Origin: Haloterrigena gelatinilytica
GTDB lineage: Archaea; Halobacteriota; Halobacteria; Halobacteriales; Natrialbaceae
NCBI RefSeq assembly: GCF_013342145.1
Contig: NZ_JABUQZ010000001.1
Coordinates: 1,178,001-1,242,000 of the forward strand
Direction: 5' to 3'
DNA: 64,000 nt
Of the stretch, positions 1 to 64,000 are shown piece after piece. Position numbers and translations under genes: made by a program. Under the pieces are notes generated by a model. That model was not told the origin of the DNA, did not search any database, and saw only the letters and a program-made list of their open reading frames with translations. Position 1 is the stretch's first letter. Every line of letters starts with the position of its first letter.

Positions 1-149
1 CCGAAGCGATCGGCGTCGCCAGCGGCGTGCGATACTTCTCGACGGTGCTCCACGGCGCGGAGGTCGACCGCGAGGCGTTCGTCTCCGAGACCGAGGAGAT
101 CGTCGACCACGTCAGGGATCAACGGGCCGCGGCGCCGAGCGACGACTGA
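1..149 (+). CDS. C-terminal end of an unidentified protein (5' end outside window)
   Basis: An open frame enters from the left edge (codons in phase with position 3) and ends at TGA 147-149, giving about 48 residues with haloarchaeal codon use. The visible tail contains GVRYFSTVLHG followed by an acidic, probably helical stretch and a short AAAPSDD end. I do not recognise the family from so short a piece. A gap with no gene follows up to the convergent lipoprotein gene. Confidence 0.55.
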   Translation, partial: EAIGVASGVRYFSTVLHGAEVDREAFVSETEEIVDHVRDQRAAAPSDD

Positions 150-357
150 ATGGCCGGGACACCGGTCGCGGTATTTATTCACAGTGGTTGGTAATGCGAT
201 TTCGTTATTCAGAGTGAGGTGTGAAAATCGCGGTCAGTAGAGAGGACGCAGGCGTTACGGAAGCGAACGTTCGGGACTCGTCGGACCGAACGCTCTATGC
301 GAGCCAGTTCGAGGGAACCAGTCTCGATGCGAGACTCGATACCCCTCTTTTTCGCAG

Positions 358-1104
358 CTATTCCATCTCGACGGTCCAGTTACCGTCGGCCTCGACATCG
401 ACCCAGCCGACGCCGTCGTGGCTGAACGTCGTCTCGCCTTCATACTCGCCGATCTCGTTGAACACGCCCTCACCGAACATGCCGTCCTCGGGATAGACAC
501 GGACCTGGAAGTTCGACTCGCCGTCGTGCTCTCCGTAGGCACTGTGCCGTCCGTTGAACGCGATCGGGCCGACGACGTCCGGCGTGTCCCCACTGAGGGT
601 CTGCGGGAGATTGTCGGCTTCGGCCTCGGTTGCTCGCGGTTGGCGGACTTCAAGTCGCCAGCTTCCGTCCGCTTCGACGTCCATCGTCTGGGTCCCTCCC
701 TCGATGAGGTCGGCACTGGCGCCCTCGTAGTCACCGATCGCGTTCACGAAGCCGGTACCGTACTCGTCGTCATCGCCCTCATAGATTCGGACCTGGAAGT
801 TCGACTCGCCAGTGTGCTCGGCGTCGACGACGGTTAGTCCGCCCTCGATCTCGACCTCTTCGACCGTAGCGCCGGTCCCCTCGAAAGTCTGCGTCTCCGG
901 TTGGTCAGCGGTCTCGTCGACTTCGCCGTCTCCATCGTTCTCGTCTTCGTCGGGACTCTCGTTTTCAGTACCGTTTTCGTCGCCGTTTTCGTTCCCGTTG
1001 GCAGTGCCGTTTTCCTCACCGTTTTCATCGGTGTCACCAGAACAGCCGGCCAGCGCGGTCGTAAGTGTCATACCACTCGCAAGCAGCAATTTTCGGCGAT
1101 TCAT
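358..1104 (-). CDS. Secreted lipoprotein with two tandem copies of a ~70-residue domain
   Basis: The start at 1104 (MNRRKLLLAS) gives a 248-residue protein with a twin-arginine-like n-region, a hydrophobic core and a lipobox ALAGC with Cys21, so it should be exported and lipid-anchored. An upstream in-frame ATG at 1233 would bury this signal. Residues 22-72 are an Asn/Gly/Glu/Asp linker typical of haloarchaeal surface lipoproteins. Residues 88-153 and 178-248 are internal repeats, both carrying GESNFQVR, a G-F/Y-EG turn and VEADG-W near the end, which suggests two beta-sandwich modules. A TATA-like TCTTATCA lies about 30 bases upstream, consistent with leaderless transcription. No enzymatic motif is visible; a ligand or surface-interaction role is only a guess. 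Confidence 0.8.
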   Translation of the reverse strand: MNRRKLLLASGMTLTTALAGCSGDTDENGEENGTANGNENGDENGTENESPDEDENDGDGEVDETADQPETQTFEGTGATVEEVEIEGGLTVVDAEHTGESNFQVRIYEGDDDEYGTGFVNAIGDYEGASADLIEGGTQTMDVEADGSWRLEVRQPRATEAEADNLPQTLSGDTPDVVGPIAFNGRHSAYGEHDGESNFQVRVYPEDGMFGEGVFNEIGEYEGETTFSHDGVGWVDVEADGNWTVEME

Positions 1105-1477
1105 ATCAATTACCTTGAACGGTTTTGTGATAAGACTGTTGGATATCAGTTTTGTATCCAGCAGTATCGAAGGAGAGTGCGCATTTTCGGAGATACTGAT
1201 AATGGAAGGAGGCCCGTGGGCCCACGGTATCACTCTCGAGCGTTAAGGAGGCTGATGGTCGAAGCGTAGTTTCGGAGTGGTCAATCTGCACACATAATTA
1301 TCGAATTACCAGACTCAATTTCAATTACGATACTTCGTAAAGGAATGTTGGTGCTATTTGCTGTTCAGAACTCTATCGATACGATCGACTCGAGCGACTC
1401 GTCTCCGCCCTGTGCGTGGTGCGAAACCACCCCACACAGCTATGCCGACTGTCGTCGAACGAACACGTGGGATATCC
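1105..1477. other. Divergent intergenic region
   Basis: About 370 bases lie between the divergent lipoprotein gene and the DJ-1/PfpI gene. The left part carries the AT-rich promoter of the lipoprotein gene. I see no convincing gene or long repeat in it; open frames crossing it are short and compositionally random. Confidence 0.5.
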
Positions 1478-2074
1478 ATGTCACAACAGATCCTGCTCCT
1501 CGCGGGCGACTTCGTCGAGGACTACGAGGTAATGGTCCCGTTCCAGGCGCTCCAGATGGTCGGCCACGACGTCCACGCCGTCTGTCCCGAGAAGGAGGCA
1601 GGCGACGCCTGTCCGACGGCGATCCACGACTTCGAGGGCGACCAGACCTACACCGAGAAGCCGGGCCACAACTTCGAGCTGAACCGCGACTTCGACGCCG
1701 TCGACCCCGCCGAGTACGACGCGCTGGTCGTCCCCGGCGGTCGCGCGCCCGAGTACCTCCGGACCTACGACGAGGTCCTCGAGCTCACCCGCCACTTCTT
1801 CGAGGAAGAGAAACCCGTCGCGGCGCTCTGTCACGGCGTCCAGCTCCTCGCCGCCGCGGACGTCCTCGAGGGCCGGACCTGCACCGGCTATCCGGCGCTC
1901 GAGGCCGACGTGACGATCGCCGGCGGCGAGTGGGAAGACGGCGTCACGCGCGACGGCACCCTCGTGACGGGACAGGCGTGGCCGGACCACCCCGAGTGGC
2001 TCGCTGAATTCCTCGACGTGCTCGGCACCGAGATCGATCACGCGGACGCCGCGCCGGCCGCCGCGGACGACTGA
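1478..2074 (+). CDS. DJ-1/PfpI family protein (glutamine amidotransferase-like)
   Basis: A 198-residue protein, normal length for a single-domain DJ-1/PfpI member. The start [17 protein letters not shown] matches the family beta1 strand; an upstream ATG at 1358 would add an unrelated Arg-rich tail. The nucleophile elbow AALCHG places the catalytic Cys at about residue 118, and acidic residues in DFVEDYE supply the family Glu. [12 protein letters not shown] is the loop before the elbow, and TGYPALE and [11 protein letters not shown] follow as in PfpI-like proteins. Family members act as glyoxalase/deglycase, chaperone or protease-like stress proteins; the exact reaction cannot be decided here. 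A paralog lies at 35829-36398. Confidence 0.88.
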
Positions 2075-2212
2075 CGACGTCTCGTACTCGCGAGCGCAGA
2101 CTGACGACGGCTCGGCGCGCACGAGCGACGGTCCCGTCGTACGACGGCCGGTGACGGTCCCTCGCCGACTCGAGTCGGCGCGCTTTTTTCGACCGCCTCG
2201 CGAGGGAGTAGT

Positions 2213-2968
2213 ATGACCGCCGCGACAGTCGACGACCTGCTGACGCGCGAGCTCCGGGACGACCACACGTCGCTGGTCGACGCGACGGGCCGGGAGTTCG
2301 ACCACCACTGGCTGTGTACGACCGCGTGGAAGGCCGGGAACTTCCTGCGACACGCGGGCGTTCGCGAGGGCGTCACCGTCGGCGTCGTCGGGGAGGCCCC
2401 GCTCCCGCTGCTCGCCTTTTTCGGGACGACGCTGCTCGAGGGGACGACGCGGTTCGATCCGCCCGCGGACCTCGCCGACGCCGAGGACTTCCGGGCGCTC
2501 GTGGCGCCGGTTCGGGACCTCGAGTCCGACGTCTACGACCTGCCGCCGGGCGCCCAGCGCGTCGGCTACGGCGCGAAGCCCGACGAGCCCGACGTCCACC
2601 ACTTCGACGCCGGCGTCTGGAGCGAGAACCCCGCGTTCCCGCCCTTAGATATCGATCCCGAGACCGCGCTGCTGACCGACGGCGATCGGACGGTGAGCCA
2701 CGCTGACGTCCTCGAGGCCGCTCGCGAAGTCGTCGACGACTACGGCCTCGAGGCGGGCGACCGCGTAGTCGTCCGGGCGCCGCTCTCCGATCCCCGAACC
2801 GTCGCGGCGGGCGTGCTCGCGCCGCTGCTGGCCGACGGCGCCATCGTCCTCACCGGCGATACCGACGAGACGGCGGTCGAGCGCGGCGCGTACGCCGTCT
2901 CGGACTCGAGTGACGACGGGGCTGTGCCCGAACCGACGCGGATCGACCTCGACGACGTCGGGCTCTGA
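2213..2968 (+). CDS. Short acyl-CoA synthetase-like (AMP-binding-like) protein
   Basis: 251 residues beginning MTAATVDDLLTRELRDD. The N-terminal half resembles the opening segment of AMP-forming acyl-CoA synthetases (D-ATGREFDHHWLCTTAWKAGNFLRHAGVREG-type adenylate-ligase start, quoted loosely), and a second unit around residues 150-215 (TALLTDGDRTVSHADVLEA) again looks like an adenylate-enzyme start followed by GLEAGDRVVV. The P-loop-like STG/TGTPKG motif and C-terminal catalytic Lys domain are absent, and the length is about half that of an active ligase. It is probably a catalytically inactive, specialised relative and not a random truncation, because codon use is intact throughout. Its role is unknown. 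Confidence 0.65.
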   Translation: MTAATVDDLLTRELRDDHTSLVDATGREFDHHWLCTTAWKAGNFLRHAGVREGVTVGVVGEAPLPLLAFFGTTLLEGTTRFDPPADLADAEDFRALVAPVRDLESDVYDLPPGAQRVGYGAKPDEPDVHHFDAGVWSENPAFPPLDIDPETALLTDGDRTVSHADVLEAAREVVDDYGLEAGDRVVVRAPLSDPRTVAAGVLAPLLADGAIVLTGDTDETAVERGAYAVSDSSDDGAVPEPTRIDLDDVGL

Positions 2969-3071
2969 CTCGTCACCTTCGAGTAGCGCGGTGGGTCGAT
3001 CTGCGAAAAAGGGTCGCGCACGAACGAACAGCGAGCGGAACGGTACGGCAACCGTCGTGATCGACGGCTCG

Positions 3072-4499
3072 TCAGTCCGCGCTCTCGCTCGGTTGCGGTC
3101 GGTTTTCGGAGACGGAACGGCGGGCCACGAGGACGAGCGGGACCACCGTCAGCAGCGTCGCCACCAACAACGGCCCCGTTCCCGTCGAGAGGCCGATCAC
3201 GGCCGCGACGTCGGCGTAGAACGTAAAGAGGAGGAACGCCGGGAAGACGGTCCCGATGGCGTACCGCCACGGGATCACCAGCGGGCGCGAGACCGGTCCC
3301 GCGCCTTCGAGGTACTCTTCGATCGCGGCCGGGCCGAGCACCCAGGCCGTGTACACCATAAACCCGGTCAGACCGAGCACCAGGAGGAGATCGACGAGCT
3401 GGTCCGCGAACAGCGTAAACACCGCGGGGCTGAACGCGTTCACGCCGCCGGTGAGTGCGACCAGCGCGAATAGCCCCCAGGTCGCCGTCGACCGCTCGAG
3501 ATCGAACTCGTCGACCAGAAACGAGACCGGGATCTCGAGCATGCTGATCAGGCTCGTGAGGGCGGCGAGGAGCACGACGAGGAAGAAGACCGCGCCGAGG
3601 AGTCGCCCGCCGGGTAGGTTCGCGAACGCGCCGGCGATCCCGACGAACAGGGCGCCGGGGCCGCCCTCGGTCGGTCCCGGCGCGAACGAGAACAGCAGCG
3701 GGAAGACCACGAGTCCGGCCAGGATGCCGATGCCGAGGTTGAACACGGCGATGGCCGAGGCGTCGAGGGGCAGCGAGCGGTCGTCGTCGACGTAGGAGGC
3801 GTAGGTGATCATCGTTCCGCTACCGATCGAGAGGGTGAACAGCGCCTGGCCGGCGGCCGATCCCAGCACCGAGAGGAAGTTCTCCGCGAGGTAGGCGCCG
3901 TCGAACTCGAGGTAGAACTCGTATCCCTGTGCAGCGCCGGGCTGCCGGGCCGCCCAGACCGCGAGTCCGATGAGCAACAGGACGACGCCGGGCATCATCA
4001 CCTTCGTCGTCGCCTCGATGCCGCGTCTGATCCCCGCGGCGACGATCAGCGACGTGGCCGCGAGAACGGCGAGTTGGTAGCCGAACGCTTCGGCACCGTA
4101 GCTGATCGACGCGAAGTGGGTTTCGGGAGCCGCGAAGTAGGCGCCCGTCGCGCTCTCGAGGAAGTACCGAAGGATCCACCCGCCGACGACGCTGTAGAAC
4201 GACATCAGCATGATCGAGGTGACGACGCAGAGCACGCCCAGCGCCGTCCAGAAACGCGACCCGGCGAGCGATTTGAACGCTCCGACCGGGTTCCGATTCG
4301 CCCGTCGTCCGATCACGAACGCGGCCAGCAATCCCGGCACCCCGACGACGAGGACGATAAGCAGATACAACAGCAGAAAGGCGCTCCCGCCGTTTTCCGC
4401 GGTCATCCACGGGAACCGCCAGATGTTCCCCAAGCCGATTGCGCTTCCGACCGCGGCCAGAATGAATCCGGCGCGACTCGCCCAAGTCTCACGTGCCAT
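3072..4499 (-). CDS. Sodium-dependent transporter of the NSS (neurotransmitter:sodium symporter) family
   Basis: A 475-residue, very hydrophobic protein with 11-12 predicted membrane spans. TM1 contains AAVGSAIGLGNIWRFP, the hallmark unwound helix that binds the two Na+ ions and the substrate in LeuT-fold NSS carriers. A GSGTMITYASY stretch in the middle corresponds to TM6, where the second substrate-binding break lies. The length agrees with prokaryotic NSS members (LeuT/MhsT/TnaT), which import amino acids with sodium. The substrate cannot be deduced. The gene stands alone and is convergent with the AMP-binding-like gene. Confidence 0.93.
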   Translation of the reverse strand: MARETWASRAGFILAAVGSAIGLGNIWRFPWMTAENGGSAFLLLYLLIVLVVGVPGLLAAFVIGRRANRNPVGAFKSLAGSRFWTALGVLCVVTSIMLMSFYSVVGGWILRYFLESATGAYFAAPETHFASISYGAEAFGYQLAVLAATSLIVAAGIRRGIEATTKVMMPGVVLLLIGLAVWAARQPGAAQGYEFYLEFDGAYLAENFLSVLGSAAGQALFTLSIGSGTMITYASYVDDDRSLPLDASAIAVFNLGIGILAGLVVFPLLFSFAPGPTEGGPGALFVGIAGAFANLPGGRLLGAVFFLVVLLAALTSLISMLEIPVSFLVDEFDLERSTATWGLFALVALTGGVNAFSPAVFTLFADQLVDLLLVLGLTGFMVYTAWVLGPAAIEEYLEGAGPVSRPLVIPWRYAIGTVFPAFLLFTFYADVAAVIGLSTGTGPLLVATLLTVVPLVLVARRSVSENRPQPSESAD

Positions 4500-4660
4500 G
4501 CTGTCTCAGCGAACCAACTCGGCGCGCATAAGGATTATCGTTGACGTAGTGTGAATAATCGCACTAGTTTACCGGGACTCGAATACGCGCCGTGACGGCC
4601 GAACGGCGGTTATTTCAACGGGTATACCTGACTAACGGGTGTGTTCAGAGACGGGTTCGT

Positions 4661-4692
4661 GATTAATATCCACCACGGCGTTCAGGCCGTGG
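4661..4692 (-). mobile_element. Solo right-end-like hairpin of an IS200/IS605 (IS1341) type element
   Basis: Read on the minus strand, a perfect 7-bp stem CCACGGC / GCCGTGG with a six-base loop is followed by TGGATATTAATC. The same architecture (stem, then GTGGATNTNAA) occurs at 14396-14442 on the plus strand. Stem-loops of this sort followed by GTGGAT(G/A)T form the right ends of haloarchaeal IS200/IS605-group elements and the 3' part of TnpB-associated RNAs. No tnpA or tnpB is nearby. It starts four bases after the stop codon of the FAD-Rieske gene and may now serve as its terminator. Confidence 0.45.
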
Positions 4693-4695
4693 AAC

Positions 4696-6276
4696 TCACA
4701 GCTTCCGATACGGCAGTCCCTCGAGCGCGGGCCCGGAGAGCACGTTCCCCTCGTGGGTGAACCGCGAGCCGTGACAGGGGCAGTCCCACGTCCGCTCGGC
4801 GTCGTTCCACCGGACGAGACAGCCCATGTGCGGACAGACCGCGGAGACGGCGTGGACCGAGCCCTCCTCGTCGCGGTAGACGCCCATCGGGCGGCCGGTC
4901 CGCCGAACGATCCCGCCCTCGCCGGGGTCGGGAATATCGCTCCCGTCGGCGCCCAGCGAGGCGAGGAAGGACTTGATGCGGTCGCCGACGAAACTGCCGC
5001 CGACTTTCGCGTTCTCCTCGAGGAAGCTCTTGGCCGACGCCTTCGGGGTGAACCGCTGGGGGTCGAACACGTCGGCCCAGGGGTTCGCGCCGTCGACGAT
5101 CAGGTCGGCGAGGATCATCCCCGCGGCGGTGCCGCCGGACATCCCCCACCCCTTGAACCCGGTACCGACGTAGACGTGCTCGGCCAGCGGATCGATCTGT
5201 CCGATGAACGGAACCTTGTCGACCGGCGAGTAGTCCATCGTCGACCACCGGTACTCGATCGATTCGACGCTGAAGTGTTCGCGGGCGAACCGCTCGCAGC
5301 GTCGATATCGTTCGGAGGTCGGCGGCCCGCTGACGCTCGGCTTGTGGCTCTGACCGCCGACGAGGACGAGCTCTTCGGGCTCGTCGGTGTCGTCGGCCGG
5401 TTCGGCCGGCTGCGTTCGAATCGTGGCCGGCGGCGAGGCCGTGTTGTAGTACATCCCCTCGGGCGGCTCCTCGTCGACGCGGACCGCCAGCAGGTAGGCC
5501 CGGTGGGGGTGCATCCGCGAGAAGTAGCCCGCCCGATCGAGAACGGGGAAGTGCGTGGCCACGACGACGTCGTCGGCGACGACCGCGCCGCGTTCGGTCT
5601 CGACGCGACAGGGCTCGCCGGGATCGATATCGACCGCGCGGGTCTCCTCGAAGACGGCGCTGTCGCCGTCGTCCTCGTGGATTTGCTCGGCGATCGCGAG
5701 CAGATACTTCCGCGGGTGGAACTCCGCCTGCTCGTCGAACCGAACCGCCCCGTTGGTCTCGAACGGGAGGGGCGTCTCTTCGACGTACTCGGCCGGGAGC
5801 CCGAGCCGCTGGGCCGTCTCCACCTCCTCGCTGACCGTCGAGATCTCGTCGGACGACGCCGCGTACGTGTAGGCCGGCGTCCGCCGGAAGTCGCAGTCGA
5901 TACCGTGTTCCTCGACGCGACGTTCGACGGCGTCGATCGCCGCCTCGTTCGCCCGGGCGTACTGTCCGGCTCGCTTCCGTCCGAATTTGGAGACGAGCGT
6001 ATCGTAGATCAGCCCGTGCTGGGAGGTCAGTTTAGCCGTCGTGTGACCGGTCGTGCTCTCGACGATGCGGTCCGACTCGAGGACGACGACCGTCTTTCCG
6101 GCCTCCTGTAACTCGATCGCGGCGGTCAGTCCGGTGATGCCGCCGCCGACGACGGCGACGTCCACCTCGAGGTCGCCCTCGAGGGGGTCGTAGTCGGTGG
6201 TCGGCGTCGTGGCCAGCCACAGCGACCGCGGGCGCGGGGAGGGGGGTTCGGAATCGGGTGCGAAATCGTCTGCCAT
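4696..6276 (-). CDS. FAD-dependent oxidoreductase with C-terminal Rieske [2Fe-2S] domain
   Basis: 526 residues from MADDFAPDSE (an ATG three codons upstream at 6285 is an alternative). An N-terminal Rossmann motif VVGGGITGLTAA binds FAD in a DAO/GlyOx fold spanning about residues 35-420; GTGFKGWGMSGGTAAG is the C-terminal FAD-contact segment. The last ~80 residues are a Rieske domain with CPHMGC and CPCHGS, the C-x-H ... C-x2-H cluster ligands. This architecture is widespread in halophiles and bacilli as a FAD-dependent amine/amino-acid-type dehydrogenase passing electrons to the iron-sulfur cluster; the substrate is unknown. Cytoplasmic, no signal peptide. Confidence 0.9.
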   Translation of the reverse strand: MADDFAPDSEPPSPRPRSLWLATTPTTDYDPLEGDLEVDVAVVGGGITGLTAAIELQEAGKTVVVLESDRIVESTTGHTTAKLTSQHGLIYDTLVSKFGRKRAGQYARANEAAIDAVERRVEEHGIDCDFRRTPAYTYAASSDEISTVSEEVETAQRLGLPAEYVEETPLPFETNGAVRFDEQAEFHPRKYLLAIAEQIHEDDGDSAVFEETRAVDIDPGEPCRVETERGAVVADDVVVATHFPVLDRAGYFSRMHPHRAYLLAVRVDEEPPEGMYYNTASPPATIRTQPAEPADDTDEPEELVLVGGQSHKPSVSGPPTSERYRRCERFAREHFSVESIEYRWSTMDYSPVDKVPFIGQIDPLAEHVYVGTGFKGWGMSGGTAAGMILADLIVDGANPWADVFDPQRFTPKASAKSFLEENAKVGGSFVGDRIKSFLASLGADGSDIPDPGEGGIVRRTGRPMGVYRDEEGSVHAVSAVCPHMGCLVRWNDAERTWDCPCHGSRFTHEGNVLSGPALEGLPYRKL

Positions 6277-6353
6277 GGGAATCAACGGCTCGTGCTATCC
6301 ACAGCCGGCACAAAAGGCCCCGAGGGTGAAATCGCCGGTCTGCGACGACGCGG

Positions 6354-6881
6354 CTACGATCCGGTCACGTCGTCCCAGAGCGATTTCAGCCCCGAATCGT
6401 CGTCGGCGAGTCCCTCGAGCTTCCGGAGGGTCTTCTCCTCTTGGGCGAGGTTGCGCTCGAGCGGTTCGGTGACGGCGGCCCCGAGGTCGCCCCGCTCCGC
6501 GAGTTCGAGCAGTCCCTCGTAGCTGGTGATCTCGAGCCGCTCGGTTCGGATCGCCGCGTTGCGGTAGTAAACGTTCCGGAGGGCGTCGTCCGCGACTCCG
6601 GCGTCGATCCCCTCTCGCTCGGCCAACAGGCCGTCGACGATCCGGTTGGGTCGTCGGTTCGGCTCCCGGCCGAGCGCCGCGAACGCCGCCTCGACGTTCT
6701 CGACCTGTCGCTCCGTCTCCCTGCGGTGGATCGCGAACCCCTTGCTGAGATTGTCGTTGGTCGCCAACTGCGACATGTCGTCCAAGGCGTCGACCAGCCG
6801 CACCTCCATGTCGTAGACGGCCTCGAGTTCGTAGGCGAACAGGGCTTCGACGTCGCGGATCTCTGACTGACGGTCGCTCAC
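6354..6881 (-). CDS. YciE/DUF892-type ferritin-like protein
   Basis: 175 residues, mostly helical. Motifs typical of the DUF892 (YciE-like) ferritin-like family are visible: an early LFAYELEAVYDMEVRLVDAL helix, HRRETERQVENVEAAFAALG, then an RTERLEITSYEGLLELAE helix and a final EEKTLRKLEGL helix, giving the repeated E...E..H arrangement of a four-helix di-iron bundle. Members are associated with stress responses; enzymatic activity is not established. It is close kin of the protein at 12974-13501. The neighbouring FAD-Rieske gene runs the same way 78 bases downstream. Confidence 0.85.
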   Translation of the reverse strand: MSDRQSEIRDVEALFAYELEAVYDMEVRLVDALDDMSQLATNDNLSKGFAIHRRETERQVENVEAAFAALGREPNRRPNRIVDGLLAEREGIDAGVADDALRNVYYRNAAIRTERLEITSYEGLLELAERGDLGAAVTEPLERNLAQEEKTLRKLEGLADDDSGLKSLWDDVTGS

Positions 6882-7013
6882 GGTGGGTTCGACCCTCGCT
6901 TCGCCGAGCAGTCACAAAGCCGTTTTTCCGCCCCACCGGACGGTCTCGAGGCGGTGAACGTCCTCGAGCGGAGCGCGCTCGGTCGTCCTCGCTGAGGTCG
7001 GTCGACCCGTCCG

Positions 7014-7946
7014 TCAGCGTCGCTCCCCCAGCGGGCGCTCACCGGCTTCGGGGTAATCGACGCGGTCTACGCGGTGATTTCTCGCGAACCACCATTTGAG
7101 GATTCGATTTCCCGGGGCCGAGGTGGCGACGCGAACGCCGGCGGCGAGCAGCGGCGCGCGCCACCGCTCCGGAACCACGCTCGCGACGATCCCTCCGACT
7201 TTCCCCGTCCAACCGACCGTGTATCGGCGCTTCGGCGTATCGCTGTTCGCCGCCTCGAGTATCGTCTCGGCGACCGCTTCGGGAGACGCGATGCCGAGCC
7301 CGCCCGCCTTGACGGTGTGGAGCAGTTCGTGCAACTCGTAGAGGTCGGTGTAGGCCGTCCCGTGATCGACGTCGACGAGTTCCTCGCGGATCCGATCGTA
7401 GAGGGGCGTCGCCGCGACCGTCGGTTCGACGACCACCACGTCGATACCGAGGTCTCGTACCTCCTGACGGAGGGTCAAACTGACGGCGTCGAGCGCCGCC
7501 TTCGAGCCGTTGTAGGCCCCCATGCCCGCGATCGGCAACCGCGCCGTGATGCTCGTGACGTTGACGATCGTCCCGGACCGCTGCCGGCGCATGTGCGGGA
7601 GCGCGGCGCGCACCAGCCGCTGTGGACCGAAGGTGTTCACGTCGTACTGCTCGCGGACCTTGTCGATGGGGACGTCCTCGATGGGGCCCAGTTGCCCGAA
7701 GCCGGCGTTGTTGACGAGACAGTCGATCCGACCCCGTTCCTCGACGATGCGGTCGACCGCTCGATCGACGTCCGCGTCCGACGTGACGTCGAGGCCCATC
7801 GTGGTCGCGCCGGCCGCCTCGAGGTCGGTCAGCGACTCGGTATCGCGGGCCGTCGCGTAGACGTCCCAGCCGTCCCGGAGGAACGCCCGAGCGGTCGCGC
7901 GTCCGATACCTGAGGAACAACCGGTGATGAGGACCGTGTCGGCCAT
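7014..7946 (-). CDS. Short-chain dehydrogenase/reductase (SDR)
   Basis: 310 residues starting MADTVLITGCSSGIG, the classical TGxxxGxG cofactor motif at residues 8-15. CLVNNAGFGQLGP is the NNAG motif, the catalytic Ser lies in VTSITARLP, and the YNGSK stretch provides the YxxxK pair. The C-terminal part after about residue 190 is long (TVKAGGLGIASPEAVAETI and a hydrophobic KVGGIVASVVPERWRAPLL region), resembling SDRs of the retinol-dehydrogenase/DltE-like type. The frame is open far upstream to 8681 but that extension is non-coding in composition. The NAD(P)-dependent substrate is unknown. Confidence 0.9.
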   Translation of the reverse strand: MADTVLITGCSSGIGRATARAFLRDGWDVYATARDTESLTDLEAAGATTMGLDVTSDADVDRAVDRIVEERGRIDCLVNNAGFGQLGPIEDVPIDKVREQYDVNTFGPQRLVRAALPHMRRQRSGTIVNVTSITARLPIAGMGAYNGSKAALDAVSLTLRQEVRDLGIDVVVVEPTVAATPLYDRIREELVDVDHGTAYTDLYELHELLHTVKAGGLGIASPEAVAETILEAANSDTPKRRYTVGWTGKVGGIVASVVPERWRAPLLAAGVRVATSAPGNRILKWWFARNHRVDRVDYPEAGERPLGERR

Positions 7947-8544
7947 GCGGTGATACACGCGCTCACGGGGGATAGTACCCGGGCGGGACTGTGCCGACGT
8001 CGACGACTCCCCGGGATCGGCTCGCGGTCGCGCTCGGCCGTACCGCGAAGTCGAGCCGTCGACCACAGCCGAACTCGAGCGCGTTCCGAATCCCCGCGGC
8101 GATGCGCTCCTCGTCGGAGAGGTCGGGGACCAGTTCCTCGTCGACCGACTCGTCCTCGGACAGCACCTGTACGGATCGGATGGTGAACTCGGCAACCGCC
8201 TCCGCAGGGACTCGGTTCGGAGCCGTCCGGCCGTCGACGCCGCTCCGAGCGGTTCTCGACCGCGGGATGGCAGGCGGCAGGCTTTACTCCTCCCTGCGAG
8301 TGCGTGCGTCCATGGACGAATGGCGACTGTTCGGGGGGTTCGATCGCGGCCGCCGAGGTCGGGATCGGTCGCCCGTCGCGGTCCCGAGGGAAAGCGGTCG
8401 CGCGGCCGAGCAGACGCGTCGCGATCGAGGTGATCGACGGCTCGGCGTCGGAACGGAGTCTGCGGGGACGCGACCGGACGGAGTGCCGTCGGTGACGTGG
8501 ACGGAGACGGGAACGGAAGCGGAGACGGAAACGGAGGTGATTCC
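7947..8544. other. Long intergenic region with a possible gene remnant
   Basis: About 600 bases between the SDR gene and the exchanger gene. On the minus strand, positions 8085-8214 translate to a segment (VQVLSEDE ... LVPDLSDEER) that looks like the N-terminal region of a pyruvate/branched-chain dehydrogenase E1-alpha, after which similarity stops. On the plus strand an 8311-8548 open frame precedes the exchanger. Nothing else convincing is present. Confidence 0.35.
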
Positions 8545-8548
8545 GTGA
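8311..8548 (+). CDS. Possible small protein translationally coupled to the exchanger gene
   Basis: An ATG at 8311 (MDEWRLFGGFDRG) opens a 78-residue frame whose stop TGA overlaps the GTG start of the exchanger gene by four bases (GTGA), and its last codons contain that gene's Shine-Dalgarno sequence. The protein is Arg-, Thr- and Glu-rich with no recognisable domain, and its composition is poor compared with neighbours. Overlap and coupling are the only support, so this is a tentative call. Confidence 0.25.
8533..8540 (+). promoter_or_regulatory. Strong Shine-Dalgarno site of the exchanger gene
   Basis: The sequence around 8533-8540 reads GGAGGTGA, complementary to the 3' end of archaeal 16S rRNA, and lies just upstream of GTG 8545. 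Strong sites like this are the exception in haloarchaea, where many genes are leaderless, so it decides this start. Confidence 0.6.
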
Positions 8549-9903
8549 GCAACCGCTCGCTCGGAACGATCGGCGCGGCGGCCGCGCTGACGCTGCCGTG
8601 GATGCTCCTCTGGGCGACGACCGACGCGCTGCCCGCGCTCGGATTCGGGCCGACGTTCGGCGGGCTCTCGACGCTCGGCACCGTCGCGGCCAGCGGAGTC
8701 TCGATCCTCGGTGCCGCGTTCCTACTCGCGTGGGCTGCCGAGACCGCCGAGAAGGACGTCCCCCGGGCGTTCGCGATCGCGGTCCTCGCGGTGCTGGCGG
8801 TCGCCCCTGAGTACGCGGTCGACGCCCTCTACGCGTGGAACGCGGGCCAGTTCGCGGGCACCGAGCGCGGGATCGAGGCCGGCAACCTCGCCGTCGCCAA
8901 CATGACCGGCGCCAACCGGATCCTCATCGGCCTCGGCTGGTCGGGTATCGCGCTGTTCACGGTCTTCCGGCGCGATTCGAGGGAAGATCCCGCCGTCATC
9001 AACCGCGACGGCTATCTCCGCGATTCGGTCAGGATCGATCCCGACATCAGCCTCGAGATCGTCTTCCTGTTGCTGGCGACGCTGTGGGCGTTCCTAGTGC
9101 CGCTGAACGGCGGTATCGACGCGCTGGACATGGCCTTTCTGGTCGGCCTGTACGTCGCCTACATCGCGATCATCCTCCGCGGCGACGTCGAGCCCAACGA
9201 GATGCACACCGGCGTCCCGGCATACCTCCAGTCGTTCTCTAAGCCGAAGCGGATCGCCAGCGTCGTCGGGCTGTTCGCCTACTCCGGGCTGGTGATCTTC
9301 GTCGCCGTCGAGCCGTTCGCCCACGGGCTCGAGGATCTCGGCACCGAGGCCGGGATTCCGCCCTTCTTCATGATCCAGTGGATCGCGCCGCTGGCCTCCG
9401 AGTCGCCGGAGCTGATCGTCGTCGCCTACCTCGTCAACAAGACCCGATCGACGGCCGGCTTCAACGCCCTCATCTCCTCGAAGCTCAACCAGTGGACGCT
9501 GCTCATCGGGACGCTCGTGGTCGTCTACTCGCTCGCGCTGGGCCAGTACGGCGCGCTGCCGTTCGACCAGAAGCAGATGGGCGAGATCTGGCTCACCGCC
9601 GCCCAGTCGTTCTTCGCCATCGCGCTCCTGATCGACTTCGAGGTTACGGCCCGGGAAGCGGTCGCCCTGCTCGTGCTGTTCGTCTCGCAGGTGCTGCTCG
9701 AGTTCGCCGTGATCCGCGAGGTCGTCACGCTGCCGATCTCGACCTACCAGATGCTGCTCGTCTATAGCGCCGTCTACATCGTCCTCGGGCTGGCGTTGTT
9801 CGTCCACCGACGGTCGGAACTGCGGCGGATCGTCGAGCGGACCGGCAGCACGATCAGCAGCGCCGTCTCCGGGCGCGAGCGGCCCCACGGGGCGGACGAC
9901 TGA
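8545..9903 (+). CDS. Sodium/calcium exchanger-family (CaCA) cation antiporter
   Basis: 452 residues with about 11 membrane spans. The GTG start is set by a near-perfect Shine-Dalgarno GGAGGTGA ending 4 bases before it; another in-frame GTG at 8497 lacks such a site. Two inverted alpha-repeat-like regions carry the ion-binding signatures: APEYAVDAL with [13 protein letters not shown] early, and SESPELIVV with [16 protein letters not shown] late, as in Na+/Ca2+ or cation/H+ exchangers. Located in the cytoplasmic membrane, it likely exports Ca2+ or another cation against Na+ or H+. The ion cannot be deduced from sequence alone. Confidence 0.88.
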
Positions 9904-10004
9904 CCGCGACGGGCCGACGCGGTCGTCGCGGTCGGACGGGGGACCGATGGGCGACCCGCGATACGGAACGATCCGTTTTTGCACCGATTCCCCCAATCGG
10001 CGGT

Positions 10005-10550
10005 ATGGAGAAGCTCATCGAGTCCCTTTCCGACGCCCCGATCATCGACAAGGACGGCTACGAGTACCTCGTCCACCCGATCAGCAACGGCGTGCCGATG
10101 CTCGACCCCGACCTGCTGCGCGAGGTCGTCGTCGAGGTCATGCAGACGGCCGATCTGGACGTCGACAAGATCGTCGCCCCGGAGGCGATGGGGATCCACC
10201 TCGCGACCGCCCTCTCCCTGCAGACCGACATCCCGCTGGTCGTGATCCGCAAACGTCCCTACGGCCTCGAGGGCGAGGTCTCGCTCCACCAGCAGACCGG
10301 CTACTCCGAGTCGGAGATGTACATCAACGACGTCGAGGCGGGCGACCGCGTCCTGATCGTCGACGACATGCTCTCGACCGGCGGGACGCTGGCGGCCATC
10401 TGCACCGCGCTGGACGACATCGGCGCCGATATCGTCGACATCGTGGTCGTGATGCGGAAGGTCGGCGACTCCGCGCTCGACGAGACGCCGTTCGAGGCGA
10501 CGAGCCTCCTCGACATCACCGTCGAAGACGGCGAAGTCACGGTTCACTGA
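10005..10550 (+). CDS. hpt: Archaeal hypoxanthine/guanine phosphoribosyltransferase
   Basis: 181 residues. The PRPP-binding motif [13 protein letters not shown] (residues 116-128) marks a type I phosphoribosyltransferase; [13 protein letters not shown] upstream is the flexible-loop region typical of the archaeal HPRT-like/APRT-like group. The enzyme salvages hypoxanthine or guanine to IMP/GMP using PRPP in the cytoplasm. It is followed about 175 bases downstream by an NCS2 nucleobase permease in the same direction, which fits a salvage/uptake pair. Some archaeal homologs of this fold have become regulators, but the PRPP motif here is intact. Confidence 0.88.
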
Positions 10551-10627
10551 TCGGCGCTCGTTCGGCTTCCATCGTTCGTTTCGCCGGACCGGGTAGCGGC
10601 GGCTCCGCGTCGCTGCTATCGCACTTC

Positions 10628-10645
10628 TATGCACGATAGTGCATA
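10628..10645. promoter_or_regulatory. Perfect inverted repeat, candidate operator of the permease gene
   Basis: TATGCAC-GATA-GTGCATA is a perfect 7-bp inverted repeat with a four-base spacer, about 80 bases upstream of the permease ATG. A TATA-like element (GCATATAC, about 10676) lies between it and the gene. Its position between the salvage enzyme and the permease suggests binding of a dimeric purine-responsive regulator; this is inference. Confidence 0.45.
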
Positions 10646-10724
10646 TAGTCGCCCCCGGACGGCCGCTCGATGAGCGCATATACGAGAGTTTTTGTACATC
10701 GATTCGCTACGGAGAGGGTATAGC

Positions 10725-12140
10725 ATGTCGAACGAAACTGACGGGGGCATTCAGATCGAATACGGCGTCGACGACAAACCGCCGTTACCGAAATCGATCC
10801 TGCTGGGCTTGCAACACGTCGCGGTCATGATCGTGCCGGCGACGGCGGTGGCGTACGTCGTCGCGAACGGGGTCGGTCTCGAGGCCGACGCGGCCTACCT
10901 CGTCCAGATGGTCCTGCTGTTTTCCGGACTGGCGACGATGGTCCAGGCCTACACCGTCGGCCCGGTCGGCGCTCGGCTGCCGATCGTCATGGGCTCGAGT
11001 TTCACCTTCGTCGGCGCGACGATCGATATCGGCGCCAGCTTCGGGCTGGCCGCCGTCTTCGGCGCGATTCTCGTCACCGGCTTCGTCGTCGAAGGCCTGA
11101 TCGGCTGGCAGTTCAAACGCATCAAACCCTTCTTCCCGCCGCTGGTGACCGGCCTCGTCGTCGTCATCATCGGCCTCTACCTCGTTCCCGTCGCGATGGA
11201 CTACGTCGCCGGCGGCTCCGCCGCCGAAGCGGCGGGCACCTTCGGCGGCCTGCAACACCTCGGACTGGCCGCGCTCGTGCTGGCGATCGCCGTCGGGCTC
11301 AACATGTTCACGCGCGGCGTCACGCGACTGCTGTCCGTGCTGGTCGCGATCGTCGTCGGCTACGCGGCCGCCATCGCCCTCACGTTCGCGACGGGCCTCG
11401 AGATCGTCGACTTCGGACCCGTCGGCGAGGCCGCGTGGATCGCCCTGCCGTCGCCGACCCGCTTCGGCTTCGAGTTCGAGCCGATCGCGATCGCCACGTT
11501 CGCCGTCCTCTTTCTGGTCTCCTCGATGGAGACCGTCGGCGACATGTCCGGCGTCACGGCCGCCGAAGGCCGGAACCCGACCGACGAGGAGTTCCGCGGC
11601 GGGCTGTTCAACGACGGCCTGCTGAGTTCGCTCGGCTCGATCTTCGGCGCGTTCCCGATCACCTCGTTCTCCCAGAACGTCGGCATCGTCAACTTCACCG
11701 GCGTGATGAGCCGCCACGTCGTCGGCATCGGCGGCGTCTTCCTCGCCGTCCTCGGCCTGAGTCCCAAAGTGGGCGCCGCCGTCACGACGATCCCCAGCGC
11801 GGTCTTCGGCGGCGCGGTGTTGCTGATGGCCGGGATGGTCGCCGCGAGCGGGTTCCGACTGATCGTCACGCACGTCGAACTCGATCGCCGGAACACGGTC
11901 ATCGTCGCCGTTTCGCTCGGCCTCGGTCTCGGCATCGCGACGACGCCCGAGGCCCTCGCGGGACTGCCGAGCCGCGCCGAACTGTTCTTCGGCCAGCCGG
12001 TCATCGCGACCGCGCTGTCGGCGCTGGCGCTCAACACGTTCGTCCCCGGCGACTCGAGCCCGCTGTTCGACGCCGCCCCCGTGGCGACCGACGCGAGCGC
12101 GGACTCGGAGACCCCCGCCGCCGGGCCGAGCGACGACTGA
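10725..12140 (+). CDS. NCS2 family nucleobase (uracil/xanthine) permease
   Basis: 471 residues, about 14 membrane spans. The start MSNETDGGIQIEYGVDDKPP is chosen because an upstream ATG (10692) adds a Cys/Arg tail overlapping the promoter. Family features include QHVAVMIVPAT early in TM1, the SSMETVGDMSGV stretch (the conserved Glu region of TM8) and TSFSQNVGIVNFTGVMSR (TM10, with the NxG signature). NCS2 carriers import xanthine, uracil or uric acid with H+ or Na+. Its neighbour hpt makes a purine substrate more likely than uracil, but this is inference. Confidence 0.92.
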   Translation: MSNETDGGIQIEYGVDDKPPLPKSILLGLQHVAVMIVPATAVAYVVANGVGLEADAAYLVQMVLLFSGLATMVQAYTVGPVGARLPIVMGSSFTFVGATIDIGASFGLAAVFGAILVTGFVVEGLIGWQFKRIKPFFPPLVTGLVVVIIGLYLVPVAMDYVAGGSAAEAAGTFGGLQHLGLAALVLAIAVGLNMFTRGVTRLLSVLVAIVVGYAAAIALTFATGLEIVDFGPVGEAAWIALPSPTRFGFEFEPIAIATFAVLFLVSSMETVGDMSGVTAAEGRNPTDEEFRGGLFNDGLLSSLGSIFGAFPITSFSQNVGIVNFTGVMSRHVVGIGGVFLAVLGLSPKVGAAVTTIPSAVFGGAVLLMAGMVAASGFRLIVTHVELDRRNTVIVAVSLGLGLGIATTPEALAGLPSRAELFFGQPVIATALSALALNTFVPGDSSPLFDAAPVATDASADSETPAAGPSDD

Positions 12141-12220
12141 GCACCGCCGGCGTTCTCGAACCCGAGACGGTCTCTAACGCCTAAATAATCCTTTTCCGGT
12201 CGTTCGTGGTACCGCCGTCC

Positions 12221-12778
12221 ATGCCAGACGTCGTAATCGTCGGCGGCGGTCCCGCCGGCCTGAGCGCAGCGTTGTTCACCGCGAAGAACGACCTCGAGAC
12301 GGTCGTCTTCGACACCGACGAGACCTGGATGCACAAGGCGCACCTGTTCAACTACCCCGGAATCCGGAGCATCAGCGGCAGCGAGTTCATGGAACTGACC
12401 CGCGGGCAGGTCAGCGATCGCGGCGCCGACGTCCGCGTCGGCGAGGAGGTGACCGACGTCGACCCCGGCGGCGACGGCTTCACCATCGAAACAGAGGACG
12501 ACGCTTACGACGCCGATTACGTCGTCCTCGCGACGGGCGCCGACCGGTCGATGGCCGAGGATCTCGAGGTAGACTTTTCCGACGACGGCACCGTCGACGT
12601 CGATCTGGACACCGAGACGAGCGTCGACGACCTCTACGCGACGGGCGCGATGGTCCGCGACGAGGAGTGGCAGGCCGTCATCGCCGCGGGCGACGGCGCC
12701 TCGGCCGCGCTGGACATTCTGAGCAAGGAGAAGGGTGAGCACTTCCACGACTTCGACGTTCCCGACGACGTCGCGTGA
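12221..12778 (+). CDS. Small FAD/NAD(P)-dependent oxidoreductase, thioredoxin-reductase-like
   Basis: 185 residues from MPDVVIVGGGPAGLSAALF, with the GxGxxG dinucleotide motif at the very N terminus (five codons of upstream open frame are excluded). YVVLATGAD is the second conserved ATG motif, and DLYATGAMV near the end corresponds to the FAD-binding GD-type motif of TrxR-like proteins. At about 185 residues it lacks the central NAD(P)H domain and the CxxC redox pair of a true thioredoxin reductase (usually over 300 residues). It is a compact haloarchaeal flavoprotein of unknown substrate. Confidence 0.82.
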   Translation: MPDVVIVGGGPAGLSAALFTAKNDLETVVFDTDETWMHKAHLFNYPGIRSISGSEFMELTRGQVSDRGADVRVGEEVTDVDPGGDGFTIETEDDAYDADYVVLATGADRSMAEDLEVDFSDDGTVDVDLDTETSVDDLYATGAMVRDEEWQAVIAAGDGASAALDILSKEKGEHFHDFDVPDDVA

Positions 12779-12973
12779 TTCCGGACGGTCCATCGTACTC
12801 CCGACGGTGTCGGTTCCTCGAGTCGCCTCGAGTGATGCGCCGCCGGTTCGTCGCCGATCTCTAATCTCCGTTTAGAGCACGTGTGGAGGAGATTTTCGGG
12901 CGATAGATGAGCCGATTTGTGGCCTGCGTGTTCGGGGCCCACGACTAAGCGCGTAGTCGTCGCCGGTATTCGT

Positions 12974-13501
12974 ATGGCGACTACCAACGTCGACCGCATC
13001 GACGACCTCGAGGAACTGTTCCACCACAAACTCGCCCAGATGTACTACACCGAGCAGGAACTCGTCGAGGCGTTAGACGAGATGGCGATCAACGCGAGCA
13101 ACGATCGGATGAGCGAGGGCTTCGCGGACCACCGCGACGAGACCCGGACGCACGTCCAGCGTCTGGAGGAGGTCTTCGCGGCTCTCGACCGGCCGGCGGA
13201 GCGACGAGAGGATCCCGTCCTCGACGCGCTCGAGCAGGAGCGGGCGACCCTCGAAGACGCTATCGAGGACGACGACATGCTCAACATGGCCTATCTGAAC
13301 GCCGCGATGATGACCGAGCGCATCGAGATGACGTCCTACGAGGGCCTCACCACGATGGCGAACAAGATCGGGTACGACAACGAGATCAAGAAACCCCTCA
13401 AGTCCAACCACGACGAGGAAGAGTCGACTTACCGCGAACTGTCGGCGATGGAGACGGCCTCGGACATGAAGTCGCTGTGGGACCGGCTGACCCCGTCGTA
13501 G
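12974..13501 (+). CDS. YciE/DUF892-type ferritin-like protein (paralog)
   Basis: 175 residues starting MATTNVDRIDDLEEL; a longer frame from 12917 is rejected because its extra residues are Cys/Pro/Val noise. Helices LFHHKLAQMYYTEQELVEAL, HRDETRTHVQRLEEVF, MMTERIEMTSYEGL and NHDEEESTYRELSAM match the DUF892 pattern and align along the full length with the protein encoded at 6354-6881. Presumed stress-related four-helix bundle. It ends 5 bases before the start of the alpha/beta hydrolase gene, so the two are probably co-transcribed. Confidence 0.86.
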   Translation: MATTNVDRIDDLEELFHHKLAQMYYTEQELVEALDEMAINASNDRMSEGFADHRDETRTHVQRLEEVFAALDRPAERREDPVLDALEQERATLEDAIEDDDMLNMAYLNAAMMTERIEMTSYEGLTTMANKIGYDNEIKKPLKSNHDEEESTYRELSAMETASDMKSLWDRLTPS

Positions 13502-13506
13502 GGCCC

Positions 13507-14349
13507 GTGATTAGCAGCGATACCGGAACGCTCCCCGGCGGCCACCCCTACGTCAGCGTCGGGAGCGGTGATCGCGCGCTCGTCGTCATGCCGGGGTTCG
13601 GCGACGCGATGTTCTCCGGCAGTTATCCACCGTTTTCGGGGTGGACGCTCGCCCCTTACTTCGCTCGATACCTCGACGAGTACACCGTTTACGTCCTCAG
13701 TCGCCCGCGCGGGCTGCCGGCGGGATACGACGAGGACGACGCGATCGCCTCGCACACCGCGGCGTTCGAAGCGATCGCCGGCTCAAGCAACGGCGTCGAC
13801 GTGATCGGCATCTCGATGGGCGGTCTGATCGGGCAGGCCCTCGCTCGCCGAGAGCCGGAACTGGTCGACCGCCTCGTTCTCGCGAACACCGCCTGTCGAC
13901 TCGACGGCGACGCCCGATCGACCGTGCGGCGGCTCGAACGCTTCGCCCGCGAGCGCGACTGGGCGTCGATCCGCTCGGAACTGGCCGTCGCGATGTTCTC
14001 CGACGGGCGCGCGATGGCGTATCCGCTCACGCTCCAGACGGCCGGCCGATTCGTGCAACCCCGCCCGGCCGTCCCGGCCGACGTCCGGCGCTCGCTCGAG
14101 TTCATCCTCGAGTTCGACGGCTGCGATCGACTCGCGGCGATCGACCAGCCCACGCTGGTCTTCGCCGGCGAGCGGGATCCGTACTTCACCGCGGACCTCG
14201 CGCGCGAGACCGCCGACGGGCTGTCGAACGGGGAGCTCGAGATCGTTTCGGGCGCGAAACACGGCGCCTTCCACGAGCGAAAGCTCACGTTCGACTCGCG
14301 AGTTCGGTCGTTCCTCGAGCGGACGGCACCGAAGGCGCTCGAGGCCTGA
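13507..14349 (+). CDS. Alpha/beta hydrolase
   Basis: 280 residues if translation starts at GTG 13507, immediately after the ferritin-like gene. The frame extends 10 codons into that gene but the GTG fits spacing. The nucleophile elbow GISMGG puts the catalytic Ser at residue 103, VVMPGFGDAMF is the oxyanion-loop strand, FAGERDPYF carries the acid and SGAKHGAFHE the His. Members hydrolyse esters, amides or lactones, with no further specificity visible. No signal peptide, so presumably cytoplasmic. Confidence 0.85.
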   Translation: MISSDTGTLPGGHPYVSVGSGDRALVVMPGFGDAMFSGSYPPFSGWTLAPYFARYLDEYTVYVLSRPRGLPAGYDEDDAIASHTAAFEAIAGSSNGVDVIGISMGGLIGQALARREPELVDRLVLANTACRLDGDARSTVRRLERFARERDWASIRSELAVAMFSDGRAMAYPLTLQTAGRFVQPRPAVPADVRRSLEFILEFDGCDRLAAIDQPTLVFAGERDPYFTADLARETADGLSNGELEIVSGAKHGAFHERKLTFDSRVRSFLERTAPKALEA

Positions 14350-14395
14350 GGAGCGTTCCGACTGACGGAGAGTCGTGGCTGCGAACGGTATTACG

Positions 14396-14442
14396 GAAGA
14401 TTCGAGGCGAAAGCCTCGCGCTTCAGCGCGGGGTGGATGTCA
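14396..14442 (+). mobile_element. IS200/IS605-type right-end remnant (double hairpin)
   Basis: Two adjacent stem-loops are visible: CGAGGC-GAAA-GCCTCG (a GNRA-tetraloop hairpin) and, sharing its right arm, CCTCGCGC-TTCA-GCGCGGGG, followed by TGGATGTCAAG. This stem plus GTGGATGTCAA signature matches the 3' end of haloarchaeal IS1341/IS605-type elements, where it serves as transposition end and as the scaffold of TnpB-associated guide RNA. No transposase or tnpB is present here. A second, simpler copy lies at 4661-4692 on the other strand. It sits between two convergent genes and could act as a terminator. Confidence 0.5.
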
Positions 14443-15620
14443 AGCCGGCTCGCTCTCGCTCGAGACGCCGCTCCGCTCCGAGAGCCACTCGCGGGCCCGC
14501 GGCCACCACTCGTCGTGGGCCTCGGGAGCCACCGACGTCCCGACGTGACTCGTCGGGAACTCGAGGGCGGCCGCGTCCTCGCTGGCGACGGCCTCGAGGA
14601 AGGGGCGAGCGGCCCGCGGTGGGACGAATTCGTCCTCGGTCCCGAGGATCAACAGGACCGGCATGTCGATCCGTTCGAGGTCGACGGACCGACCGTGCAG
14701 TTCCCAGGTGCCCTCGAGCAGTCGATTCTCGAGGACCAGTTCCGTGACGAACTCCGCGTAGGCCGCGCCGGAGAGCGCCGGGCCGCCCGCGGCCCACGAG
14801 CGCTTCCGGCCGTACTCCTCGACGACGGCGGGGTCGTCGAGCCGATCCCAGAGCCGCAGCGGGTTCGTCACGGTGTACTCGACGGGCTTGCGAAGCGCCA
14901 GCGCGGCCTCGAGCAGCGGCGACGGGACGGCGTCGAAGGCGTCGGCGATCTGCTGGGGGTCGTGGTTGGCCGCCAGCGTTCGCACGAGGTCGATGCCGTC
15001 CGCGCTATCGACGGCCTCGGTCGACGGGCCGGTGTGCGCGTCGGAGCCGTCGCGGCACGCGGTTCCGACTCGCCGTCGGCGGCCGTCTCGAACGCGAGCG
15101 GCGGTCCCTGAAGGACGAGGGTCCGAACGTCGTCTGGAAAGAGACCCGCGTAGCCGGCAGCCAGCGGGGCGCTCGTCGAGTAGCCGTGGAGGTGAACCGC
15201 GTCCGAACCGGTCTCTTCGCGGACGTGATCGATGCAGTCGTACAGGAATCGACAGACGTAATCGCCGAGGTCGAGCGAGCGGTCGAGCGGCGAGGCGTCG
15301 CCCCACTCGACGACGTAGACGGGGAACCCGTCGTCGAGGAACCCACTGACGACGCTCCGGTCGTCGGCGAAGTCGAGGATCGACGGGTCGTTGATGAAGG
15401 GATACGCGATCGCCAGTGGCACGTCCCGACGTTCGTCGGCGGGAACACGGGGTTCGTACCGTCGGAGCGACGCCGGTCCTTCCTCGTAGACGACCTCGTA
15501 GGGGGTGACGCCGGGCTCGGCGGTCGCGAGTTGGCCCGTGCGCAGCGGGGCCTGTGCGATTTTCGCCGGCGTTCTGGCGGTCCGATCGAGGGTCTGTCGA
15601 TAGAATTCTCGCGGATCCAT
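14440..15620 (-). pseudogene. PHA synthase-like (PhaC-fold) alpha/beta hydrolase, frameshifted
   Basis: The first ~187 codons (from MDPREFYRQTLDRTARTP at 15620) and the last ~200 codons (to 14440) lie in different frames; the switch is near 15048-15062. Joined, they give about 393 residues resembling class III PhaC: PYEVVYEEGPASLRRYEP, VEWGDASPLDRSLDLGDYV, LGTEDEFVPP (acid) and HVGTSVAPEAHDEWWP (catalytic His). The nucleophile elbow is GYSTSA, with Ser148 where PHA synthases have Cys (GxCxG), so even intact it may be a hydrolase and not a polymerase. No phaE neighbours it. Frameshift may be real decay or a sequencing error. Confidence 0.7.
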
Positions 15621-15656
15621 CTGCTGAGTCTGACCCGATTACCGGTTAGGCGGCTA

Positions 15657-15809
15657 TCAGGACCGTCCCTGCACACTCCGCAGGTACTCTCGGGGGACCG
15701 GCACGCCGGTGATGGCGACGACCTCGGCGCGATCCGTCGTCGCGAGACGAGCCCAGACGGCGGCCGAGCACCGCCTCTCCCGAGACGTGCATGAGTATGT
15801 CACCCACAT
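15657..15809 (-). CDS. Possible small ORF upstream of the PhaC-like gene
   Basis: A 50-codon frame from ATG 15809 to TGA 15657 ends with VVAITGVPVPREYL, a sensible-looking segment, 36 bases before the PhaC-like start. An alternative start in another frame at ATG 15792 (MHVSGEAVLG) sits better relative to a TATA-like GCATAAAC and could be the true N terminus if a one-base indel separates the two. As read, neither frame is convincing end to end, so this may be a second broken gene in a damaged locus. Confidence 0.25.
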   Translation of the reverse strand: MWVTYSCTSRERRCSAAVWARLATTDRAEVVAITGVPVPREYLRSVQGRS

Positions 15810-16195
15810 AGTTTATGCTCGTGGCCGCTCTAGCGAGGAGTACAGTCGGGCGATAGCAAGTCCGACGGCCGATGGGCGCACCGTGCTCGACGGCGGGCCG
15901 CGCACCTTCGTGACGTATTGCAACGGGCGTCCACCGTCGCTCCGGACCCGTTATCGCGCGGCCCGTTTCCGCGATCCCGTCGAGACCCAACGAACGACGA
16001 ACCCTTTTCACCGGTCAGTCCACCGGGAGCGGGGACGACTCGAGGCTCGCGTCGGAACGCCCCCGCTCTCGGATTCGCCGCGTTTTCTCCGCCGTCTCGT
16101 CCGGGAGCCCCGCGATTCGAGGTGCGTGTCGATCTGTCGTGGGTAACTTTCACACATATATCTTTTTGTTCTCGACTGCATAACAGCCTGCAAGA
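15810..16195. other. Intergenic region with promoter of the HAD gene
   Basis: No gene is supported. The right end carries an AT-rich block (ACATATATCTTTTTG at about 16154-16168) forming a good archaeal TATA box 35-40 bases upstream of ATG 16196. The minus-strand frame crossing this region is the read-through of the truncated zinc-finger gene. Confidence 0.5.
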
Positions 16196-17188
16196 ATGCA
16201 GTACGACGCCGTTCTGTTCGACTTCGACGGCGTCGTGGTCGAGAACCCCTCGCCACGGCGCATGTACGACGCGCTCGCGCGGACCTACGAGCAGCTCGGC
16301 CGCTCCGACCCCGCGGCGGAGACGGTCCAGGAGGTGCTGAGCGGCGACTTCGAATCGATCGCCGACCGCTGTCGACGGCTCGAGGTCGACACCGATACCT
16401 TCTGTTCGCAGGCGGCCAGCGAAATGATCCGGACCCAGCTCGCGGACGTCGAACGCGGCCTGCGTTCGATGTACGACGACGTCGCCGCCGTGCGATCGCT
16501 CGAGGCGCCGCTGGGGGTCGTCAGCGACAACCACCCGACCGTGGTCTCGCGGCTGCTCGACCGCTTCGGCCTTCGATCGCTGTTCGAGACCGTCTACGGC
16601 TGTCCGCTCACCCCCGACGGTCTCTCCCGGCGCAAGCCCGATCCGACCAACATCGAACGCGCCATGGACTCCCTCGAGGCCGAGTCGGCGCTGTACGTCG
16701 GCGATCGACCGGTCGACGTGCAGGCGGCCCACAACGCGGCAGAGGACGTGATAGACGCTGTCGTCGGGAACGGTATCGCCCGCGGGCGTCTCCTTGAACA
16801 GCGCGACGCCGTACGCCGCGTCCGCGTCGCAGTCGACGCAGGTCCCGGGTCCGTGCCGGCTGCCGGTGCTCCGGTGACCGGTGCCCGTGTACTCCTCGCC
16901 CGCCGTTCGGAACGCCGCGCAGTCCCGACAGAGCCGCCACCGATTGTCGACGTCGGCGAGTTCGAAGATGTGGTACGCCATCTCGTGTTGGGTGAACGGT
17001 ACCGCCGCGTTACAGAAGAGACAGTCCATGGCCGGCCGTGCGCCGAGGAGGTGTGTAACGGTTTCCCACGAACTGTCAGGGAGCGACGCGCCGCACGGGG
17101 CCGACGCGAGTCGACCGCGACGACGCTCGGATCGCCGCAGATTCCGGCCATCGCTTTTTGCACTCGAGGGTGGGAGCGACCGCTATGA
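16196..17188 (+). CDS. HAD-superfamily phosphatase with an aberrant C terminus
   Basis: The first ~181 residues are a normal HAD hydrolase: MQYDAVLFDFDGVVVE supplies the DxD nucleophile pair (Asp9, Asp11), GVVSDNHPTV the motif II Ser/Asp region, RRKPDPTNI the motif III Lys and LYVGDRPVDVQAAHNA the metal-binding motif IV. At position 16738 the family similarity ends abruptly, and the remaining 150 residues are the antisense of the zinc-finger gene (16739-17029), running on until a chance stop at 17188. The native ~35 C-terminal residues are missing. Catalytic motifs are complete, so a fused product could still be made. Substrate unknown (phosphoglycolate phosphatase-like). Confidence 0.72.
   Translation: MQYDAVLFDFDGVVVENPSPRRMYDALARTYEQLGRSDPAAETVQEVLSGDFESIADRCRRLEVDTDTFCSQAASEMIRTQLADVERGLRSMYDDVAAVRSLEAPLGVVSDNHPTVVSRLLDRFGLRSLFETVYGCPLTPDGLSRRKPDPTNIERAMDSLEAESALYVGDRPVDVQAAHNAAEDVIDAVVGNGIARGRLLEQRDAVRRVRVAVDAGPGSVPAAGAPVTGARVLLARRSERRAVPTEPPPIVDVGEFEDVVRHLVLGERYRRVTEETVHGRPCAEEVCNGFPRTVRERRAARGRRESTATTLGSPQIPAIAFCTRGWERPL
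16739..17029 (-). pseudogene. Zinc-finger protein, 3' end lost at junction with the HAD gene
   Basis: From ATG 17029 the protein starts MDCLFCNAAVPFTQHEMAYH and carries CxxC pairs at C3/C6, C34/C37 and C64/C67, the layout of a small haloarchaeal HNH-like/treble-clef zinc protein. Ninety-seven residues are native; after ...SVYHVLC the reading frame enters the antisense of the HAD gene at 16738 and runs open to 15830 with unrelated sequence. A closing C-x2-C partner for the last Cys would be expected right there. The gene therefore seems truncated by the same event that cut the HAD gene. Confidence 0.6.
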
Positions 17189-18347
17189 ACGACGCGGACT
17201 GGAACGACCTTCGATCGCAGTGTACGGCCCTCGAGTCCGGCGCACAGCTCCTGACGCCGCTGTCCGAGCGGCCGTTCCGAATCGAGACCGACGCCGAGGA
17301 CCGAATCGTCGTCCGCTTCGCGGACAGCACCGAGGAACGCCCGCTCTGGCGCGAGCAGTTCGGCGTCTTCGACGACCGGCTCGAGGACCAGGGAATGGCC
17401 GTCGACGATCTGCAGCCGGGCGTCGAACCCTACGCGGCGGTCCTCACGCTCTCCGACTCGTACGCCGTCGAGGGCGACACGATCGTCAGAGACGAGGACG
17501 CGACGGGCGGCGAGAGCCCGTTTCTCGTCTCGGCTGCCGACGCGCGAACGCCGTCTCGGCTGCCGACGCGCGCCCGCTCTGGCGCGAGCAGTTCGGCGTC
17601 TTCGACGACCGCTCGAGGACCAGGAATGGCCGTCGACGATCTGCAGCCGGGCGTCAGACCCTACGCGCAGCGTCCTCGCTCTCCGACTCGTACGCCGTCG
17701 AGGGCGACACGATCGTCAGAGACGAGGACGCGACGGGCGGCGAGAGCCCGTTTCTCGTCTCGGCTGCCGACGCGCGAACGCCGCCGGAGCGGCTCCACGA
17801 CGACGCCCTGCTGTTGGCCCACCTCGTCGAACACCTAGACGTCGACGACCACGGCGCCCTCGAGTCGCTCGATACCGAGTCCCTGACGGACTACTACGTC
17901 CTCGCCTCGGACGTCCAGCGCGGCGCCGACGGGGTCCGCGCGACGGCCCGAGACGAACTGCTCGAGCGGCTCGGGCCCGAGCAGGAACTGCACGGCCGCT
18001 TCGGGACCGTCCGGCGGACGACCCGCACGCGCCGCCGCCCGAAGGACGACGAGACCGTTCTCGCCGCGCTCGACGAGCGCGGGATCCCCCGCGAGTGGGT
18101 CCTCGGCGTCGACCCGGACAAACTCGACGTCGTGCTGTCGGTGACCGACCTCGAGGAGGACGCGGTGTTCGACGCCGAGGAGGACGTCTACGTCCAGAAG
18201 ATCGGCGTCGACGAGGACGAGAAGTACTCGCGGCTGCAGGGCCTGGCCGACCGCATCGACGAACTCGCGGACGCCGAGGGCGAGGCGCTCACCGACGACC
18301 TCGAGGCGATCGAGGAGCGCCTCGAGGAGGCGCTGACGGCGGGGTAG
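17185..18347 (+). pseudogene. Conserved hypothetical protein gene disrupted by a tandem duplication
   Basis: The gene starts MNDADWNDLRSQCTALESGA at 17185 and ends ...LEEALTAG at 18347, but the two ends are in different frames because of a 233-bp direct duplication (copies from 17338 and 17571). Removing one copy restores a single frame of about 309 residues. The C-terminal half is acidic, with DDAL-LAHLVEHLDVDDHG and a coiled-coil-like final helix. I do not recognise the family; no catalytic motif is visible. The second copy carries extra one-base gaps, suggesting decay or poor base calling. Confidence 0.6.
17338..17783 (+). repeat. 233-bp direct tandem duplication with indels in copy 2
   Basis: Copy 1 begins CGCCCGCTCTGGCGCGAG at 17338, copy 2 the same at 17571, and both end with GACGCGCGAACGCCG. 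Copy 2 lacks single bases relative to copy 1 (CCGGCTC against CCGCTC, AGGGA against AGGA) and has a scrambled GTCGAACCC/GTCAGACCC segment. Both copies lie inside the hypothetical gene. Confidence 0.85.
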
Positions 18348-18421
18348 TCGGCTCGGTCCGACGGTCGTAACCGCGAAATCCGATACCCGTTTCCGAGAGC
18401 CGGCCCTACCGGTCGGTAGCC

Positions 18422-19378
18422 ATGCGTTCCCGCTCGACGGGCACCCGCTTCCTGATGGTCGCCGTCGGCTGCCTGCTCCTCCTGACGTACCTCGGGGTCG
18501 CCGGGATCGGCTACCTGGCGCTCGCCGCCCTCTGGCGGGCGGCCCCCGACCCCGCGACGACCGCGCTCGTCGTCGTCGGAACCGGACTGCTGGTCGGCTA
18601 CCTGAGCTACCGGTTCGGCACGTCGGCGGTCCTCTCGCGGCTCGAGGCCGTCGAACTCCCGCGGTCGCGGGCCCCGAAGCTCTACTACCGACTCGACCGC
18701 CTCGAGGAACGGATGGGCGTCGACGCGCCGACGATCTACGTCGCTCAACTCCCGGCGCCCAACGCGTTCGCCATCGGCTCGGCGCGCAGCGGCGCGATCG
18801 TCCTCGACCGGTCGCTGCTTCGATTCCTGACCGTCGACGAACTCGAGGGGCTGCTCGCCCACGAGCTCGCCCACCTCGAGGGGTACGACGCGTTCGTCCA
18901 GACGCTGGCGCTGAGCGTGTTTCAGACGGTCGCCGGGCTCCTCGTTCTGCTGTGCTCGCCGCTCCTGTTGGCGATCGTCGGCGCCGCGCGGGCGATCGCG
19001 TTGATGCGCGGCCGCCCCGGCGCGTGGCCGCGCACGATCTTCGGTCGCCTCCTCCGGCGCCTCGAGCGCGGCGTCCAACTGGCGTTCCTGCTGGTGACCC
19101 TCGCCGTCCGCGCCCACTCGCGCCGGCGGGAGTACGCCGCCGACGACCGCGCGGCCGCGGTCACCGGGAACCCGCTCGCGCTCGCCCGCGCTCTTCGGAA
19201 GATCCAGCGCGTGGCCGATCCGCGCCGCGGGCTGCTCTCGCCGCTGTACGTGCACACCGAGGACGACGACTGGACGCGGCTCTTCTCGACGCACCCCGAC
19301 ACGAGCGAGCGGGTCGAACGGTTGGTCGAGCGGGCGCGGACCGGCTCGGCGAACGGCCGGTCGCAACGGGTTCAGTGA
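18422..19378 (+). CDS. M48-family (HtpX-like) membrane zinc metalloprotease
   Basis: 318 residues. Two N-terminal membrane helices (residues ~10-40 and 45-65) precede the protease domain; HELAH at 147-151 is the HExxH zinc site with GLLAHELAHLEGYDA around it, and RRREYAADDRAA about 85 residues later supplies the third ligand Glu. Further hydrophobic segments occur at about 160-190 and 215-230. FSTHPDTSERVERL is the conserved HPxxxxRI region. HtpX-like proteases degrade misfolded membrane proteins, with the active site facing the cytosol. Monocistronic by spacing. Confidence 0.92.
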   Translation: MRSRSTGTRFLMVAVGCLLLLTYLGVAGIGYLALAALWRAAPDPATTALVVVGTGLLVGYLSYRFGTSAVLSRLEAVELPRSRAPKLYYRLDRLEERMGVDAPTIYVAQLPAPNAFAIGSARSGAIVLDRSLLRFLTVDELEGLLAHELAHLEGYDAFVQTLALSVFQTVAGLLVLLCSPLLLAIVGAARAIALMRGRPGAWPRTIFGRLLRRLERGVQLAFLLVTLAVRAHSRRREYAADDRAAAVTGNPLALARALRKIQRVADPRRGLLSPLYVHTEDDDWTRLFSTHPDTSERVERLVERARTGSANGRSQRVQ

Positions 19379-19576
19379 GCGCCTCGAGACGGTTCGGACT
19401 AGCGAGAACGATATCGTAGCGGGGCCGGTGGAGACGTGGAAGCGGAGAGCGGCAACGACGATCGTCTCGAGCCGTTCGAGAACGCGTTTCGGGGCGATGA
19501 GTGACTATGGCGAACGAAATGGGTCAGCGCGAGAACTCGAGGACGGGACGCGACGGGATCGAACGGGACGACTCGT

Positions 19577-19843
19577 TCACACACCGGTCCAGCCGCACTC
19601 GACGCACCTGAGGACGCCGCCGTCGTCGATCGTCGTTCCCGAACAGGTCGGGCAGCAACTCACGCGCGTGCCGCCGTCGGTGACCGCGCGCTCGCGCGTC
19701 TGCTTGCGCTCGAGCTCGGCCGGCAGCGTCGGATGGCAACTCGCACAGACGCGCTCGGTTCGCCGATGGGTCATGGTCTCCGTTCGGGCTCGGTGCTCGA
19801 AGAGACGGGATACCTCGTCACCGCAGCGTTCGCATTCGACCAT
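19577..19843 (-). CDS. Small zinc-ribbon protein
   Basis: 88 residues starting MVECERCGDEVSRLFEHRA. Four Cys pairs are visible: CERC, CASC, CPTC (preceded by another Cys) and CVEC with a final GWTGV, giving two probable zinc ribbons separated by a charged linker. Such small proteins are common in haloarchaea and are thought to mediate nucleic-acid or protein contacts, but no function is assigned. It is transcribed divergently from the GNAT gene. Confidence 0.78.
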   Translation of the reverse strand: MVECERCGDEVSRLFEHRARTETMTHRRTERVCASCHPTLPAELERKQTRERAVTDGGTRVSCCPTCSGTTIDDGGVLRCVECGWTGV

Positions 19844-20109
19844 TGTATGCGAACTATAACCACACTTCAGAATAAGTGTTTCCCATGTGTGGACATAATT
19901 CCCTATTCTCGACTAGCATGACTCCATATCCCCGGATCTATAGGACAAAGTCCCCATATACGGTGGCAGAATTGTTCGAACAGTTATCCGGACGGATGCA
20001 GCAGGGGATTCGATCGATGACGAGGAACCCCCGTTCGCGCTACGGGAGGCCGAATCGGGCGTCCGCGAACCCGCAAATACTTTTGGCTGCACGGGTCGTA
20101 CCTCGAATC

Positions 20110-20736
20110 ATGTACGTGCGGGACGCGAAAAACAGGGAAGAGGTCTGGTTGCTCGATCACATCGAGGCAATGGGGCTCGACGAGACGGCGTTCCGCTCGC
20201 GCGACTACGTCGTCGCGGTGGACGAAGCCTCCGGCGAGAAGGCCGGCTTCGGGCGGATTCGGATCCACAAAACCGACGGCGCTGCGTCGGCTAACGCCGA
20301 CTCCGATCGCGCCGGCGGGCGCGCGGACGACGTCTGCGAGCTGACCAGCATCGGCGTGCTCGAGGGCTGGCGCGAACAGGGCGTCGGCGCCCACGTCGTC
20401 GAACGGATCGTCGAGTACGCCGGCGACGAGGGGTTCGACACCGTCTACGCGCTGACCGGCGAGGGAGCCTACCTCGCCCAGTTCGGCTTCGAGCGCGTCG
20501 AGGAGTCGGAACTGCCGGCGGTGCTCCGGGATCGACTCGAGGACAAGCGCGACGGCGTCGATCCGGACGCCGTGCCGCTCACGATCGACGTCGATCGGTT
20601 CCGGATGCCCGACCGCCTCCGCGAGGCGTTCAAACGCGCTCCCGAGGGCCGCGAGGACGTGTCGAACGACGAATCGGCCGAGGACTTCGGGATCGACACC
20701 GAGTCGGCGACGTACAAGTACGATACGGGTCGGTAA
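20110..20736 (+). CDS. GNAT-family N-acetyltransferase
   Basis: 208 residues from MYVRDAKNREEVWLLD; the frame is open upstream to 19876 but lacks coding character there. The acetyl-CoA site is seen in ELTSIGVLEGWREQGVGAHV (V-x-x-x-x-R/Q-x-x-G-x-G/A pattern), followed by GFDTVYALTGEGAYLAQFGF, the conserved C-terminal beta-bulge with the GF motif. The protein continues with about 70 extra acidic residues. It transfers an acetyl group from acetyl-CoA to an amine on an unknown substrate. A low-complexity insertion (ASANADSDRAGGRADD) is present before the core motif. Confidence 0.85.
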   Translation: MYVRDAKNREEVWLLDHIEAMGLDETAFRSRDYVVAVDEASGEKAGFGRIRIHKTDGAASANADSDRAGGRADDVCELTSIGVLEGWREQGVGAHVVERIVEYAGDEGFDTVYALTGEGAYLAQFGFERVEESELPAVLRDRLEDKRDGVDPDAVPLTIDVDRFRMPDRLREAFKRAPEGREDVSNDESAEDFGIDTESATYKYDTGR

Positions 20737-20780
20737 CGCGTCGCGAAACGCCCCGGTCGCGCCGAGGATCGAGCGACGGC

Positions 20781-21017
20781 TCAGTTACGCCGATCGTGTA
20801 TCTGCTGTGGCTGCCTGTCGAACCCGTGGGCGAACGCGACCCACGCGATCGCGGAGACGGCGAGGATCGGCGGCAGGATCGCGAACCCCCACAGCGGATC
20901 CAGCCCCCAGCCGAGTAACAGGACGAGGTTCGCCACCCCGATCGCGAGAAACGGGGCGACGTACAGCGCCGCCCGACGGCGGTTTCGGTCGTCGTCGGTC
21001 GGTACCGGCGGCTCCAT
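20781..21017 (-). CDS. Small two-helix membrane protein
   Basis: 78 residues starting [19 protein letters not shown]. Two membrane spans are visible (about 19-38 and 43-66), flanked by a basic/acidic N terminus and an [15 protein letters not shown] tail. Upstream ATGs would extend through the mutase promoter and are rejected. I recognise no domain beyond a general haloarchaeal small membrane protein; function unknown. It is divergent from the methylmalonyl-CoA mutase gene. Confidence 0.7.
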
Positions 21018-21203
21018 ACCGGCCCTACTACGGCATCGCTGAAAAGCGGTCGTGCCGCGCCGAGTGACGGTCACGAAATCGGAGGTGTGTGCGGTGACGG
21101 CGCCGTCGCTCGAGACGATTCCGCCGGAGTCCCGTCGCGACTCGGGACGATACTGGCCGCCTTCATGAACCTTCAAGCCCCAGCCCGTCAATCAGTAACG
21201 ATA

Positions 21204-22889
<1,686 letters not shown>

Positions 22890-23065
22890 GGAACTGAACC
22901 CACGAGTTGATTCGAGTAACGCTACCGATGTGTCTCGAGTAACACTCGTTTACGGACGCTGCCGTCGGGCGGTTCAGAGGCAACACTCCGTTGTGCGGGG
23001 AACTCGGGGGAACGGTCGGCTCTGTTTATCCGAATATCGGCCGACAGCGATGCCGTGAGTTACCT

Positions 23066-25306
23066 ATGAGCGAGCGATCCGACGAGCGACTCGACGAGCG
23101 TCCGACCCCGGTATCCGAACCGCCGGTTGACGCCACTGGGACCTCCCGTCGCCGCCTGTTGCAGGCCGCGGCCGCCGCGGGCGGCGTCGTCGCGCTGGGC
23201 GATCTCGCGGCCGCCCAGGAGACCGAGACGATCGAACTGGGTGGCCAGACCAGCGGCTGGGAAGGCGTCGCGCCCGAGGACATCGCCGGCGAGACGAACC
23301 CGACGCTGGAACTCGAGGCCGGAACCGCCTACGAACTGACCTGGGAGAACCTCGACGGGCAACCCCACAATATCGTCATCGAGAGCGGCGAGGGAGAGGA
23401 ACTCGAGCGGACGGAACTCCTGACCGGGCAGGGCGAGACCCAGACGCTCGAGTTCGAGGCGACCGAGGAGATGGCCGAGTACTACTGCGAGCCCCATTCG
23501 GCGACGATGCGCGGGGATATCGAGATCGGCGGCGGGGGTGCAGGCGGGGCGGAGCAGGACGAAGCGACTGACGAGGAGGCCGCAGCATTCTTCGATCCCG
23601 GCGCGGAGATCGGCGTGCAGACGGTCGCAGAGGGGATGACCGCCCCGACGGACATGGCGGTCGCCGACGAGGAGCAGGAGCGATACTTCGTCGCCGACCA
23701 GACCGGCGAACTGTGGGTCGTCACGGGAGACGGCCTGCAGGACGAGCCGTTCCTCGACGTCAGCGACCGGATGCTCGAACTCGGAACCTTCCGGGGCGAG
23801 TACGCCGAAGGGACCCAAGACTACGACGAACGCGGACTGCTCGGGGTCGAGTTCCACCCCGACTTCGCCGAGAACGGACGATTCTTCGTCCGGTACAGCG
23901 CACCGCCGAACGAGGAGACCCCGGACCGCTGGAGCCACGTCTCGGTACTGTCCGAGTTCACGGTCGCGGACGACGGCTCGAGCGCCGATCCGGACTCCGA
24001 GCGTCGCCTCCTCGAGATTCAGTCCCCGCAGTACAACCACGTTGCCGGCCCGATGGCGTTCGGCCCCGACGGCTACCTCTACGTCCCGATGGGCGACGGC
24101 GGCGGCGCCAACGACGATATGCTCGGCCACGTCGACGACTGGTACGACGAGAACGACGGCGGGAACGGCCAGGACGTCAGCGAGAATCTCCTCGGAAGCG
24201 TCCTCCGACTCGACGTCGATCAGGAGGGCGAGGATCGACCGTACGGGATCCCCGAGGACAACCCGCTGGTCGACGAGGATAACGCGCTCCCCGAACACTA
24301 CGCGTGGGGCTTCCGAAACCCGTTCGGGATCTCCTTCGACAGCGACGGACGGCTGTTCGTCTCCGACGCCGGCCAGGACCTCTTCGAGGAAGCGAACCTC
24401 GTCGAGGCGGGCGGCAACTACGGCTGGAACGTCAAGGAGGGGACCCACTGCTTCAGCACGGAGAGCCCCAGCCAACCGCCGGAGGACTGCCCCGACTCGG
24501 CGCCCGACGAAGCGCCGTACGACGGACAGGAGCTACAGAATCCGATCGTCGAGTACCCACACGTCTACGAGGAACAGGTGGTCGGCATCACGATCATCGG
24601 CGGCCACGTCTACGAGGCCGGCGACATCGAGGACCTCGACGGGAAGTACGTCTTCGGCGACTGGACGGCCGATCCGGCACGACAGTCCCCGCAGGGGCGA
24701 ATCCTCGCCGCTTCGGAGCCGAGCGACGGCACCGGACAGACGACCGGTAACGGCGGCGGCAACCAGACCGAAGGGACGAGTCCCGACGACCAGGAGGATT
24801 CGGAGAACGTGACGCCCGGCGAGGGCGGGATCGAAGAGGGAGGCTTCGAGAACGAGACGAACGCGACCAATGAGACGAACGCGTCCAACGAGACGCCCGA
24901 CGACGGCGCGGCGGACGTCGGCGGTGGCGGCCAAGAGCAGGTCGTCCCGCGAGACGAGCTCTGGAACATGGAGGAACTCCAGCTCGCCGGCTCAGAAGAC
25001 GGCTCGTTCCCGTACTTCGTCCGGCAGTTCGGCCAAGACCTCGAGGGCAACGTGTACGTGCTCGCCAACCAGGTGGGCGTTCCGGAGGGCGACACGGGCA
25101 CGGTCTTCGAGATCGTCCCGCCGGGAGAGGGCGAGTCGCTGGAACCGCCCGCGGAGGACGAAGCGGTCGAATCCGGGGATCAGGCGGCCGACGAGAACGC
25201 GACCGAGGACACGCAGGACGAGCCGATCGCCGAGAACGCCACCGACGGTGAGAACGCGACCGACAACGAGACGCCGAGCGCGAACGAGACCAGCGACGGC
25301 GCCTGA
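23066..25306 (+). CDS. Secreted cupredoxin-glucose/sorbosone dehydrogenase fusion
   Basis: 746 residues with a twin-arginine signal (TSRRRLLQAAAAAGGVV, residues ~27-43). Residues ~55-155 are a plastocyanin-like cupredoxin: GQPHNIVIESG gives the first His and CEPHSATM the Cys-His-Met of a type 1 copper site. Residues ~180-590 are a PQQ-type glucose/sorbosone dehydrogenase beta-propeller (APTDMAVADEE, LLGVEFHPDF, YAWGFRNPFGISF, GGNYGWNVKEG, DLDGKYVFGDW). Asn/Glu/Thr-rich linkers follow, one splitting the last propeller blade, plus an acidic tail. Outside the cell it would oxidise a sugar or polyol and could hand electrons to its own copper domain; cofactor and acceptor are inferred. Confidence 0.88.
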   Translation: MSERSDERLDERPTPVSEPPVDATGTSRRRLLQAAAAAGGVVALGDLAAAQETETIELGGQTSGWEGVAPEDIAGETNPTLELEAGTAYELTWENLDGQPHNIVIESGEGEELERTELLTGQGETQTLEFEATEEMAEYYCEPHSATMRGDIEIGGGGAGGAEQDEATDEEAAAFFDPGAEIGVQTVAEGMTAPTDMAVADEEQERYFVADQTGELWVVTGDGLQDEPFLDVSDRMLELGTFRGEYAEGTQDYDERGLLGVEFHPDFAENGRFFVRYSAPPNEETPDRWSHVSVLSEFTVADDGSSADPDSERRLLEIQSPQYNHVAGPMAFGPDGYLYVPMGDGGGANDDMLGHVDDWYDENDGGNGQDVSENLLGSVLRLDVDQEGEDRPYGIPEDNPLVDEDNALPEHYAWGFRNPFGISFDSDGRLFVSDAGQDLFEEANLVEAGGNYGWNVKEGTHCFSTESPSQPPEDCPDSAPDEAPYDGQELQNPIVEYPHVYEEQVVGITIIGGHVYEAGDIEDLDGKYVFGDWTADPARQSPQGRILAASEPSDGTGQTTGNGGGNQTEGTSPDDQEDSENVTPGEGGIEEGGFENETNATNETNASNETPDDGAADVGGGGQEQVVPRDELWNMEELQLAGSEDGSFPYFVRQFGQDLEGNVYVLANQVGVPEGDTGTVFEIVPPGEGESLEPPAEDEAVESGDQAADENATEDTQDEPIAENATDGENATDNETPSANETSDGA

Positions 25307-25454
25307 GCCCGCCGTCGCCGCGTCGCTTCGGTTCGACGGTTCGATCCCGCTCGAGTCGACTCGAGCCACCCGCCGGGCCCATCCTCGAACCACAGCGATT
25401 GCGACTCTCTTTGCCGGCCCGGGGTTGATGGCTCACGACGTGAAACACGGAGCC

Positions 25455-26405
25455 ATGCGCGAGACCGTCTCGACAGCGACCGTTACCGCAGGGAACGCCG
25501 AGATTCCGGCGCTCGGATTCGGCACCGCCAGAATGACCGGCGACGAGTGCCGGCGGGCCGTCGAGACCGCACTCGAGGTCGGCTACCGACACGTCGACAC
25601 CGCCCAGATGTACGACAACGAGCGCGCCGTCGGCGAGGCCCTCGCCGCCAGCGGAGTCACCCGTGAGGACGAACGCAGTGAGTCCTCGGAGAAACGAGCG
25701 GGAGATGCGGGCTCCGAGCGAAGCGAGGATCCCGGTGAAGCGAGCGGTGAAACCGCGAGCGAGGAGCGACACGTGAGCCGCGAGGACGTCTTCGTCGTCA
25801 CCAAGGTCCACCCCGACAACGCCGCGCGCGACGACGTCCTCGCGTCGACCCGCGAGAGCCTCGAGCGACTCGGGCTCGAGGCGGTCGACCTCCTCTTGCT
25901 CCACGCGCCGAGCGACCGCGCGCCCCTCGAGGAAACGCTGGCCGCGATGAACGACCTCCAGGACGAGGGGGCCGTCGATCACGTCGGCGTCAGCAACTTC
26001 TCGGTCGAGCGACTCGAGTCCGCCCGCGAGCTGTCCGAGACGCCCATCGTCGCGAACCAGGTGAAGTACCACCCCTACCACCACCGGGACGACCTGCTCG
26101 AGTACTGCGTCGATCGCGACGTTTGCCTGACGGCGTACAGCCCGCTCGCGGAGGGGACCGTCCCGGGCGACGACCGGCTCGCCGAAATCGGCGAGCCCCA
26201 CGACAAGTCGGCGTCGCAGGTCGCGCTGCGCTGGCTCGTCCAGCAGCCCGGCGTGGCGGCGATTCCGAAGGCCTCGAGCCGCGAGCACATCGAAGCGAAC
26301 GCCGATATTTTCGACTTCGAACTCTCGAACGACGAGCTGGCGGCGGTCGCCGACGTCGGCGACGGCCTCTGGGATCAGGTGGCCGCGACGCTCGGACTGC
26401 GGTGA
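25455..26405 (+). CDS. Aldo/keto reductase with an inserted 39-residue repeat segment
   Basis: 316 residues from MRETVSTATVTAGNAEIP (ATG at 25428 is an alternative). Catalytic residues are all present: Asp and Tyr in GYRHVDTAQMYDNE, Lys in FVVTKVHPDN and His in LLLLHAPSD. SNFSVERLESAREL, NQVKYHPYH, YSPLAEGTV and IPKASSREHIEAN follow the standard NAD(P)H-dependent AKR barrel. Codons 73-111 (nt 25671-25787) are an extra hydrophilic Glu/Ser/Arg insertion between GVTRED and its near copy VSRED, in a loop before the catalytic Lys strand, so the fold may tolerate it. It reduces an unknown aldehyde or ketone. Confidence 0.9.
   Translation: MRETVSTATVTAGNAEIPALGFGTARMTGDECRRAVETALEVGYRHVDTAQMYDNERAVGEALAASGVTREDERSESSEKRAGDAGSERSEDPGEASGETASEERHVSREDVFVVTKVHPDNAARDDVLASTRESLERLGLEAVDLLLLHAPSDRAPLEETLAAMNDLQDEGAVDHVGVSNFSVERLESARELSETPIVANQVKYHPYHHRDDLLEYCVDRDVCLTAYSPLAEGTVPGDDRLAEIGEPHDKSASQVALRWLVQQPGVAAIPKASSREHIEANADIFDFELSNDELAAVADVGDGLWDQVAATLGLR
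25671..25787 (+). repeat. In-frame intergenic-type repeat inserted in the aldo/keto reductase gene
   Basis: 117 bases of purine-rich sequence built of GAACGCAGTGAG, GCGAAGCGAGGA and GCGAGCGGTGA motifs, flanked by short direct repeats of GAGGACG. Similar motifs occur in intergenic DNA at about 41280 and 26470-26570. It keeps the reading frame. Confidence 0.6.
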
Positions 26406-26747
26406 GAGGTCTCTCGGATCGAACGACCGGGAGGCGATCTCCGCACCGCTTCGATTACTCATCGTATGCGGTGGCGCGCGCTGAGCCGCGCGAGCGACGA
26501 GCGAGTCGCGGCTCAAAACTGCGCGAGGGACGAGGACCGCAGCGACTTCGGGGAGCGAGGACCGCAATCGGCTGGGGAGGGTGTGGCGATTCCCTGTTGC
26601 CACGATAGCAGAACGGTTCGGTTCGTCTTGGATCCGCGAGTGGGATCTACAATACCAACACTCGAGCGAACGCCGCAAGCCACGATCCGAGACGATTAAT
26701 TGTCCGGAATCCAAGCGCTATTTGTCGACCACGAGAAACGACCATCC
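26406..26747. other. Intergenic region with a haloarchaeal GCGAG-rich repeat
   Basis: About 340 bases without a gene. Positions 26466-26570 are rich in GCGCGCGCTGAG, GCGAGCGACGAGCGAG and GAGGACCGCAGCG, motifs characteristic of dispersed haloarchaeal repeats; the rest is unremarkable until the epimerase promoter. Confidence 0.45.
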
Positions 26748-27131
26748 ATGCACTTCGATCACGCAGGGATCGCGACCGAGGACGCACGAGAACTCGCCGC
26801 CCTGTACGGCGACCTCTTCGGCCTCGAGGTCGCCCACGAGGAGGAGTTCGACGGCATGCGCGTCGTCTTCCTCGAGACGGGCGACGGCTACTTCGAACTG
26901 CTCGAACCCCTCGAAGACGGCACCATTTCGCGCTATCTCGAGGACAACGGGGCCGGCATCCACCACCTCGCGCTCGCGACCGATGACGTGGAGGCGGCCC
27001 TCGAGACCGCGCGCGACCACGACGTCGCGTTGATCGACGACGATCCGCGGCCCGGCGCGTGGGGCCACTCGGTCGCGTTCCTCCACCCCAAGGACACCGG
27101 CGGGATTCTGATCGAACTCGTCGAACACTGA
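26748..27131 (+). CDS. mce: Methylmalonyl-CoA epimerase (VOC family)
   Basis: 127 residues from MHFDHAGIATEDARELAALY. The glyoxalase/VOC metal ligands are seen at HFDHAGIAT (His), HHLALATDDV (His after GAGI) and GGILIELVEH (Glu), with FFELLEP-like YFELLEPLEDGT in between. The enzyme interconverts (S)- and (R)-methylmalonyl-CoA so that the mutase can produce succinyl-CoA, matching the mutase gene at 21204. In the cytoplasm. Separated from the mutase by two unrelated oxidoreductases, so not in the same operon. Confidence 0.9.
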   Translation: MHFDHAGIATEDARELAALYGDLFGLEVAHEEEFDGMRVVFLETGDGYFELLEPLEDGTISRYLEDNGAGIHHLALATDDVEAALETARDHDVALIDDDPRPGAWGHSVAFLHPKDTGGILIELVEH

Positions 27132-27163
27132 GTAAAGCGGAACGAGGGGCGCCGAGTATCGGG

Positions 27164-27553
27164 CTACTCGAGTCGGTTCTCGCTCTCGCTCGGTTCGCCG
27201 CGGTCGACGTCGATGCGGTGGGGTTCCGGCCGTTCGCTCTCGCCGCTGTCGCTTCCGCCGACCGGAATCTTCGTCCGGAGGTCGCTGGCGAACGACTGAA
27301 CCTGATCGACCAGCGTCTCGACCTCCTCCGCGAACTCGTCGACGGTACGCTCGACGTAGTGGACGCGCCGGGCCGGAATCCGGCGGACGATATCCCGCCC
27401 CTCGTCGTCCTCGCCGGTCTTGATGATCCAGTGGTCCTGGAAGTAGGCGATGTGTTCGTTGGGCACCGACTTCCGGACGGTCTCGTCGGGTTCGTCGTAC
27501 ACGATCGTCGCCTCGCCGATGTCGCGCTCGAGTTCGAGGTCCTCGTCTACCAT
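27164..27553 (-). CDS. Conserved haloarchaeal hypothetical protein
   Basis: 129 residues, MVDEDLELERDIGEATIVYD. The core (VPNEHIAYFQDHWIIKTGED and RRIPARRVHYVERTVDEF) looks like a small beta-rich domain followed by an amphipathic helix (EFAEEVETLVDQVQSFASDL) and a disordered acidic tail. No known motif. It ends convergent with mce and its start lies 87 bases from the stop of the ferredoxin-reductase-like gene, in the same direction, so the two may be co-transcribed. Confidence 0.72.
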   Translation of the reverse strand: MVDEDLELERDIGEATIVYDEPDETVRKSVPNEHIAYFQDHWIIKTGEDDEGRDIVRRIPARRVHYVERTVDEFAEEVETLVDQVQSFASDLRTKIPVGGSDSGESERPEPHRIDVDRGEPSESENRLE

Positions 27554-27640
27554 AGCCGCGCTACCACGCGGGCGCGCGTAGACTCACTGCTTGCGAGCGA
27601 CCGGTCTTCCTTTTGAGCGTCGAACCCGACGCTCTCGACC

Positions 27641-28315
27641 TCAGCCGAAGTTTTCGATCAGCGCCTCGTCGGGATCTCCGCCCGCGTCCTCGATGGTGTC
27701 CGCGACGAGCGTCACGAAGTCCTCGAAGCCGAACGCGTAGACCCGACCGTCCTCGAGGTGGCTCTCGAGCGCGTCCTCGAGCCCCGCGTCGTCGTCGCCG
27801 TCGAGAACGACGACGTCCGCGCCCGCGTCCTCGAGGGCCTCGAGGCGATCGGTGTGGGCCGGCGCGTCGGCCCGATAGATGACGGCCGCGTCGTGGCCCG
27901 ACTCGTGGGCCGCCTCGGCGATGGCGACCGCGGGGCCGACGCCCGGGCCGCCCGCGACGGCGACGACGTCCTCGTCGCCCTCGTAGGTGATCGTCCCGAA
28001 CGGGCCCTCGACGTGGACGGTCTCGCCGCCCTCGAGGTCGGCCAGCCACGTCGAGAGATCGCCCTCGGGGTCGATCCCGACCGTGATCTCGAAGGTCTCG
28101 CCGACCGACGGGGACGAGAGCGTGTAGTGGCGCATGACGACCTCGTCGTCGTCGACCGTCTCGTCTCCGCCGACGTCACGGGGCACGGCCCGGAGCAGAA
28201 CGAACTGGCCGGGGCGGGCGTCGAACTCCTCGGGCGTCTCGAGTTCGAGCGCGACGGTGTCGGGGCCTACTTCGCGGATCGATTCGACGGTGACTGGCGT
28301 CCCCTCGATTGGCAT
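27641..28315 (-). CDS. FAD-binding oxidoreductase (ferredoxin-NADP reductase-like)
   Basis: 224 residues from MPIEGTPVTVESIREVG; the frame is open to 28429 but a TATA-like GTTTAAC lies just upstream of 28315. RHYTLSSPSVGE is the RxYS-type FAD motif, FEITVGIDPEGDLSTWLADL follows as in FNR folds, VAVAGGPGVGPAVAI is the NAD(P) GGxGxxP region, and the end (FGFEDFVTLVADTIEDAGG) matches the C-terminal motif. No iron-sulfur domain is fused. It likely shuttles electrons between NAD(P)H and a ferredoxin or another partner. Confidence 0.88.
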   Translation of the reverse strand: MPIEGTPVTVESIREVGPDTVALELETPEEFDARPGQFVLLRAVPRDVGGDETVDDDEVVMRHYTLSSPSVGETFEITVGIDPEGDLSTWLADLEGGETVHVEGPFGTITYEGDEDVVAVAGGPGVGPAVAIAEAAHESGHDAAVIYRADAPAHTDRLEALEDAGADVVVLDGDDDAGLEDALESHLEDGRVYAFGFEDFVTLVADTIEDAGGDPDEALIENFG

Positions 28316-28616
28316 GTCGACCACGTTTAACGGCCGGTCGAAAAGGCGTTCCGTTCCCCGGCGGGCCGTCGGTAGCGGTCCTCGAAAAGCGACGGCTCGA
28401 TCGGCGTCAGATACTGAGAAATACATCATGATAGATCGGGCACAGCGTCGCTGCCCGGCGATTTCGGCAGTCGGTCTCGTATTCCGATTCTCGTATTAAT
28501 TCGATACTGAGTAATGAAAACTGTCGCTTAGCCCCGGACATAACGGCGACTGTTGCGGAGGTCCGGCTATGCTTTCAGAAGCCTTTTCATTTACTGGGAG
28601 CAAGGGTCGGCATAAC

Positions 28617-30371
28617 ATGGCTGAGGACCTCAACTGGGCGGTTGGAGGCGAGGCCGGGGACGGTATCGACTCCACGGGTAAGATCTTCGCTCAGGCACTC
28701 GCCCGAGCCGGACGGCACGTATTCACGTCGAAAGACTTCGCGTCGCGTATCCGCGGCGGCTACACAGCCTACAAGATTCGAACCTCCGTCGAGGAGGTCC
28801 AGAGCGTCGTCGATCGCCTGGACATCTTGGTCGCGCTCACGCAGCGAACGATCGACGAGAATCTCGACGAACTCCACGACGGGAGCGCCATTATTTACGA
28901 CGGCGAGCGCTCCTGGGAGGCCGAGATCCCCGACGAGATGACGGCGGTCGACGTCCCGCTGAAGTCGCTGGCCGAGGACGCCGGCGGCGCGATCATGCGC
29001 AACATCGTCGCGCTCGGCGCCGCGTGTGAGATCACCGGCTTCGACGTCGAGTACCTGGACGAAGCCCTCGAGAAGCGCTTCGGCGGCAAGGGCTCGCAGA
29101 TCGTCGAGAACAACAAGGAGGCCGCGCGCCTCGGACAGGAGTACGTCGCGGAGAACTACGACCTCGAGCACCTCGGCTACAGCGTCGAGACCACGGACAA
29201 CGACTACGTCCTGCTCAACGGCAACGAGGCGATCGGCATGGGTGCGATCGCCGCCGGCTGCCGGTTCTACGCCGGCTACCCGATCACGCCCGCGACCTCG
29301 ATCATGGAGTACCTGACGGGCCGGATCGAGGACTACGGCGGCCACGTCGTTCAGGCCGAAGACGAGCTGTCGGCGATCAACATGGCGCTCGGCGGCGCGC
29401 GAGCGGGCGCTCGAGCCATGACCGCGACGTCCGGCGCCGGGATCGACCTGATGACCGAGACGTTCGGTCTGGTCGCGACCAGCGAGACGCCGCTGGTCAT
29501 CGCCGACGTCCAGCGCTCCGGTCCCTCGACGGGGATGCCGACGAAGCAGGAACAGGGCGACCTCAACATGGCGCTGTACGGCGGCCACGGCGAGGTGCCG
29601 CGGTTCGTCATCACGCCGACGTCGATCACCGAGTGCTTCTGGAAGACCGTCGAGGCGTTTAACCTCGCCGAGAAGTACCAGACGCCGGTGTTCCTGGTCT
29701 CGGACCTGGCGATGTCCGTCACCGAACAGACGTTCCCGCCGGAAGCCTTCGACATGGACGACGTCGAGATCGACCGCGGCAAGCTCGTCGACGACGACGA
29801 GGTCGACGAGTGGCTCGACGCGCAGGGTCACTTCCGCGCCCACGCCGTCACCGACGACGGCGTCAGCCCGCGCGCGATCCCCGGCACGGTCGACGGCGCT
29901 CACATGTCCACCGGCCTCGAGCACGACGAGCTCGGTCGCCGGACCGAGGATCAGGACGAACGCGTCCGGCAGGTCGACAAGCGCTACCGGAAAGTCGAGA
30001 CCGCCCAGGAGGAAGAGGACTGGGACTACCGCGAGTTCGGCGACGAAGACGCCGACAACCTCATCATCTCGTGGGGCTCGAACGAGGGCGCGCTCGTCGA
30101 AGCCCTCGACTACCTCGAGGAGGACGGCATCGACGTCCGCGTGATCTCGGTGCCCTACATCTTCCCGCGGCCCGACCTCTCGGAGGAGATCGAGGCCGCC
30201 GACGACGTGATCGTCGTCGAGTGTAACGCGACCGGCCAGTTCGCCGACCTGATCGAACACGACGTACTTACCCGCGTCAAGCGCATCAACAAGTATACCG
30301 GCGTCCGCTTCAAGGCGGACGAACTCGCCGAACAGATCACCGAGCAACTCTCCGCGGAGGTGCCTGCATAA
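28617..30371 (+). CDS. korA: 2-oxoacid:ferredoxin oxidoreductase, gamma/alpha fused subunit
   Basis: 584 residues from MAEDLNWAVGGEAGDGIDST (ATG 28569 rejected; the AT-rich GCCTTTTCATTTAC block there is the likely promoter). Residues 1-190 are the gamma-type domain (GGEAGDGI, SRIRGGYTAYKIR); residues ~195-584 are the alpha domain (FYAGYPITPATSIMEYL, QAEDELSAINMALGGARAGA, TATSGAGIDLMTE). The fused gamma-alpha layout is that of haloarchaeal KorA. With KorB it oxidatively decarboxylates 2-oxoglutarate to succinyl-CoA and reduces ferredoxin in the citric-acid cycle. Its TAA overlaps korB's ATG (TAATG). Confidence 0.93.
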   Translation: MAEDLNWAVGGEAGDGIDSTGKIFAQALARAGRHVFTSKDFASRIRGGYTAYKIRTSVEEVQSVVDRLDILVALTQRTIDENLDELHDGSAIIYDGERSWEAEIPDEMTAVDVPLKSLAEDAGGAIMRNIVALGAACEITGFDVEYLDEALEKRFGGKGSQIVENNKEAARLGQEYVAENYDLEHLGYSVETTDNDYVLLNGNEAIGMGAIAAGCRFYAGYPITPATSIMEYLTGRIEDYGGHVVQAEDELSAINMALGGARAGARAMTATSGAGIDLMTETFGLVATSETPLVIADVQRSGPSTGMPTKQEQGDLNMALYGGHGEVPRFVITPTSITECFWKTVEAFNLAEKYQTPVFLVSDLAMSVTEQTFPPEAFDMDDVEIDRGKLVDDDEVDEWLDAQGHFRAHAVTDDGVSPRAIPGTVDGAHMSTGLEHDELGRRTEDQDERVRQVDKRYRKVETAQEEEDWDYREFGDEDADNLIISWGSNEGALVEALDYLEEDGIDVRVISVPYIFPRPDLSEEIEAADDVIVVECNATGQFADLIEHDVLTRVKRINKYTGVRFKADELAEQITEQLSAEVPA

Positions 30372-31234
30372 TGAGCTCAGACGTACGATTCACCGACTTC
30401 AAATCCGACAAGCAGCCGACCTGGTGTCCCGGATGCGGCGACTTCGGGACGATGAACGGCATGATGAAAGCCCTCGCCGAGACCGGCAACGACCCCGACA
30501 ACACGTTCGTGGTCGCCGGGATCGGCTGTTCCGGCAAGATCGGGACCTACATGCACAGCTACGCCCTCCACGGGGTCCACGGCCGTGCGCTCCCGGTCGG
30601 CACCGGCGTCAAGATGGCCCGTCCGGACATCGAAGTGATGGTCGCCGGCGGGGACGGTGACGGCTACTCGATCGGTGCCGGTCACTTCGTCCACGCCGTC
30701 CGCCGGAACGTCGACATGTCCTACGTCGTCATGGACAACCGCATCTACGGCCTGACGAAGGGGCAGGCCTCGCCGACCTCGCGGTCCGACTTCGAGACGT
30801 CGACGACCCCCGAAGGCCCCAAGCAGCCGCCGGTCAATCCGCTGGCCCTGGCGCTGGCCTCCGGGGCGTCCTTCATCGCCCAGTCGTTCGCCTCCGACGC
30901 CCTGCGCCACCAGGAGATCGTCCAGAAAGCGATCGAGCACGACGGCTTCGGCTTCGTCAACGTCTTCAGCCCCTGCGTCACGTTCAACGACGTCGACACC
31001 TACGACTACTTCCGCGACAACCTCGTCGACCTCCAGGACGAAGGTCACGACCCCAACGACTACGAGGCCGCCAAGGAAGTCATCCTCGACAGCGACAAGG
31101 AGTACCAGGGCGTCATGTACCAGGACGAAAACTCCGTCCCGTACCACGAGAAACACGGCGTCACCGAGGACATGTCGGACATTCCGGACGGCGCGCCGGA
31201 AGACGCGATGGACCTCGTCCGCGAGTTCTACTAA
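30371..31234 (+). CDS. korB: 2-oxoacid:ferredoxin oxidoreductase, beta subunit
   Basis: 287 residues from MSSDVRFTDFKSDKQPTWCP. WCPGCGDFG at the start and GIGCSGKIGTY carry conserved Cys residues, and GGDGDGYSIGAGH ... NRIYGLTKGQ is the thiamine-diphosphate/Mg site. It starts inside korA's stop codon, so translation is coupled and the subunits are made in equal amounts. Distinguishing 2-oxoglutarate from pyruvate specificity rests on resemblance to haloarchaeal KorB (shorter than PorB) and is less certain than the family. Confidence 0.93.
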   Translation: MSSDVRFTDFKSDKQPTWCPGCGDFGTMNGMMKALAETGNDPDNTFVVAGIGCSGKIGTYMHSYALHGVHGRALPVGTGVKMARPDIEVMVAGGDGDGYSIGAGHFVHAVRRNVDMSYVVMDNRIYGLTKGQASPTSRSDFETSTTPEGPKQPPVNPLALALASGASFIAQSFASDALRHQEIVQKAIEHDGFGFVNVFSPCVTFNDVDTYDYFRDNLVDLQDEGHDPNDYEAAKEVILDSDKEYQGVMYQDENSVPYHEKHGVTEDMSDIPDGAPEDAMDLVREFY

Positions 31235-31243
31235 CGACCGACG

Positions 31244-31262
31244 AACTGCCGTCCCTTTTTCG
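31244..31262 (+). terminator. T-tract after korB
   Basis: GCCGTCCCTTTTTCGCG lies about 15-25 bases after korB's stop; a short T-run after GC-rich DNA is the usual haloarchaeal terminator form. Confidence 0.35.
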
Positions 31263-31384
31263 CGCGCTATCGGAGTAGCGACGGCGCCGTGGTGAAAGGC
31301 GACGAGTACGGGACGAGCGGTGAAACGGGCCGATCTCCCGACGGACTCGACGGACTCGAGCCCGAACGTCGAGCCGGCGCTCGA

Positions 31385-32041
31385 TCAGACGGGGTGTTCG
31401 ACGGACTCCAGCAGCTCCTCGACGGTCGCCGACTCCGCGGCGAGCGCGGCGGGATAGCTGCCGACCAGCACCAGTCGATCGTCCTCGTGTGCGAACGACG
31501 TCACCGCGACGTCGACGTCGATTTCGTCGCCCTCGAACGTCGTCGTCCCCTCGAACACGTCGACCGACCGGCCGTCGCCGAGGATCTCGAGGCCGAACGA
31601 CTCCCGGTGCGTGAGGTTCTCGATCGAGGCGCCGCCGCGCTCGAACTTGTCGCCGTACTCCGAGAGCAGTTCCTCGTTGCTCAACTCCCCGATCGGATTG
31701 AACGACCGGCCCGCGACCGAGACGTCGGGGATCGAAATCGCGGCGAACGCACAGCCCTCGCCCTCGGTGCCGCGGTGCTCGATCTCCTTCGTGTACGTCG
31801 AGGCCCAGACCGTCGCTTCGACGTCGCGCTCGACGCCGACGTCGACGCTCTCCTCGATGGTCTCCTGCTCGACTGCCTTCTCCTCGTAGTCGGCCGCCTC
31901 GAGCGCGTCGTCGGTCGGTGCCGCGCGTTCGGCCGCGACCTCGAGCGGGCCGTTTCCGAGCGCGAAATCGAGACAGCCGGCCGCGAGCGCGAGCGCGCCG
32001 GTCGCGCCGGACGCGAGAACCGTTCGGCGAAACGTAGTCAT
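31385..32041 (-). CDS. Tat-exported lipoprotein of a haloarchaeal family (DUF6517-like)
   Basis: 218 residues from MTTFRRTVLASGATGALA (a second ATG one codon upstream is equally possible). FRRTV plus a hydrophobic stretch and LAAGC give a twin-arginine-like lipoprotein signal with the lipidated Cys near residue 22. The mature protein has ATVWASTYTKEIEHRG, FAAISIPDVSVAGRSFNPIG and LVLVGSYPAAL blocks that I associate with the DUF6517 family, of unknown function. Convergent with korB. Confidence 0.72.
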   Translation of the reverse strand: MTTFRRTVLASGATGALALAAGCLDFALGNGPLEVAAERAAPTDDALEAADYEEKAVEQETIEESVDVGVERDVEATVWASTYTKEIEHRGTEGEGCAFAAISIPDVSVAGRSFNPIGELSNEELLSEYGDKFERGGASIENLTHRESFGLEILGDGRSVDVFEGTTTFEGDEIDVDVAVTSFAHEDDRLVLVGSYPAALAAESATVEELLESVEHPV

Positions 32042-32191
32042 CATCCTCACCTTCGTCAGCAACTGTATATTCCTTGTGGCAGGCCGGCTCGGCTGTCAGC
32101 GCGGCGAAATTAGTGGAACCGGAGGTCCGCTGCTCGGGGGACGACGGCGAACACAGCAAGCGTTATCGGGGTCGCCCTCACCGGTTTAGGC

Positions 32192-33313
32192 ATGACCGAG
32201 TTCGCCAATCGGGTCGAGCAGGTGTCGATCAGCGGGATTCGCGAAGTGTTCGAAGCCGCCAGCGAGGACGCGATCAACCTCGGGCTGGGACAGCCGGACT
32301 TCCCGACGCCCGCCCACGCTCGCCGCGGGGCGATCGAAGCGATCGAATCGGGCCACACGGACGCCTACACGTCGAACAAGGGCACGCGCAGCCTCCGGGA
32401 AGCGATCTCGGCGAAGTACGACCGGGACTACGGCCTCGAGATCGATCCCGCGGACGTCATCGCGACCTCGGGCGGCAGCGAGGCGCTGCACCTCGTCCTG
32501 CAGGCCCACGTGGATCCGGGCGAGGAGGTCATCTTCCCGGATCCCGGCTTCGTCTCCTACGACGCCCTGACGAACATCGCCGACGGGACGCCCAAACCGG
32601 TGCCGCTGCGCGAGGACCTCACGCTCGATCCCGCGACCGTCGAGGAAGCCATCACCGACGACACCGCCGTCTTCGTCGTCAACAGCCCCGCGAACCCGAC
32701 CGGCGCGGTCCAGAGCGAGGCGGATATGCGCGAGTTCGCCCGCATCGCCGACGAGCACGACGTGCTCTGTCTCTCCGACGAGGTCTACGAGCACATCGTC
32801 TTCGAGGGCGCACACCGCTCGCCGATGGAGTTCGCCGAGACCGACAACGTGGTCGTCGTCAGCGCCTGTTCGAAGACCTACTCGATGACCGGCTGGCGGC
32901 TGGGCTGGGTCGCCGCCTCCGACCGCCGCATCGAGCGGATGCTGCGCGTCCACCAGTACGGCCAGGCCTGCGCCTCCGCGCCCGCTCAGTACGCGGCCGA
33001 GGCGGCGCTCACGGGCCCCCAAGAGCCGGTCGAGGAGATGGTCGAGACGTTCGAACGGCGGCGCGACCTCGTCGTCGACGGCCTCGAGGACGCCGGCCTC
33101 GAGGTACCGACGCCGGAGGGGGCCTTCTACGCGATGCCGAAGGTGCCCGAGGGCTGGTGTGACGAGGTGCTGGACCGCGGCGTGGTCGTGGTGCCGGGCG
33201 ACGCCTTCGGCGAACACGGCGAGGGGTACGCCCGACTCTCGTACGCGACGGGCACCGAGGATCTGAAGGCGGCCCTCGAGATCATCGACGACGCGACGCG
33301 GGCGGTGCAGTAA
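32192..33313 (+). CDS. PLP-dependent class I/II aminotransferase
   Basis: 373 residues. Fold-type I motifs: INLGLGQPDFPTP, YTSNKGTRSLREAI, NSPANPTGAV (substrate-loop NPTG), LSDEVYEHIVF (PLP Asp) and SACSKTYSMTGWRLGW with the Schiff-base Lys228; YARLSYAT near the end holds the carboxylate-binding Arg. This is the AspB-like subgroup (aspartate/aromatic aminotransferase) common in archaea. It exchanges amino groups between an amino acid and 2-oxoglutarate; precise substrates are not determinable. Confidence 0.93.
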   Translation: MTEFANRVEQVSISGIREVFEAASEDAINLGLGQPDFPTPAHARRGAIEAIESGHTDAYTSNKGTRSLREAISAKYDRDYGLEIDPADVIATSGGSEALHLVLQAHVDPGEEVIFPDPGFVSYDALTNIADGTPKPVPLREDLTLDPATVEEAITDDTAVFVVNSPANPTGAVQSEADMREFARIADEHDVLCLSDEVYEHIVFEGAHRSPMEFAETDNVVVVSACSKTYSMTGWRLGWVAASDRRIERMLRVHQYGQACASAPAQYAAEAALTGPQEPVEEMVETFERRRDLVVDGLEDAGLEVPTPEGAFYAMPKVPEGWCDEVLDRGVVVVPGDAFGEHGEGYARLSYATGTEDLKAALEIIDDATRAVQ

Positions 33314-33360
33314 GGGTCGCCGCCGTCCCGATTCGCGAGACTGATAGCTCGAGTAACACG

Positions 33361-33367
33361 TTTATAG
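33361..33367 (+). promoter_or_regulatory. TATA box of the YbjQ-family gene
   Basis: TTTATAG centred about 28 bases before ATG 33393 fits leaderless transcription of that gene. Confidence 0.5.
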
Positions 33368-33392
33368 TCCCGTCCGTCCTCTATCCACGTAT

Positions 33393-33722
33393 ATGGACGA
33401 GATCACCATCACAACGACGGATCGTCTCGAGGGCCGAGAGATCGTCGAGTACCGCGGCATCGTCTCGGGCGAGGCGATCATCGGCGCGAACGTCGTCAGC
33501 GATATCGCCGCCGGTATCCGCGATATCGTCGGCGGGCGCAGCGGCTCCTACGAGAAGAAGATCGCGACGGGCCGCGAGGAGGCGGTCGCCGACATCCGCG
33601 CGGAGGCCGAGGAACTCGGCGCCGACGCCGTCGTCGGCGCGTCGTTCGATTACGAGGAGATGGGCGAGGGAATGCTGTGGGTCAACCTCTCGGGAACCGC
33701 GGTGACGACGCGTCTCGAGTAG
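33393..33722 (+). CDS. YbjQ/UPF0145 family protein (pentameric heavy-metal-binding-like domain)
   Basis: 109 residues, MDEITITTTDRLEGREIVEY. The GIVSGEAIIGANVVSDIAAG block followed by DIRAEAEELGADAVVGASFD is diagnostic of the YbjQ (DUF74) family, whose members form pentamers and have been described as putative heavy-metal-binding proteins; biochemical function is unproven. Full-length, cytoplasmic. It is convergent with the multicopper oxidase gene 11 bases away. Confidence 0.9.
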   Translation: MDEITITTTDRLEGREIVEYRGIVSGEAIIGANVVSDIAAGIRDIVGGRSGSYEKKIATGREEAVADIRAEAEELGADAVVGASFDYEEMGEGMLWVNLSGTAVTTRLE

Positions 33723-33733
33723 TCGGGGAGGAG

Positions 33734-35548
33734 CTACTCGTCGCTGTCGTCGTCAGCGGGCAGCACCCTGAAGGGGCGCATCATGTCGTAGTCCTCGTGC
33801 TCGATCATGTGACAGTGCCACATGTATTCGCCCGTCTGGTCGTTGAATAGCCCCTCGTACTCCCCGAAGTGAACGATCACGTGAACGACCTCTGCGGGAT
33901 CGACGGTGACGACGTCGTTCCAGCCCAGTTCGTACGGCTCGGGCGACTCGAGCGCGTCCGGATCGACGCCGTCCGTATCCGAATCGTAGTCGCTCAGCGA
34001 CTCTCGTCCCAGCACCTGGAAGTGGACGAGATGAAGGTGCATGGGGTGAGACATCGCGGTATTGTTGGCGATGCTCCAGATCTCGGTCGACCCGAGCTCC
34101 GGCTCCTCGGTGACGGGATCGTCGAGCGCGTACCCCGACGACTGCTCTCGGTTCCCCAGGAAGTGTTTCATCCGACCGTACTCGTCGCTCCCCGTGGCGA
34201 GCGTGAGGTGCCTGTGCTGGTCGACCGACTCGGCGCGGAGGTCGGGGACGTCGGTCAACGTCTCGGGCACCGTCTCGGGCTCCTCGGCCGACCCCGACTC
34301 CGCGACGTCGACGAGCACGATCTCGGAGAGCGGCTTCGTCTCGTCGCTGTTATCGACGGAACCGCGGTACAGCGACGGTGCGTCGTTGTGGAGCAGCAAC
34401 GTCTCCCCCGCGTAGTCGGAGAAGTCGACGGCGACGTCGGCGCGCTGTCCCACCCCCATCTCGAGGCGGCCGTCGATCTCGACCGGCTCCGAGAGGAGGC
34501 CGCCGTCGTTCCCGACCTGGACGAACGACGGGCCCGCGCCGCCCGTCTCGCCCGTGGCCTCGTCGTACTCGAGCAGCTCGAGATTGTAATATCGGCTGTT
34601 GGACCCGTTGAGGAGTCGAAACCGGTACGTCTCGGGTTCGACGGAGAGCCGCGGCCAGGCCTTCCCGTTGACGACCGGGACGTCCCCGTAGAACTCCGGA
34701 ACGATGCTCGTCTCGGGGTGCGAATCGTCGCCGCCTCGGTCCGCCGAAACGGCCGAGGGATAGAACAGCGACCCGTCCTCGTCGATACTCCGGTCTTGAA
34801 TCACGAGCGGGATCTCGTACTCGTCTTCGGGCAGTCCGAGCTCCCGCTCGTGGTCGTTCCGGAGGAGATAGAACCCCGCGAGGCCGGCGTAGACGTTCAG
34901 TCGCGTGATGCCGACCGCGTGGTCGTGATACCACAGCGTCGCCGGCGGCTGGTCGTTGACGTAGTAGTAGTCCTTTTTTTCGAATTTCGGACCCTTTTCC
35001 GCGAAGTCACGGGTGAACCATCCCATGGCCTTGCCGTCGCTCGCGGCTTCGACGTTCCCGCCGTGGAGGTGCGTGACGGTCCGAACGCCGTCGATATCGT
35101 ACGGGATCAGCTCCTCGTGAACCGTCGTGTCGACCGGCAGGAGGTGCTCGTCCGGCAGGTCGTTCTGCCACCGCACGTAGATCGGCTCGCCCTGCTCGGC
35201 CTCGATCGTCGGGCCGGGGAACTGCCCGTCGTACCCCCAAACGGTCGTCGGCGGCAGGTCGCTGTGGAGTTTCTGTTCGAACTCGTTCATCTCGAGTTCG
35301 TAGTAGGGCTGTCCGTCCTTCGTCCCGGTCGGCTCTGCGGCGCCCGGACGCGGTACCTCGTCGATCCACTTCTCGAGGTCGGGCGACGAGTGGTCCGCGA
35401 CGGTCCGCGGGACCGTCTCCGGTCCGGTCTCAGACGGCGTACCGCCCGTGGCACAGCCCGCGAAGGCGGAAATTCCCGCCGCACCGGAGACCAGGAGGAG
35501 CTTCCGCCGCGAGATTCCCGTTCCGGCAGCCGGAGCGTGTTCGCTCAT
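33734..35548 (-). CDS. Tat-exported multicopper oxidase (laccase/CotA-like)
   Basis: 604 residues from MSEHAPAAGTGISRRKLLL; SRRKLLLVSGAAGISAFAGC is a combined twin-arginine and lipobox signal, so it is likely membrane-anchored outside the cell. Copper ligands: HLHGG, WYHDHA (type 2/3), HPMHLHLVHF and HCHMIEHEDYDMM (types 1 and 3). The size and motif order are those of spore-coat-protein-A-like laccases/bilirubin oxidases. The methionine-rich EDYDMM end hints at a phenol- or metal-oxidising laccase. An alternative start at 35629 would displace the signal peptide. Confidence 0.93.
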   Translation of the reverse strand: MSEHAPAAGTGISRRKLLLVSGAAGISAFAGCATGGTPSETGPETVPRTVADHSSPDLEKWIDEVPRPGAAEPTGTKDGQPYYELEMNEFEQKLHSDLPPTTVWGYDGQFPGPTIEAEQGEPIYVRWQNDLPDEHLLPVDTTVHEELIPYDIDGVRTVTHLHGGNVEAASDGKAMGWFTRDFAEKGPKFEKKDYYYVNDQPPATLWYHDHAVGITRLNVYAGLAGFYLLRNDHERELGLPEDEYEIPLVIQDRSIDEDGSLFYPSAVSADRGGDDSHPETSIVPEFYGDVPVVNGKAWPRLSVEPETYRFRLLNGSNSRYYNLELLEYDEATGETGGAGPSFVQVGNDGGLLSEPVEIDGRLEMGVGQRADVAVDFSDYAGETLLLHNDAPSLYRGSVDNSDETKPLSEIVLVDVAESGSAEEPETVPETLTDVPDLRAESVDQHRHLTLATGSDEYGRMKHFLGNREQSSGYALDDPVTEEPELGSTEIWSIANNTAMSHPMHLHLVHFQVLGRESLSDYDSDTDGVDPDALESPEPYELGWNDVVTVDPAEVVHVIVHFGEYEGLFNDQTGEYMWHCHMIEHEDYDMMRPFRVLPADDDSDE

Positions 35549-35828
35549 AGACGGGCATATGAATTCCCCACGAATAGGGGGACAGGCGGTTCCTATCGGG
35601 TGAGAACCGGCAGAATATGTTCGCCGCACTGTTTATATGCTCGAGTAGTCCCAGGACGTCTGCTGAGCGGCCGTCGCTACCGAGACGTGTTCTCACGCCG
35701 TCGGTAGCGTAGAGGGGACGGGCTACTGAATCCGCGACGAGGAGTACGGCGACGTACCGAACGCGGCGTCCGCGAGTAGGTTCGGCCGAGAAATCCCGTC
35801 GCGATCGACCGCCGCGAAGCCGTTCCCG

Positions 35829-36398
35829 TTAGCTCCGCTCGTCGAATTCCTCGAGGATCGTCTCGCAGAAGGCCTCGAGGTCGTCCGGGTTCCGACTCGT
35901 GATCAGGCCGTCGTCGACGACGACCTCCTCGTCGACCCACTCGCCGCCGGCGTTACGGACGTCGGTCTGGAGGCTGTGGTAGGAGGTCAGTTGCTTCCCG
36001 TCGACGACGTCCGCCTCGACCAGCGTCCACGGGCCGTGACAGATGACGGCCGTCGGCTTGCCGGCCTCGACGTGCTGGCGGAGCAGTTCGACGCCCTCGT
36101 CTCGCGTCCGGAGGGTGTCCGCGCCGACGGTGCCCCCGGGGACGATCACCGCGTCGTAGTCGTCCGCGGAGACCTCGTCGAAGCCCTTCTCGATCTCGTA
36201 GCTCTCGCTCTCCTCCAAGTCGTTGTTCACCGTCTGCCCCTCGCCGGTCTCGCTCCCGACGACGTCGACCGTCGCACCGGCGTCGGTGACGAGGTCCTTC
36301 GGTTCGACGAACTCTACCTCCTCGGTGCCCTCCTGCGCGAGGAACACCGCGACCGACACGTCCTCGAGTTCGCTGCCGTCGACGTCGATATCTACCAT
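35829..36398 (-). CDS. DJ-1/PfpI family protein (paralog)
   Basis: 189 residues from MVDIDVDGSELEDVSVAVFL (ATG 36419 is an alternative). The nucleophile elbow TAVICHGPW gives catalytic Cys120, AQEGTEE the acidic partner, DAVIVPGGTVGADTLR the preceding loop, and SYHSLQTDVRNAGGEWVD the PfpI-type C-terminal motif, matching general-stress/YhbO-like members (deglycase or protease-like). It differs enough from the 1478-2074 paralog to be a separate subfamily. Divergent from the quinone reductase gene. Confidence 0.9.
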   Translation of the reverse strand: MVDIDVDGSELEDVSVAVFLAQEGTEEVEFVEPKDLVTDAGATVDVVGSETGEGQTVNNDLEESESYEIEKGFDEVSADDYDAVIVPGGTVGADTLRTRDEGVELLRQHVEAGKPTAVICHGPWTLVEADVVDGKQLTSYHSLQTDVRNAGGEWVDEEVVVDDGLITSRNPDDLEAFCETILEEFDERS

Positions 36399-36500
36399 GT
36401 GTTCGGGTAGAGTCGTCAAACGGAGAAGGGTTGGACTTGCTGGTGCAGCCGCGACGATTCGACCACTCGTCGACCGCGCGAGCCGCCGGGAACTGTAGTC

Positions 36501-36507
36501 TTATACG
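36501..36507 (+). promoter_or_regulatory. TATA box of the quinone reductase gene
   Basis: TTATACG about 29 bases upstream of ATG 36533 supports a leaderless start there and not the longer open frame from 36431. Confidence 0.5.
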
Positions 36508-36532
36508 CCTCTGCGGGCATGGTACCAACGAG

Positions 36533-37498
36533 ATGCGCGCTGTACGCCTTCACGACCACGGCGACGCGGACGTACTGCAGGTAGACGACGTCGACCGACC
36601 CGAGCCCGGCGAGGACGAACTGCTCCTCGAGGTGGCCGCCGCGGGGATCAACCCCGTCGACACCTACTTCCGGGACGGCTCGTACGAACCGGTCGGCGTG
36701 CCCTTCACGCCGGGCGTCGACTTCGCCGGCGTCGTCGCCGAGACCGGCGCGGGCGTCGACGGCTTCTCGGCGGGCGACCGCGTTTTCGGAACCGGAATCG
36801 GCAACGGCGGCTTCCAGGGCGCCTACGCCGAGTACGCGACGGTCCCGACGGACCGGGTGGTTCACCTGCCGGACGGCGCGGACCTGTCCGAGGCCGGCGC
36901 GGCGGGCGTCGCCGCCGTCACCGCCTGGCGCGCGCTGGTCGACCACGCCGCGCTCGACCCCGCCGAGCGCTGTCTGGTCCACGGCGGCTCCGGCGGCGTC
37001 GGCCACGCCGCGGTTCAGATCGCCGACGCGGTCAGCGCACGGGTCATCACCACCGCTTCGGCGGAGTATCACGAGACCCTCGCGGACCTCGGCGCCGAAA
37101 CGGTCCTCGACTACGGGCGCGACGACCTCGCGGACGCCGTCCTCGAGGCCAGCGACGGGGGCGTCGACGCCGTGTTAGACCACCGGCTGGACGACTACCT
37201 CCAGTTCGACGCGGACGTCGCCGCGACCGGCTGTCGCGTCGTCGGGATCGGCGAGAACAGCCCCGATCCGGGCTTCTCGAACGACGGCGCCGCCCGCTCG
37301 AAGGACGTCAGCTACCAGTTCATGAGCATGTTCAACACGCCGGACCTGCGCGTCCCGCTGCGCGGCGTCGCCCACCTCCTGGCGACCGACGAGCTGTCGA
37401 TCGAACTCGCGCGAACGTACGACCTCGAGGAGGCGGCCCAGGCTCAGCGCGACGTGATGAACGACAGCTTCCTCGGAAAGTTGGTCCTCGAGCCGTAA
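36533..37498 (+). CDS. NADPH:quinone reductase (zinc-independent MDR family)
   Basis: 321 residues from MRAVRLHDHGDADVLQ. Medium-chain dehydrogenase features: AAAGINPVDTYFRDG, PGVDFAGVVAETGAGV, GAYAEYATVP and the nucleotide site VHGGSGGVGHAAVQIA (GxGGVG). No zinc ligands are seen, matching quinone oxidoreductases such as QOR/zeta-crystallin. It reduces quinones or enones with NADPH in the cytoplasm. Its own TATA box lies just upstream. Confidence 0.92.
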   Translation: MRAVRLHDHGDADVLQVDDVDRPEPGEDELLLEVAAAGINPVDTYFRDGSYEPVGVPFTPGVDFAGVVAETGAGVDGFSAGDRVFGTGIGNGGFQGAYAEYATVPTDRVVHLPDGADLSEAGAAGVAAVTAWRALVDHAALDPAERCLVHGGSGGVGHAAVQIADAVSARVITTASAEYHETLADLGAETVLDYGRDDLADAVLEASDGGVDAVLDHRLDDYLQFDADVAATGCRVVGIGENSPDPGFSNDGAARSKDVSYQFMSMFNTPDLRVPLRGVAHLLATDELSIELARTYDLEEAAQAQRDVMNDSFLGKLVLEP

Positions 37499-37628
37499 CG
37501 CGACCACGTTCGGGGGTTCGACAGGCGATTCCGTGACGACGCGATAGCGACCTACGCTGCGCTGTCCAGTTCGCTATCTACTACAGAACAACAGTTCGCT
37601 GCTCGCTCGAGAAACTCGCCGAAACCCG

Positions 37629-38024
37629 TTATCGAAGCGGTCCGCAGACGGCCTCCTGCCGGTCCAGCAGCGTGCGGCCGCGCTCGCGGAGCGTGAGCGT
37701 CTCCGTCTCCGAATCGTAGTCGATCGCGCCCGCGGCGGCCAACTTCGGGACGTGAAGGTGGTGCAGCGAGATGCGAACCTCCCGTACGTCCCGCGAGGAG
37801 ACGCCGGCGAGGTCCGAAATCGCTCCCGGGTCGGGGTTCCGTGCCTCGGTCGCGATCGCTTCCGCGATCTCGGACAGCGTCGCGGTGCCGTCGGCGCGCT
37901 CGAGGAAGCGCAACAGCGCTCGTCGCCGCTGATCGGCCAACAGTCCCATCACCGTATCGACGTCCTCGCCGCTGAAATCGTCCACATCGGGGCTCGCGGA
38001 CGGTGAGTTGCCGGGCGGAATCAT
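37629..38024 (-). CDS. DUF7344-type winged-helix regulator
   Basis: 131 residues from MIPPGNSPSASPDVDDFSGE. A single winged helix: LLADQRRRALLRFLERADG, LSEIAEAIATE, then VREVRISLHHLHVPKLAAAG (recognition helix) and the wing IDYDSETETLTL. This sequence type (SLHHLHVPKL-x-x-x-G-x-I-DYD) recurs in three more proteins of this window (54761, 57616, 61617). Likely a DNA-binding transcription regulator; targets unknown. Confidence 0.85.
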   Translation of the reverse strand: MIPPGNSPSASPDVDDFSGEDVDTVMGLLADQRRRALLRFLERADGTATLSEIAEAIATEARNPDPGAISDLAGVSSRDVREVRISLHHLHVPKLAAAGAIDYDSETETLTLRERGRTLLDRQEAVCGPLR

Positions 38025-38142
38025 ACCCCCTATAGGCGTCGCACGGTATTTAACCGATCTGTGAGTGCGATCGAAACACTCGGCCGGCACCGGTCGAAAT
38101 AGCGACGGTGGCGTCGGTATCGTGAAGCCTCCCGTGAACGGG

Positions 38143-39150
38143 TCAGACGAGATCGGCGACCGCTTCCATCGTCGTCACCTTCTCGTCCTCGGTCATCTCG
38201 TTGACGAAGCCGATTCGAACCGCGTCGACGCCCTCGATGGCCGCGTACTCGTCGACCCACTCCCGGACCTCGTCGGGCGTTCCTGCCGGGGCGAGGTCGT
38301 CAAGCGCCGCGTCGGGAAGGGCTGCGGCCATCGCGTCCGTGTCTCGGTCGTCCCAGGCCGCCCGAACGTCCGCGACGACGTCGGCGTACCCCTGCTCGGC
38401 GACCGAATTGCCGTAGTAGGGGCCGTAGGCGCCGAGCAGGAACGCGATCGTCGATCGCGCCTTCGCCCGCGCGGCCTCGCGGTCCTCGCTGGCGATTCCG
38501 CGGACGATCGGGGCCACGCGCAGGTCCTCGAGGTCCTTGTCCGCGAGGTCGGCCCCTCGCTCGAGGTCGTCGAGGCGATCCTCGAGGCCCGCTTTCGTGA
38601 AGAGTTGGGGCGTCCAGCCGTCGCCGAAGCGGCCGGCCATCTCGGTGGCCGTCGGGCCGAGCGTCCCGAGGTCGATCGGCGGCGGGTTCTCGGGAACCTC
38701 GCGCTCGTAACCGAGTCCGGCGATATCGAAGATTTCGCCCTCGTAGGCCGGATTGCCGTCGTCGTAGACCGACCGGATCACCTCGATGGCCTCGCGCGTG
38801 CGCCGGAGCGGTCGGTCGAACTCGAGGCCGTGCCAGCGTTCGGTGATCGCGGGCGAACTCGGGCCGAGACCGAGGCGGAACCGCCCGTCGGAGGCGTCGT
38901 GCATCGTCAGCGCCGTCTGGGCGAGCAGCGCCGGCGAGCGGCCGTACGGCGAGATGACGTCGTTGGAGATGCCCAGTTCCTCAGTGCGGTCGGCGGCCAG
39001 CGTCAGCGGCGGCACGATGTTCCAGCCGGTCGTCTCGCCGACCGTGATGCGGTCGAAGCCCAATTCCTCGGCCTGCACGGCGCGGTCGGCGACGTCCTGC
39101 GGGCGCTCGTAGTCGTTGAGCCGCACCAGCAGGTCCAACTCGGCGTTCAC
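38143..39150 (-). CDS. LLM-class (F420/FMN-dependent) oxidoreductase
   Basis: 335 residues from GTG 39150 (VNAELDLLVRLNDYERP), chosen because GGAGG sits 8 bases upstream; a longer frame to a TTG at 39216 is less likely given the TATA-like AATTTTAT at 39222-39229. LGFDRITVGETTGWN, GISNDVISPYGRSPALLAQTA, DGRFRLGLGPSSP and IVRGIASEDREAARAKARS are luciferase-like monooxygenase barrel features, and the family resemblance is to haloarchaeal F420-dependent enzymes. Reaction unknown. Confidence 0.87.
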   Translation of the reverse strand: MNAELDLLVRLNDYERPQDVADRAVQAEELGFDRITVGETTGWNIVPPLTLAADRTEELGISNDVISPYGRSPALLAQTALTMHDASDGRFRLGLGPSSPAITERWHGLEFDRPLRRTREAIEVIRSVYDDGNPAYEGEIFDIAGLGYEREVPENPPPIDLGTLGPTATEMAGRFGDGWTPQLFTKAGLEDRLDDLERGADLADKDLEDLRVAPIVRGIASEDREAARAKARSTIAFLLGAYGPYYGNSVAEQGYADVVADVRAAWDDRDTDAMAAALPDAALDDLAPAGTPDEVREWVDEYAAIEGVDAVRIGFVNEMTEDEKVTTMEAVADLV

Positions 39151-39163
39151 GGATCCGTCCTCC
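39151..39163 (-). promoter_or_regulatory. Shine-Dalgarno site deciding the LLM gene start
   Basis: Minus strand reads GGAGGACGGATCC directly before GTG 39150, giving optimal spacing for translation there. Confidence 0.5.
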
Positions 39164-39297
39164 ACGGTAGTCGAATCGGTCGGCTGACTGTCATCGTCCG
39201 CTACCGCGACAGCCAATCACATAAAATTATGATGTTTTCGTTCAGCCGCGCGCTCGACCGATCGCGGAACGGTGGACGTCTCGATTCGCGTTCGACG

Positions 39298-40594
39298 TCA
39301 CCGCTCGGGTCGGTTCTGCAGGGTGTCCAGACAGAGCAGTCCCGCGCGGGCCTGGATCGCGACGAGTTTCCAGATCGGGATCGTCTCGTAGTCGAGTTCC
39401 GCTCGGATATCCTCGAGTCGCTCGAAGAAGACGTCCTCGAGCGCGGCTTTCGTCTCCGCGAGTGTCTCGCGAGCGCCCCCGTCGGCGCTCATCGCGGCGC
39501 GGTCGATCGATCGTACCAGCATCCCCAGGTACGTCAATAGGTGATACTGCCTGAGGAAGTGCTCGTCGACGCGCTGGGCGACCGTCGCCGGTTGGTCCGT
39601 CTCCGCGGCCGATTCCGCCCACTCGAGTTTCGACTCGAGTTCGTCCTCGAAGTGGGGGACGGCCCCCGTCGCCTCCCGGGCCATCGGCGTCTCCGGTAAG
39701 TGCTCGGCGACGGCATCGATCCCGTCTCGCATCGCCTCGAGGAGCGTCTGCCGCTTTCGAACCCCCTCCCGGATGACGTCCGCGCGGGTGCGCTCGAGTT
39801 CGGTTCGATCCCGTATCTGCGGATCGCGGAAGTACGGCAGTTCGACGACGAGTTCGACGACGTCCTCGTTGAACCGGGTGGCGTAGTCGTAGGCGTTGCC
39901 GCCGAGGAGCGCCGTTTCGGGGTCGACGTCGTCTTGGTCCTGAACGTCGCCGAACTGATCCGCGAAGGTCGGCAGTCGATAGACGACGTCGTCGAACGCC
40001 TCCATCGCGAACCACTCGGGTTCGCCCCGGTGGAGCGGAACGTCGTACTCCCCCGGGAGCGACGAGAGCGCGTCGTAGAGCGGTTCGAGAGGGTCGGAGA
40101 GGTAGTAGTAACAGCCGCCGAACGCGGCGTTGTGGAAGCTGTAGACGAACTCCGGGCGGCGGGTCTCGATCAGGTCCATCAGCGCCCGCGTCCCCGGCGC
40201 CGGGTCGTCGAAGGCGTAGCCCTCGCGTTCGACCGGAAAGGTGGCTTCGACCTGCTCGTCCGGCGGCGTTCGGTAGAAGTTCTGCGCGTAGTTCGAGAGC
40301 GTGAACGGGGAGTTCGTGGAGCAGGAAGTCGATCGTCATCGACCCGATCGGTTCGTTCGGGTGGGGCGCGCCGAACAGGAGCGCGCTCCGGTCGCCGTCG
40401 CCGACGGTGACCGTCCACAGCGGCTCGCCGTTCGCGCTCTCGCCGCGTTCGTCGTACTCGACGTGATCGTGCTCGGCCGCGAGCGCCCGGTCGCGCTCGC
40501 GGTGTTCGTCCACCGTGAAGAACGACTCGTAGCGGGGAATCGCGCCGTCGATCCATTCGAACGTTCGCGTCGGCGACGACGGAGAAACTGTCAT
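39298..40594 (-). pseudogene. M14 zinc carboxypeptidase-like gene, one-base frameshift
   Basis: Starts MTVSPSSPTRTFEWID at 40594. APHPNEPIGSM gives zinc ligands His and Glu (HxxE), and the downstream frame supplies VYSFHNAAFGG (third His) and VVELPYF (catalytic Glu region). The frame breaks at a G4 run (40307-40310; C4 on the coding strand): with one base fewer, HEL continues as PFTLSNYAQNFYRTPP into the second frame, which ends at 39298. The reconstructed protein is about 430 residues, a peptidase M14 family member. Either a recent pseudogene or a homopolymer base-calling error. Confidence 0.8.
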
Positions 40595-40702
40595 GTATCT
40601 ATTATTTCTGCGCACCCTATAATAAATCCTCTCGGTTATTCTATGGAAGGAAGAATCGCCGCATCGCACGGTCGGCTCGCGTCGCAACGGGACTGGACAC
40701 GG

Positions 40703-41023
40703 CTACGGAGGCGTCGACCCACCGTCCTCGAGAATCTCTGTACAGACCTCCTTCGCCGCCTCGAGGTGATCGTCGGCTCCCTCGTGGCCCGTTTCGTCGA
40801 CTTCCGCGAGCAGGTGCTGAATCTTCTCGACTCGCTCGAGGACCGTCGTCCGATCGAGGTCGCTCGTCGCGACGTCGGCAGCGACGGCTTCGGCCTCGCC
40901 GAGCCAGCGGTTCGCCGTCCGGTCGATCGGCAACTCGGCGGTGGCCTCGAGGTGATAGTGAAGCTCCGCTAGCTCGTTCTCGGCCCCATCCCCCGTTTGG
41001 ACTGGATTGGAATCGTCGGTCAT
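40703..41023 (-). CDS. Small acidic conserved haloarchaeal protein
   Basis: 106 residues from MTDDSNPVQTGDGAENE. Three long helices (LHYHLEATAELPIDRTANRW, VERVEKIQHLLAEVDE and DHLEAAKEVCTEILE) suggest a helical bundle related to haloarchaeal proteins of the DUF8152-like kind; that name is tentative. No catalytic motif. An upstream ATG at 41077 is rejected. Divergent from the glycolate-oxidase-like gene. Confidence 0.68.
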   Translation of the reverse strand: MTDDSNPVQTGDGAENELAELHYHLEATAELPIDRTANRWLGEAEAVAADVATSDLDRTTVLERVEKIQHLLAEVDETGHEGADDHLEAAKEVCTEILEDGGSTPP

Positions 41024-41353
41024 GATCGGTATCAGGGGTCCGAGAAGTGTAGTAGTTGACCAGTGAAAACACTCCAATATACTGTGTCTCCGATAACAGC
41101 TCTCGTTCGAATCCGGTAACGTGCTCTAATCAGCAGTCCCGAGTAATGTCGGACTCCGGTCTCGACGACCGTTCGCGTAGCGACGCTGCGCGAAGGCTCA
41201 ACGAGAGAGTACCGCCGGAACGGGCGAAGCCCGTGAAGGCGGCCTTTTTAGCGTAGATTTTTGCGCCGAGCGGTTCCGAACGCAGTGAGGAATCCCGAGG
41301 CGTAAAAAGGTACGTCGGGAAACATTGATGCAGGTAGTGAATAATGTGCCCGT
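41024..41353. other. Intergenic region with hairpin and repeat motifs
   Basis: About 330 bases with no gene. It holds a nested hairpin at 41212-41242 (CCGCC-GGAA-CGGGC-GAA then its mirrored arms) followed by CCTTTTTAG, and the repeat-type motif GAACGCAGTGAGG at about 41279. The open frames crossing it are artefacts of these motifs. Confidence 0.5.
41212..41249 (+). terminator. Nested hairpin with T-tract
   Basis: Outer stem CCGCC/GGCGG and inner stem CGGGC/GCCCG with a GAA loop, followed within two bases by TTTTT. It looks like an intrinsic terminator or attenuator on the plus strand, but no plus-strand gene ends just upstream, so its transcript is unclear. Confidence 0.35.
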
Positions 41354-42775
41354 ATGACACACGACTGCTCGTTCCTCGAGGACCTCGACCTCGCGGACGA
41401 CCAGCTCTCGTTCGCGGAGGGACGCCGAGAATCGCACGCGGCCGATTTCGGCACCGAGCGGAGCGGCGGCGTACTGCCTGACGCGGTCGTCTACCCCGAG
41501 CGCACGGCCGACGTCTCGGCCGTCCTCGAGGCCGCGACCGAGCGCGGCGTTCCGGTCACGCCCTACGCGGCCGGCACGGGGCTCGAGGGCAACGCCGTCC
41601 CGGCCCGCGGCGGGATCAGCCTCGATCTGACGCGGATGGACGCGATCGTCGACTACCGGCCCGACGACTTTCAGATCGACGTCGGACCTGGAATCATCGG
41701 TTCGGCCGTCGACGAGCACGTCGCGCCGGACGGCCTCTTCTTCCCGCCGCTGCCCTCCTCGGGCGACATCTCCACGATCGGCGGGATGATCGCGACCGAC
41801 GCCAGCGGGATGCAGACGGTCAGGTACGGCGAGGTCGCCGACTGGGTGCTCGGACTCGAGGCCGTCCTCGCGGACGGGACCGTCGTCGAGACCGGGTCGC
41901 GGGCGAGCAAGACCTCGAGCGGCTACAACCTGACCGACCTGCTCGTCGGCAGCGAGGGGACGCTGGCGGTGGTCACCGAAGCCACCCTCGAGTTGTCGGG
42001 CCGGCCGGAACAGATCCGCGGCGGACGGGCGATCTTCGAGACGCTCGAGGACGCGGCCGAGGCCATCTCCGAGGCGGTGCGCACCGAGGTCGACGTCGCC
42101 AAGATCGAACTCGTCGACGGGCTGAGCGCCCGGATGGCGAACCGCTACCTCGGCGGCGACCTCCCCGACGCGCCGATGGTCTTCCTCGAGTTCCACGCCA
42201 ACCACGGGATCGAGACGGAGATCGACCTCTGCCGGACGATCTTCGAGGGCCACGGCGTCCGCCGGTTCGAAGTGAGCGCCGACGAGACGGCGATGGCCGA
42301 CCTCTGGGAGGCCCGCCGGGAACTGGCGTACGCCATGCGGAACTACGAACCTGAGCTCCGGCCGCTCCACCCCGGCGACGTGACGGTGCCGATCAGTTCC
42401 TACCCCGAGATCGTCCGCGAGGTCAAACGGCTCGCCGACGAGCACGACCTCCTCGTCCCCTGTTACGGGCACGCGGGGGACGGCAACCTCCACTACAGCC
42501 CCCTCGTCGATCCGGACGATCCCGACCAACTCGAGCGGGGCGACCGAGTCTACCGCGAGGTCGTCGAGCGGGCGATCGAAATAGGCGGGACCGCGACCGG
42601 CGAACACGGCATCGGTCAGGGGAAACGGAAGTACCTCGAGCCGGAACACGGCGCGGGCGCCGTCGACGCCATGCGGTCGATCAAACACGCGCTCGATCCG
42701 ACGGGAACCCTGAATCCGGGCAAACTCTTCCCGGAAACCGAAGACGGTGAGGGCGTGCGGAAGCCGCGGCGCTGA
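41354..42775 (+). CDS. FAD-binding oxidase, glycolate oxidase/D-lactate dehydrogenase subunit type (GlcD-like)
   Basis: 473 residues from MTHDCSFLEDLDLADD. The PCMH/VAO FAD domain shows TPYAAGTGLEGNAVP, PPLPSSGDISTIGGMIAT, SGMQTVRYGEVADWVLGLE and TDLLVGSEGTLAVVTEA. The C-terminal cap ends with CYGHAGDGNLHYSPL and GTATGEHGIGQGKRKYL, the family signatures. It oxidises a 2-hydroxyacid (glycolate or D-lactate) with FAD; there is no fused iron-sulfur domain, so a partner or quinone likely receives electrons. Confidence 0.93.
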   Translation: MTHDCSFLEDLDLADDQLSFAEGRRESHAADFGTERSGGVLPDAVVYPERTADVSAVLEAATERGVPVTPYAAGTGLEGNAVPARGGISLDLTRMDAIVDYRPDDFQIDVGPGIIGSAVDEHVAPDGLFFPPLPSSGDISTIGGMIATDASGMQTVRYGEVADWVLGLEAVLADGTVVETGSRASKTSSGYNLTDLLVGSEGTLAVVTEATLELSGRPEQIRGGRAIFETLEDAAEAISEAVRTEVDVAKIELVDGLSARMANRYLGGDLPDAPMVFLEFHANHGIETEIDLCRTIFEGHGVRRFEVSADETAMADLWEARRELAYAMRNYEPELRPLHPGDVTVPISSYPEIVREVKRLADEHDLLVPCYGHAGDGNLHYSPLVDPDDPDQLERGDRVYREVVERAIEIGGTATGEHGIGQGKRKYLEPEHGAGAVDAMRSIKHALDPTGTLNPGKLFPETEDGEGVRKPRR

Positions 42776-42799
42776 CGGCGAGGGCTCGAGTCGCGACCT

Positions 42800-44794
42800 T
42801 CATTCGTCGTCGGTCGCCTCGACGAACTCGACGCCGGTAATCTCGAATCGCGCGCCGCCGCCGTCGGCGTCGCTCGCCGCGATCGACCAGCCGTGGTGGT
42901 CGACGACGTCGGCGACGATCGACAGTCCGAGCCCCGTTCCCCCGTCGCCGGTCGTGTATCCCGGCTCGAAGAGGCGGTCGGGTTCGGCCGCGAAGCCCCG
43001 ACCCGTGTCCGCCACGTAGAACCCGTCCTCGAGCGCGCCGACGGTGACGGTGACGGCGCCGCCGTCGCGTTCGACCTGCCGGCGAGGCCGCGACTCGAGG
43101 GACGCAGAGCCGTGTTCCACGCTGTCGTCAGCGCGGTTCTCGCGCTGACTGCTTGTCGAGCCGTGCTCGACACTGTCGTCGGCCTGCGGCCGACTGCCCG
43201 TGGAACCGTGTTCCACGCTGTCCTCGGGAGCGTCAGCGACCGAGGGCTCGGAAGACGCGGAGCGTCTTCCGTCGTCCTGACGAGCGTGCGAGTCAGGGCT
43301 CGTGGAGCCGTGCTCCACGGCGTCCTCCTGAGCTTGCGAAGGAGAGCCTGTCGAACCGTGTTCGACAGCGTTCCGAAACAGGTTCTCGAGCAACTGGCGG
43401 AACTGTGCGGGGTCGGCGCGGATCGTCCGATCGTCGGCGACCGTAAGCGCGGCGTCGCCCGTGTCGACCGTCTCCCAGGCCGCCCTCGCCGCGGTCTCGA
43501 GGGCGACGGGTTCGGGCTCGAGGGCGGCCTGCCCCTGGCGGGCGAGCGTCAGGACGTCGTCGATCAGTTCCTCCATTCGCTCGTGGGACCGAGCGATCGT
43601 GCGGACGTGCTCGGGATCGTACTCCTCCTCGAGCAGGTCGAGGTAGCCCTTCGACACCGTCAGCGGGTTGCGCAGGTCGTGACTGACCACGCTGGCGAAC
43701 TCGTCGAGCTTGCGGTTCTTGCGCTCGAGTTCGCGCTCCCGTCGGACGCGGTCGGTCACGTCGTGGACGACGATCGTCCAGCCGAGAGGGCCGCCGCGGC
43801 CGTCGATGGGCGAGACCGAGAGCTCGTAGGTGCGACGCTCGGCGCCGTCGGCGAGCGAGAACTGGGCGACGTGATCGTCGCCGTCCTCGGAGGGCGCATC
43901 GATCACCGCGTCGACGTCGACCGTCGGAACGACGTCGTCGACGGGAGTACCGACGAGCGCGTCGCGGTCCCGCTCGAACAGACGCTGTGCGACGGGGTTG
44001 CTGTCGATGATCCGACGGTCGGCGTCGACGACGAGCACGCCGTCCTCGAGGTTGGCGACGACCTCGTTGCGCGCGATCGGCGCGAGCTCGAGCAGGTGGT
44101 AGCGGTAGAGGCCGAACGTGATCGCGAGCCCGGTGATCGTCAGCCCGATCGGGGTCGTCCCGATGATCTCGAGGGACGAACTCGCGACGACGGCCGACGA
44201 CCAGGGAACCGCCACCGCGACGAGGAGGGCGATCCCCTGCCAGCGGTGGAGGCTGTTGCTCCGAACTGCGACGTCGAGGACGACGATCGCGGTGGCCGCG
44301 AGACAGAGCGTCGCGTACGCGAGGTGGACGAACAGCCCGACGTTCGGCTCCGCGGTGACGACCGTCGCCGGGTCGGCCCACGGGACGTTCAGCGGGACCG
44401 TCGCCTCGAACGGCGGCCCCCACAGGACGCGGGTCCGACCGTTGAGCGCCAACAGGCCGATCATGACCAGCGGCTCGATCGCCAACAGCCCGAGTCGGCG
44501 GCGGGTGAGCCAGCGGTCCCGCCCCGTGTACTCGAGAGCGAAGACGAGAACCAGCGTCGGGATGAGGGCGGCCGACACCCACTGGAGGTCCGCCCAGCGG
44601 GCCTTCCAGACGAACGCCGTCGACTCGACCTCGAGGACGTGCGTTCCCAGCCAGAACGCGACGCTCGCCATCAGCGCGGAGAGCGGGACCGAACCGGCGG
44701 CCGGACGCGACCGCCACGCCGCGACCGCGGTCCCGACGGCGACGGCGAGGGACAGCAACAGCACGATGCTGTACGGGTTGATCATCCAGCCCAT
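42800..44794 (-). CDS. Membrane sensor histidine kinase (7TM + PAS + HisKA + HATPase) with VEHGST repeats
   Basis: 664 residues from MGWMINPYSIVLLLSLA. Seven membrane helices in the first ~225 residues form a histKA_7TM sensor. A PAS domain follows (VVANLEDGVLVVDADRRIID), then HisKA with FASVVSHDLRNPL (phospho-His372) and HATPase motifs: the N box FRNAVEHGS, the G1 box DTGRGFA and the G2 box GGTGLGLSI. Between N and G1 boxes, residues ~474-565 contain five copies of a VEHGST-like unit separated by charged spacers. No response regulator is adjacent. The stimulus is unknown. Confidence 0.9.
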   Translation of the reverse strand: MGWMINPYSIVLLLSLAVAVGTAVAAWRSRPAAGSVPLSALMASVAFWLGTHVLEVESTAFVWKARWADLQWVSAALIPTLVLVFALEYTGRDRWLTRRRLGLLAIEPLVMIGLLALNGRTRVLWGPPFEATVPLNVPWADPATVVTAEPNVGLFVHLAYATLCLAATAIVVLDVAVRSNSLHRWQGIALLVAVAVPWSSAVVASSSLEIIGTTPIGLTITGLAITFGLYRYHLLELAPIARNEVVANLEDGVLVVDADRRIIDSNPVAQRLFERDRDALVGTPVDDVVPTVDVDAVIDAPSEDGDDHVAQFSLADGAERRTYELSVSPIDGRGGPLGWTIVVHDVTDRVRRERELERKNRKLDEFASVVSHDLRNPLTVSKGYLDLLEEEYDPEHVRTIARSHERMEELIDDVLTLARQGQAALEPEPVALETAARAAWETVDTGDAALTVADDRTIRADPAQFRQLLENLFRNAVEHGSTGSPSQAQEDAVEHGSTSPDSHARQDDGRRSASSEPSVADAPEDSVEHGSTGSRPQADDSVEHGSTSSQRENRADDSVEHGSASLESRPRRQVERDGGAVTVTVGALEDGFYVADTGRGFAAEPDRLFEPGYTTGDGGTGLGLSIVADVVDHHGWSIAASDADGGGARFEITGVEFVEATDDE
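43100..43375 (-). repeat. Intragenic VEHGST repeat expansion
   Basis: Five units encoding (D/A)(S/A)VEHGS(T/A) occur at about 43110, 43160, 43205, 43310 and 43355, with variable spacers of 8-40 residues. The first unit is the genuine N box of the kinase; the others duplicate it in frame. Confidence 0.8.
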
Positions 44795-44912
44795 CCGTGA
44801 TACCTCTCTCTGCATCAACGACGGTCAAGTGTCTACCGGCCTACCACTGATGCGACCGGCCCCTCGGTCGGACGTTGCCCGCCCTCGAGGGCCCGGCCGT
44901 TCGGCGCTCGGC

Positions 44913-46604
44913 TCAGTCGTGGACCAGCACGTCGAGGACGTCCGGGCCGTCCCGGGCCAGCGCGTCCGCCAGCGCCTCGTCGATTTCGTCGGGGGTTTCG
45001 ACGAGCTCGGCGCTGGCGCCGTGGCTCTCGGCGTTTTGCACGAGGTCGACGCCGGGCTCGAAGTCCATGCCGACGAACTCGTAGTCCTCCTCCTCGCCGC
45101 CCATGAGGTGGAGGGTGTTGTCCTTGAGGATGCGGTAGTTGCGGTTGTCCGAGATGACGACCGTCAGGTCCAGATCGTAGCGGGCGGCGCTGTAGATCGA
45201 GTGGGGATAGTACTGGTAGGAGCCGTCGCCGATGAAGCCGACCACGTCGCGGGGGTCGTCCCGCTGGGCCTCCGCGACGGCCGCGCCGACCGCCGCCGGG
45301 AGCCCGTAGCCGAGACCGCCGCCCTTGTTCGAGATGTACTGCTCGGGCGCGAACTCCCACCGCGTCAGCATGGCGTACTTCGAGGTGACGCCCTCGTCGA
45401 CGATGGCGGCGTCGCCCGCGACGCGTTCCATCGCGTCGACCAGTTCGGCCTTCGAAGCGCGCGGGTCGTCCTCGGCGTCGCCCTCGCCGTAGCCCGACAT
45501 CTCGGCCGCGACCAGTTCCTTCACCTCGGCGACCGACTCGAGGCGGTCGGCCACGACGTCGTCGGAGAGTTTGCCCCGTACGCGCTCGGTCAGTTCCTGC
45601 ATGACGAGGCCGGGATCGCCGACGACCGCCGCGTCGGCGGGCTGGTTCTTCCCGACCTCCCAGGCGTCGTCGCTGAGATGGATGCAGGTCGTGTCGGGGT
45701 CGACCAGCGCCTCCTCGTGGCGGGTCAGCGTCGTGTTCGTCGAGACGCCGGCGAAGCAGATCGTGTCGGTGTCCATCAACGTCGCGGCGGCGTCCTCGCT
45801 GGTCGGCAGGTAGGAGACCCACTGGTCGTGGTCGGTCGGGAAGTCGACCTCGCAGGAGAGGATCTCGCCGTGGACGCGGGCGCCGGTCGCCTCGGCGAGT
45901 TCGTCCGCCGCGGCGACGGCGTCGGCGCCCGAGCGGGCGACGTGGTCGCCGACGACCAACGCCGGATCGTCGGCCTCGGCCAGCAGGTCGGCGGCCCGCT
46001 CGAGCTGTGCGGGGTCGCCGCTGCCCGCGTTCGGGATCGGGCCCAGCCGCTCGGGCTCGGCGTCGGTCTCGGCCATCGTGACGTCGAGCGGCAACGCGAG
46101 GAAGACCGGCCCGGTCGGGGGCGTCATCGCGACCCGGAACGCCCGCCGGAGCATCGTCGGAAGCGCGGCGACGTCTAACACCTCGTCGGACCACTTGCAG
46201 AACTGGCGGGCCATGTCGGCGAGTCGGCCCGAGAGGATCGGCTCCTCGTGGCGGAAGTCGGTGCTGTGGTTGCCCGCGGTGACGACCAGCGGCGCGCCGG
46301 CGACCTCGGCCGCGTAGAGGTTCCCCAGTCCGTGGGCCAGTCCGGGCGCGATGTGGAGGTTGGCCACCCCGACCGGCGTGATCGAGTCGTCGTGGTGGGC
46401 GTGGTACCGACGCCGCTGGGCGTAGCCGCCGGCCATCCCGACCGCGATGTCCTCGTGGAGCCCGAGCCGGTACTCGAGGTCGCTCTCGCCGATCGCTTCC
46501 ACGATCGGTAGCTCCGTCGTTCCCGGATTCCCGAAGACGTAGTCGACGCCGTAGGACTCGAGCGCGTCCGTGAAGAGATCGGCTCCGGTGTACCCCTCTG
46601 TCAT
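44913..46604 (-). CDS. Thiamine-diphosphate enzyme (acetolactate synthase/benzoylformate decarboxylase-like)
   Basis: 563 residues from MTEGYTGADLFTDALESYGV. The N-terminal catalytic Glu is in GLHEDIAVGMAGGYA, GPVFLALPLDV ends the PYR domain, and the C-terminal ThDP motif GFIGDGSYQYYPHS ... ISDNRNYRILK binds Mg and cofactor. Similarity is to the acetolactate synthase large-subunit/benzoylformate decarboxylase clade; a separate small regulatory subunit is absent nearby, so a catabolic decarboxylase or carboligase role is as likely as branched-chain synthesis. Confidence 0.85.
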   Translation of the reverse strand: MTEGYTGADLFTDALESYGVDYVFGNPGTTELPIVEAIGESDLEYRLGLHEDIAVGMAGGYAQRRRYHAHHDDSITPVGVANLHIAPGLAHGLGNLYAAEVAGAPLVVTAGNHSTDFRHEEPILSGRLADMARQFCKWSDEVLDVAALPTMLRRAFRVAMTPPTGPVFLALPLDVTMAETDAEPERLGPIPNAGSGDPAQLERAADLLAEADDPALVVGDHVARSGADAVAAADELAEATGARVHGEILSCEVDFPTDHDQWVSYLPTSEDAAATLMDTDTICFAGVSTNTTLTRHEEALVDPDTTCIHLSDDAWEVGKNQPADAAVVGDPGLVMQELTERVRGKLSDDVVADRLESVAEVKELVAAEMSGYGEGDAEDDPRASKAELVDAMERVAGDAAIVDEGVTSKYAMLTRWEFAPEQYISNKGGGLGYGLPAAVGAAVAEAQRDDPRDVVGFIGDGSYQYYPHSIYSAARYDLDLTVVISDNRNYRILKDNTLHLMGGEEEDYEFVGMDFEPGVDLVQNAESHGASAELVETPDEIDEALADALARDGPDVLDVLVHD

Positions 46605-46749
46605 GCCCGTCAGTGGCACGGGACGGCACATCAAACTGTGCGTTACGGAGCGACGCGCCGGTTGCGGAGAGACCGGCCCGAATCCGCGGCGAGCGTATCG
46701 GGGCCCACGGGTACACCCGACCCGCAGCGAACGGCGTGCCGGCCCGGGT

Positions 46750-46758
46750 ATTATACAT
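46750..46758 (+). promoter_or_regulatory. TATA box of the UbiA-family gene
   Basis: ATTATACAT ends about 20 bases before ATG 46779, placing the transcript start near the codon (leaderless). Confidence 0.5.
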
Positions 46759-46778
46759 CAGTTCGTTGTCGCTCGAGT

Positions 46779-47645
46779 ATGGCCCTCGCGAGAACCGGTA
46801 CGGGCCCGCGAGCGACGGTGCGAGCGTTCCTGTCACAGGTCCACCCCGTCTTCATGACGCCGCCGGTCGCGGCGGCGCTGTTCGGTGCGGTCCTCGCCGG
46901 GCGGATCGATCCGACGGTCGCGGCGATCCACGCCGTCGCGATCTTCGCCGCGGTCTACACGGCCCACGTCAAGGACGGCTACGTCGACTTCCACGTCCGC
47001 GGCGAGGACGACGAGCACCCGCTGACCGAGCGAGGGTGTCGGGTGGGTCTGGCGCTCTCGACGGCGGTCTTCGCCGCCTGCTGCGGGCTCCTGTGGGCGC
47101 TCGTCGATCCGATCGCGGTCGCCCTGACGCTGCCCACGTGGCTGATCGCCTACCACCACGCGCCGCAGTTGGACACGAACCCCCTCACCGCGACGACCGG
47201 CTACCCGCTCGGGATCGCCCTCGCGATCCTCGGCGGGTTCTACGCGCAGGCCGGGACGATCAGCGGCGTCGCGCTGGGGTTCGCCCTCGTCTTCCTCGTG
47301 CTCCTGTCGGGGGTCAAGGTCATCGACGACGCCCAGGACTACGACTACGACCGGTCGATCGAGAAGCGCACCGTCGCCGTCACCGTCGGGCCGGACCGCG
47401 CGTACGCGCTGGCCTACGGGCTGATGCTGACGGCCCTGCTGGCCGTCCTCGCCTTCGCCGTCGCTCGCGTCTTCCCGCCGACGACGGCGCTGGCCGCGCT
47501 CGCCTTCGGCGCGGTCGCGCTCGTCGCCCGCCGCGCGGAGCCGACCGTCGCTACGATGTTGCTCGTCCGCGGCTCCTACGTCTTCCTCGCCGTGCTCGTC
47601 ACCGCCGTCTGGTTCGAGCCGCTCGCCGGCGTCGGGTTCCCGTGA
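46779..47645 (+). CDS. UbiA-family prenyltransferase
   Basis: 288 residues with eight or nine membrane helices. Two Asp-rich motifs are present, KDGYVDFHVRGEDDE and KVIDDAQDYDYDRSIEKRT, the Mg-diphosphate sites of UbiA enzymes. It transfers a prenyl chain to an acceptor in the membrane; archaeal relatives make menaquinone, heme A/O or digeranylgeranylglyceryl phosphate. Its divergence from well-known UbiA clades (first motif atypical) means the product is undecided. An Ala/Arg-rich extension upstream is rejected. Confidence 0.82.
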   Translation: MALARTGTGPRATVRAFLSQVHPVFMTPPVAAALFGAVLAGRIDPTVAAIHAVAIFAAVYTAHVKDGYVDFHVRGEDDEHPLTERGCRVGLALSTAVFAACCGLLWALVDPIAVALTLPTWLIAYHHAPQLDTNPLTATTGYPLGIALAILGGFYAQAGTISGVALGFALVFLVLLSGVKVIDDAQDYDYDRSIEKRTVAVTVGPDRAYALAYGLMLTALLAVLAFAVARVFPPTTALAALAFGAVALVARRAEPTVATMLLVRGSYVFLAVLVTAVWFEPLAGVGFP

Positions 47646-47676
47646 AGAAATTGTAACGAGTCGACGACGGCGCCGC

Positions 47677-47934
47677 TCACTCCCCGTCGGACGACTTCGG
47701 CGGCTTCCAGTCCATTTTGAGGGAGATCGTTTCGTGCGAGCCCCGCAGGATCGACGACCGCTCGCGGACGCCCAGCTCGTAGGCGATCGACTGCGACGGC
47801 CGGAGCTCCACCGTCTTGTTCCCCGTCCGGACCGACGCCGGGCCGTCGCCCTCGAGCTCGTCGGCCAGCTCGCGGAGTCGTTCGGCGGCCTCGTCGCGCG
47901 TGAGTTCCTCGGCGGAAAGGGTCTTGTCCACCAT
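47677..47934 (-). CDS. Amphi-Trp domain protein
   Basis: 85 residues from MVDKTLSAEELTRDEAAERL. The helix LRELADELEG followed by VELRPSQSIAYELGVRERSS and ISLKMDWKPPK is the short amphi-Trp domain common in haloarchaea, named for a conserved C-terminal Trp. Function unknown. The nine-codon upstream extension is rejected. Confidence 0.8.
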   Translation of the reverse strand: MVDKTLSAEELTRDEAAERLRELADELEGDGPASVRTGNKTVELRPSQSIAYELGVRERSSILRGSHETISLKMDWKPPKSSDGE

Positions 47935-48072
47935 ACGGAACTCTCCAACGAATTCCGGCAAAAACGATGTGCCTAACGAGGATGGCCTCGAGTCGCGGGG
48001 CGCCCGGACCCGTCGGTCGAGAGCCGGAGAGACGCCAGAACAATTTTGGTATCGAAGCCGTGTGCAACGGTA

Positions 48073-50199
48073 ATGGGCGATACCGTTCGGATTCTTCTCG
48101 TCGACGACGATCCGAGTCTCGCCGAGTTAGCCGCGACCGTTCTCGAGCGGGAGGACGACCGGTTCAGCGTCGAAACGGTCGCCAGCGCCGGCGAGGGCCT
48201 CGCGTTCCTCGCCGACCACGAGGTCGACTGCGTCGTCTCGGACTACGACATGCCCGGTCGGGACGGGATCGCGTTTCTCGAAGCCGTCCGCGCGGACTAC
48301 CCGGACCTGCCGTTTCTCCTGTTTACGGGCAAGGGCAGCGAAGCGGTCGCCAGCGAGGCGATTTCGGCCGGCGTCACGGACTACCTCCGGAAGGAGTCCA
48401 CCACCAGTCAGTACGCGGTGCTGGCGAACCGGATCGGCAACGCCGTCGAACAGTATCGAGCGAGACGCGCCATCGAGGACGCCGAGCGGAAACTCTCTCG
48501 AATCGCCGAGAACACGAACGACGTGCTCTTTCTGTTCGACGGCGACTGGAGCGAGCTGCTGTTCGTCAACTCCGCGTACGAAGCGATCTGGGGCCGGCCG
48601 ATCGACACCCTTCGGGAGGATTCCAGGTCCTTCCTCGACGCCGTCCACCCCGACGACCGGGAGCGCGTGCGTCGGTCGATGGAGCGGCTCTCGAACGGTG
48701 CGGAAGACGAGATGGAATACCGCGTGGTTCGCCCCGACGGCGAACGGCGGTGGGTTCGCGCCGAGACCAAACCGGTCTTCGACGGCGAAACCGTCTCCCG
48801 GATCGTCGGCTTCGTCCGCGACATCACCGACCGAAAGCGACGCGAGCGGGAACTCGAGCGGACGAGCGACCTCCTCGAGAAGACCGAGCGCATCGCCGAC
48901 GTCGGCGGCTGGGAACTCGATACGGACACGAGAGACGTGTTCTGGACGGACCACCTCTTCGAACTGCTGGGGTACGACGAGGTGCCCTCGCTGGAGGAGG
49001 CCCTCTCGGTCTACCACGAGGACGACCGCCCGGCCGTCGAACGCGCCGTCGAAGCGGCGCTCGACTACGGCGATTCCTTCGACATGGAAGTGCGGGCGCG
49101 ACGACCGGACGGCGAGATCCGCTGGCTTCGGGTCCAAGGCGTTCCGACGGTCGAAGACGGAACGGTCGTGACGCTCCGCGGTGCGGTTCAGGACATCACC
49201 GACCGAAAGGAGCGCGAACGCGACCTCGAGCAGGCCCGCGCGGAGTACGAGGAACTGATCAACGGGATGAACGATACGGCCTGGGTTATCGGTCCCGACC
49301 ACACGTTCCTGACGGTGAACGACGCCGCCGTCGAAACGCTCGGCTATTCGAAGGCGGAACTGCGTTCGATGCGCCCGCACGATATCGACGCGGGCCTCGA
49401 CGACGAGGAAATCACGGACCTCATCGAGGGGATGCCGGAGGACGAGGTGCAGGTCTTCGAGACGGTCCACGAGACGAAGTCCGGGGAAACGTTCCCCGTC
49501 GAGATCAGTTCCAGTATTATTTCCTACCGGGGGGAGACCGCGGTGTTGTGCATCGGACGGGACATCTCGAGTCGCAAGGAGCGCGAGGAGCAACTGGCGG
49601 AGTTCGCGTCCGTCGCGAGCCACGATCTCCGGAACCCGCTCACCATCGCTCAGGGCAGACTGGAACTGGCCCGCGAGGACTGCGACAGCGACCACCTCGA
49701 CGAGGTCGAGCGGGCACACCGACGGATGAGCGCGTTGATCACGGATCTACTGTCGCTGGCCAACGACGGCGAGCGAATCGGGGAGACGGAACCGGTCGAC
49801 CTCGACGCGTTCGCCCGGTGCTGTTGGGACCACGTCGCGACCGCCGAGGCGACGCTCGTCGTCGATCTCGACCGGACGATTCGGGCCGATCGAAGCCGTC
49901 TCCGGCAGCTCTTCGAGAACCTCATGCGGAACGCGATCGAACACGGCGGCGCTGACGTAACGGTCGCTGTCGGCGGATTCGAGGACGGCTTCTTCGTGGA
50001 AGACGACGGCGACGGAATCACCGAGACGCAACGCGAACGAGCGCTCGAGTCCGGCTACTCGACCGTCGAGGATGGAACCGGGTTCGGCCTCTCGATCGTC
50101 GAACAGGTGGCCGACGCCCACGGCTGGGACGTCCGCGTGACCGAGGGCGCCGACGGCGGCGCGCGGTTCGAGATCACCGGCCTCGAGCGAGCCGACTGA
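48073..50199 (+). CDS. Hybrid-type sensor kinase: receiver + three PAS + HisKA + HATPase
   Basis: 708 residues from MGDTVRILLVDDDPSLAELA. An N-terminal receiver domain (phospho-Asp57 in VVSDYDMPGRDG, Thr and Lys in LFTGKGS) is followed by three PAS/PAC modules ending in EC-like DITDRKRRERELE, DITDRKERERDLE and DISSRKEREEQLA (about residues 140-265, 275-390, 395-505). HisKA contains FASVASHDLRNPL with His517, then the N box NLMRNAIEHGG, G1 box DDGDGI and G2 box GTGFGLSI. No membrane spans: a cytoplasmic sensor with receiver control at its N terminus, a layout frequent in haloarchaea. Signals unknown. Confidence 0.92.
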   Translation: MGDTVRILLVDDDPSLAELAATVLEREDDRFSVETVASAGEGLAFLADHEVDCVVSDYDMPGRDGIAFLEAVRADYPDLPFLLFTGKGSEAVASEAISAGVTDYLRKESTTSQYAVLANRIGNAVEQYRARRAIEDAERKLSRIAENTNDVLFLFDGDWSELLFVNSAYEAIWGRPIDTLREDSRSFLDAVHPDDRERVRRSMERLSNGAEDEMEYRVVRPDGERRWVRAETKPVFDGETVSRIVGFVRDITDRKRRERELERTSDLLEKTERIADVGGWELDTDTRDVFWTDHLFELLGYDEVPSLEEALSVYHEDDRPAVERAVEAALDYGDSFDMEVRARRPDGEIRWLRVQGVPTVEDGTVVTLRGAVQDITDRKERERDLEQARAEYEELINGMNDTAWVIGPDHTFLTVNDAAVETLGYSKAELRSMRPHDIDAGLDDEEITDLIEGMPEDEVQVFETVHETKSGETFPVEISSSIISYRGETAVLCIGRDISSRKEREEQLAEFASVASHDLRNPLTIAQGRLELAREDCDSDHLDEVERAHRRMSALITDLLSLANDGERIGETEPVDLDAFARCCWDHVATAEATLVVDLDRTIRADRSRLRQLFENLMRNAIEHGGADVTVAVGGFEDGFFVEDDGDGITETQRERALESGYSTVEDGTGFGLSIVEQVADAHGWDVRVTEGADGGARFEITGLERAD

Positions 50200-50349
50200 G
50201 CGGAGACGGCGGACGGGATCGATCGACGAGAATCGGGATCGGAACTGTCGGTCGAGCGTTCGTGCCCGCGGTGCTAATCACTGCTTCAGAGGGTTATTAC
50301 AGCCGTCGAGCACCCAAGAAGTATGTTCACCGAATTGTAACTACGACCG

Positions 50350-50639
50350 ATGCCCACCCGGTTGAACGTAGTCGCAGTCGGCTGTCTCTCGAGCGGACTG
50401 TTCGTAGCGACCCTCATCGCCCCTCGTTCCCCGAGTTGCCGGTCTCGTCGTGTACCGACGTCGGGTACACAGGTAACGGGCCGCCCGGCGGGTTCGAGTT
50501 CTACGAGTTTCACCGCGGCTGGATGGGGTACTCGCCGGACGGGGGCGTGAATCGATGCGATACGCCGATCGTGACGAGCGCAGTTGCGTTACTCGGTATC
50601 GGGAGCGCGAGTCTCGGTTACGAGCGCTGGCAGCGGTAG
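50350..50639 (+). pseudogene. Small membrane protein gene, frameshifted at a C-run
   Basis: ATG 50350 starts MPTRLNVVAVGCLSSGLFVA (one membrane helix), but the frame goes wrong after a C4 run at 50420-50423. With a fifth C the protein continues FPELPVSSCTDVGYTGNGPP and ends with a second hydrophobic helix before GYERWQR at 50639 (about 96 residues). Homology unknown. The position of the break again matches a homopolymer. Confidence 0.55.
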
Positions 50640-50716
50640 CTCGTTTCATCCCGAACACGGGCAACACCGGTGTCAGACCACCAACTACTATACGAGACGA
50701 CGCTCGATATAGTACC

Positions 50717-50932
50717 ATGGCTGAAGCAGTACGGAGTTTCTTTGCGGAAACGGAGAATACGAGGCTTCGCGGTGCGTTAGTTCTTCTTCTGGGTTCCGGT
50801 CCGCTGCTGTTCCTGTTTCTCACGAACCCCGAGATCGCGAATCCGTACTACGTATTCGGACTCGGGATAACGGCCGTGGCAGTTCTCACTGGAGCGTTTC
50901 TTCTTATTTCTTCTCAGATGGGTAGTTGTTGA
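50717..50932 (+). CDS. Small two-helix membrane protein
   Basis: 71 residues, MAEAVRSFFAETENTRLRGA, with two hydrophobic stretches (GALVLLLGSGPLLFLFL and YVFGLGITAVAVLTGAFLLI). Promoter-like AT-rich DNA (ACTATACGAG) lies about 25-30 bases upstream. No family recognised; lower GC than the surrounding core genes and located at the edge of the accessory patch. Confidence 0.65.
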   Translation: MAEAVRSFFAETENTRLRGALVLLLGSGPLLFLFLTNPEIANPYYVFGLGITAVAVLTGAFLLISSQMGSC

Positions 50933-51001
50933 TCTATCCGCCGACACAGCTCGCTGTGCCCGGCTAAAACGCAAATACTGAGCCTTATTATTGGCACATT
51001 G

Positions 51002-51064
51002 TCAGTTCGTACTCACGATCTTGATTACCGATACGGAGTCGACACGGTGTACACAACGGATAAA
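51002..51064. repeat. ychF 3'-end-like repeat, copy 1
   Basis: The 27 bases from 51002 match the last nine codons of ychF read in reverse (core CTCACGATCTTGAT, starting at the stop complement TCA), then GAGT, ACAC-G-GTGT and ACAACG-GATAAA. It is within duplication copy 1. Confidence 0.65.
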
Positions 51065-51192
51065 GTTGATAGCAAAGGATTACCCCGGGCGCGGTCTAAA
51101 CGGCGAAATGAATGGCTGATTCGTTCTGGTACCCGTCCAGCTCGCTGTGCCCGGCTAAAACGCAAATACTGAGCCTTATTATTGGCACATTG

Positions 51193-51257
51193 TCAGTTCG
51201 TACTCACGATCTTGATTACCGATACGGAGTCGACACGGTGTACACAACGGATAAAAG
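51193..51257. repeat. ychF 3'-end-like repeat, copy 2 (with doc promoter)
   Basis: Same sequence as copy 1, ending GATAAAAG, a TATA-like element about 45 bases before the doc start at 51303. Confidence 0.65.
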
Positions 51258-51302
51258 TTGATAGCAAGGATTACCCCGGGCGCGGTCTAAACGGCGAAAT
51301 GA

Positions 51303-51790
51303 ATGGCTGATTCGTTCTGGTACCCGTCAGTCGACGACGTTCTCGACATCCACGACGATATTGTATCGGAGTATTCCGACACGCACGCTGGCGTCCAGAA
51401 TCGTGGCGATATCGAGTTTGCCCTGAACTACGTCGAGAACGGGAGTTTCGAGACGGTACCCGAGACGATTCACGAGAAAGCGTTTCACCCCTCAGACTGT
51501 TGGTGGCGAACCACCCGTTCGTCGATGCAAACAAGCGCACTGCGCTCAACACGACGGTTGTATTCTACTTTCTCAACGGATATCGATTCACGTACGACGA
51601 CGAGATCAGGACGATTCTCAAGCAGTTCGGCACCGATCAAGCGACCGTCGATGAAGCGAAAACCGTCGAATATCTGCGTTCACACACTGAAGAGATCAAC
51701 CTCGCGGGAGAGATCGAACAATGGCGCGACGACCTCATCCAGTACGGACTGGATGAACTAACCGGTGGCTCGTCTAACCCGAACGATTAA
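51303..51790 (+). pseudogene. doc: Doc/Fic-type death-on-curing toxin gene, frameshifted
   Basis: Starts MADSFWYPSVDDVLDIHDDI at 51303. The frame is lost at a C4 run (51488-51491); one extra C restores ...HEKAFHPLRLLVANHPF into the second frame ending GGSSNPND at 51790, about 162 residues in all. HPFVDANKRTAL is the Doc form of the Fic motif (HxFx(D/N)ANKR), so the family is firm. Doc toxins phosphorylate EF-Tu in bacteria and are held in check by a small antitoxin. The small gene at 51816 follows immediately and is the candidate partner. Read as given, the gene is broken. Confidence 0.8.
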
Positions 51791-51815
51791 CCGCAGTCGG
51801 GACGATAATCTAAAC

Positions 51816-51956
51816 ATGGCGACCGAGGAAGGTTCGGAGTCCGGCTCCCCGCTCGATGAGGTGATGGACGATATCCGACGAGAACTCGTCCAGCGAGTAG
51901 CAGCGGCAGACCGGGACGCGAACCGAGATATCTACGACGCGCTCGAAAACGAGTAA
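51816..51956 (+). CDS. Small acidic protein downstream of doc, candidate antitoxin partner
   Basis: 46 residues, MATEEGSESGSPLDEVMDDI, then RRELVQRVAAADRDANRDIY and a short tail; probably a single amphipathic helix. It lies 25 bases after doc in the same direction. Its size and charge fit an antitoxin or toxin-neutralising helix, but no Phd, AbrB or similar domain is seen, so the pairing rests on position alone. Confidence 0.5.
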   Translation: MATEEGSESGSPLDEVMDDIRRELVQRVAAADRDANRDIYDALENE

Positions 51957-51977
51957 CGCGCTACGGTTCCAGTTTTA

Positions 51978-52040
51978 TCAGTTCGTACTCACGATCTTGA
52001 TTACTATTTTTGAGTACACACAGTGTGCACAACGTATAAA
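51978..52040. repeat. ychF 3'-end-like repeat, copy 3 (with promoter)
   Basis: TCAGTTCGTACTCACGATC and the following bases match copies 1 and 2 over 27 bases, then diverge and rejoin at GAGT, ACAC-A-GTGT, ACAACG-TATAAA; TATAAA is a clear TATA box for the next gene at 52125. Confidence 0.65.
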
Positions 52041-52124
52041 TTCCATCTGCTTCGATCTTCGCGGTCACTGCAGATGCGAATGGAACGGCAGAAGTATTAT
52101 TCGCTGAGCTGACACAGGTAGCGT

Positions 52125-52472
52125 ATGGCAGACGATATTTCACTGGATGGACGGACACTTGCTAGCGTTGCAAATGATGAAGGCGGAGAAGTGGGTGCAG
52201 ATACCATCTTTCACTTCGAGCAGAACGGCGAACGAATATACGCGAACTATTCTGGTGGCAGTGTTGTGGACGGACATTTGGTTGGAACCTTCGATGGGGA
52301 ACAGTGGAATATCCGGTACACTCAAATAAATACAGAAAACGAAACCGCTACCGGCCACTCCATCGGTGATGTCGAACTTCTCGACGATGGTCGTATTAGA
52401 GTTGAAGATGAGTGGGAATGGGAATCGAAGCCCGGGAAGGGTGAGTCAGTGCATGAAGAAATTGACCAGTAG
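52125..52472 (+). CDS. Small beta-rich protein of a bacterial 'N-acetylglutamate synthase-like' family
   Basis: 115 residues, MADDISLDGRTLASVANDEG. The order GEVGADTIFHFEQNGERIYA, NYSGGSVVDGHLVGTF, IRYTQINTENETATGH and GRIRVEDEWEWESKPGKGES matches small proteins widespread in bacteria and often mis-annotated as N-acetylglutamate synthases, which they do not resemble in fold. Codon use and GC are lower than in the neighbours, suggesting recent transfer. It lies between two ychF-end-like sequences, convergent with ychF. Function unknown. Confidence 0.75.
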   Translation: MADDISLDGRTLASVANDEGGEVGADTIFHFEQNGERIYANYSGGSVVDGHLVGTFDGEQWNIRYTQINTENETATGHSIGDVELLDDGRIRVEDEWEWESKPGKGESVHEEIDQ

Positions 52473-52567
52473 ATGATTTCAACATAATTAACCTCCGACC
52501 GTTCACTACTCGACCGATACTGAACGCTGTTCTCGACGAAAATATGTAGAGCTATGAGGATTGTTTG

Positions 52568-53746
52568 TCAATTGGTGCTCACGATCTTGATCACGTCGCC
52601 CTCCTCGAGTTCGTACTCCTCGCCGACCTCTCGGTTCGTCTTCGCGTTGACGGCGTGGAGGTAGCCGTCGCCGATGTCGGAGTGGACGGCGTAGGCCAGA
52701 TCGACCGGCGTCGAGCCGTCGGGCAGCAGGAAAGCGTCGGGCAGGATGTTGCCGCTCCCGTCGGACCACTTCGCGGCGTCCTCGACCGGATAGGCGGTGA
52801 GGTGCTCGAGCAGGTCGTAGACCGCGTAGTTCAGCGCGCCCTGGACGCCGGTGCCGCCGTGCTCGGCCATCGTCTCGGCCAGGTCCTCGAGGGCGCCGCG
52901 CTGGGCGTCGTTGACGTCGTCGCCGATCGCCAGCGTCTCGTCGCCGGGGTCGTAGTCGACTAACCCGTTGTCGGCGGCGCGTCGAAGGGCGAGTTCGCCC
53001 TCGGCGGTCGTGGGGATGACGGGCTTGTCGAGGTCGAGCAGTTTCTCGACGTTCTCCTCGGGGGCGACGTCGATCTTGTTCGCGGCGACGACGATCGGTT
53101 TGGTCCGCTCGCGGACCAGCCGCGCGAGTTCCTCGCGGTGGTCGTCCTCCCACTGGATCGGGTCCTCGGGGTAGTCGAGTTCCCGGAGGACGACGGCGAT
53201 CTGTTTGGGCGACGCGCCGAAGCCCGAGAGCATGTCCGCCAGGACGTCGTCGATGTCGAAGTCGGGCGAGCGGGACTTGCGCTCGACGGACTCCCAGTTG
53301 CGCTCGACGATGCCGGCCAGCCAGAGGTCCATCTCCTCCTCGACGAAGTCGATGTCCTCGAGCGGGTCGTGCTCGCCGATGTCGACGGGTTCGCCCTTCT
53401 CGTTGGTGCCGCCGGAGGCGTCGATCACGTTGACGATGACGTCGGCGTTGGTGAGTTCGTCGAGGAACTGATTTCCGAGGCCCTTCCCCTCGTGGGCGCC
53501 CGGCACCAGCCCCGCCACGTCGATCAGTTCGATCGGGACGTAGCGCTTGCCGTCCTCGCAGTTGTCGGCGTTACAGCGCTCCTCGCGCTCGAGGCAGGGG
53601 CACTCGGTCCGGACGTAGCTGACGCCGCGGTTGGCGTCGATCGTCGTGAAGGGGTAGTTGGCGACGTCGACGTCGGCCATCGTCGCCGCGGTGTAGAACG
53701 TGGACTTGCCGGCGTTGGGCTTTCCGGCAAGCGCGATCGAAAGCAT
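52568..53746 (-). CDS. ychF: YchF/Obg-type redox-regulated ATPase/GTPase
   Basis: 392 residues from MLSIALAGKPNAGKSTFYTA, the P loop GKPNAGKS at residues 8-15. G3 is DVAGLVPGAHEGKGLGNQF, G4 ANKIDVAPEEN, and the C-terminal TGS domain includes LPDGSTPVDLAYAVHSDIGD and ends EEGDVIKIVSTN. Cys-rich CPCLEREERCNADNC is an archaeal insertion near residue 50. YchF binds ribosomes and nucleotides and takes part in translation or stress control. Its 3' end is the boundary of the accessory cassettes and is repeated in them. Confidence 0.94.
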   Translation of the reverse strand: MLSIALAGKPNAGKSTFYTAATMADVDVANYPFTTIDANRGVSYVRTECPCLEREERCNADNCEDGKRYVPIELIDVAGLVPGAHEGKGLGNQFLDELTNADVIVNVIDASGGTNEKGEPVDIGEHDPLEDIDFVEEEMDLWLAGIVERNWESVERKSRSPDFDIDDVLADMLSGFGASPKQIAVVLRELDYPEDPIQWEDDHREELARLVRERTKPIVVAANKIDVAPEENVEKLLDLDKPVIPTTAEGELALRRAADNGLVDYDPGDETLAIGDDVNDAQRGALEDLAETMAEHGGTGVQGALNYAVYDLLEHLTAYPVEDAAKWSDGSGNILPDAFLLPDGSTPVDLAYAVHSDIGDGYLHAVNAKTNREVGEEYELEEGDVIKIVSTN

Positions 53747-53885
53747 ACCGTTCGGTACTCGCGTGGCGCAAAATTGCCTTTCGATTGGGGATTCTCCGAC
53801 GGCGGGCGCGACCCGCCGAGAGACGTTCGACTCGAGCGGCCGCGGGCGGCAAAGAACGAAGCCGCCGCGCGTCGTACCGGTCGAC

Positions 53886-54257
53886 ATGCCGACGATCGAG
53901 TTTCGCGGACGAGAGATCGAGTGCGAACGCGGACGGATCCTCCGCGACGTCCTCCTCGAAGCGGGCGAGTCGCCGCACAACGGTCGCGCGAACTGGCTCA
54001 ACTGTCGCGGACACGGCACCTGCGGGACCTGCGCCGTCGCGATCGAGGGCGACGCGAGCGAACCGACCGCGGCCGAACGCCGCCGCCTCGCGATCCCGCC
54101 GCACGATCCCGACGCCGGGCTCCGGCTGTCGTGCCAGACGCGAGTCGAGGGCGATCTCGCGGTCCGAAAGTACGAGGGCTTCTGGGGCCAGCGGGTGCCG
54201 GACAGCGAAACGTCCGCGGCGTCGGACGACCCGACGGCGCCTACGGACGAGCGCTGA
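53886..54257 (+). CDS. [2Fe-2S] ferredoxin
   Basis: 123 residues from MPTIEFRGREIECERGRILR. Cluster Cys residues are seen in NCRGHGTCGTC and LSCQT, the plant-type C-x5-C-x2-C ... C arrangement with a slightly unusual loop. An acidic, Thr-rich tail follows. It probably transfers electrons to an oxygenase or reductase, partner unknown. Divergent from ychF. Confidence 0.87.
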   Translation: MPTIEFRGREIECERGRILRDVLLEAGESPHNGRANWLNCRGHGTCGTCAVAIEGDASEPTAAERRRLAIPPHDPDAGLRLSCQTRVEGDLAVRKYEGFWGQRVPDSETSAASDDPTAPTDER

Positions 54258-54316
54258 GCGGCCGACCTTCGACTGAAGGGATCACGGCTTTCCCCGCGAC
54301 GACGCCACCGTCGAAC

Positions 54317-54727
54317 ATGCAGTACGACGACTTTATCGGCGAAGTCCAGCACCGCGCACAGCTCGACTCCCGAGAGGCCGCGCTGAGCGTTTCGCGGGCG
54401 ACCCTGACGACCCTCTCCGAGCGCGTCCAGCCAGACGACGCCGAGAACCTCGGCGCGCAACTCCCCGACGAACTCGGCCGGTTCCTCGAGGAGGTCGACG
54501 ACGTCGAGCGGTTCGACTTCGGCGAGTTCGTCGACCGCGTCGCCGAGCGCGAGGAGATCGACGAGGACGACCGGGCCGACGCCGCCTTCCACGCGCGGGT
54601 CGTGACGGACGTCGTCGCGGAGGCGGTCACTAGCGGGGTACTCGAGGATATCGAGCGGCAGTTGTCCGAGGACGAGGGCTACGATCAGCTGTTCGAGATC
54701 GCCGAAGAAGAGGAGAGTCCCGCGTAG
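54317..54727 (+). CDS. DUF2267 family protein
   Basis: 136 residues, MQYDDFIGEVQHRAQLDSRE. The DUF2267 signature AALSVSRATLTTLSERVQPD and LGAQLPDELGRFLEEV is clear; the second half is a DUF2267-like repeat ending DQLFEIAEEEESPA. Helical, cytoplasmic, function unknown. The 59-base spacing to the ferredoxin gene allows co-transcription. Confidence 0.9.
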   Translation: MQYDDFIGEVQHRAQLDSREAALSVSRATLTTLSERVQPDDAENLGAQLPDELGRFLEEVDDVERFDFGEFVDRVAEREEIDEDDRADAAFHARVVTDVVAEAVTSGVLEDIERQLSEDEGYDQLFEIAEEEESPA

Positions 54728-54760
54728 CGGGGCGATCCGAACTGACCGCCGGTCCCGTCG

Positions 54761-56065
54761 TTACCTCGTTCCCGGTTCGAACGACTCGAGCAGCACGGAC
54801 GCTTCGCGAACGCCTTCTTCGAAGACGGCGTGGTCCGACGCCGAGACGCGATTCGCGTGGGGATCCCAGTCGACGGCCCGAATCTCGGCGAGTCGGGGGA
54901 GCGTCGCGTGGGTGAGCCCGGCCGCGACCGCGTCGGCGGAGTCGTCCGTGTGATAGGAGACCGCGCGGGCGAGCGCGTCGACCGAGCGCGCCTGGCCGTC
55001 CCACTCGTGGTAGAGGACGGCCAGGGCGAGTCGAGATCGTTCGTTCCGTAGCACTTCGAGGACCGTTTCCGCCGTCGACGGAACGGCCGCGACGGCGTCG
55101 ACGCCCGGATCCCGTCTCGGCGTCGGCGACTCGAGGGGGTCCGGCGAGTCGGGAGCGCCGTCGAACGCGTCGCGATCGGGTGTCTCGAACGTATCGTGGA
55201 CGGAATCGCCGTCCGCCGCGGGTTCGGGTGGCTCCACGGGACGCGCGGGGGCGGCGGTTCGGCCCTCGGGACTGGTGTCGTTCCAGATGGCGGGTGACGT
55301 TCCCGCCTCCGACTCCGAAGGGATCGCCGCGCTGACCGTCTGCGATACCTCGGCGTCAGCCCCCGTCCCGGCGGTCGTCGACGCATCGGAATCGGCCGTG
55401 GCACCGTCGGTCGACCGATCGGTCGTCGGGACGGTATCGGTCGTCGACTCGAGCGCGGTCGTCACGGTGGCGGCAGCGGCCGCCGTCGGCCGTTCCATCG
55501 TCGGTTCGATCGGCGAACCGGTCGTGGCCGACGACTGCGCGGTGTCCTCGTTCGGCTCGGCCGCGGCCGGCGGTTCGGTTTCGACCGGTGACTCGGTCTC
55601 GGCCGCACCTGCGGAGGCGGAAACGCTCGAGGCGATCGAATCGGACGACGCGACGCCCAGCGGCTCCCGAACGGCGGTGGCGAAGCCGGTCGCACCGCCG
55701 ACGGCGGCCAGCGTCGTCAGCAGCGAGAGCGGATCGCGGATCGCGCCGCCCTCGAGGGTCACGTACGCCGTCAGCCAGGCGGCGAGCCCGCAGGCGACGA
55801 CGATCCCGATCGACACCCGGGTCACGGCTCGCCAGCGGATATCCGACGAGACGTTCCGGCTGGCGAGCCAGTAGCCGCCGGTGGCCAGCCCGGTCGGAAC
55901 GAGCAACGAGACGAACAGTTCGAACGCGACGACCGGCTGCGAGACCGGCGTCTCGAGCGTCCGGACGATCCCGGCGACCGCCAGCGCGAGCCCCATGGCG
56001 ACGATCGCGGCGGTCGATTCGCCCCAATCCACCCGGTCGAGCCGAGCGGGGGTAGCAGAACGCAT
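54761..56065 (-). CDS. Membrane-anchored DUF7344-type winged-helix protein
   Basis: 434 residues. About four N-terminal membrane helices (residues ~15-130: TAAIVAMGLALAVAGIV, FVSLLVPTGLATGGYWL, VSIGIVVACGLAAWLTA, LLTTLAAVGGATGFATA) are followed by a ~180-residue Ala/Ser/Thr/Glu/Pro linker of low complexity and a C-terminal winged helix (LEVLRNERSRLALAVLYHEW ... LTHATLPRLAEIRAVDWD). The last part is the same domain as in 37629 and 57616. It would tether a DNA-binding domain to the membrane, possibly released by proteolysis; that is inference. Confidence 0.8.
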   Translation of the reverse strand: MRSATPARLDRVDWGESTAAIVAMGLALAVAGIVRTLETPVSQPVVAFELFVSLLVPTGLATGGYWLASRNVSSDIRWRAVTRVSIGIVVACGLAAWLTAYVTLEGGAIRDPLSLLTTLAAVGGATGFATAVREPLGVASSDSIASSVSASAGAAETESPVETEPPAAAEPNEDTAQSSATTGSPIEPTMERPTAAAAATVTTALESTTDTVPTTDRSTDGATADSDASTTAGTGADAEVSQTVSAAIPSESEAGTSPAIWNDTSPEGRTAAPARPVEPPEPAADGDSVHDTFETPDRDAFDGAPDSPDPLESPTPRRDPGVDAVAAVPSTAETVLEVLRNERSRLALAVLYHEWDGQARSVDALARAVSYHTDDSADAVAAGLTHATLPRLAEIRAVDWDPHANRVSASDHAVFEEGVREASVLLESFEPGTR

Positions 56066-56108
56066 ACCTCCCCGTTTCAGGGACGGTTATATAAATCGAA
56101 TTGTCGAC

Positions 56109-56840
56109 TCAGAGCTCGATAGCCAGCATCACCTCGTCGACGTAGTGGCCGTTGAGCTTGTAGTGGTCCTCGCGGACCGCTTCGATCTCCCAGTCGTGCG
56201 CTTCGAGGAAGGCGATGGCGTCGTCGTTGCTCGAGGGGACGCTCTGGTAGACCCGCTCGTAGCCCCGAGAGCCGGCCCACTCGAGGCCCCGCGAGAGGAG
56301 GTGCGAGCCGAGCCCGTGGCCGCGGTACTCCTCCAGGACGCCGACGGTGAGCTCGGCGGTGTGGGACAACTTCTCTAACTCCGGCGCGTGGAGGTGGACC
56401 CAGCCGACGACGTCCTCGTCGACTGTCGCGACGAAGAACATCCGGGACTCGAGTTCGTTGTGCCGGAGCAGGGCCTCCTCGTGGTCGATCTCGTCGGCGA
56501 CGCTCTCGGCTTCGATGTAGGTCTTCTCCTCGGCGACCTGCCGGATCGCGCCGACGATCCCCGAGAGGTCTTCCTGTCTGGCCGGCCGGACGTGGAACTC
56601 GAGGTCGTCGGCGACGTACTCCTCCTCGGCGCCGGCGTCGAGAACCACCCGGAGCGTTCCGTCCGTCGCCTCGAGGCGCCCGTCGCGTTTGAGGATCGCG
56701 ACGTGGTGGCGGAAGCCGCTGGGGTCGATGCGTAGCTCCGACCGGGCGTCGTCCGGAGCGACCGCCCCGTGGCGCTCGACGTACTCGTAGATCCGTCTCC
56801 GGTCGTCGTGGCCGAACTCCAGTGGTTGGGAAGACACCAT
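56109..56840 (-). CDS. HTH-GNAT fusion: winged helix with N-acetyltransferase domain
   Basis: 243 residues from MVSSQPLEFGHDDRRRIYEY. An N-terminal winged helix (YVERHGAVAPDDARSELRID, FRHHVAILKRDGRLEATDGT) is joined to a GNAT domain with ELTVGVLEEYRGHGLGSHLL (acetyl-CoA pyrophosphate motif) and DDAIAFLEAHDWEIEAVRED. Such fusions may link acetylation to gene regulation, but the substrate is not visible. Upstream start at 56855 is possible. Confidence 0.87.
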   Translation of the reverse strand: MVSSQPLEFGHDDRRRIYEYVERHGAVAPDDARSELRIDPSGFRHHVAILKRDGRLEATDGTLRVVLDAGAEEEYVADDLEFHVRPARQEDLSGIVGAIRQVAEEKTYIEAESVADEIDHEEALLRHNELESRMFFVATVDEDVVGWVHLHAPELEKLSHTAELTVGVLEEYRGHGLGSHLLSRGLEWAGSRGYERVYQSVPSSNDDAIAFLEAHDWEIEAVREDHYKLNGHYVDEVMLAIEL

Positions 56841-57059
56841 GTCGGATGTTGCCACACAACAGTACTTAACCCTTGCCGAGCGGCAGCTTCCGGGGGCGAA
56901 CGCGGGACGGAGACGATTCGCGGCGTCGCGCCGAACTTAATAGACCCACAGGTGAATCCGGATCGCCTTCCTCGGCTGGTTCGTCTCACCGGTTGCGTGA
57001 GATGACTGTCGACCCGAACCGGGTCGAGCGAACAGGTGTGCATCTCACGTCGCTCCCCC

Positions 57060-57518
57060 ATGATCGGTACGGATGTGGTCGTCGCCGCCCCCGCCCTCGC
57101 CCTCGCGGTAGTCGTCGGACTGGCGGTCCACGAGTGGGCCCACGCCCTCGTCTTGCGGCTCGCCGGGATCGATCACACGGTCTCCTACCTCCCCGGTCGA
57201 ACCGACGGCATCATCGGCCTGCTGACGTGTTGTCCGTGGGCCGTCGTCGAGCCCCGGCCGACCGGTCGCGAACCGGCGGTCCACCTTCGCGCCGCGGCGC
57301 TGGCGCCCGTCCTCCTCGCCGTTCCCGTCTTCGCGGCCGGGTTCGGGGGCGCCATCCCGGCCGACTCGCCGATCGCGATGGCCGTCGCGATCGGCTGGCT
57401 CGCCTGCTCGGTTCCCAGTCCGCAGGACTTCTCGGTCGTCTTCTACGCCCACCGCGTCCTCGAGACCGAGATCGCCGCCGATCCGAACGCGACGGCGCTC
57501 GGCTCCCGTGCCGACTGA
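57060..57518 (+). CDS. Compact membrane metalloprotease-like protein (M50/DUF3267-like)
   Basis: 152 residues. HEWAHALVLRL in the first membrane helix gives an HExxH zinc motif, as in M50/DUF3267 site-2 proteases. Three further hydrophobic segments follow, and SPQDFSVVFYAHRVLE near the end has the DFxxV arrangement expected of the third ligand (NPxDG/DF type). At 152 residues it is shorter than typical site-2 proteases. Likely an intramembrane zinc protease or a degenerate relative. Confidence 0.7.
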   Translation: MIGTDVVVAAPALALAVVVGLAVHEWAHALVLRLAGIDHTVSYLPGRTDGIIGLLTCCPWAVVEPRPTGREPAVHLRAAALAPVLLAVPVFAAGFGGAIPADSPIAMAVAIGWLACSVPSPQDFSVVFYAHRVLETEIAADPNATALGSRAD

Positions 57519-57615
57519 CGGTCGTCGACTTCGTCGGGCGCCGCCGCGTTCTCGGTCGCTTCCTTCCTCTTTCCGCCTTCGCGATATTCGGTACCGAGAA
57601 GCTGCCGCACGCCGT

Positions 57616-58188
57616 CTAGGACGCGATCAGTTCCGAATACCAGTGGATCGCCGTCACGGCGGCGACCGCTAAGAGGACGACCGACGAGACCGCGAACCAC
57701 GGAATCGGCAGCAGGCCGCCGGCCGTCGCGACCGCGAGCAGCGCACAGCCGCCCACCGTTCCCGCGTACCGACGCGGCCACGGATCGGTCGACCCCGACT
57801 CGAGTCCCGAGAGGTACGGATCGAACTGAGCGGCCATCGGCGTCGACTCGACGATCCCCCGATCCTTGTCGTAGTCGACGATCCCGCGCGTGTCGAGTTT
57901 CGGCAGGTGCGACTGGTAGAGGGAGATGTAGACCCGCTGGCGCTGGTCGGAGGTCAGGTTCTCGACGGTCGTCTCGTGTTCGTCGGCGGCGATCCGCTCG
58001 GCGAGGTCGCGAAGCGTCATCGGCTCGCCCGCGCGTCGGAGATACCGGAGCACGTGGCGCCGACGGCTGGTCTGGAGGATATGGAAGATATCGTCCGGCT
58101 CGAGTTCCGACTGTTCGTCGTTCGGTTCAGCTCCGCGCGAGGAGTGTCCCGCGTCGGTGCACCCGCTTCGGGACGCAGTGTCCGCCAT
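57616..58188 (-). CDS. DUF7344-type winged-helix protein with two C-terminal membrane helices
   Basis: 190 residues. The winged helix spans about 30-115 (IFHILQTSRRRHVLRYLRRA, LRDLAERIAADE, VYISLYQSHLPKLDTRGIVD, YDKDRGIVEST), then a short linker and two spans (YAGTVGGCALLAVATAGGLL and WFAVSSVVLLAVAAVTAIHW). This membrane-tethered arrangement is common for this haloarchaeal family. Likely a transcription regulator or membrane-linked sensor; ligand unknown. Confidence 0.88.
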   Translation of the reverse strand: MADTASRSGCTDAGHSSRGAEPNDEQSELEPDDIFHILQTSRRRHVLRYLRRAGEPMTLRDLAERIAADEHETTVENLTSDQRQRVYISLYQSHLPKLDTRGIVDYDKDRGIVESTPMAAQFDPYLSGLESGSTDPWPRRYAGTVGGCALLAVATAGGLLPIPWFAVSSVVLLAVAAVTAIHWYSELIAS

Positions 58189-58603
58189 CGTCGATAGGAG
58201 ACGTGTCGTCGGGGTCGGTTAATAACTTGGTCGTTCCGGCCAATGACCGTCTCGCGGCTCGGATTCCCGTGCGTCCGAACTCGAAGTCCGGGAGAAAGGG
58301 TGAAAGACGGTCACACAGCCACGAGTGACCGCTGTGATTGAGCACGAGTGATCCACCGGCGCGTATCGCACTCGGTAGCTCGTCGCGGAGTCGGCATCGC
58401 GCCGACACCTTACGTTTCGTTCCGTCCAGTAATAAAGCTGTTCATCGAGGTATATTCGACCTTATTCTAGATCTTAGTGGACATACGTCCCCGAATTAGG
58501 CGAGGTAGACTATTACCCAGGCATAATTCGAGTGGTGCGCAGAGAACGGTAATCGTCCGTTCGACTCGCGTCTCGAATCGGCCCGGCGGGGCGAGCCCGG
58601 CGA
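58189..58603. other. Intergenic region with overlapping hairpins
   Basis: 415 bases with no gene. Around 58308-58345 GGTCAC...GTGACC and CACAG...CTGTG inverted pairs interlock. An AT-rich block at 58430-58480 (TAATAAAGCTG and TATATTCGACC) could hold promoters. Nothing else was found. Confidence 0.4.
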
Positions 58604-59299
58604 TTACGGATCGATCGCGGTCGGCCTCAGTCCGCCGGTCAACTCCGCGTTGACGAGCGCGGCGTGACACCGGCGGAGCCGTTCCGACAGCGCCTGGTGT
58701 GAGACGTCGAGTTCCGCCGCGAGTTCCTTGAGCGTGATCCGGCGCGGAACTTCGAAGTAGCCGAGTTCGTGGGCCGCCCGGATCGTCTCGTACTGGGTCT
58801 CGGTGAGCGGCGTCCCGGCGCTCGCCAGATCGTCGATCCCCGTCAGACGGGTCACGTCGACCCCGAAGTCGTACTGGTCGAACAGCGAGTAACACGCCGA
58901 CAGCGAGTCCCGATCGTGGAAGAGCAACGTCACCGACCACGAGCCGTCGTTCCCGCTGGCCTCGAGGATCGCTCCGCCGTTCTCCGCGACGATCCGTTCG
59001 AAGAGTTTGAACCGATCGCCGAAGGCGAGGCGGAACAGCCACCGCTCGCGGTCGGCGGCCGCGCCGGTACTCGACCGATCGGTCGTCGTCTCGTCGGTCA
59101 CGCTCGCGATCACGTCGACCGAGGGATCGGTCTCGAGCGCCGCCCGGACGGTCTCCCGATCCGGGCCGGAGAGCCAGACCAGCGGCGGCGCGTCACCGAT
59201 CATCCCGCCGATCTGGTACTCGAGTTCCGGTACTCGTTCGAACGACTGAGCGGCCGCGAGACGGTCGGCCGGGATGTCGAGTTCGACGACCGTCGTCAT
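58604..59299 (-). CDS. HTH-10 (bacterio-opsin activator type) transcription regulator
   Basis: 231 residues from MTTVVELDIPADRLAAAQSF. The C-terminal HTH-10 domain is LTETQYETIRAAHELGYFEV, RITLKELAAELDVSHQALSE and RLRRCHAALVNAEL, as in Bat-type haloarchaeal regulators. The N-terminal ~160 residues form the sensor part with LLFHDRDSLSACYSLFDQYD, without a clear ligand motif. It acts as a DNA-binding regulator; targets are unknown. Confidence 0.9.
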   Translation of the reverse strand: MTTVVELDIPADRLAAAQSFERVPELEYQIGGMIGDAPPLVWLSGPDRETVRAALETDPSVDVIASVTDETTTDRSSTGAAADRERWLFRLAFGDRFKLFERIVAENGGAILEASGNDGSWSVTLLFHDRDSLSACYSLFDQYDFGVDVTRLTGIDDLASAGTPLTETQYETIRAAHELGYFEVPRRITLKELAAELDVSHQALSERLRRCHAALVNAELTGGLRPTAIDP

Positions 59300-59666
59300 T
59301 AGCGTCACCAACCACAACGGGGCATAGACTCGTTGGGTTTCCGGTAGCCTTTCCCGCCACCAAGATATCCTGAAAGTCAGGAAAAGTTTACTAATCGAAA
59401 CTCGGGCGGTCGGGTAAGACTATCGCAGTTCCCGTCGTCGATTGCACTTTCTGAAGGCATCGAAAAGCTATAATATTAGTGGCCGCTAATAGTCATCTGA
59501 CCAAGGCGTCGAGCTTGGTCGACAGGGAATGCAGGCCGGCTTGTGTTGCGTTTTCTTTGGGATATCGTTCGCTAAGCACCGCTTGTAGTCGATACCATCG
59601 CTCGTTCGGGCGGTCCGGCGTCGCCGTCGAGAGACGCGACCGACGACCGTCGCGGTCACCGACTCG
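59300..59666. other. Intergenic region, candidate structured RNA
   Basis: Two neighbouring inverted repeats, TATTAG...CTAATA (59474-59491) and GACCAAG-GCGTCGAG-CTTGGTC (59499-59520), follow an AT-rich CTATAATATT that can serve as a TATA box. About 150 bases of unannotated sequence follow before the convergent membrane gene. No ORF is supported; a small RNA is possible. Confidence 0.35.
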
Positions 59667-60062
59667 TCAGGCGCTGGCGGTGGCCGACCCCGTCGATCGA
59701 CGACCGCCGACGATGCTGCCGGCGGCCAGCAGCGCGACGAGGGCGCCGGCGATAACGTTACTCCAGAGGAGCCGATCGACGCTCGCCTCGAGCACGAAGG
59801 GGGCGGCCACCACCCAGAGCCCGAGGAGGACGACGAGCGCCGGCGCGGCGATACTCGGGAGCCGACCGCCGTCGGGCCACCCCGCGGTGTAGGCGGCGAA
59901 GAAGGCGATCGCCGCCCCGAAGACGGCGTTGTTGGCGACGATCAGTCCGGTTCCGGTCAGTACGACCCCCGACCAGAGGATCCAGGCGCCGATCGCGGCG
60001 GCCAGTCCGACCAGTCGTTCCGGCAGCGGTGACCGGGCGTCGGTCGTTCGGCTGGTGCTCAT
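59667..60062 (-). CDS. SPW-repeat-type four-helix membrane protein
   Basis: 131 residues from MSTSRTTDARSPLPERLVGL. Four membrane helices are seen; WILWSGVVLTGTGLIVANNAVFG and ALVVVLLGLWVVAAPFVLE-like stretches resemble the SPW repeat family (quoted here loosely), in which paired helices carry an SPW/W motif. Function unknown. The seven-codon longer start is unlikely. Confidence 0.75.
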   Translation of the reverse strand: MSTSRTTDARSPLPERLVGLAAAIGAWILWSGVVLTGTGLIVANNAVFGAAIAFFAAYTAGWPDGGRLPSIAAPALVVLLGLWVVAAPFVLEASVDRLLWSNVIAGALVALLAAGSIVGGRRSTGSATASA

Positions 60063-60450
60063 GCGCGTTCGTACGCGCGCCACTGCTCTAAATGATACCC
60101 ACGCATTATGCCACTCGGTGACGAGCGCGGGGGTTCGCGGCTGGCGATCGACTCGACGGGACCGGGGCCGACGGACTGGCGTCCAGCGCCTCGAGTCCGG
60201 TCTCGAGGCCGCTGTACCGACCGCGGCGGGCCACTCTCGGGTTCACTACCCCGGAGACTGCCCCGAGCCGGGTACAGACGCCGGTCAGGAATCGTCGGAG
60301 CGCGTGACTGTGCGGTTTTCGGTGCCGGAAACGATCGTTCGAAGGCCGTCGCCGCGGACTCGTTCGCGCGACGGTCGGGCTCCGTCGGCCGAGACGACTG
60401 CCCGCGGACGGCACCCTCGTTGTTTTATCGTCCGGCGCGAACTATGCTCT
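60063..60450. other. Intergenic region between divergent genes
   Basis: About 390 bases with only composition-driven open frames. A TTTTATC-like AT block (about 60423-60428) is a probable promoter 25 bases before ATG 60451. No gene recognised. Confidence 0.45.
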
Positions 60451-60906
60451 ATGACCAGCGGCAACGACAGCATCGAGGACGTAATCGACATCTTACTCGT
60501 CGAGCCGAATCCTGGAGACACCCGACTGTTCACGGAGAACTTCAGGGACGCGAAGCTCATGAACACCGTCCACGCCGTCTCCGACGGCGACGCCGCCCTC
60601 GATTTTCTCCACCAGCGCGGCGAGTACGCCGACGCGTCTCCGCCTGACATCATCCTGCTGGAGCCACAGCTCCCCGGTACCAGCGGCATGGACGTCCTCG
60701 CCGAACTGGACGGCGAACCGATCCTCTCCGACATTCCCGTCGCCGTGCTCACGAGTTCGGAGATGGGCGAAGCGATCGTCCAGTCCCACGGCCTCGAGGC
60801 GGACTTCTACGTTCGAAAGCCGGTCGAGCCGGCGGACTTCGTCTCGTTCGTCGACGAGATCGAGGAGTTCTGGTTCGCGATCGTCCGCGAGCCGTCGGAA
60901 ACGTGA
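60451..60906 (+). CDS. Atypical receiver-domain protein (Asp replaced by Glu)
   Basis: 151 residues, MTSGNDSIEDVIDILLVEPN. It is a stand-alone receiver like halophilic NarL-type response regulators, with Thr101 (AVLTSSE) and Lys123 (YVRKPVEP) in place. The phosphoacceptor position reads DIILLEPQLPGTSG, so Glu71 replaces Asp, and the acidic pair is Glu18-Pro19 in place of Glu-Asp. Such changes normally prevent phosphorylation and Mg binding; Glu can mimic the phosphorylated state. A degenerate or constitutively active receiver is likely. Confidence 0.88.
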   Translation: MTSGNDSIEDVIDILLVEPNPGDTRLFTENFRDAKLMNTVHAVSDGDAALDFLHQRGEYADASPPDIILLEPQLPGTSGMDVLAELDGEPILSDIPVAVLTSSEMGEAIVQSHGLEADFYVRKPVEPADFVSFVDEIEEFWFAIVREPSET

Positions 60907-61094
60907 TTCGTTTCGGGAGCCGCGACGGCGATTGATACGGTCTCGCGACGGGGTGTGACCCGGCGTCGGCGGACGGGAACACGCACCGAGTGTCAGGGAG
61001 AATCATGACTGTTAGCCGCTGTCGTGGGCGAAATCGGCCGGCAAGCCTTCTCGGGGCCAACACCGTTTTTACCGTTGGGCAGCTAGCATCGGTG

Positions 61095-61328
61095 ATGAAC
61101 TCCACCGTGACGGACACCAGCCGACCGCCCGATAGCAAAGCCCTGCTGTTTTGCTTCGAGTGCGGCCACGAGAGCGCAGTCGACGGCGACTGGAACCTCG
61201 AGCAACGCGACGGCCGCGAACACTACAGCTGTCCCGAGTGCGGGACGACGATCACCGCTCGCCCGGCGGACGAGAACGCGCCGGCCTCGGACTCGAGCGG
61301 CTCCCGATCGTACTGCGCCGGCGACTGA
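61095..61328 (+). CDS. Small zinc-ribbon protein (DUF7835-like)
   Basis: 77 residues, MNSTVTDTSRPPDSKALLFC. CFECGHES and CPECGTT make a four-Cys zinc ribbon around a WNLEQRDGREHY loop, followed by a Ser/Asp-rich tail. Similar small haloarchaeal proteins are uncharacterised; the DUF name is from memory and tentative. Confidence 0.78.
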   Translation: MNSTVTDTSRPPDSKALLFCFECGHESAVDGDWNLEQRDGREHYSCPECGTTITARPADENAPASDSSGSRSYCAGD

Positions 61329-61616
61329 TCGCTGACCGCCCGCCGGTCAGTTTGCGATCTACCGTCTCGAAACGGATTCGTCGATTCTCTGCGGTCGGGA
61401 GCGACTGTTCGCATGCCGTCTCGAACCCGCCTGGCGCCGAACGCTGACGGCGATAGTCTGGAGGCGATGTCTCGGCGCCCGACCGGCGCCGCGGTTCAGT
61501 GAGGGCACTCGAGTCGTAGACGACGAACGGCCAGAATAGTGGTGCGCTACCGCCGGAGAGACGCCACGAGCGAATCAATCACGTCGGTAACGAGGTCGCC
61601 ACAGCGAGACCGCTGC

Positions 61617-62438
61617 TCACGTTTCAAACGGAAGACCTTCGAGAAACTCGTCACTCTGATAATCGAGATGGTCCAATCGAGAGCCAAGCAGTTCGCGGGT
61701 GAGTACCACCAGCGGGTTGGTTCGTCCCTCTCCGATCATCGCGACCTCCGTTTTCGCACCGGTGGCATCCTCCTCCCAGAGGCCGACGACGACAGTCTCT
61801 CGATCGACGACGATGAGCCGGCTCACCTTGGGATAGTTCGCCTGCTCGTACATCCAATCCATCTGTGGGTCCCAGATCGTCGCTTCCGGGAGACGCTCCC
61901 GAAAGAACTCTCGAGCGTCTCGGTTTTTCGTCCCGGCGTGAAGTTCAACGCCGCGCTCAATGGCGTCTTCCGCGTACGGGAGACACTCCTCGTCGAGTAA
62001 TTCGTCGGACGCGTAGATCAGAAAGAGTTCGTCGTCGGCTCTGTCAGCCAGGTCTCGACAGTATTCGTACACCGCTTCGCGACCCTCGAGCCGTCCGACG
62101 GTACGCTCGTCTGATCTCCGTCCCGTCCCGAACTGCGAGAGCAGTTCGTCGAGCGCTTCGACGTCCATCCAATCGGCGTCATCCGTCGAGCGATAGCCAG
62201 CGGTGACGATATTTTCATCGTGGTCGTACGCGACGAGTCCGACTTCGTCGAGTCGGGGAAGGTACTCGTGATGGAGCGAGACGATCGTCCGCTCGAGTTC
62301 CATCCCGTCCGCCGAAGAAAGTCGTCCAGCGATCTCCGTTACAGAGAGGCCGCGAGGGGAACCATTGAGAGCTATTAAAATTTCACGATTGATGGAGTCT
62401 GTAAGTATCTGAATGATTTCTTCGTCTTCCGAAGCCAT
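61617..62438 (-). CDS. Winged-helix regulator with C-terminal sensor domain (TrmB-like)
   Basis: 273 residues from MASEDEEIIQILTDSINREI. Residues ~5-90 form a DUF7344-type winged helix (RGLSVTEIAGRLSSADGMEL, RTIVSLHHEYLPRLDEVGLV, AYDHDENIVT). Residues ~115-270 (VYEYCRDLADRADDELFLIY, AIERGVELHAGTKNRDAREF, VSRLIVVDRETVVVGLWEED) resemble the effector domain of TrmB-type or phospholipase-D-like regulators, but without an HKD catalytic motif. It probably senses a ligand and controls nearby or remote genes; specificity unknown. Confidence 0.83.
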   Translation of the reverse strand: MASEDEEIIQILTDSINREILIALNGSPRGLSVTEIAGRLSSADGMELERTIVSLHHEYLPRLDEVGLVAYDHDENIVTAGYRSTDDADWMDVEALDELLSQFGTGRRSDERTVGRLEGREAVYEYCRDLADRADDELFLIYASDELLDEECLPYAEDAIERGVELHAGTKNRDAREFFRERLPEATIWDPQMDWMYEQANYPKVSRLIVVDRETVVVGLWEEDATGAKTEVAMIGEGRTNPLVVLTRELLGSRLDHLDYQSDEFLEGLPFET

Positions 62439-62599
62439 TACTGATGGATATGGCTGTGTGGGCATTAAGAAGCAGGCTTCAATATTACACCATGATAGGA
62501 TTACAGCCTATCAGTTTCCACTGTAAGTCGTTACTTTTCGGTGCTCAGTTCGTACCCTCTTCTCGACGTCGTGGCCGCGCTCGCGGTTCTCGGCGACCG

Positions 62600-62773
62600 T
62601 CATCGATCCCCCCATATGCAAGCTGTAGTCGCACGAATTGAGAATCCAGCTCGAGTCTCTAACTGCTCGAGCGCACGGCGAACGTCGGGATCGGTCGCTT
62701 GATGGGCCGGATGGGCGATGGGCATCCGACTCCCGACGTCGTAGAGTTCGCTGGCCGGGACGAGCTCAGACAT
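62600..62773 (-). CDS. Small hypothetical protein overlapping the zinc-ribbon gene
   Basis: 57 residues, MSELVPASELYDVGSRMPIA, with an HPAHQATDPDVRRALEQLE helix region that looks coded. Its ATG overlaps the end of the zinc-ribbon gene (ATGTCTGA), a typical translational-coupling arrangement. The short C terminus (AGFSIRATTACIWGDR) may be truncated. No family recognised. Confidence 0.5.
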   Translation of the reverse strand: MSELVPASELYDVGSRMPIAHPAHQATDPDVRRALEQLETRAGFSIRATTACIWGDR

Positions 62774-62999
62774 CGGGCTCACCTCCGTGCCGACCGGGTG
62801 ACGTCTCCGGATCCGGAATTGCGACGTCCTTCCCAACGGCGGACCCGCGGCTCAGTCGTGCGTAGGTATCGCACTCTCCGCAGCGATGGGCGCGGTCGCC
62901 GTTATCGCCGTACACGCGGCAGAATTGATCCGAGACGTGTGCTCCGCAGTGGTCACACGTCGACTCGGTATCGGTCGGCGACCACGGGGTGATCGTCAC
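62766..62999 (-). CDS. Small zinc-ribbon protein (DUF7563-like)
   Basis: 77 residues, MTITPWSPTDTESTCDHCGA. CDHCGAHVSDQFCRVYGDN and HRCGECDTYARLSRG form a Cys-rich ribbon common in haloarchaea. The C-terminal half is disordered. It overlaps the following gene by 8 bases, so both are likely translated from the same message. Confidence 0.75.
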   Translation of the reverse strand: MTITPWSPTDTESTCDHCGAHVSDQFCRVYGDNGDRAHRCGECDTYARLSRGSAVGKDVAIPDPETSPGRHGGEPDV

Positions 63000-63065
63000 G
63001 CGGACTACCCCGTGTTCGAAGTGTATCGAGAACCCGAGAGAAGTCGCTCCTCGGTTTTTATTTCA

Positions 63066-63276
63066 GATGGGTCGGAGGGATTTGAACCACGGTCGCAGCG
63101 AGCTGCTCCCTGATTCAAATCCCACCGAGACATACCTGCCGCTCGCGGTTTTGCTCGCGGCAGAGGAATGGGGTCGGAGGGATTTGAACCACGAGGACTT
63201 CGCTTCGCTCGTCCTCTGGGCTCAAATCCTCCGTTTCCAATACGCATCGCTCACGATGTTGTTCGCGATGAGGAAA
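63066..63276. repeat. Two extra copies of the tRNA-Trp 3' end with long hairpins
   Basis: The T-arm/acceptor sequence GGAGGGATTTGAACC (plus-strand view) of the tRNA recurs at 63073 and 63174, about 100-108 bases apart. Each copy is followed by an inverted partner (TTCAAATCCCACC at 63114-63126; CTCAAATCCTCC at 63221-63232), forming hairpins of about 50 bases; further hairpins with CTGCCGC/GCGGCAG and CATCGC/GCGATG stems precede the next copy. tRNA 3' ends are integrase attachment sites, so these look like att remnants. Confidence 0.75.
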
Positions 63277-63451
63277 TGGGGTCGGAGGGATTTGAACCCC
63301 CGATCGACTGATATCTCCGGTGCGCCTCGGAACTCCAGAGGGTCATCACACGGACACTGATCAGGTGCCCGATCAGTATATCAGTCTGGAGTTTCGTCCC
63401 GGGCGCGTTGCCTCTGGAGTCAGTCGCCATGCCGGGCTTGGCCACGACCCC
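63277..63451 (-). tRNA. trnW: tRNA-Trp (anticodon CCA) with intron
   Basis: The 5' half GGGGTCGTGGCCAAGCC... begins at 63451 and the 3' half ends ...CGACCCC plus discriminator A at 63277; the acceptor stem pairs perfectly (GGGGTCG with CGACCCC). The anticodon CCA is at 63417-63415 in CTCCAGA, with stem ACTGA/TCAGT. The T loop is TTCAAAT. About 100 bases separate the halves after the anticodon: the haloarchaeal tRNA-Trp intron. CCA is not encoded. Confidence 0.92.
63312..63413 (-). ncRNA. tRNA-Trp intron with box C/D guide RNA features
   Basis: The intron carries GTGATGA (box C) and several CTGA (D-type) elements. In Haloferax and relatives this intron is a box C/D RNA guiding 2'-O-methylation of the tRNA itself. 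Boundaries are approximate. Confidence 0.55.
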
Positions 63452-63503
63452 TCGCTCTCCAGTTGGGCCATCCTGCCTAAAGTGGTTTCGATTCCGAACC
63501 GTC

Positions 63504-64000
63504 CTACAGCCACGGGGCGCGCCCTTCGGTGTCGGTCGTATCGTCGCCCGGATACGTTCCCGCGTCGGCGTCGTCGGGCTCCTCGACCGGTTCGACGTCC
63601 AGTTCCACGCTCTCGTCGGCGTCGCCGCCGTCGGCGATCGGATCGACGGCCATCGCGGGGCCGTCGTCCGCCGCGTCGCTCGAGTCGCGCTCGAGCGGCA
63701 GGTCGATCGCGAAGACCGCGGCGACGATCAGGGCGGCCAGCGGGGCCTGTCCGAAGGCCATCCCGAGCAGGGACAGCGGGAGCAGGCCGAGCGCGACCGC
63801 GCTACCGAAGCGGAAGCGGTCGATGTCCATGCAGTCGCGCAGGTACGGCGCGCCGAGCGCGATCGCCAGCGCGAAAGCGACGCCGATGGCCGCCGCGAGG
63901 GTCGCGTTCGCGACGAGCGCGGGGTCGTTCATCACGGTGAACGTGGCCCCGCTGGGGTCGACGCTGGCGACCAGCCCCAGTCCGATGATGACGATCGGAT
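63504..64000 (-). CDS. Multi-span membrane protein, 5' end beyond window (DUF5794-like)
   Basis: The frame continues without a stop to the right edge, so the internal ATG at 63932 is not the start. Visible residues include PIVIIGLGLVASVDPSGATF, then ANATLAAAIGVAFALAIALG, DIDRFRFGSAVALGLLPLSL and LAALIVAAVFAIDLPL, that is three or four membrane helices followed by an acidic cytoplasmic tail (residues rich in Asp, Glu and Val). The pattern recalls a haloarchaeal DUF5794 membrane family, named from memory. Function unknown. Confidence 0.68.
   Translation of the reverse strand, partial: PIVIIGLGLVASVDPSGATFTVMNDPALVANATLAAAIGVAFALAIALGAPYLRDCMDIDRFRFGSAVALGLLPLSLLGMAFGQAPLAALIVAAVFAIDLPLERDSSDAADDGPAMAVDPIADGGDADESVELDVEPVEEPDDADAGTYPGDDTTDTEGRAPWL

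What the first reader, a model, noticed from the sequence alone, without database searches (positions are those of the whole stretch)
43100..43375. In-frame multiplication of the N box (VEHGST) within a histidine kinase
The ATP-binding N box FRNAVEHGS is followed by four more copies of the same VEHGS core with variable spacers, right before the G1 box. In other kinases only one such unit exists. The added region enlarges the ATP lid side of HATPase by about 90 residues. The DNA units differ in third positions, so this is not a recent slippage. It may be a fast-evolving module altering nucleotide binding or merely tolerated.
Basis: seen in the sequence. Interest (0 to 1): 0.58.

Follow-up and report, generated by a model that had tools for sequence, protein, structure and literature searches.

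The report
In-frame double-hairpin elements in haloarchaeal genes
The "repeated motif" in this archaeal sensor kinase is an array of very short hairpin-forming DNA insertions that read through in frame, and the same insertions are scattered through many other genes of salt-loving archaea, often at the same spot in sensor kinases.

Summary
The five VEHGS cores are real (window 43103-43369, minus strand) and in frame. They are not a multiplied protein motif. The DNA is a chain of perfect palindromes: VEHGST hairpins alternate with spacer hairpins. The stems covary, also at wobble positions, far beyond codon-resampled nulls. Units of 45, 48 or 51 bp occur at the kinase N box in 175 of 391 genomes of the class. 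They also sit in frame in 20 other named protein families. Empty sites show clean 48-bp insertions in a kinase, in glutamyl-tRNA synthetase and in cobalt-precorrin methyltransferase (CbiE). Arrays turn over quickly: orthologous kinases differ in their units, while diverged kinases of one genome share array segments up to 95% identical. A covariance model built from kinase units alone also matches double hairpins at the omega-RNA end of IS200/IS605 (TnpB) elements. Best reading: a dispersed, read-through, palindromic insertion element, with the N box as hotspot because insertion after the Asn codon re-creates VEHG. Mobility by IS200/IS605-type enzymes is inferred, not shown. Intragenic palindromic elements are known in bacteria (Rickettsia RPE, intragenic REPs). 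I found no description of this archaeal family in the library searched.

The parts
42800..44818 (-). Host histidine kinase gene (7TM-PAS-HisKA-HATPase_c); exact start codon uncertain
43121..43369 (-). Inserted array, 249 bp = 83 codons, between the N-box Asn codon (43370-43372) and the native-like tail VEHGSASLESR
   Evidence: the tail is kept, with small changes, in all four orthologs read
43348..43368 (-). N-box hairpin 1, CTGTCGAAC-acg-GTTCGACAG (9-bp stem)
43325..43344 (-). Spacer hairpin of the 48-nt class, CTCCT-tcgcaagctc-AGGAG (5-bp stem; SPSQAQED)
   Evidence: sequence; class defined
43301..43319 (-). N-box hairpin 2, CGTGGAGC-acg-GCTCCACG
43276..43297 (-). Spacer hairpin, CCTGAC-tcgcacgctc-GTCAGG
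43249..43271 (-). Extra hairpin without VEHGS, CGGAAGACGC-tcc-GCGTCTTCCG
   Evidence: the same composite spacer is in paralogs L061 and L062
43222..43245 (-). Spacer hairpin, CCTCGG-tcgctgacgctc-CCGAGG
43199..43217 (-). N-box hairpin 3, CGTGGAAC-acg-GTTCCACG
   Evidence: with the next hairpin it matches model R1 at 71.2 bits (43174-43219)
43178..43194 (-). Spacer hairpin of the 45-nt class, GTCGGCC-gca-GGCCGAC
43154..43172 (-). N-box hairpin 4, TGTCGAGC-acg-GCTCGACA
43127..43149 (-). Spacer hairpin of the 51-nt class, GTCAGCGCG-agaac-CGCGCTGAC
43103..43120 (-). Fifth core VEHGSA: native-like tail copy, not a perfect palindrome
   Evidence: last units are less often VEHGST (58 of 127) than first (117 of 127) or middle ones (96 of 102)

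Best explanation
The array is a tandem stack of very short in-frame double-hairpin insertion elements. Each unit is 45, 48 or 51 bp: hairpin 1, about 4 nt (AGC or AGCA), hairpin 2, then GACGCC or GACAGC. SHOWN: the palindromes and their covariation; the in-frame spacing; units at the N box of many kinases and in frame in other genes; clean 48-bp empty/filled sites; array turnover and sharing among paralogs within a genome; a double hairpin of the same model at the omega-RNA end of TnpB elements. INFERRED: (1) a unit enters after an Asn or Asp codon (AAC/GAC) as a DNA hairpin; in the kinase N box this re-creates V-E-H-G next to the catalytic Asn, so the enzyme survives. (2) The new unit offers the same site and homology again, so further insertion, unequal exchange and gene conversion between paralogous kinases build and homogenise arrays. 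(3) The units are translated as a hydrophilic, probably disordered loop (not seen as protein here). (4) Movement uses a hairpin-recognising single-strand transposase of the IS200/IS605 type or its RNA partner. Step 4 is the weakest (about 0.3).
For: Chain of perfect palindromes in the window. Wobble covariation in first units: V3-S3 109 of 117 complementary against a shuffled mean of 56; E3-G3 108 of 117 against 59. Spacer stems covary with up to 3-4 pair types per pair. Alignment A1: 97.8% of cells paired against 84.2% shuffled, 86 double-changed cells against 27.9. Codon resampling: both stems perfect in 36 of 79 48-nt units (mean 0.055, maximum 2) and 54 of 86 45-nt units (mean 0.1, maximum 2). 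228 of 229 unit spacings in frame. Spread 44 of 125 (family) and 175 of 391 (class). Clean 48-bp sites: kinase L243 (empty) against L230/L231, CbiE, GluRS. Non-kinase hosts named. Exchange: window against paralog K4011, flanks 61/67% and array 95% over 164 bp; against true orthologs, flanks 91-98% and array 73-87%. Nearest spacer in the same genome 31.2 of 83, nearest kinase flank 3 of 83. Model R1 hits non-coding copies at 25.7-40.8 bits, seven loci; TnpB beside two of them and Rfam sot0042 over one.
Against: No transposition event, enzyme or within-species polymorphism was seen. Among 15 ortholog pairs the closest spacers are more alike (median distance 0.067) than among 76 within-genome paralog pairs (0.133), so vertical inheritance also matters. 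In the hairpin-2 survey 72 of 73 clusters lie in the coding sense, which a blind DNA parasite would not give without strong selection. The omega-RNA loci had been preselected on hairpin 2, and sot0042 stays below its gathering score (75.2 against 88). The direct repeat at the insertion point is short and not strict in 45-nt copies.
Confidence: 0.76

Rival explanations
1. Ordinary tandem duplication of the kinase N box by replication slippage; palindromes and covariation arise later because hairpins template their own repair (quasi-palindrome correction), and gene conversion spreads them among kinases. There is no mobile element.
For: Some arrays are clearly recent tandem copies (G040:C49, seven successive 48-nt matches; G195 and G226). 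Strong sharing among paralogs.
Against: The same units sit in 20 other named protein families. At the kinase empty site the unit brings VEHGST where the host has IEHGR, so it is not a local copy.
Confidence: 0.1
2. The hairpins are selected as RNA: a translational pause, mRNA stability or bypass element (as in mitochondrial byp elements, recalled), so the peptide is incidental or skipped.
For: Base pairing is conserved at synonymous and non-synonymous sites alike.
Against: 228 of 229 spacings are multiples of three and the coding orientation prevails, which bypassing would not need. The folding energy of the window array is only z = -1.6 against codon-resampled versions. Host genes are unrelated.
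Confidence: 0.1
3. Protein-level adaptation: a hydrophilic, acidic loop repeat selected for salt tolerance or kinase regulation; palindromes are a by-product of codon usage.
For: The peptide frame is kept and the composition suits halophiles (general knowledge).
Against: Codon resampling of the same peptides almost never gives both stems. Amino acids change in step with base pairing, e.g. spacer residue 2 against residues 6-7 of the 48-nt class.
Confidence: 0.04

Closest known systems
Rickettsia palindromic elements (RPE) and intragenic CGTC/GTAG REPs (Di Nocera et al. 2013, PMC3733652, passages read)
   Same: Short palindromic DNA, dispersed, read in frame inside functional genes, also as dimers or groups
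   Different: Bacterial; REP sequences end in CGTC or GTAG tags. Here two hairpins per 45/48/51-bp unit, long tandem arrays at one catalytic motif of one gene family, and archaeal hosts. No sequence homology was tested
IS200/IS605 omega-RNA right end, Rfam RF02656 sot0042 (PMC12558985, passages read)
   Same: Non-coding copies of the double hairpin lie at this end, antisense to TnpB; model R1 from kinase units finds them
   Different: The coding copies searched have no Rfam match of this family; which is ancestral is open
Double-hairpin elements of fungal and algal mitochondria (recalled; search listing only)
   Same: Two small hairpins, compensatory stem changes, suspected mobility
   Different: Organellar; recalled as mostly outside conserved coding frames
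PARCEL (PMC2996958, abstract and first part of section 6 read)
   Same: Palindromic DNA coding tandem protein repeats, intragenomic shuffling
   Different: 25-residue amphipathic repeats of surface proteins; here hydrophilic units of 15-17 residues inside conserved enzymes

Membership tests
HisKA/HATPase_c histidine kinase (host gene) | HisKA and HATPase_c domains with N box and G1 | tested here: met
   Pfam HisKA 61.1 bits, HATPase_c 54.4 bits (aligned only from profile position 23, after the array); FRNAVEH and DTGRG present
REP / RPE intragenic palindromic elements | Dispersed palindromes inserted in frame in unrelated genes | tested here: met
REP / RPE intragenic palindromic elements | GTAG or CGTC tetranucleotide tag at one end | tested here: inconclusive
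   No GTAG tag at the unit ends; CGTC appears in hairpin arms, perhaps by composition only (sequences)
REP / RPE intragenic palindromic elements | Association with a RAYT transposase | not tested
   No search for TnpA/RAYT genes was made
IS200/IS605 omega-RNA (RF02656) | Covariance-model match over the gathering score | tested here: not met
   Best 75.2 bits against 88 in L422; no match near the window array
IS200/IS605 omega-RNA (RF02656) | TnpB gene adjacent | tested here: inconclusive
   Met for 2 of 7 non-coding copies (OrfB_IS605); not checked systematically for coding copies
Mobile genetic element | Empty and filled sites in orthologs | tested here: met
   Kinase, CbiE and GluRS, 48 bp
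Mobile genetic element | Observed movement and its enzyme | not testable with these tools
   needs populations and genetics
PARCEL | 25-residue amphipathic repeat | tested here: not met
   units are 15-17 residues and hydrophilic

The most novel reading that the evidence does not exclude
Haloarchaea carry a mobile family of protein-coding double-hairpin elements that derives from, or is moved by, the omega-RNA/right-end hairpins of IS200/IS605-TnpB transposons. It is selected at two levels at once, as a DNA hairpin and as a readable peptide, so that it can sit inside essential enzymes and repeatedly rebuild the catalytic N box it interrupts.
Probability: 0.35. Interest if true: 0.88.

Novelty: new variant of a known kind. 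Interest (0 to 1): 0.75.

Why it matters
It would be a read-through palindromic insertion family in archaea, abundant enough (175 of 391 genomes at kinases alone) to study evolution by insertion inside conserved enzymes. The many empty/filled sites and the covarying stems make testable how DNA hairpins move within coding sequence without breaking it, and whether IS200/IS605 enzymes do it. It also warns annotators: the signalling domains of many haloarchaeal kinases are interrupted, so the HATPase_c match starts only after the array.

Tried and rejected
Chance palindromes from GC-rich codon usage: rejected by codon resampling. Unusual folding energy as a proxy: weak (z = -1.6), not used. A known Rfam RNA at the array: none convincing. 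Viral origin: no phage match; six haloarchaeal plasmid records match 19-38% of the array. A structure model of the kinase piece from the single sequence was too poor to use (mean pLDDT 47). The GluRS model (32 sequences, mean pLDDT 75.9) only shows that the insert lies in a low-confidence linker, residues 89-118. Paper searches for VEHGS, VEHGST, RTQSDD, SPDSQARQD and for palindromic elements in haloarchaea gave no description; the single VEHGST paper is about a bacteriocin (title seen only). An early guess that the reverse-strand copy in a UPF0047 (YjbQ-like) gene reads through was wrong: it brings a stop.

Full report
THE FEATURE. The kinase gene on the minus strand (42800-44818) has HisKA_7TM, PAS, HisKA and HATPase_c domains. 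After the N-box Asn (codon 43370-43372) come 83 extra codons (43369-43121), then VEHGSASLESR, a tail kept with small changes by all four orthologs that were read. Read as DNA, the insert is a row of perfect inverted repeats. Four VEHGST units form 8-9-bp stems around a 3-nt loop (e.g. GTCGAAC-acg-GTTCGAC), and the spacers are hairpins of their own (GTCGGCC-gca-GGCCGAC; GTCAGCGCG-agaac-CGCGCTGAC; CCTGAC-10-GTCAGG; CGGAAGACGC-tcc-GCGTCTTCCG; CCTCGG-12-CCGAGG). In the 64-kb window 62 hairpins of at least 8 bp were found in all, and 6 of them lie in this array.

IT IS NOT CODON USAGE. In 127 multi-unit arrays from fetched loci (some overlapping; 126 distinct loci with a known genome), 228 of 229 spacings are in frame, nearly all 45, 48 or 51 nt. 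The wobble bases of Val and Ser, and of Glu and Gly, pair across the VEHGST stem in 109 and 108 of 117 first units (shuffled means 56 and 59). Spacer stems change on both sides while staying paired. On 39 diverse units 97.8% of cells pair, with 86 double changes against 27.9 in shuffles. Resampling codons for the same peptides gives both stems perfect 0.055 times per 79 units, against 36 observed (48-nt class), and 0.1 per 86 against 54 (45-nt class). Nucleic-acid symmetry is therefore what is conserved.

SPREAD. Double units occur in 44 of 125 genomes of the family (control 4 matches) and 175 of 391 of the class (control 6). In this genome 5 of 57 HATPase_c loci carry arrays, and at all five the domain match starts only at profile position 23-25. 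A second kinase in the window (near 49920) has no array.

IT IS NOT CONFINED TO KINASES. A pattern for the 48-nt spacer hairpin, with the variable stem bases left open, hits 42 of 125 family genomes (78 hits listed; control 3). Of 73 distinct clusters in the loci then held, 42 are kinases (38 by pattern, 4 by eye), 30 lie in frame in other genes (11 CbiE-type methyltransferases, 14 MBL-fold hydrolases at two sites, 4 glutamyl-tRNA synthetases, 1 unnamed), and 1 is antisense. The antisense one puts a stop into a UPF0047 gene. A pattern for the 45-nt class hits 83 of 125 genomes (control 2). Of the 30 loci fetched, 4 are N-box arrays, 15 are in other coding places (L414 judged by its ortholog L434; L413 is a kinase, but away from the N box), 7 are non-coding, 1 looks like a remnant and 3 look like chance. 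Pfam and NCBIfam name 20 host families, among them PEP-synthase-like, aldehyde dehydrogenase, DNA polymerase X, CobN, acyl-CoA carboxylase, P-type ATPase, HerA, QRPTase, Rieske and sulfatase.

EMPTY SITES. In GluRS, 3 of 80 haloarchaeal loci (Haloterrigena salina, Natrialba chahannaoensis, N. hulunbeirensis) are 48 bp longer than the rest and N. asiatica 60 bp; the others are 1050-1056 bp over the query. A pattern could read the site in 56 of the 80: 4 filled, 52 empty. The insert follows AACGCC and ends in GACGCC. In CbiE, of 30 loci fetched, 3 are filled, 25 empty and 2 were not shown by the script; filled sites such as L270 show host CAGGACGCCGTGGAACGC, with small changes, on both sides of a 30-bp core. 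In a kinase, L243 of this genome reads FRNSIEHGREDV, while its orthologs in two congeners read FRNAVEHGSTSPASQAQQDS(I/L)EHGRDDV: the unit brought VEHGST and the host kept its own IEHGR. This also explains why kinases survive: insertion after the Asn codon puts a new VEHG beside it.

TURNOVER. Of the four orthologs of the window kinase (flanks 91-98% identical), two have 3 intact units and two have mostly degenerate ones, in other orders; array identity is 73-87%. Diverged paralogs of the same genome (flanks 59-70%) share 164-171 bp of array at 92-95%. Over 126 loci the nearest spacer of another locus lies in the same genome in 31.2 of 83 cases, the nearest kinase flank in 3 of 83 (shuffles: mean 1.3, maximum 5.5 for spacers). 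Against a pure within-genome story, the 15 ortholog pairs have closer spacers (0.067) than the 76 paralog pairs (0.133); unrelated pairs are at 0.296. So both descent and exchange act, and unit numbers agree in only 6 of 15 ortholog pairs.

LINK TO IS200/IS605. A covariance model (R1) from 39 kinase units scores the non-kinase coding copies up to 50 bits and the seven non-coding copies 25.7-40.8 bits; the best window score outside the array is 19.0. In 6 genomes of the genus it finds 20-32 matches each at E up to 0.05. Thirteen own-genome matches outside the N-box arrays were read: 8 in frame in genes, 1 at a TnpB element, 2 non-coding-like, 2 probably chance. The TnpB copy (L422) overlaps Rfam sot0042 (75.2 bits, gathering 88) just behind an OrfB_IS605 gene; L436 also lies just behind one. 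PMC12558985 (passages read) says RF02656 is the haloarchaeal TnpB omega-RNA with a right-end hairpin. The double hairpin lies there antisense to TnpB. Whether it came from there or landed there is open. These loci were preselected on hairpin 2, so part of each score is built in.

MECHANISM. Shown: palindromy, dispersal, in-frame insertion, turnover. Inferred: hairpin DNA is the mobile form; recombination at repeated VEHG homology makes the N box a hotspot; the unit is translated as a loop. The loop lies between the N-box helix and the strand before G1, where alignments to solved kinases break. In the GluRS model the insert lies in a low-confidence linker.

PRIOR WORK. In-frame palindromic elements are known from Rickettsia, and intragenic REPs from other bacteria (PMC3733652, passages); that text has no 'halo', nor has RepRanger (PMC12306157, passages). 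Searches for the peptides and for haloarchaeal palindromic elements found no account; subscription journals are mostly not held. I therefore file it as a new variant of a known kind.

Noticed in passing
window 41170-41320: Intergenic stretch with several imperfect hairpins between two genes; looks like a dispersed haloarchaeal intergenic element, unrelated in sequence to the array by eye.
   Followed up: no
window 17338-17783 and 50947-51328: Two near-perfect tandem duplications (period 230, 95% and period 191, 98%), probably recent.
   Followed up: no
L163 (G408:C44, about 33500): The only array with an out-of-frame spacing (50 nt); a frameshifted kinase or an assembly error.
   Followed up: partly
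L229 (G023:C1:3179383): A unit inserted antisense in a UPF0047 (YjbQ-like) gene, where it brings a stop codon; the one clear gene-breaking copy.
   Followed up: yes
G209:C15 and C21: Array units at a contig end and with N inside: near-identical arrays appear to break or confuse assemblies.
   Followed up: no
L476 and L478 (own genome): Two non-coding-looking loci sharing GTCGGCGC-gaa-GCGCCGACgacctc hairpins, perhaps another hairpin family.
   Followed up: no
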